NCBI GenBank assembly: GCA_027065385.1
Contig: JAMOOP010000053.1
Location: forward strand, 1-46,844
Reading direction: 5' to 3'
DNA length: 46,844 bases
Source of the DNA: Campylobacteraceae bacterium
GTDB taxonomy: Bacteria > Campylobacterota > Campylobacteria > Campylobacterales > Sulfurovaceae
Part shown: positions 1-46,844 of the stretch, one piece after another
Layout: every line of letters starts with the position of its first letter
Position numbering within the stretch: position 1 is the stretch's first letter
The notes under the pieces: model-generated
What the model saw: only the letters and a program-made list of their open reading frames with translations
What the model was told of the DNA's origin: nothing
Database searches by the model: none
Made by a program: the position numbers and the translations under genes

Positions 1-19
1 TTTTATGTTTTGTATTCAT
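1..19 (-). CDS. start of a gene running off the left edge (6 codons)
   Basis: An ATG at 19-17 is preceded on the minus strand by AAAAGGCG at ribosome-binding distance, and the frame (M-N-T-K-H-K) stays open to the window edge. It would be the next gene downstream of the truncated methyltransferase. Far too little is visible to name a product, so this is only a probable gene start. Confidence 0.3.
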
Positions 20-91
20 TTCGCCTTTTACCAATATCTCGTGTCTTTTTTTAATCTTTTATTCATATTCTTTTTGAGGTATTTTAGCATT

Positions 92-589
92 TTATCTTTT
101 ATTTAAGTTGTGTAGAAAGGTATGAATATATCCATTTTTATTTGTATATTGAGATAGAAGTTTTAAACTCTCTATAGGCTCTTTTATATGCTCAAATACC
201 TCTGTAGATGTAATTAAATCATACTTTTTACCTCTATAAACCTCTTTTGGATAGAAGTATATATCATACTTATCAACCTCAATACCTTTTCTATGTAGTA
301 GTTCAGCCAAAACAGGACCTTTTCCACAGCCAAAATCTAAAGCTGTTTTAATACTCTTAATATAAGGCTCTATAGCCACATCTATAAAATCCTCAAACAT
401 TTTAACATACCCTAATGAGTCAAATCCATTATTATGCTTTTCATAGTGTTTCTTTTCACTACAACTATCAATAATATTTTTATTATCCAAATATATAAAT
501 CCACAAGATTTACAACGATAATAAGTTATATCTTTTTTAATATCAACTATTTTTTTCGTATTTTGTCCACAAATTCTACATAAATACAT
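92..589 (-). CDS. zinc-ribbon class I SAM methyltransferase, C-terminally truncated
   Basis: 165 residues from the ATG at 589, chosen because AAAAGGA sits just upstream; an ATG eight codons earlier (613) lacks such a site. The N-terminus has two CxxC pairs (C-R-I-C and C-K-S-C) like the zinc ribbon of small two-domain methyltransferases. The Rossmann part shows the SAM-binding motif 'ALDFGCGKG' and the later 'STEVFEHI', followed by 'NKNGYI', which normally opens strand 5. Family members usually continue some 40-60 residues with a WW/THxSF-type tail, but here the frame ends about 12 residues after GYI, and neither other frame restores the tail. It is either a decayed gene or a shortened variant. 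Substrate unknown. Confidence 0.65.
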   Translation of the reverse strand: MYLCRICGQNTKKIVDIKKDITYYRCKSCGFIYLDNKNIIDSCSEKKHYEKHNNGFDSLGYVKMFEDFIDVAIEPYIKSIKTALDFGCGKGPVLAELLHRKGIEVDKYDIYFYPKEVYRGKKYDLITSTEVFEHIKEPIESLKLLSQYTNKNGYIHTFLHNLNKR

Positions 590-693
590 ATAAATTCCTT
601 TTAAAATGTGCAATATTATATCACATTATAATTTTTAATTTAATATTTAAATTTAAAAGTATATATACTTTAATATTTTGTATTGATATAAAT

Positions 694-699
694 TATGAT
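694..699 (+). promoter_or_regulatory. possible -10 box upstream of the small exported protein
   Basis: TATGAT lies in an AT-rich stretch about 30 bases upstream of the ATG at 732, which has its own AAGGAAG ribosome-binding site. No convincing -35 box is visible; Campylobacterota sigma-70 promoters often lack one. Confidence 0.35.
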
Positions 700-731
700 A
701 GAGTTACATATACTAAATAAAAGGAAGTTAA

Positions 732-1004
732 ATGAGATTATTACTAGCTCTTATGATTACGGGTGTGACTCTATTTGCAGGTGGAGATATTAGACCAGAT
801 AGAGTTGTTACTTATCAAAAACCTACTGTTCAACTTAAACATCGAGGTTGTTATAAACCAAATATTAAAAAGTGTCCCGACTGTGAAGATGTAGCTGAAC
901 TGTGTCCATATAATGGAGAAGATTTGCCATTGGCTGAGACTTCTACTTGTGAGGGTTTACTTCATCAACAACAAGCAGAGCAAGAGGTAGAGGTTAATAG
1001 ATAA
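732..1004 (+). CDS. small cysteine-rich exported protein
   Basis: 90 residues with a typical Sec signal peptide ('MRLLLALMITGVTLFAGG', cleavage expected near residue 17-18). The mature part has five cysteines, three in the cluster 'KCPDCEDVAELCPY', suggesting disulfides or metal binding in the periplasm. The tail is rich in Gln and Glu. The gene has a good ribosome-binding site (AAAGGAAG) and stands alone between a divergent methyltransferase and a convergent lipoprotein gene, with an inverted repeat at its end. I do not recognise the family. Confidence 0.6.
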   Translation: MRLLLALMITGVTLFAGGDIRPDRVVTYQKPTVQLKHRGCYKPNIKKCPDCEDVAELCPYNGEDLPLAETSTCEGLLHQQQAEQEVEVNR

Positions 1005-1010
1005 AATAGC

Positions 1011-1037
1011 AGAAGATTATTTTTTTAATAATCTTCT
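1011..1037. terminator. bidirectional hairpin terminator
   Basis: AGAAGATTAT at 1011-1020 is repeated inverted at 1028-1037 around a run of T. It lies between convergent genes ending at 1004 and 1017, so it can serve both strands; it overlaps the last codons of the minus-strand gene. Confidence 0.6.
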
Positions 1038-1592
1038 AACCACTTTTCTATAAACCTCTTCTCTATTTTTCCAAATATATTTATCTTTATCTATATAGTT
1101 AAAATATAAATTTCCTGACTCTCTCCAAGCATCTAAAACTATGCTTTTATTAAAAAATACCCCTTTTGCAGATAGAGCCAAAGCATTATGTTCAAAATAC
1201 TCTCCTATTTTAGTACCAATTGCATAAAACTGTATTGTTTGGTATTTCTGTTTTAGTAAAAAAAGTAACATATCTTCAGCCCACTGATAACATAACCCTC
1301 TTTTTTTAAAACCTATATTAACTAAAGTATTATGCCAAAGAGGGGGAGATACCACTTTATACTCTTTAGCTAATCTAATAGCATACAATATACTCTTTTT
1401 TGCTAAATCTCTAGCCTCTTTTTTATCTATGGTTTTATTTAAACCAATTATCATTCTGTATAATTTTTCTTCTTTACTCTCTATCTCTTCTTTTGATGCT
1501 ATATGTCTAGGTATTAAACTGCAAGAGGTAAAGAGTATTATTATAAAAATAGATAATACTCTATTAATATAGCATCTCATAATTTGTAACAT
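1017..1592 (-). CDS. lipoprotein with possible Cys/His/Asp papain-like site
   Basis: 191 residues. The N-terminus is a lipoprotein signal (hydrophobic core then the lipobox-like 'LFTSC'), so the mature protein is probably membrane-anchored at Cys24. The rest contains 'KKRGLCYQWAEDM', then 'EHNALAL', then 'VLDAWRES', a Cys...His...Asp order as in transglutaminase/papain-like folds. Catalysis is inference only. The start overlaps the 3' end of the rhomboid gene by 29 bases, suggesting translational coupling; an ATG four codons in is an alternative start. Neither start has a clear ribosome-binding site. Family not otherwise recognised. Confidence 0.65.
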   Translation of the reverse strand: MLQIMRCYINRVLSIFIIILFTSCSLIPRHIASKEEIESKEEKLYRMIIGLNKTIDKKEARDLAKKSILYAIRLAKEYKVVSPPLWHNTLVNIGFKKRGLCYQWAEDMLLFLLKQKYQTIQFYAIGTKIGEYFEHNALALSAKGVFFNKSIVLDAWRESGNLYFNYIDKDKYIWKNREEVYRKVVRRLLKK

Positions 1593-2250
1593 AAAGTGAT
1601 GGAAGATAGCTATATATAAAAGACATTATAAGAGTACTTATAACTATAAATAGTATTATATTTTTAGGACTCTTTCCAACCATAGCACCACCAATAATTC
1701 CCATAATTAAACCTGCAATATGAGCTGATAAATCAACAGACTCAAAAACTACACCAATAACTAAGTTTAAAAGTAAAATAATTCCAAAATCACGAATAAA
1801 GGCTTTAAATTGTGCCTCCATTCTTTTTCTATGTACTATAACAATACCTGCCATAGCTCCAAATATACCAAATATAGCTCCACTAGCTCCAATTCCAACA
1901 GTAACTGGATGCATATATATAGATATTAATCCTCCCATTAATCCTGAAATTAGGTATATGCTTAGATATGAAATCTTATCAAACCAAACCTCAACTACTC
2001 TTCCTACAAACCATAAAGATAACATATTCATAGCTATATGTTCTAATCCACCATGTAAAAACATAGCTGTAAATAGTCGCCAAATTTCACCATTTAGTAC
2101 AACAGCAGGACCATAATTTGCCCCAATAGTTAAAAGATACTCTGAACTTGTATCCACAATATTAATATCTGCGAGTAGTGGTAGTAGATATATAAATAGA
2201 TTTATAATAATTAATCCATAAGTAATAGGATACTCTTTTAATTGATTTAT
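1564..2250 (-). CDS. rhomboid intramembrane serine protease
   Basis: Rhomboid protease cleaving within membranes, with a Ser-His dyad: the Ser of 'GASGAIFG' and the His of 'SAHIAGL'. The 'WRLFTAMFLHGGLEHIAMN' segment is the family's loop-1/TM2 region. The only canonical start in frame is a GTG at 2157, which would remove the first transmembrane helix. Upstream codons 2158-2250 read 'NQLKEYPITYGLI...', an ordinary rhomboid TM1, and AAAAGGA at 2257-2263 sits 6 bases before an ATA codon at 2250. I therefore place the start at that ATA, apparently a mutated ATG; the frame is closed by a stop just upstream. If ATA does not initiate, a shortened product from 2157 is expected. Follows comEC closely. 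Confidence 0.8.
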   Translation of the reverse strand: MNQLKEYPITYGLIIINLFIYLLPLLADINIVDTSSEYLLTIGANYGPAVVLNGEIWRLFTAMFLHGGLEHIAMNMLSLWFVGRVVEVWFDKISYLSIYLISGLMGGLISIYMHPVTVGIGASGAIFGIFGAMAGIVIVHRKRMEAQFKAFIRDFGIILLLNLVIGVVFESVDLSAHIAGLIMGIIGGAMVGKSPKNIILFIVISTLIMSFIYSYLPSLYVTNYEMLY

Positions 2251-2280
2251 AATTAATCCTTTTATAAAAAATTATAGTAA

Positions 2281-3552
2281 TCATATCATAAACCAAATAA
2301 ACATATATCCTATAAAAAGAGTAGATACTAAAAAAAGTAGATAAAATAGCCATTTAGAATATATTGCACCAATAGATAAGATAATATAAATTATTCCATA
2401 AATTAGAGATAGTTTAATCTCTATAGAGCTACTCTCTACTGTAAAAAGATTAATAAGTAAATTATCAAAAATCCAACCAAAATTTATAATATGAAGAAAA
2501 ATAGTAAGAGGATAGAATATAGTAAAAGCTAGAGATAGAAGAGGTGAGTAGAGTTGATATATATTAGTTAAAGGAAATAGTATATGAACAATAGGTAACA
2601 TTAAAATAAAAATACCAAAAGATATAATAAGCGTCATTAAAATCTTATTTCTATCGTTAAATCTCTCTAAAAGTAAAAATATATAAAAAACTCCTGCTAT
2701 AGAGAACCAAAAAGATAAAGATAGTAACATCTTTGGAAAAATGGTAACTATAATAGCTATAGAGGTTATTAAAAATGAGAAAGATATAAGCTCCATACCA
2801 AAAACTAAAAGTAGCCAACCCAATGCCATCATAACATAAGAGCGAACCAAAGATGCAGGAGAGTCAACACCCCAAACAAAAAGAGCTAAGATTACTAAGA
2901 TTATTAAACCAATATCAATAAGATTAAATCTATATGGAAAATATTTTTGTTGGAAAAGTTTATATATAGGATTTAATATAAAAAAGAGTATTCCCCAAAC
3001 TATAGCTAGATGAAAACCACTTAGTGCAATTAGATGACTAACTCCTAATTTAGATACACTTCTCCTTAAACTCCTAGATATAGGTTTAGCTAAGAATATA
3101 GCTTGATAAAATTGGGAAATTGTTTCAAATTTATGTTGAGAGGCTATTTTATCTAAAAGTATAGATTTTATATTTTTAGAACTATCTTCAACTCTATTTA
3201 TATTAGATTTTATATAAGATGAGATTAGATAATCTTTAAACGATATATTTTTAGATGGAAAGAGTTTTAAACGAATATTTTTATCTATTAGATTAATATC
3301 TTTATAGATTGTTGTAAAAAAGTTTAAATCCAAATCTTTACTATAAACACGAAGAATTATATAACTCTTTTTATTTTTCTCTTTTTTATACTGCTGTAGT
3401 ACTTTAACAGTAGTAAAATAGAAAGGTTTAGAGATAAAAGATTTATACTCACTATATAAAAAAGCTAACCTAATAGATAAAATTATTATAAAAACTAGTA
3501 GAGCAGACAAAAACTCTTTATAGTTAAGAAAAAGTTTTGGCTTCTCTAACAT
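2281..3552 (-). CDS. comEC: ComEC/Rec2-type competence membrane channel
   Basis: 423 residues, mostly transmembrane helices, with the ComEC core motif 'LIALSGFHLAIVWG' near residue 173. ComEC forms the inner-membrane pore through which single-stranded DNA enters during natural transformation. The protein contains only the N-terminal and competence domains; the C-terminal metallo-beta-lactamase-like domain of longer ComEC proteins is absent, as is usual in Campylobacterota. It starts 2 bases after the dnaB stop, so the two are likely co-transcribed and translationally coupled. Prepilin-like genes lie 6 kb away, but a direct link to them is not shown. Confidence 0.85.
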   Translation of the reverse strand: MLEKPKLFLNYKEFLSALLVFIIILSIRLAFLYSEYKSFISKPFYFTTVKVLQQYKKEKNKKSYIILRVYSKDLDLNFFTTIYKDINLIDKNIRLKLFPSKNISFKDYLISSYIKSNINRVEDSSKNIKSILLDKIASQHKFETISQFYQAIFLAKPISRSLRRSVSKLGVSHLIALSGFHLAIVWGILFFILNPIYKLFQQKYFPYRFNLIDIGLIILVILALFVWGVDSPASLVRSYVMMALGWLLLVFGMELISFSFLITSIAIIVTIFPKMLLSLSFWFSIAGVFYIFLLLERFNDRNKILMTLIISFGIFILMLPIVHILFPLTNIYQLYSPLLSLAFTIFYPLTIFLHIINFGWIFDNLLINLFTVESSSIEIKLSLIYGIIYIILSIGAIYSKWLFYLLFLVSTLFIGYMFIWFMI

Positions 3553-3554
3553 AG

Positions 3555-6026
3555 TTATATAGGAGGTAAATTAATATTTGCTTGTGTAGATGTATCTATA
3601 TTTGCATCTTCATATATTGTCTCAAAAGAGGCTTCTCCCTCTCTTGGTTCATCAACAAAACGAGTAAATCTTTTTTGAAAAATCAATTTAACTGTACCCG
3701 TTGGGCCATTTCTATGTTTCCCTAAAATAAGTTCAGTCTCCTCTTCCTCTTTTTTCTTAAACTTATTCTCATACTCTTGACCATTAGCTTTAGCTTTCAT
3801 CTCTTTCTCTTTTTCAGCTGCCTCACGATAAACATCATCACGATAAACAAACATTACTATATCTGCATCTTGTTCGATACTACCACTTTCACGCAAATCA
3901 CTAAGCATAGGTCTTTTATTATCTCTACTCTCAACTCCACGATTAAGTTGTGAAAGGGCTAATATTGGTATCTGTAACTCTCTTGCTAACTGTTTTAAAC
4001 CTCTTGAAATCTCTGAAATAACCATCTGTCGCCCCTCTGGGCTATCTCCACTCATTAGTTGTAAATAGTCAATAATAGCCATTGAAATTTCAGGGTGTCG
4101 TCCTTTTAGTTTTCTAAGTTTACTTCTAACTTGATGGATTGTAGCATACCCTCCATCATCAACAAAAAGTTTTTTTCTCTCCATCTTATCAGTAGCAATA
4201 ACTAATCTTCTCCACTCCTCATCATTTAAATTACCTACTCTTAAATTTTGTAAAGGAATAGAGGTTTCAGTTGATAAAAGTCTAAGCATTAACTGCTCTG
4301 CTGGCATCTCTAAAGAGAAAAAAGCTACCCCCTCATCTCTCTCAAGTGCTTTTTGAGTGATATTTAATACTAAAGAGGTATTATGTGTAACAGTCATATC
4401 TTCAAGTAAAAATAGCTTATTACCATCTATCTCAAAACCGTAATAATCATCTATTTTATCATATTCAATCTTTATACCCGTATGGAGATGTTCTCTTTTA
4501 GATACAAGAGGACGAGCCTGTTTCCTTGCCACTTTTGTGGGAATAATATCAAGATGACCAACAATTCTAACACGATAAACCTCACACTCATAACCTATTT
4601 GTTTTATTTTTGCTATTTTGGATTTTAATGAACATCTAAAACCTAAACTATCTGCTAAAAATTTAATCTGTTTTGCTAATTTTTTTGATTTTTGTGTAAT
4701 CTCTATTACATGATACTTATTATCGTAATATCCATCACTATCTACTAATCCAGCTAAAAGCTCTAAACGATTTTTTTTACTATTTGATAGGTAAATTTGA
4801 GGTATATGTTTATTCTTTAGAAGATTTAAATCTCTTAATTTTTCTTGTAAAGATATATCCTTTTTTATATCTCCACCTGTATAACCTTTTCCTATTCTAT
4901 ACATTGGACATCTATTTTCAAAAATATGAGAATTTAAAACAAGTGATAATCTACTTGCATACTCTTCTAAATATTTTACAATTTCAATATCCTTTGTCGC
5001 TATTTCAACATTAGAACTAGTACCATCACCCAACCATAACCCTAAAAAATATGGTTCGATATCTAACTTTTTTTTGGAAAATTCAATAGCAACCTTATAA
5101 CCCTTATAGTTACTTTTAAATCTATTAGATTTTTTAATATACTCCTCTACAGATATATTTAAAATATCTCCATGTTTATGCTTTCCCTCATTTCTTGAAC
5201 GCTTTAAAGATAATATGTGAGACTTGTTTACACGATAATCTACTCCTTTATTTTGCCTAACCCAATACATTTCTTCACGCCCACTAGCTAAAGAGAGGAC
5301 TTTTCTAGGTGTTGAGTCATTACCCATTAATAGGTCTCCAACTTTAATATCTTCCACCTTTTTAAGCTCTCCAGAGTACATTAAAACTTTTGTTCCTCGA
5401 CCAAGACATTTGCCCATCGCAGGACGAGCTGCAATAATTACTAAATCTCCCTTACCAAACCCACTTGTTCTATCATTTAAGTTTTTAAAACCTGTATCTA
5501 CTCCTAAGAGTTTGGAGTTATCTAAGGCTTTTAACCTTTTTATCTCATCTAACATAGATAGAGTTATCTCTTTTGAGTCTCTAAAATCTTCACTTGTACT
5601 ATTTTGTGTAATTTGATATAGCTTTTTTTCGACAAGGTTCATAACCTCTTCTACTGCTAGATTATCTTCTATAGTCACCTTTTTAATAGTTGTAGCAAGT
5701 CCAGCTAATGCCCTTTTTGTTGAACGAGATTTTATATCTCCTAAATAGGCATCTGTATTTGATATTGGGTTTGCTACTAAAATATTTAACATAGCCATCT
5801 CATCAAATTTCTTGGCTATCGTTAGCTTATTTTTTAAGAACTCTTCATCTATTGGTTTATCTTCTTTTGTTAACTCTTCCATAGCAGAGAATACATATTG
5901 GTGAAAAGGTAGATAAAAATCATGAGGCTCTAACTTTGATGCTATCTCCTCAAAAATTTGTGGGTCAAATATAATAGCAGAAAGAACTGCTCTTTCTATA
6001 TTGAGATTATACATATTCTCATTCAT
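3555..6026 (-). CDS. dnaB: replicative DNA helicase DnaB with inserted intein
   Basis: 823-residue precursor. Residues 1-206 are the DnaB N-terminal domain and linker up to the Walker A lysine ('ARPAMGK'). Residues 207-549 are a complete intein. Residues 550-823 resume with 'TSLVLNITQ' and carry the rest of the RecA-like ATPase ('MAIIDYLQLM', 'ALSQLNRGVESR', 'LSDLRESGSIEQDADIVMF'). After splicing the host protein is 480 residues, normal for DnaB. It unwinds DNA at the replication fork as a hexamer. The gene lies 3 bases from ispG and 2 from comEC in one minus-strand run. Until the intein splices, the ATP-binding loop is interrupted and the helicase should be inactive. Confidence 0.97.
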   Translation of the reverse strand: MNENMYNLNIERAVLSAIIFDPQIFEEIASKLEPHDFYLPFHQYVFSAMEELTKEDKPIDEEFLKNKLTIAKKFDEMAMLNILVANPISNTDAYLGDIKSRSTKRALAGLATTIKKVTIEDNLAVEEVMNLVEKKLYQITQNSTSEDFRDSKEITLSMLDEIKRLKALDNSKLLGVDTGFKNLNDRTSGFGKGDLVIIAARPAMGKCLGRGTKVLMYSGELKKVEDIKVGDLLMGNDSTPRKVLSLASGREEMYWVRQNKGVDYRVNKSHILSLKRSRNEGKHKHGDILNISVEEYIKKSNRFKSNYKGYKVAIEFSKKKLDIEPYFLGLWLGDGTSSNVEIATKDIEIVKYLEEYASRLSLVLNSHIFENRCPMYRIGKGYTGGDIKKDISLQEKLRDLNLLKNKHIPQIYLSNSKKNRLELLAGLVDSDGYYDNKYHVIEITQKSKKLAKQIKFLADSLGFRCSLKSKIAKIKQIGYECEVYRVRIVGHLDIIPTKVARKQARPLVSKREHLHTGIKIEYDKIDDYYGFEIDGNKLFLLEDMTVTHNTSLVLNITQKALERDEGVAFFSLEMPAEQLMLRLLSTETSIPLQNLRVGNLNDEEWRRLVIATDKMERKKLFVDDGGYATIHQVRSKLRKLKGRHPEISMAIIDYLQLMSGDSPEGRQMVISEISRGLKQLARELQIPILALSQLNRGVESRDNKRPMLSDLRESGSIEQDADIVMFVYRDDVYREAAEKEKEMKAKANGQEYENKFKKKEEEETELILGKHRNGPTGTVKLIFQKRFTRFVDEPREGEASFETIYEDANIDTSTQANINLPPI
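4380..5408 (-). mobile_element. DnaB intein with LAGLIDADG homing endonuclease
   Basis: In-frame 343-residue intein, DnaB residues 207-549. It begins with Cys1 ('CLGRGTKV', block A), has 'VNKSHILSL' as block B, and ends 'FLLEDMTVTHN' followed by Thr as the first C-extein residue. Two LAGLIDADG motifs are visible, 'FLGLWLGDG' (327-335) and 'LLAGLVDSDG' (423-432); both catalytic Asp (334, 429) are kept, so the endonuclease may be active. The insertion splits Walker A exactly between the Lys and Thr codons, a known DnaB intein site (for example in mycobacteria). No frameshift or stop is seen. Confidence 0.95.
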
Positions 6027-6029
6027 ATA

Positions 6030-7091
6030 TTATCCCTGTTTATCTGCAAATGCCTCGACCTCTGCTACAAATCTATCTACAAGTTCACTCTCTGGTAATT
6101 TTGCTATAACTTCACCTTTTACCATAATAAGACCACTACCTTTTCCATAAGCAATAGCTACATCTGCATGTTTTGCTTCACCTATAGCATTTACAACACA
6201 ACCCATAACCGATACATCTAAAGGTGTTTTAATATGAGCCGTTCTCCTCTCAACCTCTGCTACAGCACTAACTAAATCAGCCTCTATTCTTCCACAAGTA
6301 GGACATGAGATTATATTTAACCCTTCTTTTACTCTTCCACTATCTTTTAAAATAGCTTTTGCTACTTTTATCTCCTCTTCAAGCTCTCCTGTAATAGAGA
6401 CTCTCATAGTATCTCCAATACCATCAAGTAACAGAGTTCCAAGTCCAATAGCAGATTTTACTGTAGCATGAAAAATAGTTCCAGCCTCTGTTACTCCTAA
6501 ATGGAATGGGTAGTTATTTTTTGGTCTAAGTGTTCTATACGCCTCTACGGTTCTATCTACATCACTAGCTTTTAGAGAAATCTTAATATCTGTAAAGTCT
6601 AAATCTTCTAAATATTTAATATTATATTCAGCACTAGCAACCATTCCTTTAGCTGTTGCTCCATATTTTCTATCAAACTCTTTCTCTAATGAACCTGAAT
6701 TAACTCCAATTCTAATTGGTAAATTTCTCTCTTTACAAGCCTTTACTATCTCTTTTATTCTACTCTTCTCTCCAATATTACCAGGGTTAAAACGGATACA
6801 ATCGACCCATTTTGCTGACTCTAGTGCCAATTTATAGTGAAAATGAATATCGGCTATTAGTGGTAGAGATATTTGCTTCTTTATCTCTTTTAGTGCGTAA
6901 GCCGATTGCATATTAGGGACAGCTACTCGAACCATATCAGCCCCTGCAAAGTGTAATCTATTTATCTGTTCTACTGTAGCTTTTACATCTGAAGTATTAG
7001 AAAATGTCATAGATTGAACTGAAATTGGTGCATCTCCTCCAACAGCTACATCTCCTACAAATATTTTTTTAGTTGGGTATCTCTCTTTCAA
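6030..7091 (-). CDS. ispG: IspG, HMBPP synthase of the MEP isoprenoid pathway
   Basis: 353 residues. Converts 2-C-methyl-erythritol 2,4-cyclodiphosphate to HMBPP using a [4Fe-4S] cluster and reducing power, the sixth step of non-mevalonate isoprenoid synthesis. The N-terminal TIM barrel begins '[12 protein letters not shown]'; the C-terminal cluster domain gives the three Cys ligands in 'SCPTCGR' and '[11 protein letters not shown]'. Length is normal for the short bacterial form. The start is a TTG at 7091, supported by a strong AAGGAGC just upstream. Three bases separate it from dnaB. Confidence 0.95.
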
Positions 7092-7140
7092 ACTTGCTCC
7101 TTATATAATATTAAATTTAGCGAAATTGTATCTAAAAAAA

Positions 7141-8991
7141 TTAAGAGAACTCTACAGGGTCAATGTCTATCTCTATAAGTGGCGATTTTATGGAATGTAG
7201 AGCTTTTAAAAGTGGAACTCTTTTTTTACACCTTAGTAAAATTTGGTATCTAAACTTGTTTGCAATCTTCTCAATAGGTGCTTTTCCATGTCCTACTATC
7301 TCAATATCTTTAAACTCTTTTAATTTAAGAACTGTATCTAAAGTTATCTTTGCTCCTTTGGTGTCATTTTTTTGTGATATTAAAATTTTTGCTAAAGAGA
7401 CAAAAGGTGGATAGAAGTCTCTCATAAACTCCATCTCATCTTTTAAAAAATCTTCATAATTATTAAGATAGGCTTTAAAAAAATCACCATTTGAAGATTG
7501 TATAATAATATCAGCACTTTTAGCCCTCCCCGAGCGACCTGCAATCTGAACCAACAGACTCATAGCTTTCTCTCTTGCCCGATAGTCACTAACTCCTAAA
7601 ATATGGTCAATTCCTAAAATAACACTTAAAGTAATATTTGCATAATCATGCCCTTTACTTAACATCTGTGTCCCTAAAAGTATATGACTCTTTTTCTCTT
7701 CAAATCTTTTTAGTGCATTTTTAAGTTTAGTTTGTGTTGTTATACTATCTCTATCAAACTGCTCAATAACTATATCTTTTATAGAGTTTTCTATTATCTC
7801 TTTAGCTTCAACTGTTCCTATTCTTCTTGTAATTAATGGAGTGTGACCACAATAGGTACAACTCTCTCTAATAGCCTCTGTGTAGTTACAGTAGTGGCAC
7901 TTCAGATGTCTTGCGTAACTATGTAGTGACATTCCAACAGAACAGTATGGACATAGGTGAGTTTTACCACAACTGCTACAGTATAGATATTTAAAGTTAC
8001 CTCTAGTTGGAACAAATAGTAAAGATTGCTCACCTGCTTTAAAATTATTCTCTATCTTTTTAATTATAGTGTTACTCAAAGTAGTTCCCTCTATAAAAAA
8101 GTATTTTTTTTGAGTTTGAATAAATGGTTTAAATAGTCTAATCACATCATACTTATAATAACTATTTAAACTTGGAGTTGCACTAGCTAAAAGAAGTTTC
8201 GCTTTAATCTTACTAGCAATATATACAGCCATATCTCTAGCGTGGTATCTAGGTTTCATCATAGATTTATAACTATCATCATGCTCCTCATCTACAATAA
8301 TAAGTCCCACATCTTCTAATGGTGTAAATAGAGCCGACCTAGCCCCTGCTATAATATCTATCTCATCTCTATATACTCCATCTAATATTTTATCTTTCTG
8401 CTTTTTTGTAAGTTTAGAGTGCCACATTACAACTCTTTTACCAAAATATCTCTCTAATCTCTTTTGCATCTGTGGGGTTAGAGATATTTCAGGCATTAAA
8501 AAGATACACCTTTTACCCTCTTTAATAGTTTTTATCATTAGAGATATAAAAATTTCAGTCTTTCCAGAACCTGTTACACCAAAAAGAAGAGACCTATCTT
8601 TTTTTAGTATCTCTTTATAGGCTTTCTTCTGCCCAAGAGATAGTTTTGGAGAATTGTATTCAATATCTACTTTAGAATAAGAGGATATATTTTTAGAGTA
8701 GGGGATAAAAATAGCAATAGCCTCACCCAAAGAGCTAAAGTAGTATTCAGATATAAACTGTGCAATTTGAAGTTGAGTTTTACTATAAAAGGTCTCTAAC
8801 ACAGATAAAATCTCAAAAGATTTAAATTCTTTTGGCTCTTCTGTCTCTTCTATAATAATAGCCCGTTTTACTTTTGAATGAAGTGGTACTTCGACTATTT
8901 GACCCTCTTTTAGAGGTTTATTGTAGTGGTAGGTTAAAATTGGTGCTGATGAACGGTAGAGAGTTACTTTGTAGTAATAAATATTATCCAT
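7141..8991 (-). CDS. priA: primosomal protein N' (PriA helicase)
   Basis: 616 residues, shorter than the E. coli protein but usual for Campylobacterota. PriA recognises stalled forks and D-loops and reloads DnaB. Visible: Walker A 'GVTGSGKT' (138-145), Walker B 'IIVDEEHDDS', 'LLASATPS', and an insertion with eight cysteines in four CxxC pairs (from 'YCSSCGK' to 'CTYCGH') that binds two zinc ions. Helicase motifs V/VI appear as 'LLGTQMLSKGHDY' and 'QIAGRSGRA'. The ATG at 8991 follows the toxin stop by only 2 bases, so priA seems to be read through from the toxin-antitoxin genes. Confidence 0.95.
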   Translation of the reverse strand: MDNIYYYKVTLYRSSAPILTYHYNKPLKEGQIVEVPLHSKVKRAIIIEETEEPKEFKSFEILSVLETFYSKTQLQIAQFISEYYFSSLGEAIAIFIPYSKNISSYSKVDIEYNSPKLSLGQKKAYKEILKKDRSLLFGVTGSGKTEIFISLMIKTIKEGKRCIFLMPEISLTPQMQKRLERYFGKRVVMWHSKLTKKQKDKILDGVYRDEIDIIAGARSALFTPLEDVGLIIVDEEHDDSYKSMMKPRYHARDMAVYIASKIKAKLLLASATPSLNSYYKYDVIRLFKPFIQTQKKYFFIEGTTLSNTIIKKIENNFKAGEQSLLFVPTRGNFKYLYCSSCGKTHLCPYCSVGMSLHSYARHLKCHYCNYTEAIRESCTYCGHTPLITRRIGTVEAKEIIENSIKDIVIEQFDRDSITTQTKLKNALKRFEEKKSHILLGTQMLSKGHDYANITLSVILGIDHILGVSDYRAREKAMSLLVQIAGRSGRAKSADIIIQSSNGDFFKAYLNNYEDFLKDEMEFMRDFYPPFVSLAKILISQKNDTKGAKITLDTVLKLKEFKDIEIVGHGKAPIEKIANKFRYQILLRCKKRVPLLKALHSIKSPLIEIDIDPVEFS

Positions 8992-8993
8992 AC

Positions 8994-9341
8994 CTACATT
9001 ATACTACAAATTTTTTCTTGTAAAGCTTCAAATTCATTATCTGTTAAAATTGTTAATACGCCTTTATCTAACAAAAATCTATCAATATCTAATGTACAAA
9101 TCCAATTAGCCACACAGCTACTATCTCTATCTAAATTATCTCTTGCTTTAATTGGTAGATTAAAATTATCTTCTATAGTTGAACTACTAAGAGGAACAAC
9201 CAGTACACTCTTATATATACTCTGCTCAATAGCTCTATTTAAAAAATTATTTTGTAAAACAACTGCTGGTCTTATTTTACCAAATTCACTGTGATATTTT
9301 TTAGCAAAATTTACAAGATAAACCTCTTTTTGTTTAATCAA
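8994..9341 (-). CDS. MazF/PemK-family toxin (endoribonuclease)
   Basis: 115 residues with the PemK/MazF signature: 'GEVYLVNF'-like opening ('KEVYLVNFAKKYHSEFGKIR'), then 'RPAVVLQ', 'VVPLSSS' and a C-terminal 'LDIDRF...KGVLT'. Members are ribosome-independent mRNA interferases kept in check by a cognate antitoxin. The start is a TTG at 9341 overlapping the antitoxin stop by a few bases, typical of coupled type II pairs. It lies immediately before priA, an unusual place for such a module. Target sequence cannot be predicted. Confidence 0.85.
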   Translation of the reverse strand: MIKQKEVYLVNFAKKYHSEFGKIRPAVVLQNNFLNRAIEQSIYKSVLVVPLSSSTIEDNFNLPIKARDNLDRDSSCVANWICTLDIDRFLLDKGVLTILTDNEFEALQEKICSIM

Positions 9342-9591
9342 GTTTATTCCCTATATCATCAATAGCATCATCAAATAGATTATTTATATCTCGTTTAAGA
9401 CCTTTTTTATTTCTTTGTAACCAAAGTTCATATTCAATATCTTCTAGTTTATCTTTTAAAAAACTAATATATTTTGCAGGTATAACTATACTTTTAAGTA
9501 TATCTTTTCTTTTATCTTTAATATATATAATATCCTCTATATCAGATATTAATCTTGGTCTTTTTGCAATCTCATTTATAGCTAATATCAT
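9334..9591 (-). CDS. type II antitoxin partner of the MazF-like toxin
   Basis: 85 residues from the ATG at 9591, preceded by AAAGGA at proper spacing; a start seven codons earlier lacks one. The sequence has 'MILAINEIAKRPRLIS', then 'YIKDKRKDILKSIVIPAKYISFLKD' and an acidic tail ('DDAIDDIGNKLD'). The short length, position ahead of and overlapping a MazF-like toxin gene, and charged C-terminus support an antitoxin. The N-terminal half probably binds DNA and autoregulates the pair, as usual for this type, but the exact antitoxin family is not clear to me. Confidence 0.75.
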   Translation of the reverse strand: MILAINEIAKRPRLISDIEDIIYIKDKRKDILKSIVIPAKYISFLKDKLEDIEYELWLQRNKKGLKRDINNLFDDAIDDIGNKLD

Positions 9592-9645
9592 TATATGTCC
9601 TTTATTAAACATATAATAATATACTCTTATTTATAAACCACTTAA

Positions 9646-10128
9646 TTATCTAGTTAATTGATTACACCCATTTGTATTATTATTATCAGTTAATGCACTA
9701 TCACACTCAAATTTACCATTTACAACTTCAAAATATACTTTTCCTAAAGTAGAATCAAATATATATTGGTCTCTTCCATTTTTACCACTTCCTGCACTAA
9801 ATGACCATTTATCTTTTGTAGCAGGTTGTGATGGAATTGGATATTCCAAAACAGATGGTAAAGAGGCATTATTATCAAAATTTCCAAAAACATTAGTAGT
9901 GCCTCCAACTGCTGTAATTGGAGTAAAATTCCCTCTTAATATTCTTTTTTGTCTCTGCATAGATAGTGCATTTCTAACTGATGCTACAGTAGTTCTAGCC
10001 TTTGTTATGGTTGCATCATCTCTTGTTGCTGCTAATCTTGGAATAGCAACTGATGCCAATATTCCTACTATCACTATAGCAAATATTAATTCTATCATTG
10101 TGAAAGCTTTTCTATTTTTTATATTCAT
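9646..10128 (-). CDS. prepilin-like protein (third of three)
   Basis: 160 residues with a class III signal: basic 'MNIKNRKA' then 'FTMIELIFAIVIVGILASVAIP' hydrophobic helix with the Glu at +5. Prepilin peptidase should cut before the Phe (Ala at -1) and N-methylate it. 'RLAATRDDA' right after the helix is shared with the two upstream paralogs. The C-terminal domain has one Cys pair ('KFECDSALTDNNNTNGC'), a likely disulfide. Type IV pilus or type II secretion minor pilin. It begins 13 bases after the preceding paralog stops, with AAAGGA upstream, so both are one transcript. Confidence 0.85.
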   Translation of the reverse strand: MNIKNRKAFTMIELIFAIVIVGILASVAIPRLAATRDDATITKARTTVASVRNALSMQRQKRILRGNFTPITAVGGTTNVFGNFDNNASLPSVLEYPIPSQPATKDKWSFSAGSGKNGRDQYIFDSTLGKVYFEVVNGKFECDSALTDNNNTNGCNQLTR

Positions 10129-10141
10129 CTTATATATCCTT

Positions 10142-10606
10142 TTAGTAATTTACAATATTTCCAGCTATTGTAAAACCAATATTATTATCTGAAACTATTT
10201 TTTTTAGTCCTTTACAAATAGCACTTGTTCCTGCACCATCTGTTAAAACTAATTTAACATTACTAATATTACTATCATCTATTGTAATTACTTTACAAAT
10301 TTCTGAACTATTATCTGTATCTATTATATTTATAGTCTTATCACTTACAACAACAAATTGAGGCAAATCGCTAATTGTATTAGAGATACTTTTTAACTCA
10401 TCTGTGGTAGTTGGTATTTTATTGGTTGCTAAAATAGAGGTAGCAATTTCAGACTTAACAGTTTTTATAGCTGTTGCTAATACTGAAACTTTTGCATCAT
10501 CTCTTGTAGCTGAAAGTTTAGGAATAGCAACAGAGGCTAAAATACCAATAATTACTATAACAAATATTAACTCTACCATTGTAAATGCCGATTTGGTACT
10601 TTTCAT
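10142..10606 (-). CDS. prepilin-like protein (second of three)
   Basis: 154 residues. N-terminus 'MKSTKSAFTMVELIFVIVI' is a prepilin signal with Ala at -1, Phe at +1 and Glu at +5, followed by 'AIPKLSATRDDAKVS' as in its neighbours. The C-terminal half is predicted beta-rich, with Cys in 'EICKVIT' and 'SAICKGL' placed as in the first paralog, suggesting a conserved disulfide. Probably a pilus or type II pseudopilus subunit. It lies downstream of the hairpin that follows the first paralog, so it should be expressed by read-through or from its own weak promoter. Confidence 0.85.
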   Translation of the reverse strand: MKSTKSAFTMVELIFVIVIIGILASVAIPKLSATRDDAKVSVLATAIKTVKSEIATSILATNKIPTTTDELKSISNTISDLPQFVVVSDKTINIIDTDNSSEICKVITIDDSNISNVKLVLTDGAGTSAICKGLKKIVSDNNIGFTIAGNIVNY

Positions 10607-10675
10607 TATGCTCTCTTATATTTTATACTATTAAATCAAATAGAAGATTAGACTTAAAACTATAAAATATATTAA

Positions 10676-10698
10676 ATCCTAAGCTTTTAGCTTAGGAT
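10676..10698 (-). terminator. hairpin after the first prepilin gene
   Basis: ATCCTAAGC at 10676-10684 and its inverted copy at 10690-10698 form a perfect 9-bp stem with a 5-base loop, followed on the minus strand by TTAATATATTTT. It sits 10 bases after the first prepilin stop and before the next two, so it may set a high level for the first gene and lower levels for the others. Confidence 0.7.
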
Positions 10699-10707
10699 AA
10701 AAAGTTA

Positions 10708-11220
10708 TTAATAAGTAACTTGTGTACCACCAACAGAAATACTAGTATCAGTAACTAATGTATTTACTCCTTGACAAATAGCTGTATTATTATTATCTGT
10801 TGCTAAAACAAGTTTAACTGCTGTAGTATTTTTATTCCCCATAACTTTTAATACTTTACAATCTTCTCCACCATCTTTATCTATAAAAGTAATAGTAGAT
10901 TCGTTAACATCAATATTTGCAACTTTAATATCTCCAGAAATTACACCTTCTGCAATTGTATTTGAATATGATTTAATTGCTGCAACTGGGTCAGCGTCAT
11001 CATTTGGAATATTATTTGTTGCAATAATTCTTGATGCTAATTCACTTTTTGCTGTTTGAATTGCATTTGCTATTTTAGAAATTTTCGCATCATCTCTTGT
11101 TGCTGCTAATTTAGGAATAGCAACTGCTGCTAAAATACCGATAATTACAATAACGAAAATTAATTCAATCATTGTAAAACCTTTTCTCATTTGTGTTTGA
11201 TTATTTATTGTGGTTGTCAT
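10708..11220 (-). CDS. prepilin-like protein (first of three, probable major subunit)
   Basis: 170 residues. 'MRKGFTMIELIFVIVIIGIL' has the classic Gly-Phe prepilin peptidase site; the N-terminal leader of about 13 residues is longer than in the paralogs, and the internal Met before R-K-G-F is an alternative start. 'AIPKLAATRDDAKIS' follows the helix. Cys in 'GEDCKVLKV' and 'TAICQGV' match those of the second paralog. A strong ribosome-binding site (TAAGGAG), a consensus -10 box upstream and a terminator right after the gene suggest this is the abundant subunit. Codons are less AT-biased than in the two copies that follow. Confidence 0.87.
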   Translation of the reverse strand: MTTTINNQTQMRKGFTMIELIFVIVIIGILAAVAIPKLAATRDDAKISKIANAIQTAKSELASRIIATNNIPNDDADPVAAIKSYSNTIAEGVISGDIKVANIDVNESTITFIDKDGGEDCKVLKVMGNKNTTAVKLVLATDNNNTAICQGVNTLVTDTSISVGGTQVTY

Positions 11221-11272
11221 AAAATACTCCTTAAATTATTTTCTTACAATCTGTTTTTTATGAAACATTAAA

Positions 11273-11278
11273 ATTATA
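11273..11278 (-). promoter_or_regulatory. -10 box for the prepilin genes
   Basis: A perfect TATAAT (minus strand) lies about 50 bases upstream of the prepilin ATG, preceded by phased A/T runs and without a clear -35 box, the usual look of Campylobacterota sigma-70 promoters. Confidence 0.55.
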
Positions 11279-11331
11279 ACTTAAAAGTATTTATAAAATT
11301 CTTAAAGTATATAAAAAAGTTAAGATTTTTT

Positions 11332-11550
11332 TTATATTGAGGTTTTAATCAGAAGTTCTTCTATCTGTTTTTGTGTATCGTAGTTCTGTTTTAGTGCTTG
11401 TAGATAGACATTTAGTAGCTTTGGAATATCATTATCTTTATCTGCAGATATATTACTCTCTTTAAGTTTTTCCATAACAAACATAGCAAAATTATTCTCT
11501 AACTCAACTTCATACCTTTTACCACTAATAGAAAAACTAACCTTTTTCAC
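11332..11550 (-). CDS. small conserved-looking hypothetical protein
   Basis: 72 residues starting at a GTG (11550) with AAAGGG six bases upstream. 'KKVSFSISGKRYEVELENNFAMFVMEKL' looks like two beta strands then a helix, followed by a second helical half ('DIPKLLNVYLQALKQNYDTQKQIEELL'). No signal peptide or membrane segment. Divergent from uvrB. Function not recognised. Confidence 0.6.
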   Translation of the reverse strand: MKKVSFSISGKRYEVELENNFAMFVMEKLKESNISADKDNDIPKLLNVYLQALKQNYDTQKQIEELLIKTSI

Positions 11551-11636
11551 TATAGACCCTTTAAAATAAAATATTTAATTTTTAAAAATATGTTAATATT
11601 ATAACAAATAAACATAAGAAACAGAGAGATAAACTA

Positions 11637-13604
11637 ATGCAACCATTTAAACTAAATAGCCCCTATAAACCAGCAGGTGACCAAGTAGAAGCGATTTTAA
11701 CACTTAGTAACTCCATAAAGAACAAAGAGAAGTTTCAAACACTTTTAGGAGTAACAGGTTCTGGAAAAACTTATACTATGGCTCAAATTATAGAAAAAAC
11801 TCAAAAACCTACACTTATTATGACCCATAATAAGACTCTAGCATCTCAACTATATTCTGAATTTAAGAGTTTTTTTCCACAAAACCGTGTTGAGTATTTT
11901 ATTAGTTATTATGACTACTATCAACCAGAAGCTTACATTCCTAGACAAGATTTATTTATAGAAAAAGACTCATCTATTAATGAGGAGTTAGAGAGAATGA
12001 GACTATCTGCTACAGCGTCACTTCTTAGTTATAAAGATGTAATTGTTGTAGCTTCGGTTTCAGCAAATTATGGGTTAGGTAGTCCTGAAGATTATAAGAG
12101 TATAGTCCAAAAATTGAGTGTTGGGGAGGAGTATAACCAAAAAGCACTTCTTCTTAAACTTGTTGATATGGGGTATAGAAGAGATGATGATTTTTTTGAT
12201 AGAGGGAATTTTAGAGTTAATGGTGAGGTTATAGATATATATCCAGCCTACAATCAAGAGTTTGCTATTAGGGTTGAGTTTTTTGGTGATGAGATAGAGG
12301 ATATTTATACATTCAACACTCTAACAAATGAGAAAATAGTTCACCTTAAAGATGTGGTTATATATTCAGCAAATCAGTTTATAGTCTCAAAAGAGAAGTT
12401 GGCTAAGGCTGTTAAAAGCATAGAAGAGGAGTTAGAGGAGAGATTAGCTTTCTATAAAAAAGAGAATAGAATGGTAGAGTATAATAGATTAAAGAGTAGA
12501 GTAGAGTTTGATTTAGAGATGATAGAGGCTACTGGAATGTGTAAAGGGATAGAGAACTACTCAAGACACCTAACAGGAAAAAAAGAGGGAGAAGCCCCAT
12601 ACTCTATGATGGACTATTTTAAGGCTATAAATGGAGATAATTTTTTAGTTATGGTTGATGAGTCTCATGTTTCATTACCTCAATTTAGAGGAATGTATGC
12701 AGGAGATAGAAGTAGAAAAGAGGTTTTAGTAGAGCATGGGTTTAGACTTCCATCAGCTCTTGATAACCGTCCTTTAATGTTTGATGAGTATATAGCTAAA
12801 GCTCCACAGTTTCTATTTGTTTCAGCTACTCCCAATGAGTTAGAGTTAGAACTTTCCACTACAGTAGTAGAGCAAGTTGTAAGACCTACAGGATTGCTTG
12901 ACCCTGAAATTGAGGTTATAGATAGTAAATATCAAGTAGATAATTTATATGATAAGATTAAAGCTATTGTTAAAAGAAAAGAAAAGGTTTTAGTAACTGT
13001 TTTAACTAAAAAAATGGCAGAGGAGTTAACTAGTTACTATAACGATTTGGGATTAAAGGTTAGATATATGCACTCTGGGCTTGATGTGATTGAACGAAAC
13101 CAAACAATTCGCTCTTTGCGTTTGGGAGAATTTGATGTATTGGTTGGAATTAATCTACTTCGTGAGGGGCTTGATTTGCCAGAGGTTTCACTTGTAGCAA
13201 TTTTAGATGCCGATAAAGAGGGGTTTTTGCGTTCTACTACAGCACTAATTCAGACAGCTGGAAGATGTGCAAGAAATGCTAATGGAAAAGTTCTTATGTA
13301 CGCTTCTAAAGTTACAAAATCTATGCAAGAGACTATAGATATAACTAAAAAAAGAAGAGAAAAACAGATAGCCTATAATAAAAAGCACAATATAACTCCA
13401 ACTACAACCATAAGAGAGTTAGATAAAAATCTAAAAACAGAAGAGAAGAGTTTTAGAAGAGATAAGTTAGATAAAATGCCAAAAAAAGAGAGACAAAAAC
13501 TAATAAAAGAGTTAAAGGCTAAAATGTTAGCATCTGCTAAGAGATTAGATTTTGAAGAGGCTATGCGACTTAGAGATGAGATTAGTAAGATTAAAAAATT
13601 ATAA
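11637..13604 (+). CDS. uvrB: excinuclease ABC subunit B (UvrB)
   Basis: 655 residues, full length. UvrB is the damage-verifying helicase-like core of nucleotide excision repair, loaded by UvrA and acting with UvrC. Visible: Walker A 'GVTGSGKT' (38-45), the damage-probing beta-hairpin '[15 protein letters not shown]' (about 92-106), '[13 protein letters not shown]', '[10 protein letters not shown]', '[16 protein letters not shown]', 'QTAGRCARN', and the C-terminal UVR motif '[14 protein letters not shown]' that contacts UvrC. First gene of a plus-strand run with ppk 44 bases downstream. Confidence 0.97.
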
Positions 13605-13648
13605 AGCTCTCTTTATGATATAATGCCTTTAAAAAATAGGTAAGCCAA

Positions 13649-15733
13649 ATGTCCATAGATTTAACCTCCCCAGACCTCTATTTTAATCGTGAACTATCAT
13701 GGTTAAAGTTTAATAGTAGAGTTTTAGCACAAGCCCAAGATACATCACTGCCTCCATTAGAGAGGCTTAAGTTTATTGCCATATATGGAACTAATTTAGA
13801 TGAGTTCTATATGATACGAGTAGCAGGATTAAAGTCACTATTTAAAGCTAGAATTCAAGAGACAGCGATAGATAAAATGACACCAACTGAACAGTTAGAG
13901 GCAATTCATAAAACCTTACATAAAGAGCAGAAAGTTTTAGAGGCTACTTTTAAAGATATTATGAAAGAGCTTAAAGAACATGGTGTAACAATTAAGAGTT
14001 ATGATAAACTATCTGAAAAACAGCAAGAGATAGTAAAAAAAGAGTTTTTTGAGCAGATTTATCCTGTTATTATGCCAATAGCTATTGATGCAACTCACCC
14101 CTTTCCACACCTAAATAATCTAAGTTTTGCTCTGGCTTTAAAGTTTGAAGATAAGAAAAGTAATATAAAGTATGGGTTAATTAGAATACCTAGAATTCTT
14201 CCAAGTTTTTTAAATATTGATAACTGTTTTGTACCAATGGAGTCTGTAGTTGACCACTTTAGTACAGAGCTATTTCAGGGACTTAAGAAAATATCATCAA
14301 CAGCCTTTAGAGTTACAAGAAATGCTGATATTGCCATAGAAGAGGAAGAGGCTGATGATTTTATGGAGATATTAGAGGAGGGAATTAGAGCTAGAAATAG
14401 AGGGGCAGTTGTAAGATTAGAGATGAATAGTGGTACAGATGAAGATTTAATTGAACTTCTTACAACTTATCTAAAATTAGATGATGATGATATTTATGAG
14501 TATCAAATTCCTCTAAATCTTGGAACTCTATGGTATATTGTATCTCAAGAGTCACTAGCTCACCTTACACTTCCAACCTATACACCAAAAACCTTGCCAC
14601 CTTTTGATGATAATGGGGATATATTTAAAGCTATTGAGAGAGAAGATGTTCTACTATATCACCCTTATGAGAGCTTTGACCCAGTTGTTAGATTTATAGA
14701 AGAGGCTTCAAAAGACCCAAACACTCTATCTATGAGAATGACACTATATCGAGTTGGAAAAAACTCACCTATTGTAAAATCTCTTATCCGTTCGGCATTA
14801 GATGGTAAACAGGTAACCGTTTTAGTTGAACTTAAAGCTAGATTTGATGAAGAGAATAATTTACACTGGGCAAAAGCTTTGGAGGACGCAGGAGCGCATG
14901 TTATATATGGAATTGCAGGGTTAAAAGTTCATGCTAAAATTACCCAAATTACAAAAAGAAAGGGCAATAGACTTCAAGGATATGTTCATTTAGGAACAGG
15001 AAACTATAACCCTGCAACATCAAGAATATATACAGATATAAGCTACTTCACAACTAAAAGTGAATTTAACCATGATGCTACTAAATTTTTTCACTTTATA
15101 ACAGGTTTTGCAGACTATATATCCATGAAAAGACTTATTATTGCACCTATTGGAATAAAACCGAAACTTCTATCTCTAATAGAAAAAGAGGCATCTTTTA
15201 AAGAGCAGGGTCACATTATCTTAAAGGCAAACTCTTTAGTTGACCCAGATATTATACAAGCACTATATATTGCTTCAATGCAAGGGTGTAAGATAGAGCT
15301 TATTATTAGAGGAATATGCACTCTAAAACCATCTGTTAGTGGAGTTAGTGATAATATCTCTGTTTATTCAATTATTGGTAAATATCTCGAACACCCAAGA
15401 ATATACTATTTTAAACATGATGAGGTTGAGTGTTATATAGCAAGTGCCGATTTAATGCCTAGAAACTTAGTCAGACGGATAGAGATTATGACTCCTATTG
15501 TGGAAAATTCTCTAAAACAGAAGATAAAACAGATACTATCTCTTCAACTACAAGATAATAGATTGAGATGGAGATTAAAAAATACAGGTGAGTATAAACA
15601 GGTCAAAGGTGGGGAAAAGGTTATAAATAACCATGAGATATTAGAAAATTACATTACAAAACTATATAATAAATCTCAGAAAAAGACACGAAAATATATA
15701 AAAAGATTATCAAAAAAACAACTAAAGGACTAG
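13649..15733 (+). CDS. ppk: polyphosphate kinase 1
   Basis: 694 residues. Reversibly moves the gamma phosphate of ATP onto polyphosphate. N-terminal domain opens 'FNRELSWLKFNSRVL' as in all PPK1. The two histidines of the active site are His428 ('GLKVHAKI', the phosphorylated one by analogy with E. coli His435) and His447 ('YVHLGTGNYNP'), with the same 19-residue spacing. 'HPYESFDPVVRF' and the C-terminal PLD-like 'ASADLMPRNLVRRIE' are also present. It ends one base before the next gene, so coupling with the gamma carbonic anhydrase-like gene is likely. Confidence 0.96.
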   Translation: MSIDLTSPDLYFNRELSWLKFNSRVLAQAQDTSLPPLERLKFIAIYGTNLDEFYMIRVAGLKSLFKARIQETAIDKMTPTEQLEAIHKTLHKEQKVLEATFKDIMKELKEHGVTIKSYDKLSEKQQEIVKKEFFEQIYPVIMPIAIDATHPFPHLNNLSFALALKFEDKKSNIKYGLIRIPRILPSFLNIDNCFVPMESVVDHFSTELFQGLKKISSTAFRVTRNADIAIEEEEADDFMEILEEGIRARNRGAVVRLEMNSGTDEDLIELLTTYLKLDDDDIYEYQIPLNLGTLWYIVSQESLAHLTLPTYTPKTLPPFDDNGDIFKAIEREDVLLYHPYESFDPVVRFIEEASKDPNTLSMRMTLYRVGKNSPIVKSLIRSALDGKQVTVLVELKARFDEENNLHWAKALEDAGAHVIYGIAGLKVHAKITQITKRKGNRLQGYVHLGTGNYNPATSRIYTDISYFTTKSEFNHDATKFFHFITGFADYISMKRLIIAPIGIKPKLLSLIEKEASFKEQGHIILKANSLVDPDIIQALYIASMQGCKIELIIRGICTLKPSVSGVSDNISVYSIIGKYLEHPRIYYFKHDEVECYIASADLMPRNLVRRIEIMTPIVENSLKQKIKQILSLQLQDNRLRWRLKNTGEYKQVKGGEKVINNHEILENYITKLYNKSQKKTRKYIKRLSKKQLKD

Positions 15734-15734
15734 A

Positions 15735-16259
15735 ATGACAATACCATATAAAGGTTGGACTCCAACTCTAAAGAAAAATGCGTGGATAGCAGAGGGTGCT
15801 ACGGTAATTGGTAGAACTGAAATAGGAGAAGATAGTGCTATTTGGTTTGGGTGTGTAGTTAGAGGTGATGTTCACTACATTAAGATAGGAGATAGAAGTA
15901 ATATTCAAGACCTATCAATGGTGCATATAACACATCATAAAAAAGATGATATGAGTGATGGATACCCTACTATTATTGGTAATGATGTAACCGTTGGACA
16001 TAGGGTAATGCTTCATGGGTGTACTATAGAAGATGCTTGTCTTATTGGAATGAGTGCTACAATTTTAGATGGGGCTGTAATTGGGAAAGAGTCTATAGTT
16101 GGTGCTGGAAGTTTAGTTACTAAAAATAAGAAGTTTCCTCCAAGGTCTTTAATTATGGGAAGTCCTGCTAAAGTTGTAAGAGAGTTGAGCGATGAAGAGG
16201 TAGCCGAACTTTACGCATCTGCTAAACGATATGTTGAGTTTAAGAATAACTATCTATAG
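15735..16259 (+). CDS. gamma-carbonic-anhydrase-like hexapeptide protein
   Basis: 174 residues of left-handed beta-helix ('ATVIGRTEIGEDSAIWFGCVV' and further hexapeptide turns). The zinc-binding His set of gamma-class carbonic anhydrases is present in 'MVHITHH' and 'VGHRVMLHGC'. Members (YrdA/PaaY/CaiE-like) are trimers; some hydrate CO2, others have thioesterase or unknown roles, so the reaction is not certain. One-base gap after ppk and 9 bases before nadE place it in the same transcript. Confidence 0.88.
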   Translation: MTIPYKGWTPTLKKNAWIAEGATVIGRTEIGEDSAIWFGCVVRGDVHYIKIGDRSNIQDLSMVHITHHKKDDMSDGYPTIIGNDVTVGHRVMLHGCTIEDACLIGMSATILDGAVIGKESIVGAGSLVTKNKKFPPRSLIMGSPAKVVRELSDEEVAELYASAKRYVEFKNNYL

Positions 16260-16268
16260 AGATTTTTT

Positions 16269-18158
16269 ATGTATGGATTTTATCGTGTAGCATCGGCTGT
16301 TAATATTACAACTGTTGCTAACCCAAAAGAGAATGCTAAAGAGATTATTACTTTAATTAAAGAGGCTTATAGAGATGAGGTATCTTTTGTTGTTTTTCCA
16401 GAACTTACCCTTACAGGTTACACCTCATCTGATTTATTTCTAAATCAACTACTACTTCAAGAACAAAATAGCTATCTTTTATCTATTTTAGAGGCTACAG
16501 AAAATATATCAACTGTAGCTATTTTAGGTATATATTTAAAAGATAGAGGAAGATTGTATAACTCTGCTGTAGTTATTCAAAAGGGTAAAATACTTGGAAT
16601 TATCCCTAAAACATATTTGCCAAATAAGAAAGAGTTTTATGAAAAACGGCAATTTACATCGGGAATAGATATTAAAGATAGAGTAATAGAGTTTTTAAAT
16701 CAAAAGATACCTTTTGGGGTAGATTTACTATTTAGTGGTGGAGATGTTCTATTTGGCGTAGAGATTTGTGAAGATTTATGGGCAATTACTCCACCTACTC
16801 TATCAATGGCAAGTAGTGGAGCAAATCTATTTTTTAATCTAAGTGCTAGTAATGAGCTTATAGGAAAAGCTGAATATAGAGAAGAGTTAGTTAGAACTCA
16901 AAGTGCTAGATGTATGGGGGCTTATGTATATAGCTCATCAGGTGTAGGTGAGTCTAGCACCGATACAGTATTTGGAGGTCATGGAATTATTGCCGAATAT
17001 GGCTCAACTTTATCTCAAACTAAACGGTTCTCTATGAAAAATGAGCTAATTACGGCTGATATTGATATAGAAAAACTAAATTGGCTACGAATAAATGACT
17101 CTAGTTACTATGATAGCAATATAGAAGAGTTTAGAGTTATAGAGTTTAATCTAACCCCTAAAATCTCTAAACTGAAAAGATATATAGACCCAACCCCATT
17201 TGTTCCATCTATATATCAAGAGAAAAAAACTAGATGTGAAGAGATAATATCTATACAAGCACATGGACTAATTAAGAGAATGAGTAGTGCCTATATTAAA
17301 AGAGCTATTATTGGCATATCAGGGGGATTAGACTCAACATTAGCACTTCTATCAACCCATAGAGCATTTGAGATAATGGGTTGGGACAAACAAGATATTA
17401 TAGCCATAACAATGGCAGGATTTGGAACAACAAGCAGAACTAAAAATAATGCTATAGAGTTATGTGAAAAGTTAGGCATTACTCTAAGAGAGGCTGATAT
17501 TACAGATATATCTCTAAAAGAGTTTGAACTAATTGGACATGATAGAGATGATTTGAGTGTCACTTATGAGAATGTTCAAGCAAGGGCTAGAACTTCTATT
17601 CTTATGAATACAGCAAATCGTGAAAATGGGTTAGTTATTGGAACAGGAGATTTAAGTGAAATAGCTTTAGGTTGGAGTACATATAACGGAGACCATATAA
17701 GTGCTTACGCTTTAAACTCTGGAATTCCAAAAACTCTTATAAAATATGTAATAGAGTACTATAAAAAGAATAGTGAGATAGCCTATATAATAGATGACAT
17801 ATTAGATACCCCAATTAGCCCAGAACTCTTACCGCACAAAGATAATAAAATAACTCAAAAAACAGAAGATATTCTAGGCTCTTATGAGCTACATGATTTC
17901 TTTCTATACCACTTTATAAAATATGGAGCAAAACCTAGTAAAATACTATTTTTAGCCGATATAGCCTTTAAAGAGTATGAGACCGATACTATTAAAAAGT
18001 GGCTAAAACTCTTTCTAAAAAGATTTTTTACCCAACAGTTTAAACGCTCATGTATGCCAGATGGTGTAAAGGTGGGAACAATATCACTAAGTCCTAGAGC
18101 CGATTGGAAAATGCCAAGTGATGCCAATATGAATGTTTGGTTAGAGGAGTTGGAATAG
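16269..18158 (+). CDS. nadE: glutamine-dependent NAD+ synthetase
   Basis: 629 residues with two domains. The N-terminal nitrilase-fold glutaminase has Glu45 ('FPELTLTG'), the Lys of 'YLPNKKEFYE' and the Cys of 'GVEICEDLW', and supplies ammonia from glutamine. The C-terminal ATP pyrophosphatase domain has 'GISGGLDSTLAL' and 'VIGTGDLSEIALGWSTYNGD', adenylating deamido-NAD and amidating it to NAD+. The C-terminus 'SLSPRADWKMPSDA' is typical. Last gene of the uvrB-ppk-nadE run. Confidence 0.94.
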   Translation: MYGFYRVASAVNITTVANPKENAKEIITLIKEAYRDEVSFVVFPELTLTGYTSSDLFLNQLLLQEQNSYLLSILEATENISTVAILGIYLKDRGRLYNSAVVIQKGKILGIIPKTYLPNKKEFYEKRQFTSGIDIKDRVIEFLNQKIPFGVDLLFSGGDVLFGVEICEDLWAITPPTLSMASSGANLFFNLSASNELIGKAEYREELVRTQSARCMGAYVYSSSGVGESSTDTVFGGHGIIAEYGSTLSQTKRFSMKNELITADIDIEKLNWLRINDSSYYDSNIEEFRVIEFNLTPKISKLKRYIDPTPFVPSIYQEKKTRCEEIISIQAHGLIKRMSSAYIKRAIIGISGGLDSTLALLSTHRAFEIMGWDKQDIIAITMAGFGTTSRTKNNAIELCEKLGITLREADITDISLKEFELIGHDRDDLSVTYENVQARARTSILMNTANRENGLVIGTGDLSEIALGWSTYNGDHISAYALNSGIPKTLIKYVIEYYKKNSEIAYIIDDILDTPISPELLPHKDNKITQKTEDILGSYELHDFFLYHFIKYGAKPSKILFLADIAFKEYETDTIKKWLKLFLKRFFTQQFKRSCMPDGVKVGTISLSPRADWKMPSDANMNVWLEELE

Positions 18159-18172
18159 TTATTTAAAATAAG

Positions 18173-18192
18173 CCAACTACTACTGTAGTTGG
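18173..18192 (-). terminator. hairpin between convergent nadE and the next gene
   Basis: CCAACTAC at 18173-18180 pairs with GTAGTTGG at 18185-18192. On the minus strand it is followed by CTTATTTT, fitting a terminator for the gene at 18180-18707. Confidence 0.5.
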
Positions 18193-18707
18193 TCTTGAAG
18201 TTCTTTAGTAGTTGTAATATATTTTACACTCTTTACTACTCTATTTTCAATATCTACAATAGCAATTTTATCAGCCTCTTTCTCATTTTTTAGACTTTTT
18301 GCAATCTTTTCATCATAAATAAGAAGTACAGAGTATGGACTCTTTTTTAAATCAGGCAAAGCAAATGTATTTCTAATAACAGTTGGCATTGGGCTAATAT
18401 CTGCTACAAATAGAGCATTTCTCTTTTCTAAATAGTTTTTATCTTGTTTATTTAAAAAAGCTTTAACTGTATGTCCTGTAGATTTAGCAAAAACTAATAT
18501 AAGTTTTTTTGTCTTATTAGTTAGTGGGTGTGGTTTATCAAATTGGTCTGGTAAGGTAAACTCTATTTTTGAACCAACATTAATACCATTAGTAGCAGTT
18601 GCCGAATATTTACTAGCATCATAGTTATCTTTACCATTAACAGCAAATAGCCCACCAACAGCTAAAACAATAACTAGAAGTAGCCCTAATACAATTTTTT
18701 TAATCAT
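18180..18707 (-). CDS. membrane-anchored protein, thioredoxin-fold-like
   Basis: 175 residues. One N-terminal transmembrane anchor ('IVLGLLLVIVLAVGGLFAV'), then a periplasmic domain opening 'GSKIEFTLPDQFDKPHPL' and 'KKLILVFAKSTGH', which resembles the start of peroxiredoxin/YtfJ-type thioredoxin folds but has no CxxC and no cysteine at all. A late 'YSVLLIYDEK...KIAIVDIENRVV' fits the last beta strands of that fold. A non-redox role or a decayed catalytic site is inferred. The 5' end overlaps a long inverted repeat that includes the ribosome-binding site. Confidence 0.6.
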   Translation of the reverse strand: MIKKIVLGLLLVIVLAVGGLFAVNGKDNYDASKYSATATNGINVGSKIEFTLPDQFDKPHPLTNKTKKLILVFAKSTGHTVKAFLNKQDKNYLEKRNALFVADISPMPTVIRNTFALPDLKKSPYSVLLIYDEKIAKSLKNEKEADKIAIVDIENRVVKSVKYITTTKELQDQLQ

Positions 18708-18708
18708 A

Positions 18709-18743
18709 GGTATAATCCTTTTAAAATTTTAAAGGATTATACC
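18709..18743 (-). promoter_or_regulatory. long inverted repeat covering -10 box and ribosome-binding site
   Basis: A 35-base near-perfect palindrome: 13 paired bases (GGTATAATCCTTT / AAAGGATTATACC), one mismatch, three more pairs. It ends one base before the ATG at 18707. The arm nearest the gene holds AAAAGGA, the ribosome-binding site; the far arm holds TATAAT on the same strand. It could be an operator, an mRNA hairpin hiding the ribosome-binding site, or a terminator for purT. Confidence 0.55.
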
Positions 18744-18777
18744 CTATTTTTTATAAATAGGAGTAAAATTATCTTAA

Positions 18778-19944
18778 TTAGCTATCACTAATTGAGTTTA
18801 CTATCTCTAAAGCTCTTTTTTTAGCCTCTTCCACATCTTCATCTAATACTAAAGATACAGCCATTCTTCTTCCAATATGTGACTCTGGTTTACCAAATAC
18901 TCTTACAAAAGAGTTCTCTGTAAATGCACTATTTGGAACTTCTATTTTTGGACTTTTAGAATTATTTTTAGCCTTATAAGCTCCACTAGCCCCTGTGCCA
19001 TAAAATTTAAAATTAAGTGGCAGACCTAAAACTGCTCTAACATGTAAAGCAAATTCACTTTGAGATTGAGTAATTAAAGTTACCATTCCAGTATCATGTG
19101 GTCTAGGACTAAGTTCTGAAAAATATACCTCATCACCCTTTACAAAAAATTCAACTCCAAATATTCCTCTTCCACCAAGTCCATCAGTTACAGATTTTGC
19201 TATATTTTTAGCCTTTTGAAGAGCAGTATCATTCATTGGCATAGGTTGCCAAGATAAAATATAATCCCCATCTTTTTGAATATGTCCAATAGGTTCACAA
19301 AATACGGTCTCATCTTCTGTTCTAGTAGTTAAAAGTGTAATTTCATAATCAAACTCAATAAACTCCTCAACAATAAGCTCACTAGCATCTCCTCTAGCCT
19401 CTTTTGCTATCTCCCAAGACTTATCTATATCTTTAGCACTCTTAGCAATAGATTGACCATGTCCCGAACTACTCATAACAGGCTTAATAACACAAGGAAA
19501 ACCTATCTCTTCACTAGCTTCTCTTAACTCATCTAGTGTTTTTACAAACTTATAGTTACTTGTTTTTAGTCCTAACTCTTCTGATGCAAAGAGTCTAATA
19601 TGTTTTCTATTCATAGTCTTATTAACAGCTTCGGCATTAGGAATTACTCTAAAACCTCTCTTTTGGGCTTCAAAAAGTGCATCAATAGAGATAGCTTCAA
19701 CCTCTGGTAAAATAAACGAAGGTTTCTCTTTTTCTATAAGTTCAATTACAGCATCTTTATCTTGCATATTAATAGCATAAGCACGATTAGCAACTAAGTG
19801 AGCTGGAGCATTCTCATACTTATCAACAGCAATAACCTCAATGCCTAATCTTTGAGCCTCAATAGCCACCTCTTTTCCAAGTTCACCAGAACCTAGAAGC
19901 ATAATTTTAATAGAGTTCTCTTGTAGTGGAGTAGTAAATATCAT
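18778..19944 (-). CDS. purT: formate-dependent GAR transformylase (PurT)
   Basis: 388 residues, ATP-grasp enzyme that makes formylglycinamide ribonucleotide from GAR, formate and ATP, the third step of purine synthesis without folate. Visible: '[22 protein letters not shown]' (preATP-grasp), '[16 protein letters not shown]' (ATP-binding loop), '[16 protein letters not shown]' and '[27 protein letters not shown]' (metal-binding Glu and Arg). Length matches E. coli PurT. It stands alone between a divergent G8 protein gene and the downstream anchored protein. Confidence 0.96.
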
Positions 19945-20103
19945 TTCTGACCTTTTTAAAGTAATTTTGGAATTCTATCTTAAATATGGGAAAAAAATGA
20001 TTAGAGTAGAGATATTTAAGACTATATTTAAAATTGTAAGAATATTTTTTAGCTTACATTAATATATTTTTTATATTATATTAAATAAAGAAAAGGATAA
20101 ATT

Positions 20104-22866
20104 ATGATAGCAAAAAAATATCTATTTATGGCAACTTTAATTGGTGCAGGTTTTCCTCTTATCGCAGGAGATAATCTAATAAAAAATGGTAGTTTTGAAA
20201 ACTTTACTATTAAAAAAGATAAGGGGAAGTGGAAGAAGGTTTATTTAGATAACTGGGGAGGTAAAAAATCTGAACTTTGGACTAATGCTTTAGGAAAAAA
20301 AGCTACAGATGGGGATTATAAAATAGAGATTGATTTAGGTAAAAGAAAAGTAGATTCCATTTCACAAATAGTACCTTTAGAGATTAATAAAAAATATAAA
20401 ATATCTATAGATGCTTATGCTAGAAAAATCGGAACTTCTAGGTTTTACATAATGTTAGATAAGGAAAAAATTTTAACTGTTAATCCTACAGAAGATTGGA
20501 ATAGATATAGTGTAGAGTTTACAGCGACAAAAAGTAATCATTTAATAAAAATAAGAGAGTCCTCTACTCAAAATGATGGATTGGGTGCTATTTTAGATAA
20601 TGTGGTACTTGAAGAGATAGAGACCACTGGTAATGGCGAAGAGAATACAGATAGCACAGAAAATGTAGATACGGTAGTTGAGAATAATACAGTTATAGAA
20701 GACGGTGAAAAAACATATAATCAAGTTGGTGTTCAAAATGAAACCGTTAGAATGGCAAGAATGGTTCAAGAGAAAGAGCTTGTATTTAATCTAGTATCTA
20801 AAAAAACAAATGAGACTATTGCTAGTGGAGATTGGAGCAACCCTGCTATCTGGAAGAGTGGAAAAGTGCCACAAGATGGGGCTAGAGTTGTAATTCATTC
20901 AGACCATAGAGTTGTTATAAACTCTCAAATAGAAACACCTCTTAGAACAGTTTTAGTAGAAGGAGAATTGGCTTTTAATCCTCATAAAAATACAAAATTA
21001 ATTGTTGATACTATTGTAACAACAAATAATAGTATATTAAGAATTGGAGAACCAAGAGAGCCTATTGATAGTGATAAAAAAGCTGAAATAATTATTAGTG
21101 ATTATGATAGTGAAGGTATGATTACAGATGATGCAACAAGTCCCGATTATGACCCATTAAGAATAGGTCAAGGTATATTAACTAATGGTGAATTTTTGGC
21201 TCATGGAGAGAGTAAAACTCCTTATATAACTATTTCTGATAGTGGAGTGGGTGCAGGTGAAAATATAATTACATTAGATGAAGAGCCTGAAAATTGGCAT
21301 ATTGGAGATAAAGTTGTTATTTTAGGTGTTTCTGAAAAAGGAACAGAAGCAGAAGTTAGAACTATAACTAATTTAGATGGAGATACAATTACTCTTAATA
21401 CTCCTTTAGAGTATAATCATATTGTACCAGATACAACTATTCCAAACTTAGATTTAAAAGTACATGTAGCTAACCTTTCACGAAATATAGTTATTAAAAC
21501 AGACCCTGCTAAAATTGCTCCATATCCAAATAAAAATGATATGCAAAATGTGGAACATAGAGGACATGTTCTATTTATGCACACAAATAATGTAAATATT
21601 AGTGATATAGAGTTTGATGATTTAGGAAGAACTAATAAAAAATATAAGTTAGATGAGACTACATTTACATCTGAAGCACCTGATGCAAAAGTGACTCATA
21701 TTGGTACTAATCAAGCAGCTAGATACCCTGTTCATTTTCATAGAGCTGGATTTAATGAAAAATTGGGACGAGTTAGAGAGTGTGTAGTAAATCAATCACC
21801 AGGTTGGGGATATGTAAATCACTCTAGTAATGCAATTATGGAAGAAAATATCGCTTATGGTGTTTATGGTTCATCTTTTATTACAGAAGCTGGTGATGAA
21901 CATGGTGTATTTAAAGCTAATATGGCAATTGCAACTCGTGGTGTTGGTAGAAGTGATGTGCGAGATTGGAAACAGAGAGAACATTATGATGATTGGGGCT
22001 TCCAAGGAAATGGTTTTTGGATGCTTGGTTTTTATGTAGATGTTGTAGATAATATAGTAAATGGTTCTAGTAACTTTGCTTATGCATTAACTAAAAAAAC
22101 AATAGATAGTGTAACAGGTGTTATAGAAGGAGATAAAGAGGTAAAACATTACAATGTAATGATTAAAACATTTGTTGGCAATGTAGCTTATGGAAACTCT
22201 GGAGGAGTAATAGGAATTCTTAGTGGAACAAGAAAAAGAGGTAATAATTTAGAGCCTGAACTATTTACTAATACTCTAGCTTATGCAAATGGAGCTTCAA
22301 CAAAAGGAGAGCTATTTTCATGGTGGTATCCATATAATATTACTATGAAAGATACAACGATTGTTGGAGATATTCATAATCCTAAATATACAGGAATTGG
22401 TTCTCAAACTAAACTTAGAAGAACACATCTTATAAACACTAAAGTTGAAGGTCTTAAAGTTGGTATAGTATTGCCAATATATCAAGGTACAAATACCGTT
22501 GAGAATGGATATTTTAATAACTTGGTAAATATGTACTATCCTCATGGATTAGTTAATCACGGTAATTTAGATATTATCTCAGGAGATATTAAATTTGGAA
22601 AACTTCCAATAGATGAAAAGCAGTATAAGGTTCAAATGGCTGTAGAGGTAAGTCGTAGAGACCCAAGTAGATATAAAAAAGAGGCAACTATTCTTTATAA
22701 TATAAATGATGAACCTTCTCCTTTAAGACTATTTGATTATGTTCATACCGTAGGTGGTAGTGTTCCAGATAGTGCTGTAGTTAGAGAAGATATGATAGAT
22801 ACTAAAGCTCAAACGCTAACTTCAGATGAGTTTGATACTCTTGTTAAAAAAGGGTTTAGACAATAA
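20104..22866 (+). CDS. large exported G8-domain / beta-helix protein
   Basis: 920 residues. Signal peptide to about residue 22. Residues 24-172 look like a carbohydrate-binding jelly-roll ('NLIKNGSFENF' ... 'AILDNVVLEE'). An acidic Thr/Asn-rich linker follows. Around 250-350 is a G8 domain: 'ASGDWSNPAIWKSGKVPQDG', 'VVIHSDHRVVI', 'VLVEGELAF'. The rest is a right-handed parallel beta-helix with 'RYPVHFHRAG' at 540-549 and 'GHVLFMHTNNVNI', as in the CEMIP/TMEM2 group linked to hyaluronan breakdown. A surface or secreted polysaccharide-acting protein is the best guess; substrate unknown. Single gene with an AAAGGATAA ribosome-binding site and a terminator behind it. Confidence 0.82.
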   Translation: MIAKKYLFMATLIGAGFPLIAGDNLIKNGSFENFTIKKDKGKWKKVYLDNWGGKKSELWTNALGKKATDGDYKIEIDLGKRKVDSISQIVPLEINKKYKISIDAYARKIGTSRFYIMLDKEKILTVNPTEDWNRYSVEFTATKSNHLIKIRESSTQNDGLGAILDNVVLEEIETTGNGEENTDSTENVDTVVENNTVIEDGEKTYNQVGVQNETVRMARMVQEKELVFNLVSKKTNETIASGDWSNPAIWKSGKVPQDGARVVIHSDHRVVINSQIETPLRTVLVEGELAFNPHKNTKLIVDTIVTTNNSILRIGEPREPIDSDKKAEIIISDYDSEGMITDDATSPDYDPLRIGQGILTNGEFLAHGESKTPYITISDSGVGAGENIITLDEEPENWHIGDKVVILGVSEKGTEAEVRTITNLDGDTITLNTPLEYNHIVPDTTIPNLDLKVHVANLSRNIVIKTDPAKIAPYPNKNDMQNVEHRGHVLFMHTNNVNISDIEFDDLGRTNKKYKLDETTFTSEAPDAKVTHIGTNQAARYPVHFHRAGFNEKLGRVRECVVNQSPGWGYVNHSSNAIMEENIAYGVYGSSFITEAGDEHGVFKANMAIATRGVGRSDVRDWKQREHYDDWGFQGNGFWMLGFYVDVVDNIVNGSSNFAYALTKKTIDSVTGVIEGDKEVKHYNVMIKTFVGNVAYGNSGGVIGILSGTRKRGNNLEPELFTNTLAYANGASTKGELFSWWYPYNITMKDTTIVGDIHNPKYTGIGSQTKLRRTHLINTKVEGLKVGIVLPIYQGTNTVENGYFNNLVNMYYPHGLVNHGNLDIISGDIKFGKLPIDEKQYKVQMAVEVSRRDPSRYKKEATILYNINDEPSPLRLFDYVHTVGGSVPDSAVVREDMIDTKAQTLTSDEFDTLVKKGFRQ

Positions 22867-22871
22867 CTTTT

Positions 22872-22897
22872 TCTACCTCAATTTTATTTGAGGTAGA
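22872..22897 (+). terminator. terminator after the G8 protein gene
   Basis: TCTACCTCAA at 22872-22881 pairs with TTGAGGTAGA at 22888-22897, a 10-bp stem six bases after the stop codon; a T run occurs a few bases later, just ahead of the next gene. Confidence 0.6.
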
Positions 22898-22898
22898 G

Positions 22899-22904
22899 TA
22901 TAAT
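22899..22904 (+). promoter_or_regulatory. -10 box right before the NosL-ABC operon
   Basis: A consensus TATAAT ends six bases before the ATG at 22911. If used, transcription would start at or next to that ATG, giving a nearly leaderless mRNA; no ribosome-binding site is visible there, which agrees. Confidence 0.4.
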
Positions 22905-22910
22905 CTTTTT

Positions 22911-23171
22911 ATGAAAAATATAGAAAAAACCTTTTACATAATTACATTTTTTATTTTATCTTTATTTATGATAGTATTTTATCATTATATTTTTTTTAGT
23001 AGAGATGAAACTATAGATAATATAGTTAAATTAACTACTATAAACTCTCCATCTTTTTGTGTCTCTTGGCATGAAGAGAGATTAAGAGATAATAAAAAGT
23101 TTATATACTCACCCTATCCAGAGATGCCATCAGCCGATAGATTAACCTTTATATATGGAGAAGATAAGTGA
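22911..23171 (+). CDS. small membrane-anchored protein, first gene of NosL-ABC operon
   Basis: 86 residues. One N-terminal transmembrane helix ('TFYIITFFILSLFMIVFYHYIFF') then a short hydrophilic domain probably outside the membrane with one Cys ('SPSFCVSWHEERLRDNKKFI') and 'SPYPEMPSADRL'. Its stop overlaps the GTG start of the permease. I do not recognise it; position suggests an accessory subunit of the ABC system. Confidence 0.65.
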   Translation: MKNIEKTFYIITFFILSLFMIVFYHYIFFSRDETIDNIVKLTTINSPSFCVSWHEERLRDNKKFIYSPYPEMPSADRLTFIYGEDK

Positions 23172-24346
23172 ATAGTCCTTTTATTAGATTTTTACTACTA
23201 AACTTTTTTACTGAAAAATCAAAACAGATAACAGTTATACTATTTTCTATAGTTATTATATTTATTTTATCATCTGTTCTATTTCTATCTAACTCTATTC
23301 ACTACTCTATAACAGAAGCTTTAAAGGCTCAACCTGATTTTATTGTCCAAAAGATAAGGGGAGATAAACAGATTGATATTTCTGAAAGATTATCAGATGA
23401 ATTAATAGAGATACCAAGTATTGCTAAAGTTACCCCTAGAGTCTATGGAAGATATTTTGTAAAACCTTTAGGAAAATCTTTTTTAATTGTTGGAGTAGAT
23501 TTCTTTGATGTTCAAAGCCATAGAGCATTAGAGAGATTAATTGATAATTCAGATTTAAATGGACTGTTTAAAAGTAGAGATAATATGATTGTAGGAGCAG
23601 GTGTCAAAAGATGGCTTAAAGAAAATCATTATGATAATAATTTAACATTTTTTACACCTAAAGGAAAATCCATTACTTTAAAACTCTTTTCTATTTTACC
23701 AAAAAGTAGTGAACTTGTATCTTCTGATATGATTATTGTACCACTAGATGTAGCAAGAAAGATTTTAGGAGTTAGTAAAAGAAAAGTAACAGATTTTGCA
23801 TTTAATGTTCCAAATGTTTTAGAGTGGGAGATAGTAACCATAAAAGTTTCAGCCTTAGATTACGATTTAAGAGTTATCAATAAAAAAGAGAGCTACAAAG
23901 TATATAGTGAATATTTTGATTTCAAAGGAGGCTTTTTTCTATCAATATTTTTAATTGTATTAGTTAGCTTTAGTCTAATTTTGTATCAAAGATACTCTCA
24001 ACTATATTCTATAGAGAGACGACAAATAGGAATAATTAGAGCTTTAGGGTGGAGTATAAAAGATACTTTAAAATTAAAATTCTTTGAAGCTCTTTTAGTT
24101 GTATTTATATCTTACACAATAGGTGTTCTTTTAGGCTATATATTTGTATATATTTTTGATGCTCCAATTTTAAAAAATATATTTTTAGGTTCATTTAACC
24201 TTGATATTGAACCAACTTTTACACCTGTAATTGATATATTTCTTTTAAGCTCTATCTTTTTACTTTACGCTTTACCATTTATAGCTTCTGTATTAATTCC
24301 TGTTTGGAAAATTGCCACAACAAATCCAAAAGAGGCTATGGTATGA
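23168..24346 (+). CDS. MacB/FtsX-type ABC transporter permease
   Basis: 392 residues with four transmembrane segments: one near the N-terminus (residues ~20-40), then a periplasmic MacB-PCD-like domain, then three near the C-terminus beginning about residue 255 ('GFFLSIFLIVLVSFSLILY'). 'RRQIGIIRALGWS' is the conserved FtsX coupling segment that touches the ATPase, and the end 'PVWKIATTNPKEAM' is typical. Such permeases do mechanotransmission or export lipids and lipoproteins, not ordinary uptake. Starts with GTG overlapping the previous stop; ends in ATGA overlap with the ATPase. Confidence 0.88.
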   Translation: MNSPFIRFLLLNFFTEKSKQITVILFSIVIIFILSSVLFLSNSIHYSITEALKAQPDFIVQKIRGDKQIDISERLSDELIEIPSIAKVTPRVYGRYFVKPLGKSFLIVGVDFFDVQSHRALERLIDNSDLNGLFKSRDNMIVGAGVKRWLKENHYDNNLTFFTPKGKSITLKLFSILPKSSELVSSDMIIVPLDVARKILGVSKRKVTDFAFNVPNVLEWEIVTIKVSALDYDLRVINKKESYKVYSEYFDFKGGFFLSIFLIVLVSFSLILYQRYSQLYSIERRQIGIIRALGWSIKDTLKLKFFEALLVVFISYTIGVLLGYIFVYIFDAPILKNIFLGSFNLDIEPTFTPVIDIFLLSSIFLLYALPFIASVLIPVWKIATTNPKEAMV

Positions 24347-25011
24347 TAGAGATTATAGATTTAAATAGATATTATGATATAGGAAAAAAAAGATTTTATG
24401 CTCTAAAAAATATAAATTTGACTATAGATAAAGGGGAGTTTATACTTCTTAATGGTGTTAGTGGAAGTGGAAAAACAACCCTTCTTACACTTATTGCAGG
24501 AATGGATAAACCAAATAGTGGAATAGTAAAAATAGATAATGAACCAATAGTTAAATTACCAGACCAGCATCTATCTAAATTTAGAAATCAACATATAGGT
24601 ATAATTTTTCAGCACTATAATCTATTGGAAAATTTAAGTGTTTATGACAATGTAGCAACACCTCTAATTCCTATGAAGTTATCTTTAAAAGAGATAGATA
24701 AAAGAGTAAAAGATAGTCTAAAAATAGCAAATATATCACATAAAGCTTCATCTGTAGCTAGTAAACTATCAGGTGGAGAAAAACAGAGAACTGCCATAGC
24801 TAGAGCATTAGTTACAAAAGCTCCTATTATATTATGTGATGAGCCAACAGCCAATTTAGACAAAGCAAATAGAGATATTTTTTTAGATATTTTAAATAAA
24901 TTATATAAATTAAAAAAGACTATTATTGTATCAACTCATGACCCTATTTTTAATAACTTAGAGTACATAACTCAAAAAATAAATCTTATAGATGGACAAA
25001 TTATTAAATGA
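24343..25011 (+). CDS. ABC transporter ATP-binding protein (LolD/MacB type)
   Basis: 222 residues from the ATG that overlaps the permease stop (ATGA). Walker A 'LLNGVSGSGKTTLL', Q-loop 'IGIIFQHYNLL', signature 'LSGGEKQRTAIARAL', Walker B 'IILCDEPTANLDK' and H-loop 'VSTHD' are all intact. Similar to LolD, MacB and FetA-like ATPases that work with FtsX-type permeases. It presumably dimerises and drives the neighbouring permease. Confidence 0.92.
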   Translation: MIEIIDLNRYYDIGKKRFYALKNINLTIDKGEFILLNGVSGSGKTTLLTLIAGMDKPNSGIVKIDNEPIVKLPDQHLSKFRNQHIGIIFQHYNLLENLSVYDNVATPLIPMKLSLKEIDKRVKDSLKIANISHKASSVASKLSGGEKQRTAIARALVTKAPIILCDEPTANLDKANRDIFLDILNKLYKLKKTIIVSTHDPIFNNLEYITQKINLIDGQIIK

Positions 25012-26003
25012 ACCAAATACTATTAAATACAAATATAGCAATTTTTCTATTTGCAGAGTGGATAGTATGGTTTGTACTTCTAATTGCTTTTGGAGTTACC
25101 ATCTATATCTTAAAAAAGTGGGATTTTAATAGTTATACACCAACTCAATATAGATTAGAAAAATATGCCTATTTAGTTATGGTCATACTTATTTTTGCTT
25201 TTAGTATGAAGTTTATTCTATTACCATACTTTATATTTACAATGGATAAAATAAGCGATATAGTACCAGGTGCTATGTGTTCAGCAGGGGTTATATCGTT
25301 TAACCATTATGGAATGAAACTGTTTTTTATAAAACTTTTTATACTTCTACTATTAATGATTTGGCTTATGATTAACCATTATGATTTAGAAGCAAAAAAA
25401 TATCCTTGGTTCAAGCTCAAAGGGTGGTTGTATCTAGTTATATTTCTGCTTATATCAGTTGAGTTGTATTGGGATTATGCTTTTTTTAATGATATAGATA
25501 TTCACAAAGTACTCAACTGCTGTTCCACACTCTATGGATTACTAGAAGGAGTTAATCCTCTACCTTTTGGTTTAAATAAAAGTCTATTGCTTACACTATT
25601 TTATCTTTTATATATTATGATTATAACATCTAGTATTGGAAAACAGAATTATATTTTATTGATAGGATTAGTTCTATTTACAATTATAGGATATTATTCT
25701 GTTCTATATTTTTTTGGAACATATATATATCAAATGCCAAATCATAACTGTCCGTTTTGTATGCTTCAAAAAGATTACTACTATATAGGTTATATTTTAT
25801 GGGGTTCATTTATAGGAGGTATTTTCTTGGGAATTACTACTATTATTGCTGATTTAATTTTAAATGTAGATACAAAAAAACTTAAAAGCATAATGATTAT
25901 ATCTTTTACACTATTTGTAACCATATCAACACTATATGTAGCTATATATTACATTACAAATGGTATATTTTTAGAACCTGTAAAAGTTGAAATGGTAATG
26001 TAA
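25008..26003 (+). CDS. polytopic membrane protein with CPFC and paired cysteines
   Basis: 331 residues with about eight hydrophobic helices. Cysteines occur in small groups likely near the membrane surface: Cys91 ('PGAMCSAG'), Cys171-Cys172 ('LNCCSTLYG') and Cys248/Cys251 ('NHNCPFCMLQKD'). The CPFC followed by 'MLQK' recalls DsbB-type redox motifs, but the overall length and topology differ. Starts by ATGA overlap with the ATPase and ends by TAATG overlap with the NosL-like gene, so it is part of the same machine. Thiol oxidoreduction or metal handling are inferences. Confidence 0.7.
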   Translation: MNQILLNTNIAIFLFAEWIVWFVLLIAFGVTIYILKKWDFNSYTPTQYRLEKYAYLVMVILIFAFSMKFILLPYFIFTMDKISDIVPGAMCSAGVISFNHYGMKLFFIKLFILLLLMIWLMINHYDLEAKKYPWFKLKGWLYLVIFLLISVELYWDYAFFNDIDIHKVLNCCSTLYGLLEGVNPLPFGLNKSLLLTLFYLLYIMIITSSIGKQNYILLIGLVLFTIIGYYSVLYFFGTYIYQMPNHNCPFCMLQKDYYYIGYILWGSFIGGIFLGITTIIADLILNVDTKKLKSIMIISFTLFVTISTLYVAIYYITNGIFLEPVKVEMVM

Positions 26004-26518
26004 TGAAGATAGTAAAAAAAATTTCTCAATCTATTTTAGTAGTTATTATTTTAATAATTGGCTACTCAATAATTAGAGAAAATAGCCCTATTGATGTGGT
26101 CAAAGGAAATCTATCCTATAAACCAATTCCTTTTACACTAGAACATACAGATGATACTATCTGTAAAATGCTTATTCGCTCATATTCTGGAAGTTGCCAA
26201 GCCATAAATAAAAATGGAGATACATACTTTTTTAATGATATTGGGTGTATGATGATTTGGTTAGAAGGGCAAAAAAATAGAAAAAATATTGAATTATGGG
26301 CATATACAAAAGATACAAATAGATGGCTAAATGCAAAAATTGCACACTATACAACAAGAGATAAAACAGTAATAGGATATGGTTTTAATGCCTATGAGGA
26401 AAATTCTAAAGAGTCTATTTCATTTAAAGAGATGAGAATTAGAATGTTACAAGGAGCGCATCTATTAAATCCTAAAGTTCGTAAAAGGTTATTAGATAAT
26501 AGATATAATAGGGATTAG
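26003..26518 (+). CDS. NosL-family metal-binding protein
   Basis: 171 residues, one N-terminal membrane anchor. The domain matches the NosL plan: 'HTDDTICKMLIRSYSGSC' in place of the usual C(G/P)M copper motif, then 'GDTYFFNDIGCMMIWLEGQ', 'ELWAYTKDTNRWLNAKIAHY' and 'TVIGYGFNAYE'. NosL binds Cu(I) and serves assembly of nitrous oxide reductase, and relatives occur outside nos clusters. No nosZ is in this window, so its target is unknown. Cys54/Met56, Cys65, Cys82 and Met83-84 are candidate ligands. Last gene of the five-gene operon. Confidence 0.8.
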   Translation: MKIVKKISQSILVVIILIIGYSIIRENSPIDVVKGNLSYKPIPFTLEHTDDTICKMLIRSYSGSCQAINKNGDTYFFNDIGCMMIWLEGQKNRKNIELWAYTKDTNRWLNAKIAHYTTRDKTVIGYGFNAYEENSKESISFKEMRIRMLQGAHLLNPKVRKRLLDNRYNRD

Positions 26519-26521
26519 TAG

Positions 26522-26543
26522 TTGTGGGTATAAATACCCACAA
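26522..26543. terminator. hairpin between convergent NosL-like gene and rpsU
   Basis: TTGTGGGTA and TACCCACAA (9 bp, loop TAAA) lie in the 30-base gap between two converging genes. No T tract follows on either strand, so it may be a weak terminator. Confidence 0.45.
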
Positions 26544-26548
26544 AAAGA

Positions 26549-26761
26549 TTAGAGTCTAGCCTCATATCTTCTAAGCATATAAAGTTTTTTAAGAATTTTT
26601 TTACGAGTAGCAATCTTCTCTTTTTTTCTAGCTTCTGTTGGTGTCTCATAGTGTTGTCTAGCTCTAGCTTCAGTAACAATTAAGTTTCTGTCACACTGTC
26701 TTTTAAATTTTCTATAAGCATCATCAAAGTTGTCTCTAGGACTAAGTTTAATTCCTGGCAT
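26549..26761 (-). CDS. rpsU: 30S ribosomal protein S21
   Basis: 70 residues from the ATG at 26761 ('[20 protein letters not shown]'), preceded by GGAAGGGGG. Basic helical protein of the 30S subunit near the anti-Shine-Dalgarno end of 16S rRNA. '[18 protein letters not shown]' and '[14 protein letters not shown]' are typical of the Campylobacterota form. A TTG two codons upstream is in frame but unlikely to be used. It has its own promoter and is monocistronic here. Confidence 0.95.
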
Positions 26762-26824
26762 ATTCAAGCACCCCCTTCCTTATCAGATTTTTTGTTCTTA
26801 GACAAAAGCGATAAAATTGGGCGA

Positions 26825-26830
26825 ATTATA
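26825..26830 (-). promoter_or_regulatory. -10 box of rpsU
   Basis: TATAAT on the minus strand within 'AGATATAATTCGCCC', about 65 bases upstream of the rpsU ATG. Confidence 0.5.
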
Positions 26831-26898
26831 TCTAATTTAATATTATGGTTTGGTGATTTTTGGTAGAATATTAGCAATAAAAAAAGGAATAATTAAAA

Positions 26899-27915
26899 AT
26901 GAAACTAAGAAAACTGCATATAGAAAATTATAAAATGTTTAAAGATTTTGATATTAGTTTTGTAGATAAAGAAGATAAGCCTTTGCCTATTATTGTTTTA
27001 GCTGGGGTTAATGGGAGTGGGAAAACTACGCTTTTGGAGTATTTATTTTACTATAAAGTTAATGAAAGTGAAGATACTCTACGAATTGAAAATAAACATA
27101 ATGCTAGTTATGTAATGAAAAAGCGTAAGTTATATATTCCTGAAATGAGAAAGGAGTATAAAAAAAGTATTAAATATATAACAGTTAATTTTAATAAAAT
27201 TGAAAATATAAAAGAAATAATTAGACAAAAGTATATTGATAGAGCATTTGAAATAGATAAACCATCAAAAGCATTAAAAGAACTGCAAGATTATATAAAA
27301 GATATATTTAATGGCTTAGACTTAACATTTAATCTTTCTACTATTAATTATAATAAAAAAGAGGTACTTTTTAAAGATAATAATGGAGTTGAATTTGATA
27401 TAGATGAGTTATCTACAGGAGAAAAAACATTACTTTCAAAAGTTTTATATCTTTTCTTTAAAGGCTATAAAGATAACATTATTTTAATAGATGAACCAGA
27501 GCTTTCACTTCACCCATCTTGGCAAAATAAGGTTTTAAAAATATATGAAAATTTTGCAATTAAAAATAATTGTCAAATTATTATAGCTACTCATTCGCCT
27601 CATATTATTGGGAGTGCTAAAAATGAGTATATAAGAATTCTAAGAAAGAAAGAGGATGGTACTATAGAGGCTATTGATAACTTAAAAGCTCATGGAAGAG
27701 ATATAAACTCAATTCTATTTGATGTAATGGGAGAGGTTGCTTATAGACCTAGAGAGTTTGATGATAAGATAGATAGATTGCATATTGCTATTGATGATAG
27801 GAATTTAGAGGAAGCAAAAAAGAGACTAAAAGAACTTAAAAAAGATTATGGTGAAGAGGATGAGGTTATTATGGAGGCTCAAATGCTAATAGATATGTTT
27901 AGTCGTGATGAGTAG
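26899..27915 (+). CDS. AAA ATPase of a Septu-like pair (PtuA-like)
   Basis: 338 residues, SMC/ABC-like ATPase. Walker A 'GVNGSGKTT' (36-44), signature 'DELSTGEKTLLSKVL', Walker B 'IILIDEPELSLHPSWQ', H-loop 'IIATHSPHII'. The C-terminal 'LEEAKKRLKELKKDYGEEDEVIMEAQ' helical tail is common in ATPases that pair with a TIGR02646-type HNH nuclease. In Septu and retron Ec78 such pairs (PtuA/PtuB) defend against phage. A truncated HNH partner follows 5 bases downstream. The ATPase itself looks intact. It is inserted between rpsU and nnr. Confidence 0.82.
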   Translation: MKLRKLHIENYKMFKDFDISFVDKEDKPLPIIVLAGVNGSGKTTLLEYLFYYKVNESEDTLRIENKHNASYVMKKRKLYIPEMRKEYKKSIKYITVNFNKIENIKEIIRQKYIDRAFEIDKPSKALKELQDYIKDIFNGLDLTFNLSTINYNKKEVLFKDNNGVEFDIDELSTGEKTLLSKVLYLFFKGYKDNIILIDEPELSLHPSWQNKVLKIYENFAIKNNCQIIIATHSPHIIGSAKNEYIRILRKKEDGTIEAIDNLKAHGRDINSILFDVMGEVAYRPREFDDKIDRLHIAIDDRNLEEAKKRLKELKKDYGEEDEVIMEAQMLIDMFSRDE

Positions 27916-27920
27916 TATCT

Positions 27921-28262
27921 ATGAAGTATATTCAAAAGAGAAAAACGGGTATAGGTTATAGTAAACTTTTGAAAATTCATAAAGCCAAAGGTTGTTATGA
28001 TGATACAAAAAATGATAATAGTAAAGTACCAAAAGTTACTACACGAACAGATATTTTAAAAGATTTACTTGATGAACAAGGTTATATTTGTGCTTATTGT
28101 ATGAGAAGCATATCAATAGAAAATGCAACTATTGAGCATATTATAGGTCAAAATTATATTGATAATAGTGGTGATAAAATAGGAAAACAAGAAGATACTA
28201 ATTATGATAATATGTTAGCTGTTTGTCAAGTTGCTATTTTTGAATTAAGGAAATATATATAA
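27921..28262 (+). pseudogene. PtuB-like HNH nuclease, truncated
   Basis: 113 residues remain. The start 'MKYIQKRKTGIGYSKLLKIH', the zinc knuckle 'GYICAYCMRSIS', the first catalytic piece 'TIEHIIGQN' and 'DNMLAVC' match the retron/Septu HNH family, where LAVC is normally followed by N/D-G and, further on, by an H-C-D/N zinc and catalytic segment. Here the match stops at LAVC and 12 unrelated residues ('QVAIFELRKYI') lead to a stop that overlaps the nnr start. No other frame restores the family sequence, so about half the protein including the second zinc half is missing. Nuclease activity is unlikely. Confidence 0.75.
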
Positions 28263-29677
28263 TGCACCCCCTATATAAATCATGTTACCCCCTAGACCAT
28301 AGATGTTATAATGAGTATAACCTAACCGAAGATATATTAATGGAACACGCCTCAATGGGTATGGCTAACTATATTAAAGATAATTTTCCAAAAAATAGTT
28401 CACTTTTAATAGTTGCAGGAGTTGGAAATAATGGAGCTGATGGTATAGTTTTGGCTAGACTGCTTCAAGACTACTGTAAAGTAAAACTTTTTATCCCTTT
28501 TGGGGTTAAATCTGCTATGGCAAAGCTTCAGTTAGAGAGAGTTAAGTTATTGAATATTGATATAGTTGATGAGGTAGAAGATGCTGATATTGTAGTTGAT
28601 GCTATATTTGGAGCTGGACTTAGTCGTGAATTAGATAGCAAAACTAGAGAGATTATAACTAAACTTCAAACTCTAAATGGGTTTAAAATAGCTTGTGATA
28701 TGCCAACAGGTATTGATATTGATGGTAATCCTCTTCCAATGGCTTTTATAGCCGATATTACTATTACGATGGGAGCTTTGAAAGAGGCACTATATAGCGA
28801 TATGGCTAAAGATTTTGTGGGAGATATTATTTGTGTTGATTTAGGTGTGAGTTATGAAAAATATACTTTTGGGTTTGAGACAGATATATATCTTTTAGAG
28901 GAGTCTGATATAAAACTTCCAAGCCGTAATTTTTCTAAAATGACACATAAAGGCTCTTTTGGACATCTAGCTGTAGTTGCAGGAGAGAAAAAGGGAGCAG
29001 GAATAATGTCGGCACTATCTGCTTTAAAGTTTGGTGCAGGGCTTGTAACTGTTATTGGAGAGATTTATAACTTACCAATATCTTTAATGCAAAGTAGAAA
29101 TTTACCCTATAATACAACAGCTATAGCTTTAGGTATGGGATTTGGAGATGATTTTGAAGTTGATATAGTTGATACTGTTTTAAATAGTAATTTACCAACT
29201 GTTTTAGATGCTGATATTTTAAAATCTCAAAGAGTAGCTGAATTTTTAGAGCAAAAAGATAGAGAGATAGTTATAACCCCTCACCCTAAAGAGTTTGTGG
29301 AGCTATGGAACATGGTTATTGATGAGCCTATTGATATATCTCTGCTTCAAGCTAATAGATTTGAAAAGGTAAGAGAGTTTAGTTTAGTCTTTCCACATAT
29401 TACACTTATATTAAAAGGTGCCAATATGATTATAGCTCAAGATAGTAAGCTTTTTATAAATCCAAATGGCACTAATAGATTAAGTAAGGGTGGAAGTGGA
29501 GATGTTTTAAGTGGACTTATTGGCTCACTTCTAGCACAAGGTTGGAATTCTTTAAACTCAGCCATTCACGCCTCTTTAGCCCTTACAGCAAGTGCAAAAG
29601 CCTATAAGGGAAATAGTTACTCTATGTTACCTATAGATTTAATAGAAAATCTATCATATATAAAAGAGAAAAATTAG
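28262..29677 (+). CDS. nnr: bifunctional NAD(P)H-hydrate repair enzyme
   Basis: 471 residues. N-terminal epimerase domain (YjeF_N; 'LLIVAGVGNNGADGIVLARLL') interconverts R- and S-NAD(P)HX. The C-terminal ribokinase-like dehydratase domain ('HKGSFGHLAVVAGEKKGAG', 'NGTNRLSKGGSGDVLSGLIGSLLAQG') restores NAD(P)H using ADP or ATP. Its ribosome-binding site (AAGGAAA) lies inside the tail of the truncated HNH gene, which marks that end as the recombination boundary. hisD follows after 34 bases. Confidence 0.93.
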   Translation: MHPLYKSCYPLDHRCYNEYNLTEDILMEHASMGMANYIKDNFPKNSSLLIVAGVGNNGADGIVLARLLQDYCKVKLFIPFGVKSAMAKLQLERVKLLNIDIVDEVEDADIVVDAIFGAGLSRELDSKTREIITKLQTLNGFKIACDMPTGIDIDGNPLPMAFIADITITMGALKEALYSDMAKDFVGDIICVDLGVSYEKYTFGFETDIYLLEESDIKLPSRNFSKMTHKGSFGHLAVVAGEKKGAGIMSALSALKFGAGLVTVIGEIYNLPISLMQSRNLPYNTTAIALGMGFGDDFEVDIVDTVLNSNLPTVLDADILKSQRVAEFLEQKDREIVITPHPKEFVELWNMVIDEPIDISLLQANRFEKVREFSLVFPHITLILKGANMIIAQDSKLFINPNGTNRLSKGGSGDVLSGLIGSLLAQGWNSLNSAIHASLALTASAKAYKGNSYSMLPIDLIENLSYIKEKN

Positions 29678-29711
29678 ATAAAATTAGACTAAATATATTA
29701 AAAGGAATATA

Positions 29712-31001
29712 GTGAAAATATTTAATGAAAAAGATACCAATTTTCAAGATGAGTTTAATGAACTCTTAAATCGTGGAAAAATGGATATAGATGGAGTAAG
29801 TTCCATAGTTAAAAATCTATTAGATGAGATAAAAGCAGAGGGAAATAGTGCTGTAAAGTCTCATATTGCTAAATTTGATAGTTGGAAACCGATAGAAGAT
29901 AAAGAGTTAGAGGTTTCATTAGAGTCTATGGAGAGTGCTTATAATAGCTTAGATAAAAAGGTAAAAGATGCTCTTCACCTAGCCTATAGTAGAATAGAGA
30001 GTTACCACCAAAAACTTATGCCTAAATCTTGGTTAGATTTTGAAAAAAATGGAAATATATTAGGTCAAAAAGTAACCCCTGTAGATAGAGCAGGACTGTA
30101 TATTCCAGGTGGAAAGGCTGTATATCCAAGTTCTTTACTTATGAATGCCATTCCTGCAATAGTAGCAGGTGTTGAAGAGATAATTGTTTGTACTCCTGCT
30201 GTTGAAAATGAGTTAAATAAACTTTTACTTTCAGCTTGTTATTTATGTGGAGTTAAAAAGGTTTATAAAGTGGGTGGAGCTAGTGCTATTGGAGCTATGG
30301 CTTATGGAACAGAGACAATACCAAAGGTAGATGTTATAACAGGACCGGGTAATATATTTGTAGCTACTGCTAAAAAGTTAGTCTATGGTGAAGTAAATAT
30401 TGATATGATAGCAGGACCTAGCGAGATTGGAATATTGGCTGATAGTAGTGCTAGAGAGGATTTTTTAGCTATTGATTTACTTTCACAAGCAGAACATGAC
30501 CAGATGGCAAGTTCTATCTTAATTACAACTGATAGTAGTTTAGCTTTAAAGGTATCTTCTAAGGTTGAGGAGTACTTAAAAACTCTATCAAGAGAAGATA
30601 TAGCAAGAAAATCTATAGAAGATAGAGGTGCTATTATAGTAGCATCTTCTATGAGTAGTGCAGTAGAACTTATGAACCAAATAGCACCTGAACATTTAGA
30701 GATAGTAACAACCAATCCAATGGAGCTACTACCAAAAATAAAACATGCAGGAGCTATCTTTTTAGGAGAATATACACCAGAACCAATAGGTGATTATGTA
30801 GCAGGACCAAACCATACCTTACCAACAGGAGGAACTGCTAAATTCTATTCACCTCTTAGTGTAGATAATTTTTTAAAGAAATCTTCTATTATCTCTATGA
30901 GTAAAAAAGGTATAAATGAGATTGGAGAGGAGTGTGCAATAATTGCTAATATTGAGGGACTAACTGCACATGAGAAGTCAGTTAGAGTACGATTAGATTA
31001 A
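29712..31001 (+). CDS. hisD: histidinol dehydrogenase
   Basis: 429 residues. Catalyses the last two steps of histidine synthesis, histidinol to histidine, with NAD+ and zinc. Visible: 'DRAGLYIPGGKAVYPSSLLMN', 'KVDVITGPGNIFVATAKKLVYG', 'AGPSEIGILAD', the zinc/catalytic 'SQAEHDQMA' and 'APEHLEI', and 'PEPIGDYVAGPNHTLPTGGTA'. GTG start at 29712 behind AAAGGAA. A strong terminator follows. Confidence 0.96.
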   Translation: MKIFNEKDTNFQDEFNELLNRGKMDIDGVSSIVKNLLDEIKAEGNSAVKSHIAKFDSWKPIEDKELEVSLESMESAYNSLDKKVKDALHLAYSRIESYHQKLMPKSWLDFEKNGNILGQKVTPVDRAGLYIPGGKAVYPSSLLMNAIPAIVAGVEEIIVCTPAVENELNKLLLSACYLCGVKKVYKVGGASAIGAMAYGTETIPKVDVITGPGNIFVATAKKLVYGEVNIDMIAGPSEIGILADSSAREDFLAIDLLSQAEHDQMASSILITTDSSLALKVSSKVEEYLKTLSREDIARKSIEDRGAIIVASSMSSAVELMNQIAPEHLEIVTTNPMELLPKIKHAGAIFLGEYTPEPIGDYVAGPNHTLPTGGTAKFYSPLSVDNFLKKSSIISMSKKGINEIGEECAIIANIEGLTAHEKSVRVRLD

Positions 31002-31004
31002 ACT

Positions 31005-31028
31005 TAAGGGGCAATTAATTGCCCTTTT
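31005..31028. terminator. bidirectional terminator between hisD and response regulator
   Basis: The palindrome GGGCAATT/AATTGCCC, extended by AAG/CTT, is followed by TTTT on the plus strand. It lies between converging genes. Confidence 0.75.
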
Positions 31029-31035
31029 AAAAAGA

Positions 31036-31581
31036 TTAAAGATTATAGAAGTGTTTTAATGCCCTAATAATCATAGCATTTTTAGAGATACTTTCGCTTT
31101 TTGCATCTGTATCAACTTGTTCATATAAATCAAGAGGAAGTGTAATTGAGAAGATTTTTGTTCTATTTTTCTTCTGTTTCTTAATGTCTGATACTATATC
31201 TTTTAAAACATCAATCATCTTATCTGTATTGATTGGTTTTCTAATAAAGTTATTAACACCAATTTTTACAGCTTCTGAAATATTACCCATATCATCACTT
31301 GCTGAAACAATAACAATCATCTGTTTAGGGTTAATATCTCTAATCTCTTTTGCAATTTCTAAACCACTTTTACCTGGTAAAATAATATCCACAAAGATAA
31401 TATCTGGCTGATACTTTTCGTATAACTCTAAAGCTGTCTCTCCATCTAGTGCTGAATGCACCTCTGCAAAGAAGTTTTTAAGTGTTGTACACATCAACTC
31501 ATTTGTCTCTGGGTCGTCCTCTAATACCATAGTTTTTAATTTTTTAGTCTCTTCAACTATTTTCATTAAGTCATTATTCAT
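31036..31581 (-). CDS. response regulator: receiver fused to ribbon-helix-helix domain
   Basis: 181 residues. Residues 17-135 are a receiver domain: acidic 'EDD' at 21-23, phospho-acceptor Asp65 in 'IIFVDIILPG', 'VIVSASDD' and Lys in 'FIRKPIN'. A short basic linker ('KKQKKNRTK') leads to residues 143-181, 'FSITLPLDLYEQVD...SISKNAMIIRALKHF', which fits a CopG/Arc-type ribbon-helix-helix DNA-binding motif. This output domain is rare in response regulators. No histidine kinase is adjacent, so the partner is unknown. A second Met six codons in is an alternative start. Confidence 0.85.
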   Translation of the reverse strand: MNNDLMKIVEETKKLKTMVLEDDPETNELMCTTLKNFFAEVHSALDGETALELYEKYQPDIIFVDIILPGKSGLEIAKEIRDINPKQMIVIVSASDDMGNISEAVKIGVNNFIRKPINTDKMIDVLKDIVSDIKKQKKNRTKIFSITLPLDLYEQVDTDAKSESISKNAMIIRALKHFYNL

Positions 31582-31725
31582 AATTGCCTATTCCCTTTAT
31601 ATTTTTAATAGATTGTAACATGTTAACTATTAAGGTAAATTAAAAGCTAATAAAAAAAGTTAGAGTTTATTCAAATAGAGTGTTTTTTTATATATAAAAT
31701 CTAATATTATTATTTTATATTCATA

Positions 31726-32559
31726 TTATTTTATGTTTTTATTCTCTTTTGATAATAATTTTTCTCTTAATCTAATCTCTTTTTCAAAGCCCCAAATTTT
31801 TCTATGCTCTTTAATTTTACTCTTTTCAATAGTCTCTATAAGCATAGACTCTCTATCTTCTAACATCATATAGACATCACCAGTAGGTTCTACCAACATA
31901 CTATCTCCATAAAATTTCCATTTTATACCATCTTCGCTATACTCTCCTAATCTATTTGTTCTTAAGATATAGCAACCGTGAAGAAAGGCTTTTGTTTTGA
32001 TAATCTCTCTCCATCTATTATGAGAGCCAAAGGTTGAAGCTGTAGGGAGTAGAACTAGGTCAATCTTTTTATCTGTTACATTTTTCCAGAATGTATCAAA
32101 GTGCATCTCAAATCCACCTAGCACCATAATCTTAAACCCATTTAGTTTAAATACCATTGGAGTCTCAAAAGCTTTTATTTTATTGGCAAAAAACTCTTTC
32201 TCATTCCAGTGTGAATATGGCATAAGTACTTGCTGTTCATAGTAGTTTATAGATTTAGGGGTTACCTTTACAATCTTTTTAAAATATCTATCATCTGCTA
32301 TCACTATAATTGGAGCAACAAAAAGCATATCATATTTAATAGCACTCTCTTTTAAAAACTCAATATGTTTTTGAGTCTGCTCTTTTACCATCTTTTTTGG
32401 CATTTTACTAAGCTCTTTAAAGAAATGGTTTAAAACATACTCTCCAAATAGAATAAGCTTTACCCCTCTTGTGTGAGCATTTCTTAAATAGAAATCAATT
32501 TTAGTAGCCTGCATACCAAGAGTTGGAAGTTGAATTGAAGCTATAGTTAATTTATCCAT
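31726..32559 (-). CDS. nitrilase-superfamily protein lacking the catalytic Cys
   Basis: 277 residues with the carbon-nitrogen hydrolase fold. Glu40 of the first motif is kept ('LILFGEYVLNHF'). The nucleophile motif, normally (C)(Y/W)(D/E)xxF, reads 'LGGFEMHFDTFW' with Gly where Cys is expected, and the usual Lys motif reads 'YEQQVLMPYSHWNEKEFF' with Gln. 'DLVLLPTASTFGSHNRWREI' is otherwise standard. So amidase activity as in NadE's glutaminase half is unlikely; binding or scaffold use is possible. It overlaps the end of metX by 8 bases and is probably co-translated with it. Confidence 0.8.
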   Translation of the reverse strand: MDKLTIASIQLPTLGMQATKIDFYLRNAHTRGVKLILFGEYVLNHFFKELSKMPKKMVKEQTQKHIEFLKESAIKYDMLFVAPIIVIADDRYFKKIVKVTPKSINYYEQQVLMPYSHWNEKEFFANKIKAFETPMVFKLNGFKIMVLGGFEMHFDTFWKNVTDKKIDLVLLPTASTFGSHNRWREIIKTKAFLHGCYILRTNRLGEYSEDGIKWKFYGDSMLVEPTGDVYMMLEDRESMLIETIEKSKIKEHRKIWGFEKEIRLREKLLSKENKNIK

Positions 32560-33649
32560 CTAAGACCTCTTTTATTATATGGTCAAACTTATCTATCTCA
32601 ACTAAAAAGGCATCATGTCCATAGTTACTATCTATCTCATGGTAGTTTACACTCTGTTCATTTCGTCTCATCATATTATAGATATGCTCCATCTCTCTTG
32701 GAAAAAAGAGATAATCACTACTAAAAGATATAAGAGTTGTCTCTGCTTTAATTCTTAAAATTGCGTCATATAAAGAGTCATATCCACGACTTAGGTTAAA
32801 TGTATTGATAGCCTTTACTATATATAGATAGCTCATTGGGTCAAAAAGCTTTGAGAAGTTATTAGTATTATACTCCATATATCGCTCAACTTCATATCTA
32901 CCAAATAGTTCAAATAGTCCATCATTATTTACATAGTTTCTACCAAATTTACTATTCATTGAATCAGGCGATAGATAAGAGATATGTCCTGCAATTCTAC
33001 CAATAGCCAAACCGTCTAAACCTTTCTCTTTAAAAGCACCCTTTTCATACTCTCCATTTTTAAATCTTGGGTCTCTTCGTATTGCCTCAATAGCCACCTT
33101 ATTAAACCCTATTGTCCAAGGTTGTGTAGCATAGGTCGAGGCTAAAGAGATAACTTTATCGGCAAAATTTGGATAATCAACTGCAAATTGCAGTGTCTGC
33201 ATACCACCCATAGAGCCACCAACTATAGCCTTTAGATGATAAATTCCCAAATTACTTAAAAGCTGTTTTTGAGCCTTTATCATATCTTTAATAGTGAGTA
33301 CAGGAAATTTAAGTCTATATGGTTTATCACTTGGGTAGTTATCGCTCATAGGTCCAGTACTTCCAAAACATGAGCCTATTACATTTGTAGATATTACAAA
33401 ATATTTGGTTGTATCTATTGCTTTACCATCTCCAATAAGCTTATCCCACCAACCAGCCTTTCTATCACCTTCATAAGTTCCACTTGCATGGTGAGAGCCA
33501 CTTAGTGCATGACAGACCAATATAACATTAGAGGCATCACTATTTAACTCTCCATAGGTCTCATAAGCTATCTGATACGGTTCTAAAATTCGTCCACTCT
33601 CAAGATAGAGAGGTGTAGTAAATCTTTCTATTTTAGTTTCTATTTTCAT
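32552..33649 (-). CDS. metX: homoserine O-acetyltransferase
   Basis: 365 residues, alpha/beta hydrolase fold. Acylates homoserine from acetyl-CoA (some members use succinyl-CoA) for methionine synthesis by direct sulfhydrylation. Nucleophile Ser146 in 'VGGSMGGMQTLQFA', Asp in 'FSSDYLFFP' and His in 'NYGHDAFL' complete the triad; 'CHALSGSHHASG' forms the oxyanion region and 'NVIGSCFGSTGP' is typical. Length is normal. Confidence 0.94.
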   Translation of the reverse strand: MKIETKIERFTTPLYLESGRILEPYQIAYETYGELNSDASNVILVCHALSGSHHASGTYEGDRKAGWWDKLIGDGKAIDTTKYFVISTNVIGSCFGSTGPMSDNYPSDKPYRLKFPVLTIKDMIKAQKQLLSNLGIYHLKAIVGGSMGGMQTLQFAVDYPNFADKVISLASTYATQPWTIGFNKVAIEAIRRDPRFKNGEYEKGAFKEKGLDGLAIGRIAGHISYLSPDSMNSKFGRNYVNNDGLFELFGRYEVERYMEYNTNNFSKLFDPMSYLYIVKAINTFNLSRGYDSLYDAILRIKAETTLISFSSDYLFFPREMEHIYNMMRRNEQSVNYHEIDSNYGHDAFLVEIDKFDHIIKEVLDG

Positions 33650-33769
33650 TAGTGAATTTTATCTAAAAAAGTTAAATAATGAATAATAAAGTAATCTATA
33701 AAAAAGGTAACCTATATCTAATAACAATAAAAATATATTTAATTATAGCTTTTATTATAACAATAATGT

Positions 33770-33775
33770 TAAAAT
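33770..33775 (+). promoter_or_regulatory. possible -10 box for the DsbC-like gene
   Basis: TAAAAT lies about 40 bases upstream of the ATG at 33815, in an AT-rich divergent region. Confidence 0.35.
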
Positions 33776-33814
33776 AACTCTACTAAACATTTTTAAATAA
33801 GGAAGACCAAGACG

Positions 33815-34675
33815 ATGAAAATTAGAACATTAATATTTCTTCTTATCTTAACAGTCATACAAGCTAATGCAATGAGTGACAATGATGTAAAAGGTTATAT
33901 GAAGAGGTATGTAGAAAAAAAAATGAATGCACAAGTTGCTCACATAGATATAATCTCAACTTATCCAATAGAAGATGCAAAAGGTTGGAGTGTTTATTTC
34001 TTATCTATGAGAGTAAAAGTTAAGTTAGGTGATAGTGTCCAAGAGGCTATTGTTCCTCAAACAGTTTTTGTAAAAGGTGATAGAATAACTCTAAAACTTA
34101 TGAGAAAAGGTAAAAGAAGAAAAGATGGAACAATGGGTAAACCTAAAAGTTATGCAAAACTCTTAAAACCAAAAGTGCCAATTGATGCTTATGATGATGC
34201 TCACTTTATACTTGGAAGTAAAAATGCACCTCATAAAATTCTATTTTTTTCTGACCCACAATGTCCATTTTGTAAAATAAAAGTAGTTGAAATTGTTGAT
34301 ATTGTAAAGAAAAATCCAAAACTATATGGATTATATTATTATCATCTTCCATTAGCAAAAATACACCCACCATCAGAAACTATAGCTAGAGCTATGATTG
34401 TTTTTCAAAAAAAGGGTGATATTAGTAATATGTTAAAGCTTTATCGTATTTTTATTGACCCAGCAGAGACAGATGTAGATAAAATTTTAAAAGCAATTAA
34501 GATTAAAACAGGTGTTCAGTTAACTAAAGAACAGTTAAACGCTCCATATATAACAGAGGCACTTCGTGTTGATATGGCTATGAAAAGAAGGTTACAAATT
34601 ACAGGAACACCTACTATATTTATTGATGGTAAGTGGGATAGACTTCGAAAAGAGTTTAAAAAATATGCTAAATAG
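33815..34675 (+). CDS. DsbC/DsbG-like periplasmic thiol-disulfide protein
   Basis: 286 residues. Signal peptide 'MKIRTLIFLLILTVIQANA'. An N-terminal region (20-120) with a conserved-looking alpha/beta pattern precedes a thioredoxin domain with 'ILFFSDPQCPFC' (redox Cys150/Cys153) and the cis-Pro loop 'ITGTPTIFIDG'. The CPFC dipeptide and long helical insert fit the DsbA/DsbC/DsbG superfamily. It likely reduces, isomerises or oxidises exported proteins; direction cannot be read from sequence. Single gene between divergent metX and convergent slt. Confidence 0.85.
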   Translation: MKIRTLIFLLILTVIQANAMSDNDVKGYMKRYVEKKMNAQVAHIDIISTYPIEDAKGWSVYFLSMRVKVKLGDSVQEAIVPQTVFVKGDRITLKLMRKGKRRKDGTMGKPKSYAKLLKPKVPIDAYDDAHFILGSKNAPHKILFFSDPQCPFCKIKVVEIVDIVKKNPKLYGLYYYHLPLAKIHPPSETIARAMIVFQKKGDISNMLKLYRIFIDPAETDVDKILKAIKIKTGVQLTKEQLNAPYITEALRVDMAMKRRLQITGTPTIFIDGKWDRLRKEFKKYAK

Positions 34676-34679
34676 ATAG

Positions 34680-36293
34680 TTATCTAAAACTATCAGTATC
34701 TAAAGGTTTATCTAGCTCCTCTAAAAGAGTAGAAATTTTTGTTTCTACTCCTAATTTATTTAGATATATAATATAATTAGCTAAAACTTTTTTTCCATAC
34801 TCTTTTGACTCTTCATAATCTATAAGTTCCATACTTAAATATGGCTCATATTTTCCACTTCTAAATAGATATTTTTGTTTTATTGTTCTTTTTGTAAAAC
34901 CAATTCCACCATTATAAGCATAAGCTACAAATAGAGGGTGATATAAAAATCTATTTAAATAATCTAAATGAGTATTAGCATACTCTATTGCAATATAAGG
35001 GTTAAATATATCATTTAAATCTATATTCTCTTTTCTTTTCTTTGCCAAGTGTTTAATAAGAAATGGCATAATCTGCATCATTCCTAAAGCATAAGATGGT
35101 GAGATGGAAGCTGGTACAAATCTACTCTCTTGTCTTCCTATTGCATATAGAAGTGCTACTCTTTTTTTATCTTTTCCTATCATTGCATCACGATATGGCA
35201 TGGGAAAATACTGCTCTGTATAGTTTGAAGCTTTCTCTTTTAAATAGGAGTATATTCCTTCTGTATAGTAACTTCTATAGTTATCAGCTAATACCTCCAT
35301 AATCTCTGGGTATTTTTTTATTTTTAGCTTTATTTTTTCCCAATCTATTGGATTATAAGGGTCTATATACTCTATTAGGTGAACGCCTAAGTTTGGAGTA
35401 ATAGTTTGAGGGTAAGGCTTTTTTAAAATATCTCTAGCTTTTAGAGTGTAGATATTAATTTGACTACTCTCTATTAGATTATTTAGGTATTTTTTGTTTT
35501 TAGTTAAAAGATATAGCCAAAAGTCGCATTGGTCATATTTAGACTGTTTTCTTATTTTGGTTCTTGCTATTTTAATATACTCTATAGCTTTATCTATTTT
35601 ATTAAACTCAATAGCATTTATAGCCAATAGAAAGGTTGTTTTAAATGGTAGAGTTTTTGTAGGAATATTAATTAAAGAGGCTTTTAATTTATCTAAAGCG
35701 TGAGTTGTTACAATTTTAAATATAGTTCTATTAAACTGCTTAACTTTTACCAACTCTTTTAATTGCTCGTGTGAAAATGGGTGATTAAAATATTTCTTTC
35801 TATATTTAGTCTGACAATGATTAAAGATATAACATTGTGTTTTAGCAGATACTGTTTTTAAAGTCTCAAATGGATTATCACTCGCCATTACTTTTAAAAC
35901 ATCAGAGTATTTTCCTTGGCTTTTTATTTTAGCATATAGCTTTTTTAAAGATTTTTTACTCTTTTTAATTGCTACTTCAGGATAGATAATAAAGTTATTT
36001 GGCTCTTTTTTAGAAGTTGCTTTTTTATTTGGAACAAAGCCAACTCTCTTTCTAATAGCTTTTTTTAACTTATAGCTTTTTCGTTTTATTAAACCATAGG
36101 CAGTTAGAGCTTCATTTTTAGTAATATTTCCCTCATTTAAAAAACGCCAAATATAATAATCTTTAGATATGCTTTTTGGCATCTGTTCTATCTTTTCTAA
36201 AGAGAAGACAGATGCGTTTAATAAAGAGGTATTAAAGAGGATAAAAGCGATAGATGCTTTTATAAAAAAAGAGTAGGTATCCCCTATACCCAT
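34680..36293 (-). CDS. slt: soluble lytic murein transglycosylase
   Basis: 537 residues. N-terminal hydrophobic export segment, a long alpha-helical superhelical region, and a C-terminal SLT domain: catalytic Glu in 'AIGRQESRFVP', 'SYALGMMQIMP', 'NIDLNDIFNPYIAIEYAN', and 'VAYAYNGG'. Cleaves peptidoglycan glycan strands to form 1,6-anhydromuropeptides. It follows yggT by one base; gltX-yggT-slt is one overlapping transcript, an order seen in Campylobacterota. Confidence 0.93.
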   Translation of the reverse strand: MGIGDTYSFFIKASIAFILFNTSLLNASVFSLEKIEQMPKSISKDYYIWRFLNEGNITKNEALTAYGLIKRKSYKLKKAIRKRVGFVPNKKATSKKEPNNFIIYPEVAIKKSKKSLKKLYAKIKSQGKYSDVLKVMASDNPFETLKTVSAKTQCYIFNHCQTKYRKKYFNHPFSHEQLKELVKVKQFNRTIFKIVTTHALDKLKASLINIPTKTLPFKTTFLLAINAIEFNKIDKAIEYIKIARTKIRKQSKYDQCDFWLYLLTKNKKYLNNLIESSQINIYTLKARDILKKPYPQTITPNLGVHLIEYIDPYNPIDWEKIKLKIKKYPEIMEVLADNYRSYYTEGIYSYLKEKASNYTEQYFPMPYRDAMIGKDKKRVALLYAIGRQESRFVPASISPSYALGMMQIMPFLIKHLAKKRKENIDLNDIFNPYIAIEYANTHLDYLNRFLYHPLFVAYAYNGGIGFTKRTIKQKYLFRSGKYEPYLSMELIDYEESKEYGKKVLANYIIYLNKLGVETKISTLLEELDKPLDTDSFR

Positions 36294-36294
36294 T

Positions 36295-36573
36295 CTATAT
36301 CGCCATTACCGAACGCATAAGAAGCGTATCTATAAATTGTAACCCAAATATAATTACAATAGGGGATAAATCAATACCAGAGAATACTACAAAAGGCATT
36401 TTTTGACGAATAAAACTAAAGGCTGGTTGTGTTAAACGATTTAAAATATCAACAATAGGATTTCTAGGGTCTGGCTGAACAAACGACAGTACAGCAGAGA
36501 TAATAATAATCCAAATATACAGACTAATAATAGAGTGTATAAGTTGAACAATAGCAAAAATTAATGCACTCAT
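36295..36573 (-). CDS. YggT-family membrane protein
   Basis: 92 residues with two hydrophobic helices and the family motif 'FVQPDPRNPIVDILNRLTQPAFSFIR', then 'GIDLSPIVIIFGLQF'. YggT proteins are inner-membrane proteins of uncertain function linked to osmotic tolerance and cell division in other bacteria. The start overlaps the gltX end by four bases (ATGA). Confidence 0.9.
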   Translation of the reverse strand: MSALIFAIVQLIHSIISLYIWIIIISAVLSFVQPDPRNPIVDILNRLTQPAFSFIRQKMPFVVFSGIDLSPIVIIFGLQFIDTLLMRSVMAI

Positions 36574-37727
36574 GATGCAACCTCCAAAATATAAGATTTA
36601 ATTAGTGGATATATCTCACTAAGTTTAGGGCTATTTTCTGCCCCTGTTAATAGAATTTGTAGTGGTTTAGATAAGCTCTCACCCTCTAATCCACTCTTTT
36701 TTACAATATCTTCTCTAAACTCATTAAATGTATTAAATAGTGGGGCATTATAGATAATATCTTCTATAATTCTCATCTCGTCTCCCCACTTTCCACTAAA
36801 ATCTTTAGGTTTAAAGATAGGCGTAATTTTATCTTTTAATTCATTAAGAGTAGTAGCCTCTTGCAGATAAAGTTTAGCAAGTTTTCCAATATCACTATCT
36901 GCAAAGCCAAAAATCTTAGATAACTCTTTATTATCTATAAGTTTTAAATGTTCTCTATTAATCTCTTTTAATCTATTAATATCAAACTCTATAGGCTCTT
37001 TAGAGATATTTTCTAAACTAAACCACTCTATAGCATCTTGAAGAAAAAATATCTCTTTAGGTGCATTTTTATACTCTAATAAAATTAGATAGTTAACTAT
37101 TGCATCTGGAATAAAACCTAGTTTAAATAGTGATTTAATAGATAAATCACTATTTAAAAGAGTGGAAAGATGTGCATATTTTGTCTCTTCCATATAGCCT
37201 AATAGATTTTTAATATATATCTGTTTTGGAGTATCTTCTAAATATTTCTCATCTCTAATAATAAAATCAACTCCACTCAACATATCATCACAAGCAGTTG
37301 CAAAAGTGCTTGTTGGTGTTCCATCTGATTTTAAAATAGTAAAACTATTAATAGTAGTTGAGATTTCCCCTTTTACAATATCATTAAATATAATATCTTT
37401 TGTAGGTTTATTGACTTTAACTATAGACTTATTAGAAGATACCTCTACTCTCAAAGCTTTTTTCTCTTTTAGAAGTCTAAGAGCTAAATTTTGGTGAATA
37501 TTTAGATGTTGACTCTGATGATATACACTATCATGTTTTAGAGCAAATTTTTCTAAAATCATCATAATCTCTGTATCTTTCCCTTCTATATTTTTACTCT
37601 TATTAATATCTTCAATACGCACTAAAAATCTACTGTCTCTCTGTTTTGTGACAATATAATTTAAAATAGCAACTCTTAAGTTACCAATATTTATATCACC
37701 AACTGGTGATGGGGCAAATCGAAGCAT
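36570..37727 (-). CDS. gltX: GltX2-type glutamyl-tRNA synthetase, degenerate
   Basis: 385 residues, clearly related to the small second GluRS of Campylobacterota ('LRFAPSPVG', 'NIEGKDTEIM', 'DGTPTSTFATACDDML', 'DTPKQIYIKN', 'KPLQILLTGAENSPKLSEIYP'). The catalytic signatures are altered: HIGH reads N-I-G-N (13-16), EDTD reads EDIN, the RGEDH loop reads RDEKY, and the KMSKS loop expected between residues 192 and 196 is missing. The frame is open and the fold seems complete, so the gene is retained but aminoacylation is doubtful. GluRS2 normally charges tRNA-Gln for GatCAB. Overlaps yggT by four bases. Confidence 0.88.
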   Translation of the reverse strand: MLRFAPSPVGDINIGNLRVAILNYIVTKQRDSRFLVRIEDINKSKNIEGKDTEIMMILEKFALKHDSVYHQSQHLNIHQNLALRLLKEKKALRVEVSSNKSIVKVNKPTKDIIFNDIVKGEISTTINSFTILKSDGTPTSTFATACDDMLSGVDFIIRDEKYLEDTPKQIYIKNLLGYMEETKYAHLSTLLNSDLSIKSLFKLGFIPDAIVNYLILLEYKNAPKEIFFLQDAIEWFSLENISKEPIEFDINRLKEINREHLKLIDNKELSKIFGFADSDIGKLAKLYLQEATTLNELKDKITPIFKPKDFSGKWGDEMRIIEDIIYNAPLFNTFNEFREDIVKKSGLEGESLSKPLQILLTGAENSPKLSEIYPLIKSYILEVAS

Positions 37728-37826
37728 TATCTCTCCTATAGTTTATTGGTGTAATTATAATCTATTTTACTGAAAATTTTATTTTATCTGTTATAATAAT
37801 AGTTAGTTTAACCCAAAGGATTTTAA

Positions 37827-39602
37827 ATGAAACGATTAATATTTATACTATTAGTAGTTACTGTAACATATATAGATGCTATGAGTAAAAGAGCAGATAT
37901 AAATGCTACAGATGATTGGGAGTATAATAGTACGCAAATTATGGAAGATAATGTTTTATCTTCTCCTGTACGCAGAAGTAAGGGCTTTAGCATGAGTAGT
38001 AGAGCCATATCTCCAAAAGCGTTTAGCCCAAAAATAGGTTTAGCAGTAGGTGGTGCAAAAGATACAAATAACTTTAAAGCCAATATAGAAAATGGCTATC
38101 TTCCTAAAATAGACTCTATAACTTATGAAGGGCAGTTTTACAACCACTATTTCGATACAGGATTAAATGGTAAAGAGTGTAAAGAGCTTTTCTGTCCTAG
38201 TTACTCATCAGCTAAAAGATTAAATGTTTTTTCTAAAGAGCAAGACTATTTTTTATCTGTTGGACTTAATTCTGGAATTGATATAAAAGATTTTAAAAGA
38301 AAAAAATTAAATCTTGTAGTTGTTTTAGATATATCAGGCTCTATGGGAGCTAATTTCGATAGTTACTACTATGATAAAAATGGAAATAAGATTGAAACAA
38401 AAGAGAAAAGTCAAAAGACAAAAATGAAAATAGCTACAGAGTCTATTGTAGCAATGCTTTCACACCTAAAAGATGATGATAGAGTAGGAATTATTCTATT
38501 TGATAATAAAGCCTATAGAGCAAAACCTTTAAGAATGGTTCTTCTTAGTAATAAAAAGGCAATCAGAGACCATATTTTAGCCCTAAAAGAGCAAGGTGGT
38601 ACTAATTGGAGTGCAGGGTATCAAGAGGGTTTAAAACTTTTTGATGATATAGAGACTAATAAAGAGTACGAAAATAGAATAGTATTTTTAACAGATGCTA
38701 TGCCAAATAGTGGAGAGTTAAGAAAAGATAGACTCTTTGGACTAGCAAAAAAGGCAAGTAAAAAAGGAATTCATACAACTTTTATAGGTGTTGGAGTTGA
38801 TTTTAATAATGATTTAGTTGAGTATGTATCTAAAACAAAAGGGGCAAATTATTTCTCTGTTCACTCATCTAAAGAGTTTACAAAACTTTTAGATAAAGAG
38901 TTTGATTATATGGTAACTCCTTTAGTTTACGATTTAGCACTAAAGTTAGATAGTAAAAAGTATAAAATAGATGCAGTTTATGGTTCACCTGATGCTAAAA
39001 TATCAACTGGTGAAATTATGAAAGTAAATACACTTTTCCCATCAACTAATGAGAATGGAGAGACAAAGGGTGGTATAGTTTTACTTAAATTAAAAAAGGT
39101 AGCAGAGGGTTCTGATGATATTAAACTAAAAGTTAGTTATAGTGATATTAATGGAAAACCGTTCTCAAATGAACAGAGTGTAGAGCTTAAAAAAGATGCT
39201 ATATATTATGATAATAGTGGAATTAGAAAAGCCATTTTAATAAGTGACTTTGTAACTGTTATGAAAAATTGGATTATAGATGCAAGAGCAGGTTGTAATG
39301 ATAATGTTAAATGGGTAATGGAAGATTATATAACTATTATGAAAAGATGTATGGTGTTCCCTCCAAAACGACCAATTTTCCCTACTATAAAAACATGGGA
39401 GAGAAAATCTTGTAAATTAAAAGTATCAGATGGATATAAAAAACTATTTAATACATTTAAAATTCATTTTGCAAAAGAGATGAGAGAATTAAAAGATGAT
39501 TCTTTAAAACTTGAATTAAATATTATTGATACTCTATTAAAACAGAAAACCCAAGAGTTTGATAAAAAAAATAGTGATGATTGGCAATTTGTGCAACAAT
39601 GA
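37827..39602 (+). CDS. exported von Willebrand factor A domain protein
   Basis: 591 residues. Short signal peptide ('MKRLIFILLVVTVTYIDA'). A segment before the VWA domain ('DYFLSVGLNSGIDIKDFKRKKL') and the MIDAS 'LVVVLDISGSMG' (Asp168, Ser170, Ser172) resemble the YfbK group. Further MIDAS elements are the Thr in 'QGGTNWSAGYQEGL' and the Asp in 'VFLTDAMPNSG'. The C-terminal 150 residues contain several Cys and long helices. Probably a periplasmic or surface metal-dependent binding protein. Its stop overlaps the crcB start (ATGA). Confidence 0.85.
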   Translation: MKRLIFILLVVTVTYIDAMSKRADINATDDWEYNSTQIMEDNVLSSPVRRSKGFSMSSRAISPKAFSPKIGLAVGGAKDTNNFKANIENGYLPKIDSITYEGQFYNHYFDTGLNGKECKELFCPSYSSAKRLNVFSKEQDYFLSVGLNSGIDIKDFKRKKLNLVVVLDISGSMGANFDSYYYDKNGNKIETKEKSQKTKMKIATESIVAMLSHLKDDDRVGIILFDNKAYRAKPLRMVLLSNKKAIRDHILALKEQGGTNWSAGYQEGLKLFDDIETNKEYENRIVFLTDAMPNSGELRKDRLFGLAKKASKKGIHTTFIGVGVDFNNDLVEYVSKTKGANYFSVHSSKEFTKLLDKEFDYMVTPLVYDLALKLDSKKYKIDAVYGSPDAKISTGEIMKVNTLFPSTNENGETKGGIVLLKLKKVAEGSDDIKLKVSYSDINGKPFSNEQSVELKKDAIYYDNSGIRKAILISDFVTVMKNWIIDARAGCNDNVKWVMEDYITIMKRCMVFPPKRPIFPTIKTWERKSCKLKVSDGYKKLFNTFKIHFAKEMRELKDDSLKLELNIIDTLLKQKTQEFDKKNSDDWQFVQQ

Positions 39603-39988
39603 TGAATTTAACTCTATTTTTAGCAGTGGGAGCTGGTGGTTTTTTAGGTGCAATTTTTAGATTTACTATATCTAGTCAAATTCAAAAGATGTCAGGTTCA
39701 CTCTTCCCTTTTGGGACTTTGGGTGTTAATCTATTGGGTAGTTTTATAATTGGTTTCCTATTTTTATATTTTCAATATATAAATCTATCAATGCACCAAA
39801 AAGCAATATTTGTAACAGGACTACTTGGTGCATTAACAACATTTTCCACATTTTCGTGGGAGACCCTTTTTATGATGCAAGAGGGATTATGGAGCAAGGC
39901 ACTTATTAATATAGGACTAAATATAGTCTTATGTTTAGGTGCTACTTTTATAGGAATGATGTTATTTAAAAAGATTTATGGGGTTTAG
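39599..39988 (+). CDS. crcB: fluoride channel CrcB/Fluc
   Basis: 129 residues from the ATG overlapping the VWA stop. Four transmembrane helices with the Fluc motifs 'GAGGFLGAIFRF', 'FPFGTLGVNLLGSF', and 'GLLGALTTFSTFSWET' (the Asn and Phe residues line the pore; the Thr-Ser turn binds Na+). Exports fluoride as an antiparallel dimer. No fluoride riboswitch can precede it here, because the start lies within the upstream gene. Confidence 0.93.
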   Translation: MMNLTLFLAVGAGGFLGAIFRFTISSQIQKMSGSLFPFGTLGVNLLGSFIIGFLFLYFQYINLSMHQKAIFVTGLLGALTTFSTFSWETLFMMQEGLWSKALINIGLNIVLCLGATFIGMMLFKKIYGV

Positions 39989-40087
39989 AATATAATATAA
40001 CCTTTGGGGAGTTGAAAAAGAGACATAAGGGTTATTAAGTATTATAATAGTTAATTAAGAAAAATATAAAAAATATTGTTTTTATTT

Positions 40088-40096
40088 TGCTATAAT
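40088..40096 (+). promoter_or_regulatory. extended -10 promoter of the GTPase-ATPase-nuclease module
   Basis: TGCTATAAT, a perfect extended -10 element, lies 27 bases before the ATG at 40124, which has AAGGGAA as ribosome-binding site. Confidence 0.6.
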
Positions 40097-40123
40097 AGTT
40101 TTACTAAAAATAAAAGGGAACAA

Positions 40124-41956
40124 ATGGGAATAGATATAAATTTAACTATAAAACGCATGGATTTAATGCTCAATAAAATACCAGCATCTTATAGCACATT
40201 TAAGCAATTAAAAGTTCATAAAGAATTTTTAATTGAAAGTTCAAATTATTTAAAAAATAATCATCATAAAATAGCTTTTATAGGTAAAGTAGGAGTAGGA
40301 AAGACCACTGCTATATCTAAATTGTTAAATTTGATGGATGGTGATAATGAGTTATTACAAACAGGAGGTGGAAGAACTACTATATGTGAAGTTGAAATTA
40401 GAGAAAGTGATAAAATATCAATAAAGATAGAACCTTATTCTAATGAGGAGATAAAAAAATATCTTGAAGAGTTCTCTTTTCATATTGAAGCTAAAGCTTT
40501 AAAAAAATTAAAAAACAACCAAGAGGTATTTACCCTAAGTAGTGAAATTGAAAGAGCATTAAGAAATATGCTTGAATTAAAAATACAATCATATAAGAAA
40601 GAGGGAAAAAGAGTAAGAGTTGATAAAGCCGTTGAATTATTTAACAAATATACTTCAAGAGATGATTTTTATGAAACTATTATTAATCGAATCGATTTGA
40701 ATAATCGTAATATAATAGAATTATTTGCAACTAATTCTTTAAATTCTAAGAAATGGCTTAGAGAAAATTTTAAAGAGATAAATAATGGAAAAAATAAAAG
40801 TGTATCACTTCCAAAAAAAATAATTGTCTATTTTAATGAAAATAAATTAAAAATCCCAAATATTAATTTATCAATTTTAGATACAAAAGGGGTAGATGAG
40901 ACAGCAAATAGAAAAGATATAGAAAATCAACTAAAAAACTCTCGTACAATATCCGTATTATGCACAAGTTTTAATGATGCTCCTGATAAAGTTAGTACAG
41001 ATATCTTAAGATATATGAAAGATTCAGGTTTAACCAATTATATAGCAAAAAGAGTTTTAATTTTGGTATTAGATAAAGATGGTGAAGCAGAAAGTATAGC
41101 TGACCTAGAAGAACCTGATTTAGAAGAAGGAAGAGAGATAAGAGAAGAGCAAATTAAAGGAGATTTACAAAATTCTTTAAATCTTAATAGTGTAGATGTT
41201 GTATTTTTTAACTCAAAATATGATACTCCTGATAAATTGAATTCTACTTTAATTCATAAATTAAATATGTTGCGTAAAGAGCATCAAAATCAAGTGGAAT
41301 CTATCATTGACTCATTAGATGAAATTGAAAGACAAACAAATAATCAATTATCACAAGAAGCTTTAAGAAGAGTAAAATCTTCTATCTCTATTTGGCTTAA
41401 AAAAGCAAAAGATATACGCTGTAATCTAAAAAAAAATTTCTCTACTATTTCTAAAATTATATTAGATAGGGGAACACATGTATCTAGCGTAAGAGCAAGT
41501 GTCAATAGATATGGGCAATGGCATAATTTAGATTATTATAAAATATTATCAGATTCTTCCCAACATCAAGCTGTTTTGTCTTTTGATAGATATAAAGATG
41601 AACTCTATTTTATTATTTCCAATATGCTTGAACAGAAAGATTTAAACTATCAAAAAGGTACATTAGATTCAATTAAAAATATTTTAGAAAAGAGAGTAGA
41701 AGATATATATATAACAGCTTACAATCTAGGAAAAGATACCTATTTTGAAGATTTGATTCAAGATATTGATTTATGGAATAAAATGAAGAAAGAATGGGGA
41801 AAAGGAGCAGGTTATAAACAGAGAATTGCAAATCATTCAGAACTATGGTTTTTAAATCAAGATTATAATACTTTTGATACTCAAAATAGTAAAACACTTA
41901 ATGATATGTGGAAAAACTTATTACTTGAAATAAATGAATTGATAGAAAATAAATAA
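40124..41956 (+). CDS. large dynamin-like P-loop GTPase, candidate defence protein
   Basis: 610 residues from the ATG at 40124 (AAGGGAA upstream; an earlier TTG start lacks a site). G1/Walker A 'GKVGVGKT' (54-61), a possible G2 Thr in 'GGGRTTICE' (81-89), G3 'ILDTKGVDE' (251-259, the D-x-x-G), and a possible non-standard G4 'LVLDKDGEA' (315-322). A helical insertion of about 150 residues sits between G2 and G3, and residues 370-610 are mostly helical, as in dynamin-like or septin-like NTPases. No transmembrane helix is evident. First of three co-oriented genes, 16 bases before the ATPase. Closest named family not certain. Confidence 0.7.
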   Translation: MGIDINLTIKRMDLMLNKIPASYSTFKQLKVHKEFLIESSNYLKNNHHKIAFIGKVGVGKTTAISKLLNLMDGDNELLQTGGGRTTICEVEIRESDKISIKIEPYSNEEIKKYLEEFSFHIEAKALKKLKNNQEVFTLSSEIERALRNMLELKIQSYKKEGKRVRVDKAVELFNKYTSRDDFYETIINRIDLNNRNIIELFATNSLNSKKWLRENFKEINNGKNKSVSLPKKIIVYFNENKLKIPNINLSILDTKGVDETANRKDIENQLKNSRTISVLCTSFNDAPDKVSTDILRYMKDSGLTNYIAKRVLILVLDKDGEAESIADLEEPDLEEGREIREEQIKGDLQNSLNLNSVDVVFFNSKYDTPDKLNSTLIHKLNMLRKEHQNQVESIIDSLDEIERQTNNQLSQEALRRVKSSISIWLKKAKDIRCNLKKNFSTISKIILDRGTHVSSVRASVNRYGQWHNLDYYKILSDSSQHQAVLSFDRYKDELYFIISNMLEQKDLNYQKGTLDSIKNILEKRVEDIYITAYNLGKDTYFEDLIQDIDLWNKMKKEWGKGAGYKQRIANHSELWFLNQDYNTFDTQNSKTLNDMWKNLLLEINELIENK

Positions 41957-41972
41957 AAAATTTGAGGAAAAA

Positions 41973-43373
41973 ATGGACGCAATAATTAAGTTTCAAAAAG
42001 GTACAAGTTTTGATATAAATAAGCAATTTAATACAGATAATGATATAGAGTATTATTTTAAGCATATAGTTAGTCAACAAGATAACTATTTTTATTACTC
42101 CAAAAGAATTAGACAGATAGAAAAAGATGATATTTTATATTTTGGTTTTGAGAGTAATATTTTGGTTGTGGCACAATATACAGGAAAATTTAAAGATATT
42201 GAAGAGAGAGGTTTTAATTATGGGTATCAAATTAAAAATATTAAAATTTTGTCAAAACCTATAGCTATTAATTATAAAGTTTTTAATACTCGCTCGTTGG
42301 CTTATGTAAAAACAGATGAACAAAGAGAAGAATTAAAAAAAATTCCTTATACTATTAATAATATTGAAGAAATTAGAATTAAATCATTAGATATAAAGAA
42401 TTTTACACTTTTTGGAAAAAATAGCTTCAAGTTTTCAAAAGGTATAAATATATTTATTGGAGAGAATGGAACAGGAAAAAGCCAAATCTTAAAATTATTA
42501 TATTCTATTATAAATATAAATAATGAAAATAGAAGATTTGAAGTCTCTATAGTTAATGAGTTAGAAGAGGTGTTTAGACCAACTGACAAAAAAATATCTA
42601 AATTAATCTCTTTTGGAGAAAAAAAGAGTTCTATAGATATAGATTTGTCAACATATAAAATAGGCTTTAATTTTACAAAGGACTCTAAATATGAGGTAAA
42701 TAGGGATAATATTCCTAAAAAGTTTTATAAGAAAGAGGCTCTTTTTATCCCTGCAAAGGAGATATTATCACATTTTAAAGGTTTTATAGGAACATATAGC
42801 AGACGAGAAATAGCATTTGATAAAACGACTTATGATTTAGCCATTGGTTTAGATACTCCTCTACTTAAAAATCAACAATTAATAGAAGAAAAACATAGAG
42901 AATTAGAAAAAATATTAGAAGGGGAAATTATTCAACTCAATGGAGAGTTTTATCTAAGACGATTTAAAGATGGGGAGTTAGTAGTTAGTTCAATGATGGC
43001 AGAAGGGTTACGAAAAATAGGGACAATTTCTTATTTATTAAAAAATGGTGCATTACATGAAGATACTATTCTCTTTTGGGACGAACCTGAGAGCAACTTA
43101 AATCCTAAACTTATTAGAGATATTGCTAAACTGTTTATATATTTAGAAAGTTTAAATATTCAGATATTTATTACAACTCATAATCTATTTTTAATAAATG
43201 AAATAGAGATTTTGAGACAAGAGGAAAATAATATTAAATATTTCTCTTTTGGATTTGATAGTAATCAAAATTTAAGAATTTCACAGAGTTCTAAATTAGA
43301 AGAGTTAAAAGATTTAATACTATTAGACGAAGAGATAAACCAAGGTGATAGATTTATAAATAGGAAAAGATAG
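41973..43373 (+). CDS. AAA ATPase with possible EVE/PUA-like N-domain
   Basis: 466 residues. Residues 137-420 are an OLD/SMC-like ATPase: Walker A 'GENGTGKS' (163-170), Walker B 'ILFWDEPESNLNP' (367-379), H-loop 'TTHN' (401-404). The signature region reads 'SSMMAEGLRK' instead of LSxGE, a variant seen in several defence ATPases. Residues 45-125 ('EKDDILYFGFESNILVVAQYTGKF', '...ILSKPI') look like an EVE/PUA-type modified-base-binding fold; this is inference from pattern only. The stop abuts the nuclease-like gene with no gap, so the two are coupled. Confidence 0.72.
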   Translation: MDAIIKFQKGTSFDINKQFNTDNDIEYYFKHIVSQQDNYFYYSKRIRQIEKDDILYFGFESNILVVAQYTGKFKDIEERGFNYGYQIKNIKILSKPIAINYKVFNTRSLAYVKTDEQREELKKIPYTINNIEEIRIKSLDIKNFTLFGKNSFKFSKGINIFIGENGTGKSQILKLLYSIININNENRRFEVSIVNELEEVFRPTDKKISKLISFGEKKSSIDIDLSTYKIGFNFTKDSKYEVNRDNIPKKFYKKEALFIPAKEILSHFKGFIGTYSRREIAFDKTTYDLAIGLDTPLLKNQQLIEEKHRELEKILEGEIIQLNGEFYLRRFKDGELVVSSMMAEGLRKIGTISYLLKNGALHEDTILFWDEPESNLNPKLIRDIAKLFIYLESLNIQIFITTHNLFLINEIEILRQEENNIKYFSFGFDSNQNLRISQSSKLEELKDLILLDEEINQGDRFINRKR

Positions 43374-43895
43374 ATGAAATTTATTGAAAACAATTTAGTC
43401 TTTGATTTTGACTCTTCTCTATCTATCAAATATGATGAAGCAAAATATTATAAAGAGAAATTTCAAACAATTTCAGATGAAGATATTTCTGCTGTTGATT
43501 TTATTACTATAAAAGATAATATAGGTTATATAATAGAAGTAAAGGATTATAGAAATCCTAATACAGAGTTTATTCATTATAAAAAGTTGATACCAATTTT
43601 AATTAAAAAAATCTTATCTACTCTATCAAGTATTATTCCTATGAAAATAAATGCAGAAAATAGAGTGGAAAGAGATTTAGCTAAAAAATTTTCTAAAATT
43701 GATAAGTTGATTATTATTTGCCATATTGAACTTCCACCAAAAATATCGAGACAAGAGATGGCATTTTTTAGAAGAGATAAATTAGAACTAGAATTAAAGC
43801 GTAAACTTTCACCTATCTATAATAATTTATATGTAGTTTCCACACTTAGTAATGTAACCCTACCTTGGAAAGTGGAGGATAAATTGCAAGTTTAA
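43374..43895 (+). CDS. PD-(D/E)XK-like nuclease, third gene of the module
   Basis: 173 residues. 'SAVDFITIKDNIGYIIEVKDYR' places Asp42, Glu55 and Lys57 on a beta-hairpin as in the PD-(D/E)XK nuclease core (D...ExK), and helix-rich sequence follows ('LIPILIKKILSTLSSI'). It begins directly at the ATPase stop (TAG ATG), so subunits are probably made in step. A dedicated nuclease effector or subunit of the ATPase is inferred; the motif assignment rests on a short match. Confidence 0.6.
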   Translation: MKFIENNLVFDFDSSLSIKYDEAKYYKEKFQTISDEDISAVDFITIKDNIGYIIEVKDYRNPNTEFIHYKKLIPILIKKILSTLSSIIPMKINAENRVERDLAKKFSKIDKLIIICHIELPPKISRQEMAFFRRDKLELELKRKLSPIYNNLYVVSTLSNVTLPWKVEDKLQV

Positions 43896-43903
43896 ATTGA
43901 AAT

Positions 43904-44056
43904 TTAAAAAAATAATTTCTTAGATAACTCTTCCCAATTATCTTTTATCTCATTATATCCAGACTTATAAGCACTCTCTATTTCTGAAAAGTTAAAGAGG
44001 TGGATATTAGCAACCCCTTGTAATCCACCACCACTTAAACTTAGTGTGATTTTCAT
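43904..44056 (-). pseudogene. patatin-like phospholipase remnant with internal deletion
   Basis: A 50-codon frame starts 'MKITLSLSGGGLQGVANIHLF', the patatin N-terminal strand with the GGGxxG oxyanion loop, and then goes straight into 'NFSEIESAYKSGYNEIKDN', which looks like the last helix of patatin-like proteins. The central part holding the Ser (GxSxG) and Asp (DGG) is missing, so the gene has lost most of its body by an in-frame deletion. It lies between the nuclease-like gene and leuB. Confidence 0.6.
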
Positions 44057-44075
44057 CTTCTATTTAAATTATGAC

Positions 44076-45146
44076 CTATTTAGAGACATAATTAGCAATA
44101 ATATCACCAATTTCAGAACATGAACATATCTCTTTTGCATCATAGGCACTTAAATCACCTGTTCTATAACCTTGTGCTAGAGATTTTTTAATAGCATTAT
44201 CTATTTTAATAGATGCCTCCTCTTCATTTAAAGCATACTTTAACATCATAGAAGCACTTGAAATTGTTGCTAATGGATTTGCTATTCCTTGACCTGCAAT
44301 ATCTGGTGCTGAACCGTGAATTGGCTCATATAACCCTACACTATTACCTATACTAGCACTAGGGAGTAGTCCAATAGAGCCACTTAACATACTAGCTCCG
44401 TCTGAAAGTATATCTCCAAAGATATTTCCAGTTAAAATAACATCAAACTGTTTTGGCTCACGGATTAGTTGCATTGTTGCATTGTCAACATACATGTGAG
44501 TAAGTTCTACTTCTGGGTAATCTTTAGCAATCTCTATAACAATCTCTCTCCAAAATTGGCTAACCTCTAAAACATTTGCTTTATCGACAGAACATACTCT
44601 TTTTGTTCTCTTCATTGCTATCTCAAAAGCTACTTTTGCTATTCTTTCAACCTCTTCTTTAGTGTAAACCATAGTATTATATGCCTTGTCTTCAAGTAGT
44701 TCTCTTGGTTGTCCAAAATATATACCACCTGTTAATTCACGAACTACCATAATATCAACACCTTTAACTACATTTGCTTTTAGTGTTGAGGCGTTTACTA
44801 ATTCATCATAAACTATAGCTGGTCTTAAATTAGCAAAAGTTCCCATTTCTTTTCTAAGCCCTAAAAGTCCACTCTCTGGTCTTAGGTGTCTTGGTAAATT
44901 ATCCCATTTAGGCCCTCCAATAGCACCAAACAAAATTGCATCACATCTTTTTACACCTTGAATAGTCTCTTCAGGAAGAGGAACACCAGTCTCATCAATA
45001 GCCGAACCTCCTAAAAGCATCTCTTTATACTCTAAATTAAACCCCATATTAGCAGATAGAGCATCTAAAACTTTTATAGCTTCATCAACTATCTCTGGAC
45101 CAATTCCATCACCTTTAATAACACCTATTTTATAATTTCTACCCAT
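44076..45146 (-). CDS. leuB: 3-isopropylmalate dehydrogenase
   Basis: 356 residues. Oxidises and decarboxylates 3-isopropylmalate with NAD+ in leucine synthesis. Visible: '[21 protein letters not shown]', '[27 protein letters not shown]', '[15 protein letters not shown]', the catalytic Tyr in '[20 protein letters not shown]', Lys in '[13 protein letters not shown]', and '[15 protein letters not shown]' with the metal-binding Asp. It starts one base after the leuD stop. Confidence 0.97.
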
Positions 45147-45147
45147 T

Positions 45148-45645
45148 TTAGCTAACCTTGCTTTCTGCTATCTCTTTTTTAGCAAAATTTATAAGTCCAC
45201 CAGCATCAACTAACTCTTGCATAAATGGAGGAATTGGAGTAAATTTGTAGCTTTTAGCCTGTGTAATATTAATAACTTCACCTTTTGCCATATCAACTTT
45301 TACAGTGTCACCCTCATTAATCTCATCTGCCTCTTTAAGTTCAAATATAGGTAATCCCATATTAAAAGCATTTCTATAAAAAATTCTAGCAAATGTAGGA
45401 GCAATAATAGCTGATATTCCAGCCTCTTTAAGAGCAATAGGTGCATGTTCTCTACTACTACCACAACCAAAGTTTTCACCAGCTACAATAATATCACCCT
45501 CACTCATTTTTGAAACAAACTCTGGGTCTGCATCTTCCATTACATACTTTGCCAATTCACTTGGCTCACTTGTATTTAAATATCTTGCGGCAATAATTAA
45601 ATCTGTATCTATATTATCACCAAATTTCCAAACTTTACCTTGCAA
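45148..45645 (-). CDS. leuD: 3-isopropylmalate dehydratase small subunit
   Basis: 165 residues, swivel domain partner of LeuC in the isomerisation of 2- to 3-isopropylmalate. Typical segments: '[18 protein letters not shown]', '[31 protein letters not shown]', '[18 protein letters not shown]'. No leuC is in the window; leuD directly precedes leuB on the same transcript. Confidence 0.96.
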
Positions 45646-45723
45646 TGGTTATCCTTTAACTATATAGGTCTTACCTATGAAATATCGTTGAGATTATAAC
45701 CAAATTGCGATTAAAGGGAATAA

Positions 45724-46629
45724 TTACTGAAAATTAAACCAATTTACAATCTCTTTTAAATCTAAATCAACTTTAACTTGTGGTAAAAAAGATGGTTTCT
45801 CTTCTAGTTTTATATTTACAAAATCGACATCTTTTTTATTTAAACTCTTTCTAATTATCTCTCTTACTTTATATAGAGATGAAATTTTATCAACTAAAAT
45901 ACCCTTAATTTCAGGAACATTAGCAATAAATATCTTCCCCTCTGTAAAAGGTTTAAGTTTTTCTAGCGTTATACCACGATTGGTGGCAACTGATTTCATA
46001 AAATTTTCATAAGTAGGTTTTAGAAGATGTTTTGTCATATACTCTCTATTTTCATTATCAATTTTAGCCAACATAGAGATTGGTTTCTTAAACTTTCCAC
46101 TAGCTAAATAGTCCTCTTCAACACCTATCTTTTTAGCCAACTCTCCAAAATTATAGTGAGGCATAATAACACCAATAGAGCCAACAATAGCATTTTTATT
46201 AGCATAAAGAGGTTTAATAGCTGATGCTATATAGTATCCTCCACTAGCAGCTATAGAGTCCACATACATAGTAATATTTTTATCTTTTTGATAATCTTTC
46301 AAATACTCACTAAGCTCTTCACTAGCAGTAGGACTTCCACCTGGTGAACTCATTATAAAAAGGACAGATTTATAAGCTTTATTTTTACGGATTTTATCCA
46401 TTTTTTCCATAACAGTTGTAGTAAATTTTTCAGTGACGGGTTTATTATATCTAATAACTGCTACTTTAGTTTTAGCTGTGCTTACATCATTAAAAAGTCC
46501 CATATTTGAAAAATATTTCACTACAAATATAACTTCTGCTATAAGTATAATTCCAATTATCCAAGCTTTTAAATTACTAATAAATATTTGTTTCTTTAAA
46601 GCTTTAATCTCATAATCTTTAACTTCCAA
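45724..46629 (-). CDS. sppA: signal peptide peptidase SppA
   Basis: 301 residues, one N-terminal membrane anchor (about 22-42), then a single ClpP-like Ser-Lys protease domain. Nucleophile Ser129 in 'DSIAASGGYYIA' and general base probably Lys181 in 'YLASGKFKKP', 52 residues later as in the short B. subtilis type. 'VLFIMSSPGGSPTASEEL' and 'NAIVGSIGVIM' are typical. Degrades leftover signal peptides in the membrane. Confidence 0.94.
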   Translation of the reverse strand: MEVKDYEIKALKKQIFISNLKAWIIGIILIAEVIFVVKYFSNMGLFNDVSTAKTKVAVIRYNKPVTEKFTTTVMEKMDKIRKNKAYKSVLFIMSSPGGSPTASEELSEYLKDYQKDKNITMYVDSIAASGGYYIASAIKPLYANKNAIVGSIGVIMPHYNFGELAKKIGVEEDYLASGKFKKPISMLAKIDNENREYMTKHLLKPTYENFMKSVATNRGITLEKLKPFTEGKIFIANVPEIKGILVDKISSLYKVREIIRKSLNKKDVDFVNIKLEEKPSFLPQVKVDLDLKEIVNWFNFQ

Positions 46630-46718
46630 CTGAATATCCTTTTTTTAATATAGATTATACAATACTATTTGTTGATTTACTCTAAAGTTGGATTAAAATA
46701 GAAAGTAGATATTATATG

Positions 46719-46844
46719 GTGAACCTCCCCACCCTTCTAGTAAAACTAGATAGGGTGGGGCTTCCTTTATGGAAAGTTTTATAAGAGTCAGATATATACT
46801 CTTAAGGGTTGGAACACAAACCCTCTACCTGCTATCTCTAAAAT
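46719..46844 (-). mobile_element. right end of an IS200/IS605-type (tnpB) element
   Basis: On the minus strand, GGAAGCCCCACCC, a 5+8 bp stem-loop (46727-46760: CCCCACCC/GGGTGGGG, inner CTAGT/ACTAG) and a closing GGTTCAC end at 46719. The 'GAAGCCCC... hairpin ...GGTTCAC' layout is the usual right end of IS605-family elements, where it also forms the 3' scaffold of the TnpB guide RNA. The bases leftward of 46719 would then be the guide position. The element continues beyond the window, so its identity is inferred from this end only. Confidence 0.6.
46788..46844 (-). CDS. possible C-terminal end of TnpB (partial)
   Basis: The frame entering from the right edge reads 'ILEIAGRGFVFQPLRVYI' and stops at 46788, about 28 bases before the terminal hairpin. 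The first I-L could be the end of the TnpB 'NAAxNIL' motif, and the tail length fits, but only 18 residues are visible. Other frames have stops, so this is the best candidate. Confidence 0.4.
   Translation of the reverse strand: MLEIAGRGFVFQPLRVYI

Follow-up and report, generated by a model that had tools for sequence, protein, structure and literature searches.

A candidate anti-invader cassette in which a predicted dynamin-like GTPase gene precedes a HEC-02-type ATPase–nuclease dyad

Three co-oriented genes in the window, the whole 46,844-nucleotide stretch of DNA from a Sulfurovum-like bacterium analysed here, encode a putative dynamin-like GTPase, an ATPase and a small nuclease-like protein (Table 1). 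The chances are about even, in our judgement, that they form an acquired anti-invader cassette with a HEC-02-type dyad as its core and the upstream GTPase as a switch. The original prediction had raised the idea of a wholly new three-part system, which we rejected because profile matches assign genes 2 and 3 to HEC-02, a candidate already catalogued in PADLOC. The suggested novelty holds for the GTPase, which falls in no curated family; from library and genome searches its family appears uncatalogued and rare, and would be the new part of the cassette.

Table 1 Features of the cassette and its edges
Feature	Positions	Strand	Details and basis
Possible extended −10 element	40088..40096	+	TGCTATAAT; at chance level in AT-rich window
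Dynamin-like GTPase (predicted)	40124..41956	+	ORF, 610 aa, ATG start at 40124, no HTH domain
OLD/ABC-type ATPase, HEC-02 kind	41973..43373	+	466 aa; PADLOC, Pfam, motif conservation
ATPase extra N-terminal domain, residues 1–134	41973..42374	+	N-domain identity to two homologues
PD-(D/E)XK-type nuclease partner	43374..43895	+	173 aa; D42, E55-x-K57, K79
Patatin gene remnant	43904..44056	−	50 codons; adjoins cassette right edge; translation

The ORF list and the sequence place the three ORFs on the plus strand with gaps of 16 and 0 bases, as had been predicted, and this spacing suggests one transcript. GC content is 24–26% in the cassette versus 29% and 35% in the flanking kilobases, and this drop, together with a broken patatin gene, marks an insertion. 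The break, noted in the original prediction, is real: the remnant is 50 codons long compared with 251 in several relatives, and both ends of the patatin gene lie near leuB in seven of nine same-genus loci. A Pfam search of the remnant itself gave no match, and an intact relative matched Patatin (4.7e-27). The crcB flank was borne out by Pfam (CRCB, 5.7e-25), and the gene that we take to be leuB was named by recognition only, without a family search. Short AT-rich repeats, and no clear insertion repeats, were found at the cassette, and Rfam gave no match in 39500–44200. None of the ten neighbouring window proteins tested (31.0–46.6 kb) matched any PADLOC model at 1e-5, so the locus is not a visible defence island. 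The extended −10 promoter proposed upstream was discarded as a signal, since chance accounts for the frequency of TGNTATAAT in a window as AT-rich as this one (9 occurrences versus 7.07 expected, with at least 9 in 25 of 100 shuffles).

The ATPase matched two PADLOC HEC-02 models (HEC-02A PDLC04213, 1.7e-85; HEC-02B PDLC04146, 6.9e-76), which align to residues 135–464, as well as Pfam AAA_21 (3.8e-17). It has Walker A, signature and Walker B motifs, in agreement with its earlier description as an OLD/SMC-like ATPase of 466 residues. Its 'MMAEG' signature, which had been called unusual, is the family norm and was dropped as an oddity: in a 73-row family alignment, A343 is present in 69 rows and E344, G345, R347 and K348 in all 73. 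The N-terminal domain, which is 19% and 25% identical to those of two other Campylobacterota homologues and gave no Pfam match, is possibly an EVE/PUA-like sensor. The nuclease matched HEC-02A PDLC04145 (2.1e-27 over residues 3–168), and all six of its PADLOC matches at E ≤ 1 were to HEC-02. The window genes thus resemble HEC-02 in that both proteins match its models and the genes are adjacent, co-oriented and separated by 0 bases, but they differ in the GTPase gene 5′ of the dyad, in the extra N-terminal domain of the ATPase and in their surroundings. We take the name to stand for Hma-embedded candidate, with Hma denoting helicase, methylase and ATPase; no such embedding, which a HEC-02 dyad may not require, was seen among the ten neighbours.

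We examined 80 loci with an ATPase relative, counting within the DNA fetched around each. A same-strand ORF of 140–215 amino acids overlaps the ATPase end or starts fewer than 30 bases after it in 55 of them. Across these 55 partner ORFs and the window nuclease, E55 and K57 are present in 56 of 56 sequences and D42 and K79 in 55 of 56, which upholds the D...ExK motif reported for the 173-residue protein; all four residues are invariant in a chosen 39-row alignment (the window sequence and 38 of the 55 partners, 17 being left out). The expected nuclease fold is plausible from this motif and from a confident AF2 model (pLDDT 94.3), in which a helix (24–30), strands at the motif (43–47 and 50–58), a helix (69–93) and a strand (111–119) follow one another in an order that fits the strand–helix order of a nuclease, though Foldseek returned no match at E ≤ 0.001. 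Weak Foldseek matches included HincII, viral cap-snatching endonucleases and N.BspD6I, and also unrelated proteins. Upstream of ATPase relatives, 8 of the 38 listed same-strand ORFs begin in what we take, by eye, to be a DUF1156-type methylase-like manner.

The P-loop GTPase of the original prediction is upheld. It has 610 residues, with a P-loop (residues 54–61) and a DTKG motif (253–256) ahead of a C-terminal half that is predicted to be long and helical; the P-loop and DTxG residues are invariant in a 12-row family alignment. GTP is a putative substrate, since the same alignment, read by eye, shows no conserved canonical G4 motif (N/T)KxD where one would be expected. Neither an HTH nor an open upstream frame able to hold one was found. 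A TTG codon 48 bases 5′ of the ATG is an alternative start, which would give 626 amino acids. No curated cut-off was passed in Pfam, NCBIfam, PADLOC or PHROGs: Pfam Dynamin_N reached 0.22 and no PADLOC family was matched. Sequence searches of the PDB produced no convincing match (best 0.016). Foldseek ranks 1–36 of the AF2 model (pLDDT 71.6, shallow alignment of four sequences) are all members of the dynamin superfamily (E 2.9e-10 to 2.2e-04, prob 1.00), with low query-normalised TM-scores of 0.20–0.36 for a model from four sequences, and on this model the protein is predicted to have a dynamin-type G domain. Long helices are predicted for residues 401–610 (pLDDT 38–70 in blocks of ten). Bacterial dynamin-like proteins are among the top matches (the Campylobacter DLP pair 5oxf, SynDLP 7zw6, BDLP 2j69 and IniA 6j72; E 2.9e-10 to 2.9e-07), but the window GTPase is only 11–14% identical to them and has no membrane-type hydrophobic stretch (highest 19-residue Kyte–Doolittle mean, 1.09), and its relatives adjoin nuclease genes.

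The GTPase family tree has three supported groups. Members of group 1 are HTH-fused and adjoin varied defence genes; their N-terminal HTH is XRE-type, on the evidence of a Pfam match in the one member searched, L088 (HTH_31, 3e-07), and they either precede defence and HipA genes or are transcribed divergently from them. Their neighbours include Septu PtuA (3.7e-165) and PtuB (7.1e-111), GmrSD_N enzymes (4.6e-27 and 1.4e-27), Hachiman HamA (2.6e-138) and Gabija-like GajA (3.1e-49) and GajB (7e-13), whereas nothing notable adjoins the GTPase at 3 of the 21 loci; all these associations are raw occurrences. Partners differ even within one pair of GTPases that are 81% identical, L092 lying with Septu and L087 with none. 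In group 2, a PD-(D/E)XK-like gene lies directly 3′ of the GTPase in all five members (gaps of −29 to 101 bases), and L114 is a lone GTPase–nuclease pair. The group 2 partner nucleases are HsdR_N-like; hhalign found no profile homology between them and the window nuclease (probability 0.3), and we rejected that relationship. Group 3 contains the window GTPase, whose nearest relatives likewise begin without an HTH. Some members of the family occur in presumed cyanobacteria. No GTPase relative was found in phage records at the limits used or in a first scan of viral contigs. Neighbour counts leave out near-duplicates (L151 and L152), unopened plasmid matches (H11, H15 and H58) and broken or contig-end GTPase loci (L082/L108, L112, L116 and L117); L096, annotated as two ORFs, is in these counts and not in the tree. 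Four weak order-level matches (E 4e-4 to 7e-4), three covering residues 5–68 only and one 41–191, were not counted as members. A literature search, a weak test of absence, gave no recognised description of the GTPase family or of HEC-02.

None of the other loci and genomes examined carried all three genes together, which counts in part against the three-gene module of the original prediction. No GTPase was present in any of the 80 loci with an ATPase relative. Distribution among 34 same-genus genomes is patchy, with the GTPase in two and the ATPase in three, and the two occur together in none besides the window genome. In one same-genus genome, G289, the GTPase is broken and a search at E ≤ 1e-40 found no ATPase of this kind; the window genome has a second ATPase–nuclease-like dyad, whose upstream side is a contig end, and a single GTPase. 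The GTPase–HEC-02 combination was thus seen only in the window cassette among these loci and genomes, and the dyad seems not to need the GTPase. As a new element the GTPase nevertheless reaches beyond the window locus, because relatives of it adjoin further nuclease-based defence genes in other genomes.

PARIS (AriA/AriB), Gabija and Septu likewise join an OLD/ABC-type ATPase to a nuclease partner, and the window ATPase matched AriA (1.2e-18), GajA (7.8e-12) and PtuA (3.8e-11) in PADLOC. Membership of these systems was rejected, as the E-value for HEC-02 is lower by over 60 orders of magnitude; the window nuclease is, moreover, of the PD-(D/E)XK type rather than TOPRIM or HNH. For BREX and BREX-related loci, a published account (PMC12839542) describes OLD-ABC ATPases paired with nucleases of the PD-(D/E)XK type. 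These pairs share the two-gene logic of an ABC/OLD ATPase and a nuclease but are auxiliary effectors inside those loci; 'GTPase' has no occurrence in the paper's main text. A GTPase with variable partners recalls the DO-GTPase/GAP1 conflict systems, where the GTPase is a conserved regulator and effectors vary (PMC7159879). Those systems carry GAP1 with GASH or FNIII and are described there as nearly absent from cyanobacteria, whereas the family of the window GTPase has presumed cyanobacterial members and no Pfam match to GAP1, GASH or FNIII was found in the three cassette proteins.

In the mechanism that we propose, the HEC-02-type dyad would be the core: the ABC/OLD-type ATPase would sense infection or aberrant nucleic acid and control the small PD-(D/E)XK nuclease. 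The dynamin-like GTPase would most likely be a switch, nucleotide-dependent and self-assembling, by which the nuclease module is gated or triggered, and it would have the same role in loci that pair it with a lone PD-(D/E)XK-like nuclease. Upon a trigger, ATPase and GTPase together would license the nuclease, and invader or cell nucleic acid would be degraded. The computations bear on the gene layout, the family assignment of genes 2 and 3, the nuclease motif, the dynamin-type fold match and the nuclease genes adjoining members of the GTPase family. We infer the coupling of GTPase and HEC-02 dyad, as well as GTP as substrate, direct contact between GTPase and nuclease, this order of events and a function in phage defence. 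More tentatively, and with distinctly less than even confidence, we suggest that soluble dynamin-like GTPases of this uncatalogued family are interchangeable switches for nuclease-based immunity, acting with lone PD-(D/E)XK-like nucleases, as HTH fusions beside Septu, GmrSD, Hachiman, Gabija-like and HipA genes, and with HEC-02 here. On that view they would offer a bacterial parallel to antiviral dynamins such as Mx, acting via a nuclease instead of a membrane.

HEC-02 might instead be a two-gene defence dyad by itself, with the GTPase an independent defence or stress gene of the same cassette, for example a DynA-like membrane guard. The 80 GTPase-free loci fit this reading, as do G289, where the GTPase occurs but that ATPase was not found, and the occurrence of the GTPase elsewhere alone or with other partners. 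The dynamin-like protein Eleos is tied to phage resistance, and neither it nor DynA is known to have a dedicated nuclease partner. DynA of B. subtilis, also dynamin-like, is reported to confer phage resistance and to be a membrane-remodelling protein (PMC8844932). The close gene spacing, the lack of a membrane-type stretch in the window GTPase and the nuclease-like gene directly 3′ of every group 2 GTPase speak against independence, and we regard it as possible but rather unlikely.

The XRE-fused group, with members that precede or diverge from defence and HipA genes, raises a further option, that the GTPase regulates expression of adjoining defence genes from outside the effector complex. As the window GTPase and its nearest relatives lack an HTH, such a role would require a partner here, and we think it improbable. 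A DNA-repair or metabolic ATPase–nuclease pair lying by chance after a dynamin-like gene is less probable still: the literature search gave no phage experiment on the window locus and the neighbours lack PADLOC matches, but the patchy distribution, the low GC, the broken gene at the cassette edge and the methylase-like ORFs adjoining relatives of the ATPase all argue for defence.

Genes 2 and 3 are one more instance, with an extra sensor-like domain, of the known but little-studied candidate HEC-02. The GTPase matters more: it passes the cut-offs of none of four family libraries, yet its relatives adjoin several restriction-type systems that are independently known. Should it gate nucleases, sensing and switching by dynamin-type GTPases would be a layer common to several immune systems of bacteria; a minimal system would then be the lone GTPase–nuclease pair, as in L114.

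Three co-oriented ORFs with intergenic gaps of 16 and 0 bases had been read from the window sequence, and the ORF calls bear this layout out. The cassette has a GC content of 24–26%, compared with 29% and 35% in the adjoining kilobases, and is flanked by crcB on one side (Pfam CRCB, 5.7e-25) and on the other by a gene that we recognise as leuB. A 591-residue VWA-domain protein (VWA, 1.1e-12) overlaps the crcB ORF at its listed start. Both ends of the patatin remnant beside the cassette (see table) were matched near leuB in seven of the nine same-genus loci examined around leuB; the two ends are separated by 565 bases in six of these loci and by 720 in the seventh, which has a run of N. No patatin match was found in the remaining two (L141 and L143). 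The patatin ORF, taken from six printed loci of these seven (L146 left out), has 251 residues in four, 263 in one with an earlier start, and is split by N in one. Comparison of the remnant with these relatives fits a putative insertion of the cassette with loss of host DNA. We conclude that the cassette stands alone, outside any visible defence island, because none of ten neighbouring window proteins (31.0–46.6 kb) matched PADLOC at 1e-5 and the eight scanned against Pfam have ordinary identities.

The ATPase and the third protein form a dyad of an already known type, the PADLOC candidate defence system HEC-02. HEC-02 models match ATPase residues 135–464 at 1.7e-85 and 6.9e-76 and, in the case of PDLC04145, the third protein at 2.1e-27. 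A scan of genome contigs gave 198 pattern-matching stretches, 132 of them encoding an ATPase relative, and 80 of the 132 were kept. The ATPase ORF is intact in 75/80 loci, a relative of the window third protein is present in 36/80 (tblastn, 0.01), and a same-strand ORF of 140–215 residues overlaps the ATPase end or begins fewer than 30 bases later in 55/80. Across these 55 partner ORFs and the window protein, E55 and K57 are present in 56/56 and D42 and K79 in 55/56; all four are invariant in a chosen subset of 38 partners plus the window. The AF2 model of the third protein (pLDDT 94.3) has the order helix-strand-strand-helix-strand, with the motif at the two strands. Foldseek with this model returned no PDB match at E <= 0.001; among its top matches, all weak, are HincII, arenavirus and bunyavirus cap-snatching endonucleases and N.BspD6I, enzymes of the PD-(D/E)XK type, together with unrelated proteins, including rank 1. 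Pfam matches at 0.01 among 39 homologues were NERD (4/39), DUF6661 (2; best 4.9e-11) and FAM76 (1). We predict that the third protein is very likely a PD-(D/E)XK-type nuclease. The ATPase signature, described as unusual in the original prediction, proved to be the family norm, since the motif AEGxRK...FWDEPESN is nearly invariant across 73 aligned rows. What we recognise as a DUF1156-type methylase appears at the start of 8 of the 38 printed same-strand ORFs upstream of ATPase relatives, in agreement with the HEC-02 name (Hma-embedded candidate). PMC12839542 reports pairs of an OLD-ABC ATPase and a PD-(D/E)XK nuclease in BREX and BREX-related loci and treats Hma as a BREX-related system; Hma itself is described in PMC8565338.

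The window ATPase carries about 134 additional N-terminal residues, and a domain of similar size occurs in two other Campylobacterota homologues (L005 and L016; 19% and 25% identical to that of the window). From sequence, we read the latter two as EVE/PUA-like, with no Pfam match in either; the window domain is too divergent for this assignment. Of the 73 ATPase rows, five more have long N-termini that look like over-called starts. The window genome holds a second ATPase–nuclease-like dyad (L159) at the end of contig C163; only about 120 bases of the contig precede the ATPase, leaving that side beyond view. This dyad, an ABC-ATPase of 380 residues (44% identical) and a 166-residue protein with an 'ELKG' motif, resembles the L016 pair. 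In genome G1447, the contig end truncates an ATPase fragment (73% identity over residues 276–463), which adjoins a nuclease relative (39%). In Sulfurovum sp. UBA1140, grouped in the host's genus, the ATPase ORF (L005/L158; 486 residues) ends in a tail that is similar to the nuclease partner of L157 at its C-terminus, as would result from loss of the nuclease core; both loci adjoin what we recognised by eye as the same tlyA-like gene.

For the 610-residue GTPase, Pfam and NCBIfam returned only sub-threshold P-loop matches and PHROGs a single match (0.095); PADLOC gave none at E <= 1. Invariant among 12 aligned members are G54, G57, G59, K60, T62, G83, T86, E141, R144, R147, D253, T254 and G256, with further invariant residues extending into the C-terminal half. 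Specificity for GTP is an assumption, because the canonical G4 motif is unconserved among aligned members. In the AF2 model, built from 4 sequences (pLDDT 71.6), long helices come after a G domain; ten-residue blocks are mostly at 70–91 in the first 400 residues, with one at 56, and at 38–70 over residues 401–610. Foldseek against the PDB placed dynamin-type structures at ranks 1–36 (E 2.9e-10 to 2.2e-04), which we recognised as the dynamin superfamily (CjDLP, SynDLP, IniA, mitofusin, BDLP, Fzo1, dynamin-1, MxA, Dlp1 and Vps1), with heterotrimeric G proteins next; query-normalised TM-scores against the superfamily matches were 0.20–0.36. No hydrophobic stretch of membrane-helix grade was found in the protein.

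This GTPase family is rare. It was detected in 2/398 genomes of the order (a count that leaves out four weak matches), 2/34 of the genus and 1/249 of the phylum sample, the last being the window's own genome. Samples of four other classes, presumably Alphaproteobacteria, Gammaproteobacteria, a Bacteroidota class and Cyanobacteria, gave 1/337, 1/274, 1/198 and 2/145, where the 1/198 is seed genome G476, previously known to carry the gene. Relatives covering at least 80% occurred in 19 of 72,556 plasmid records (tblastn; 24–28% identity), none was found in 50,697 phage records (tblastn), and viral-contig scans yielded at least three loci. At the end of one phage-like IMG/VR contig (L117), a broken relative, 41% identical to the window GTPase, lies near an integrase-like gene.

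Conserved co-occurrence of the three genes, expected of the new module originally proposed, was not borne out. The GTPase is encoded in none of the 80 ATPase loci (tblastn, 0.01; some contigs end nearby), and the full trio was found in neither of the same-genus genomes G289 and G1447. In the 99%-complete genome G289 (L082/L108, contig C19), a GTPase relative 69% identical, with two stops and near the contig end, adjoins an asnB-like gene among neighbours unlike those of the window, and no ATPase match was found at 1e-40; the 83%-complete assembly G1447 gave no GTPase. Despite its second dyad, the window genome has a single GTPase match, the window's, and among 23 genomes with an ATPase relative only G476 was positive, on a different contig. 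On this evidence, the trio does not appear to be conserved.

A tree of 24 GTPase rows (including two open fragments from broken genes; arbitrary root; long branches in three rows and unusual composition in six) contains three supported groups. One comprises 16 rows labelled as carrying a helix-turn-helix (HTH) domain (100/97), the label coming from annotation or N-terminus reading, with Pfam run on one member (L088); another has five rows without HTH (99/96); the third unites the window GTPase, the broken same-genus relative and the broken phage-side copy (99/96). In the no-HTH group, a PD-(D/E)XK-like gene lies directly downstream in 5/5 (gaps 0, 0, 101, -29 and 37 bases). These partners share 17 invariant columns, including D69, E92 and K94; two are 75% identical to each other, and one of four scanned passed the Pfam cut-off (HSDR_N_2, 5.8e-11; others 5.3e-05, 0.068 and 0.0094). 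Raw counts over 21 GTPase loci, with near-duplicates removed, show as the first gene to one side a nuclease or defence-system gene in 12 (see table), a divergent HipA-family gene in three and a DUF3800 gene in one; defence-like genes are near, non-adjacent, in two (L095 and L118), and three have no notable neighbour (L087, L090 and L150). The divergent HTH-GTPase/HipA-family pairs, on Rhizobium, Sinorhizobium and Agrobacterium plasmids (L094, L097 and L098), are reminiscent of HipB/HipA. The L087 and L092 GTPases are 81% identical, and Septu adjoins L092 only. Association of the HTH group with defence genes is suggestive, because the 21-locus counts are raw and partner identity varies between close relatives; association with a nuclease is stronger for the 5/5 group.

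Locations of features and of genes next to GTPase relatives
Feature	Location	Strand	Relation
VWA-domain protein	37827-39602	+	
Patatin remnant, 50 codons	43904-44056	-	abuts cassette right edge
Second dyad (L159)	71476-73115, C163		
Broken GTPase relative	1681-3469, L117		
HEC-02	window		GTPase neighbour, 1 of 12
GmrSD_N	two loci		GTPase neighbour, 2 of 12
Septu PtuA/PtuB	L092		GTPase neighbour, 1 of 12
HamA of Hachiman	one locus		GTPase neighbour, 1 of 12
Gabija-like GajA/GajB	one locus, 528 bases away		GTPase neighbour, 1 of 12
HNH gene	one locus, 842 bases away		GTPase neighbour, 1 of 12
PD-(D/E)XK-like genes	five loci		GTPase neighbours, 5 of 12

Pfam, PADLOC, NCBIfam, PHROGs and the literature searched, the last being a weak test of absence, yielded neither this GTPase family nor its fusion to an HTH, its pairing with a lone nuclease or its addition to HEC-02. 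Eleos is a dynamin-like system linked to phage resistance. Another dynamin-like protein, DynA, is linked to phage resistance in PMC8844932; the conflict systems in PMC7159879 are GTPase-centred too, yet of another kind than the window family.

The GTPase could be an independent gene carried along with the dyad, a reading to be set beside the dyads found without it and the tight spacing of the cassette; it could be a regulator, as the HTH-bearing relatives might be; or the cassette could have a role other than defence, to be weighed with its solitary position and its low GC content. That the GTPase gates the nuclease is what we infer because, in one GTPase group, the sole partner is a nuclease-like gene. 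For the dyad logic, we follow the description of PARIS and other OLD-ABC/nuclease systems in PMC12839542. In the best-supported reading, the cassette is an HEC-02 sensor–effector dyad that has gained an additional switch in the form of a dynamin-like GTPase: the dyad would provide sensor and effector, and the GTPase would gate it.
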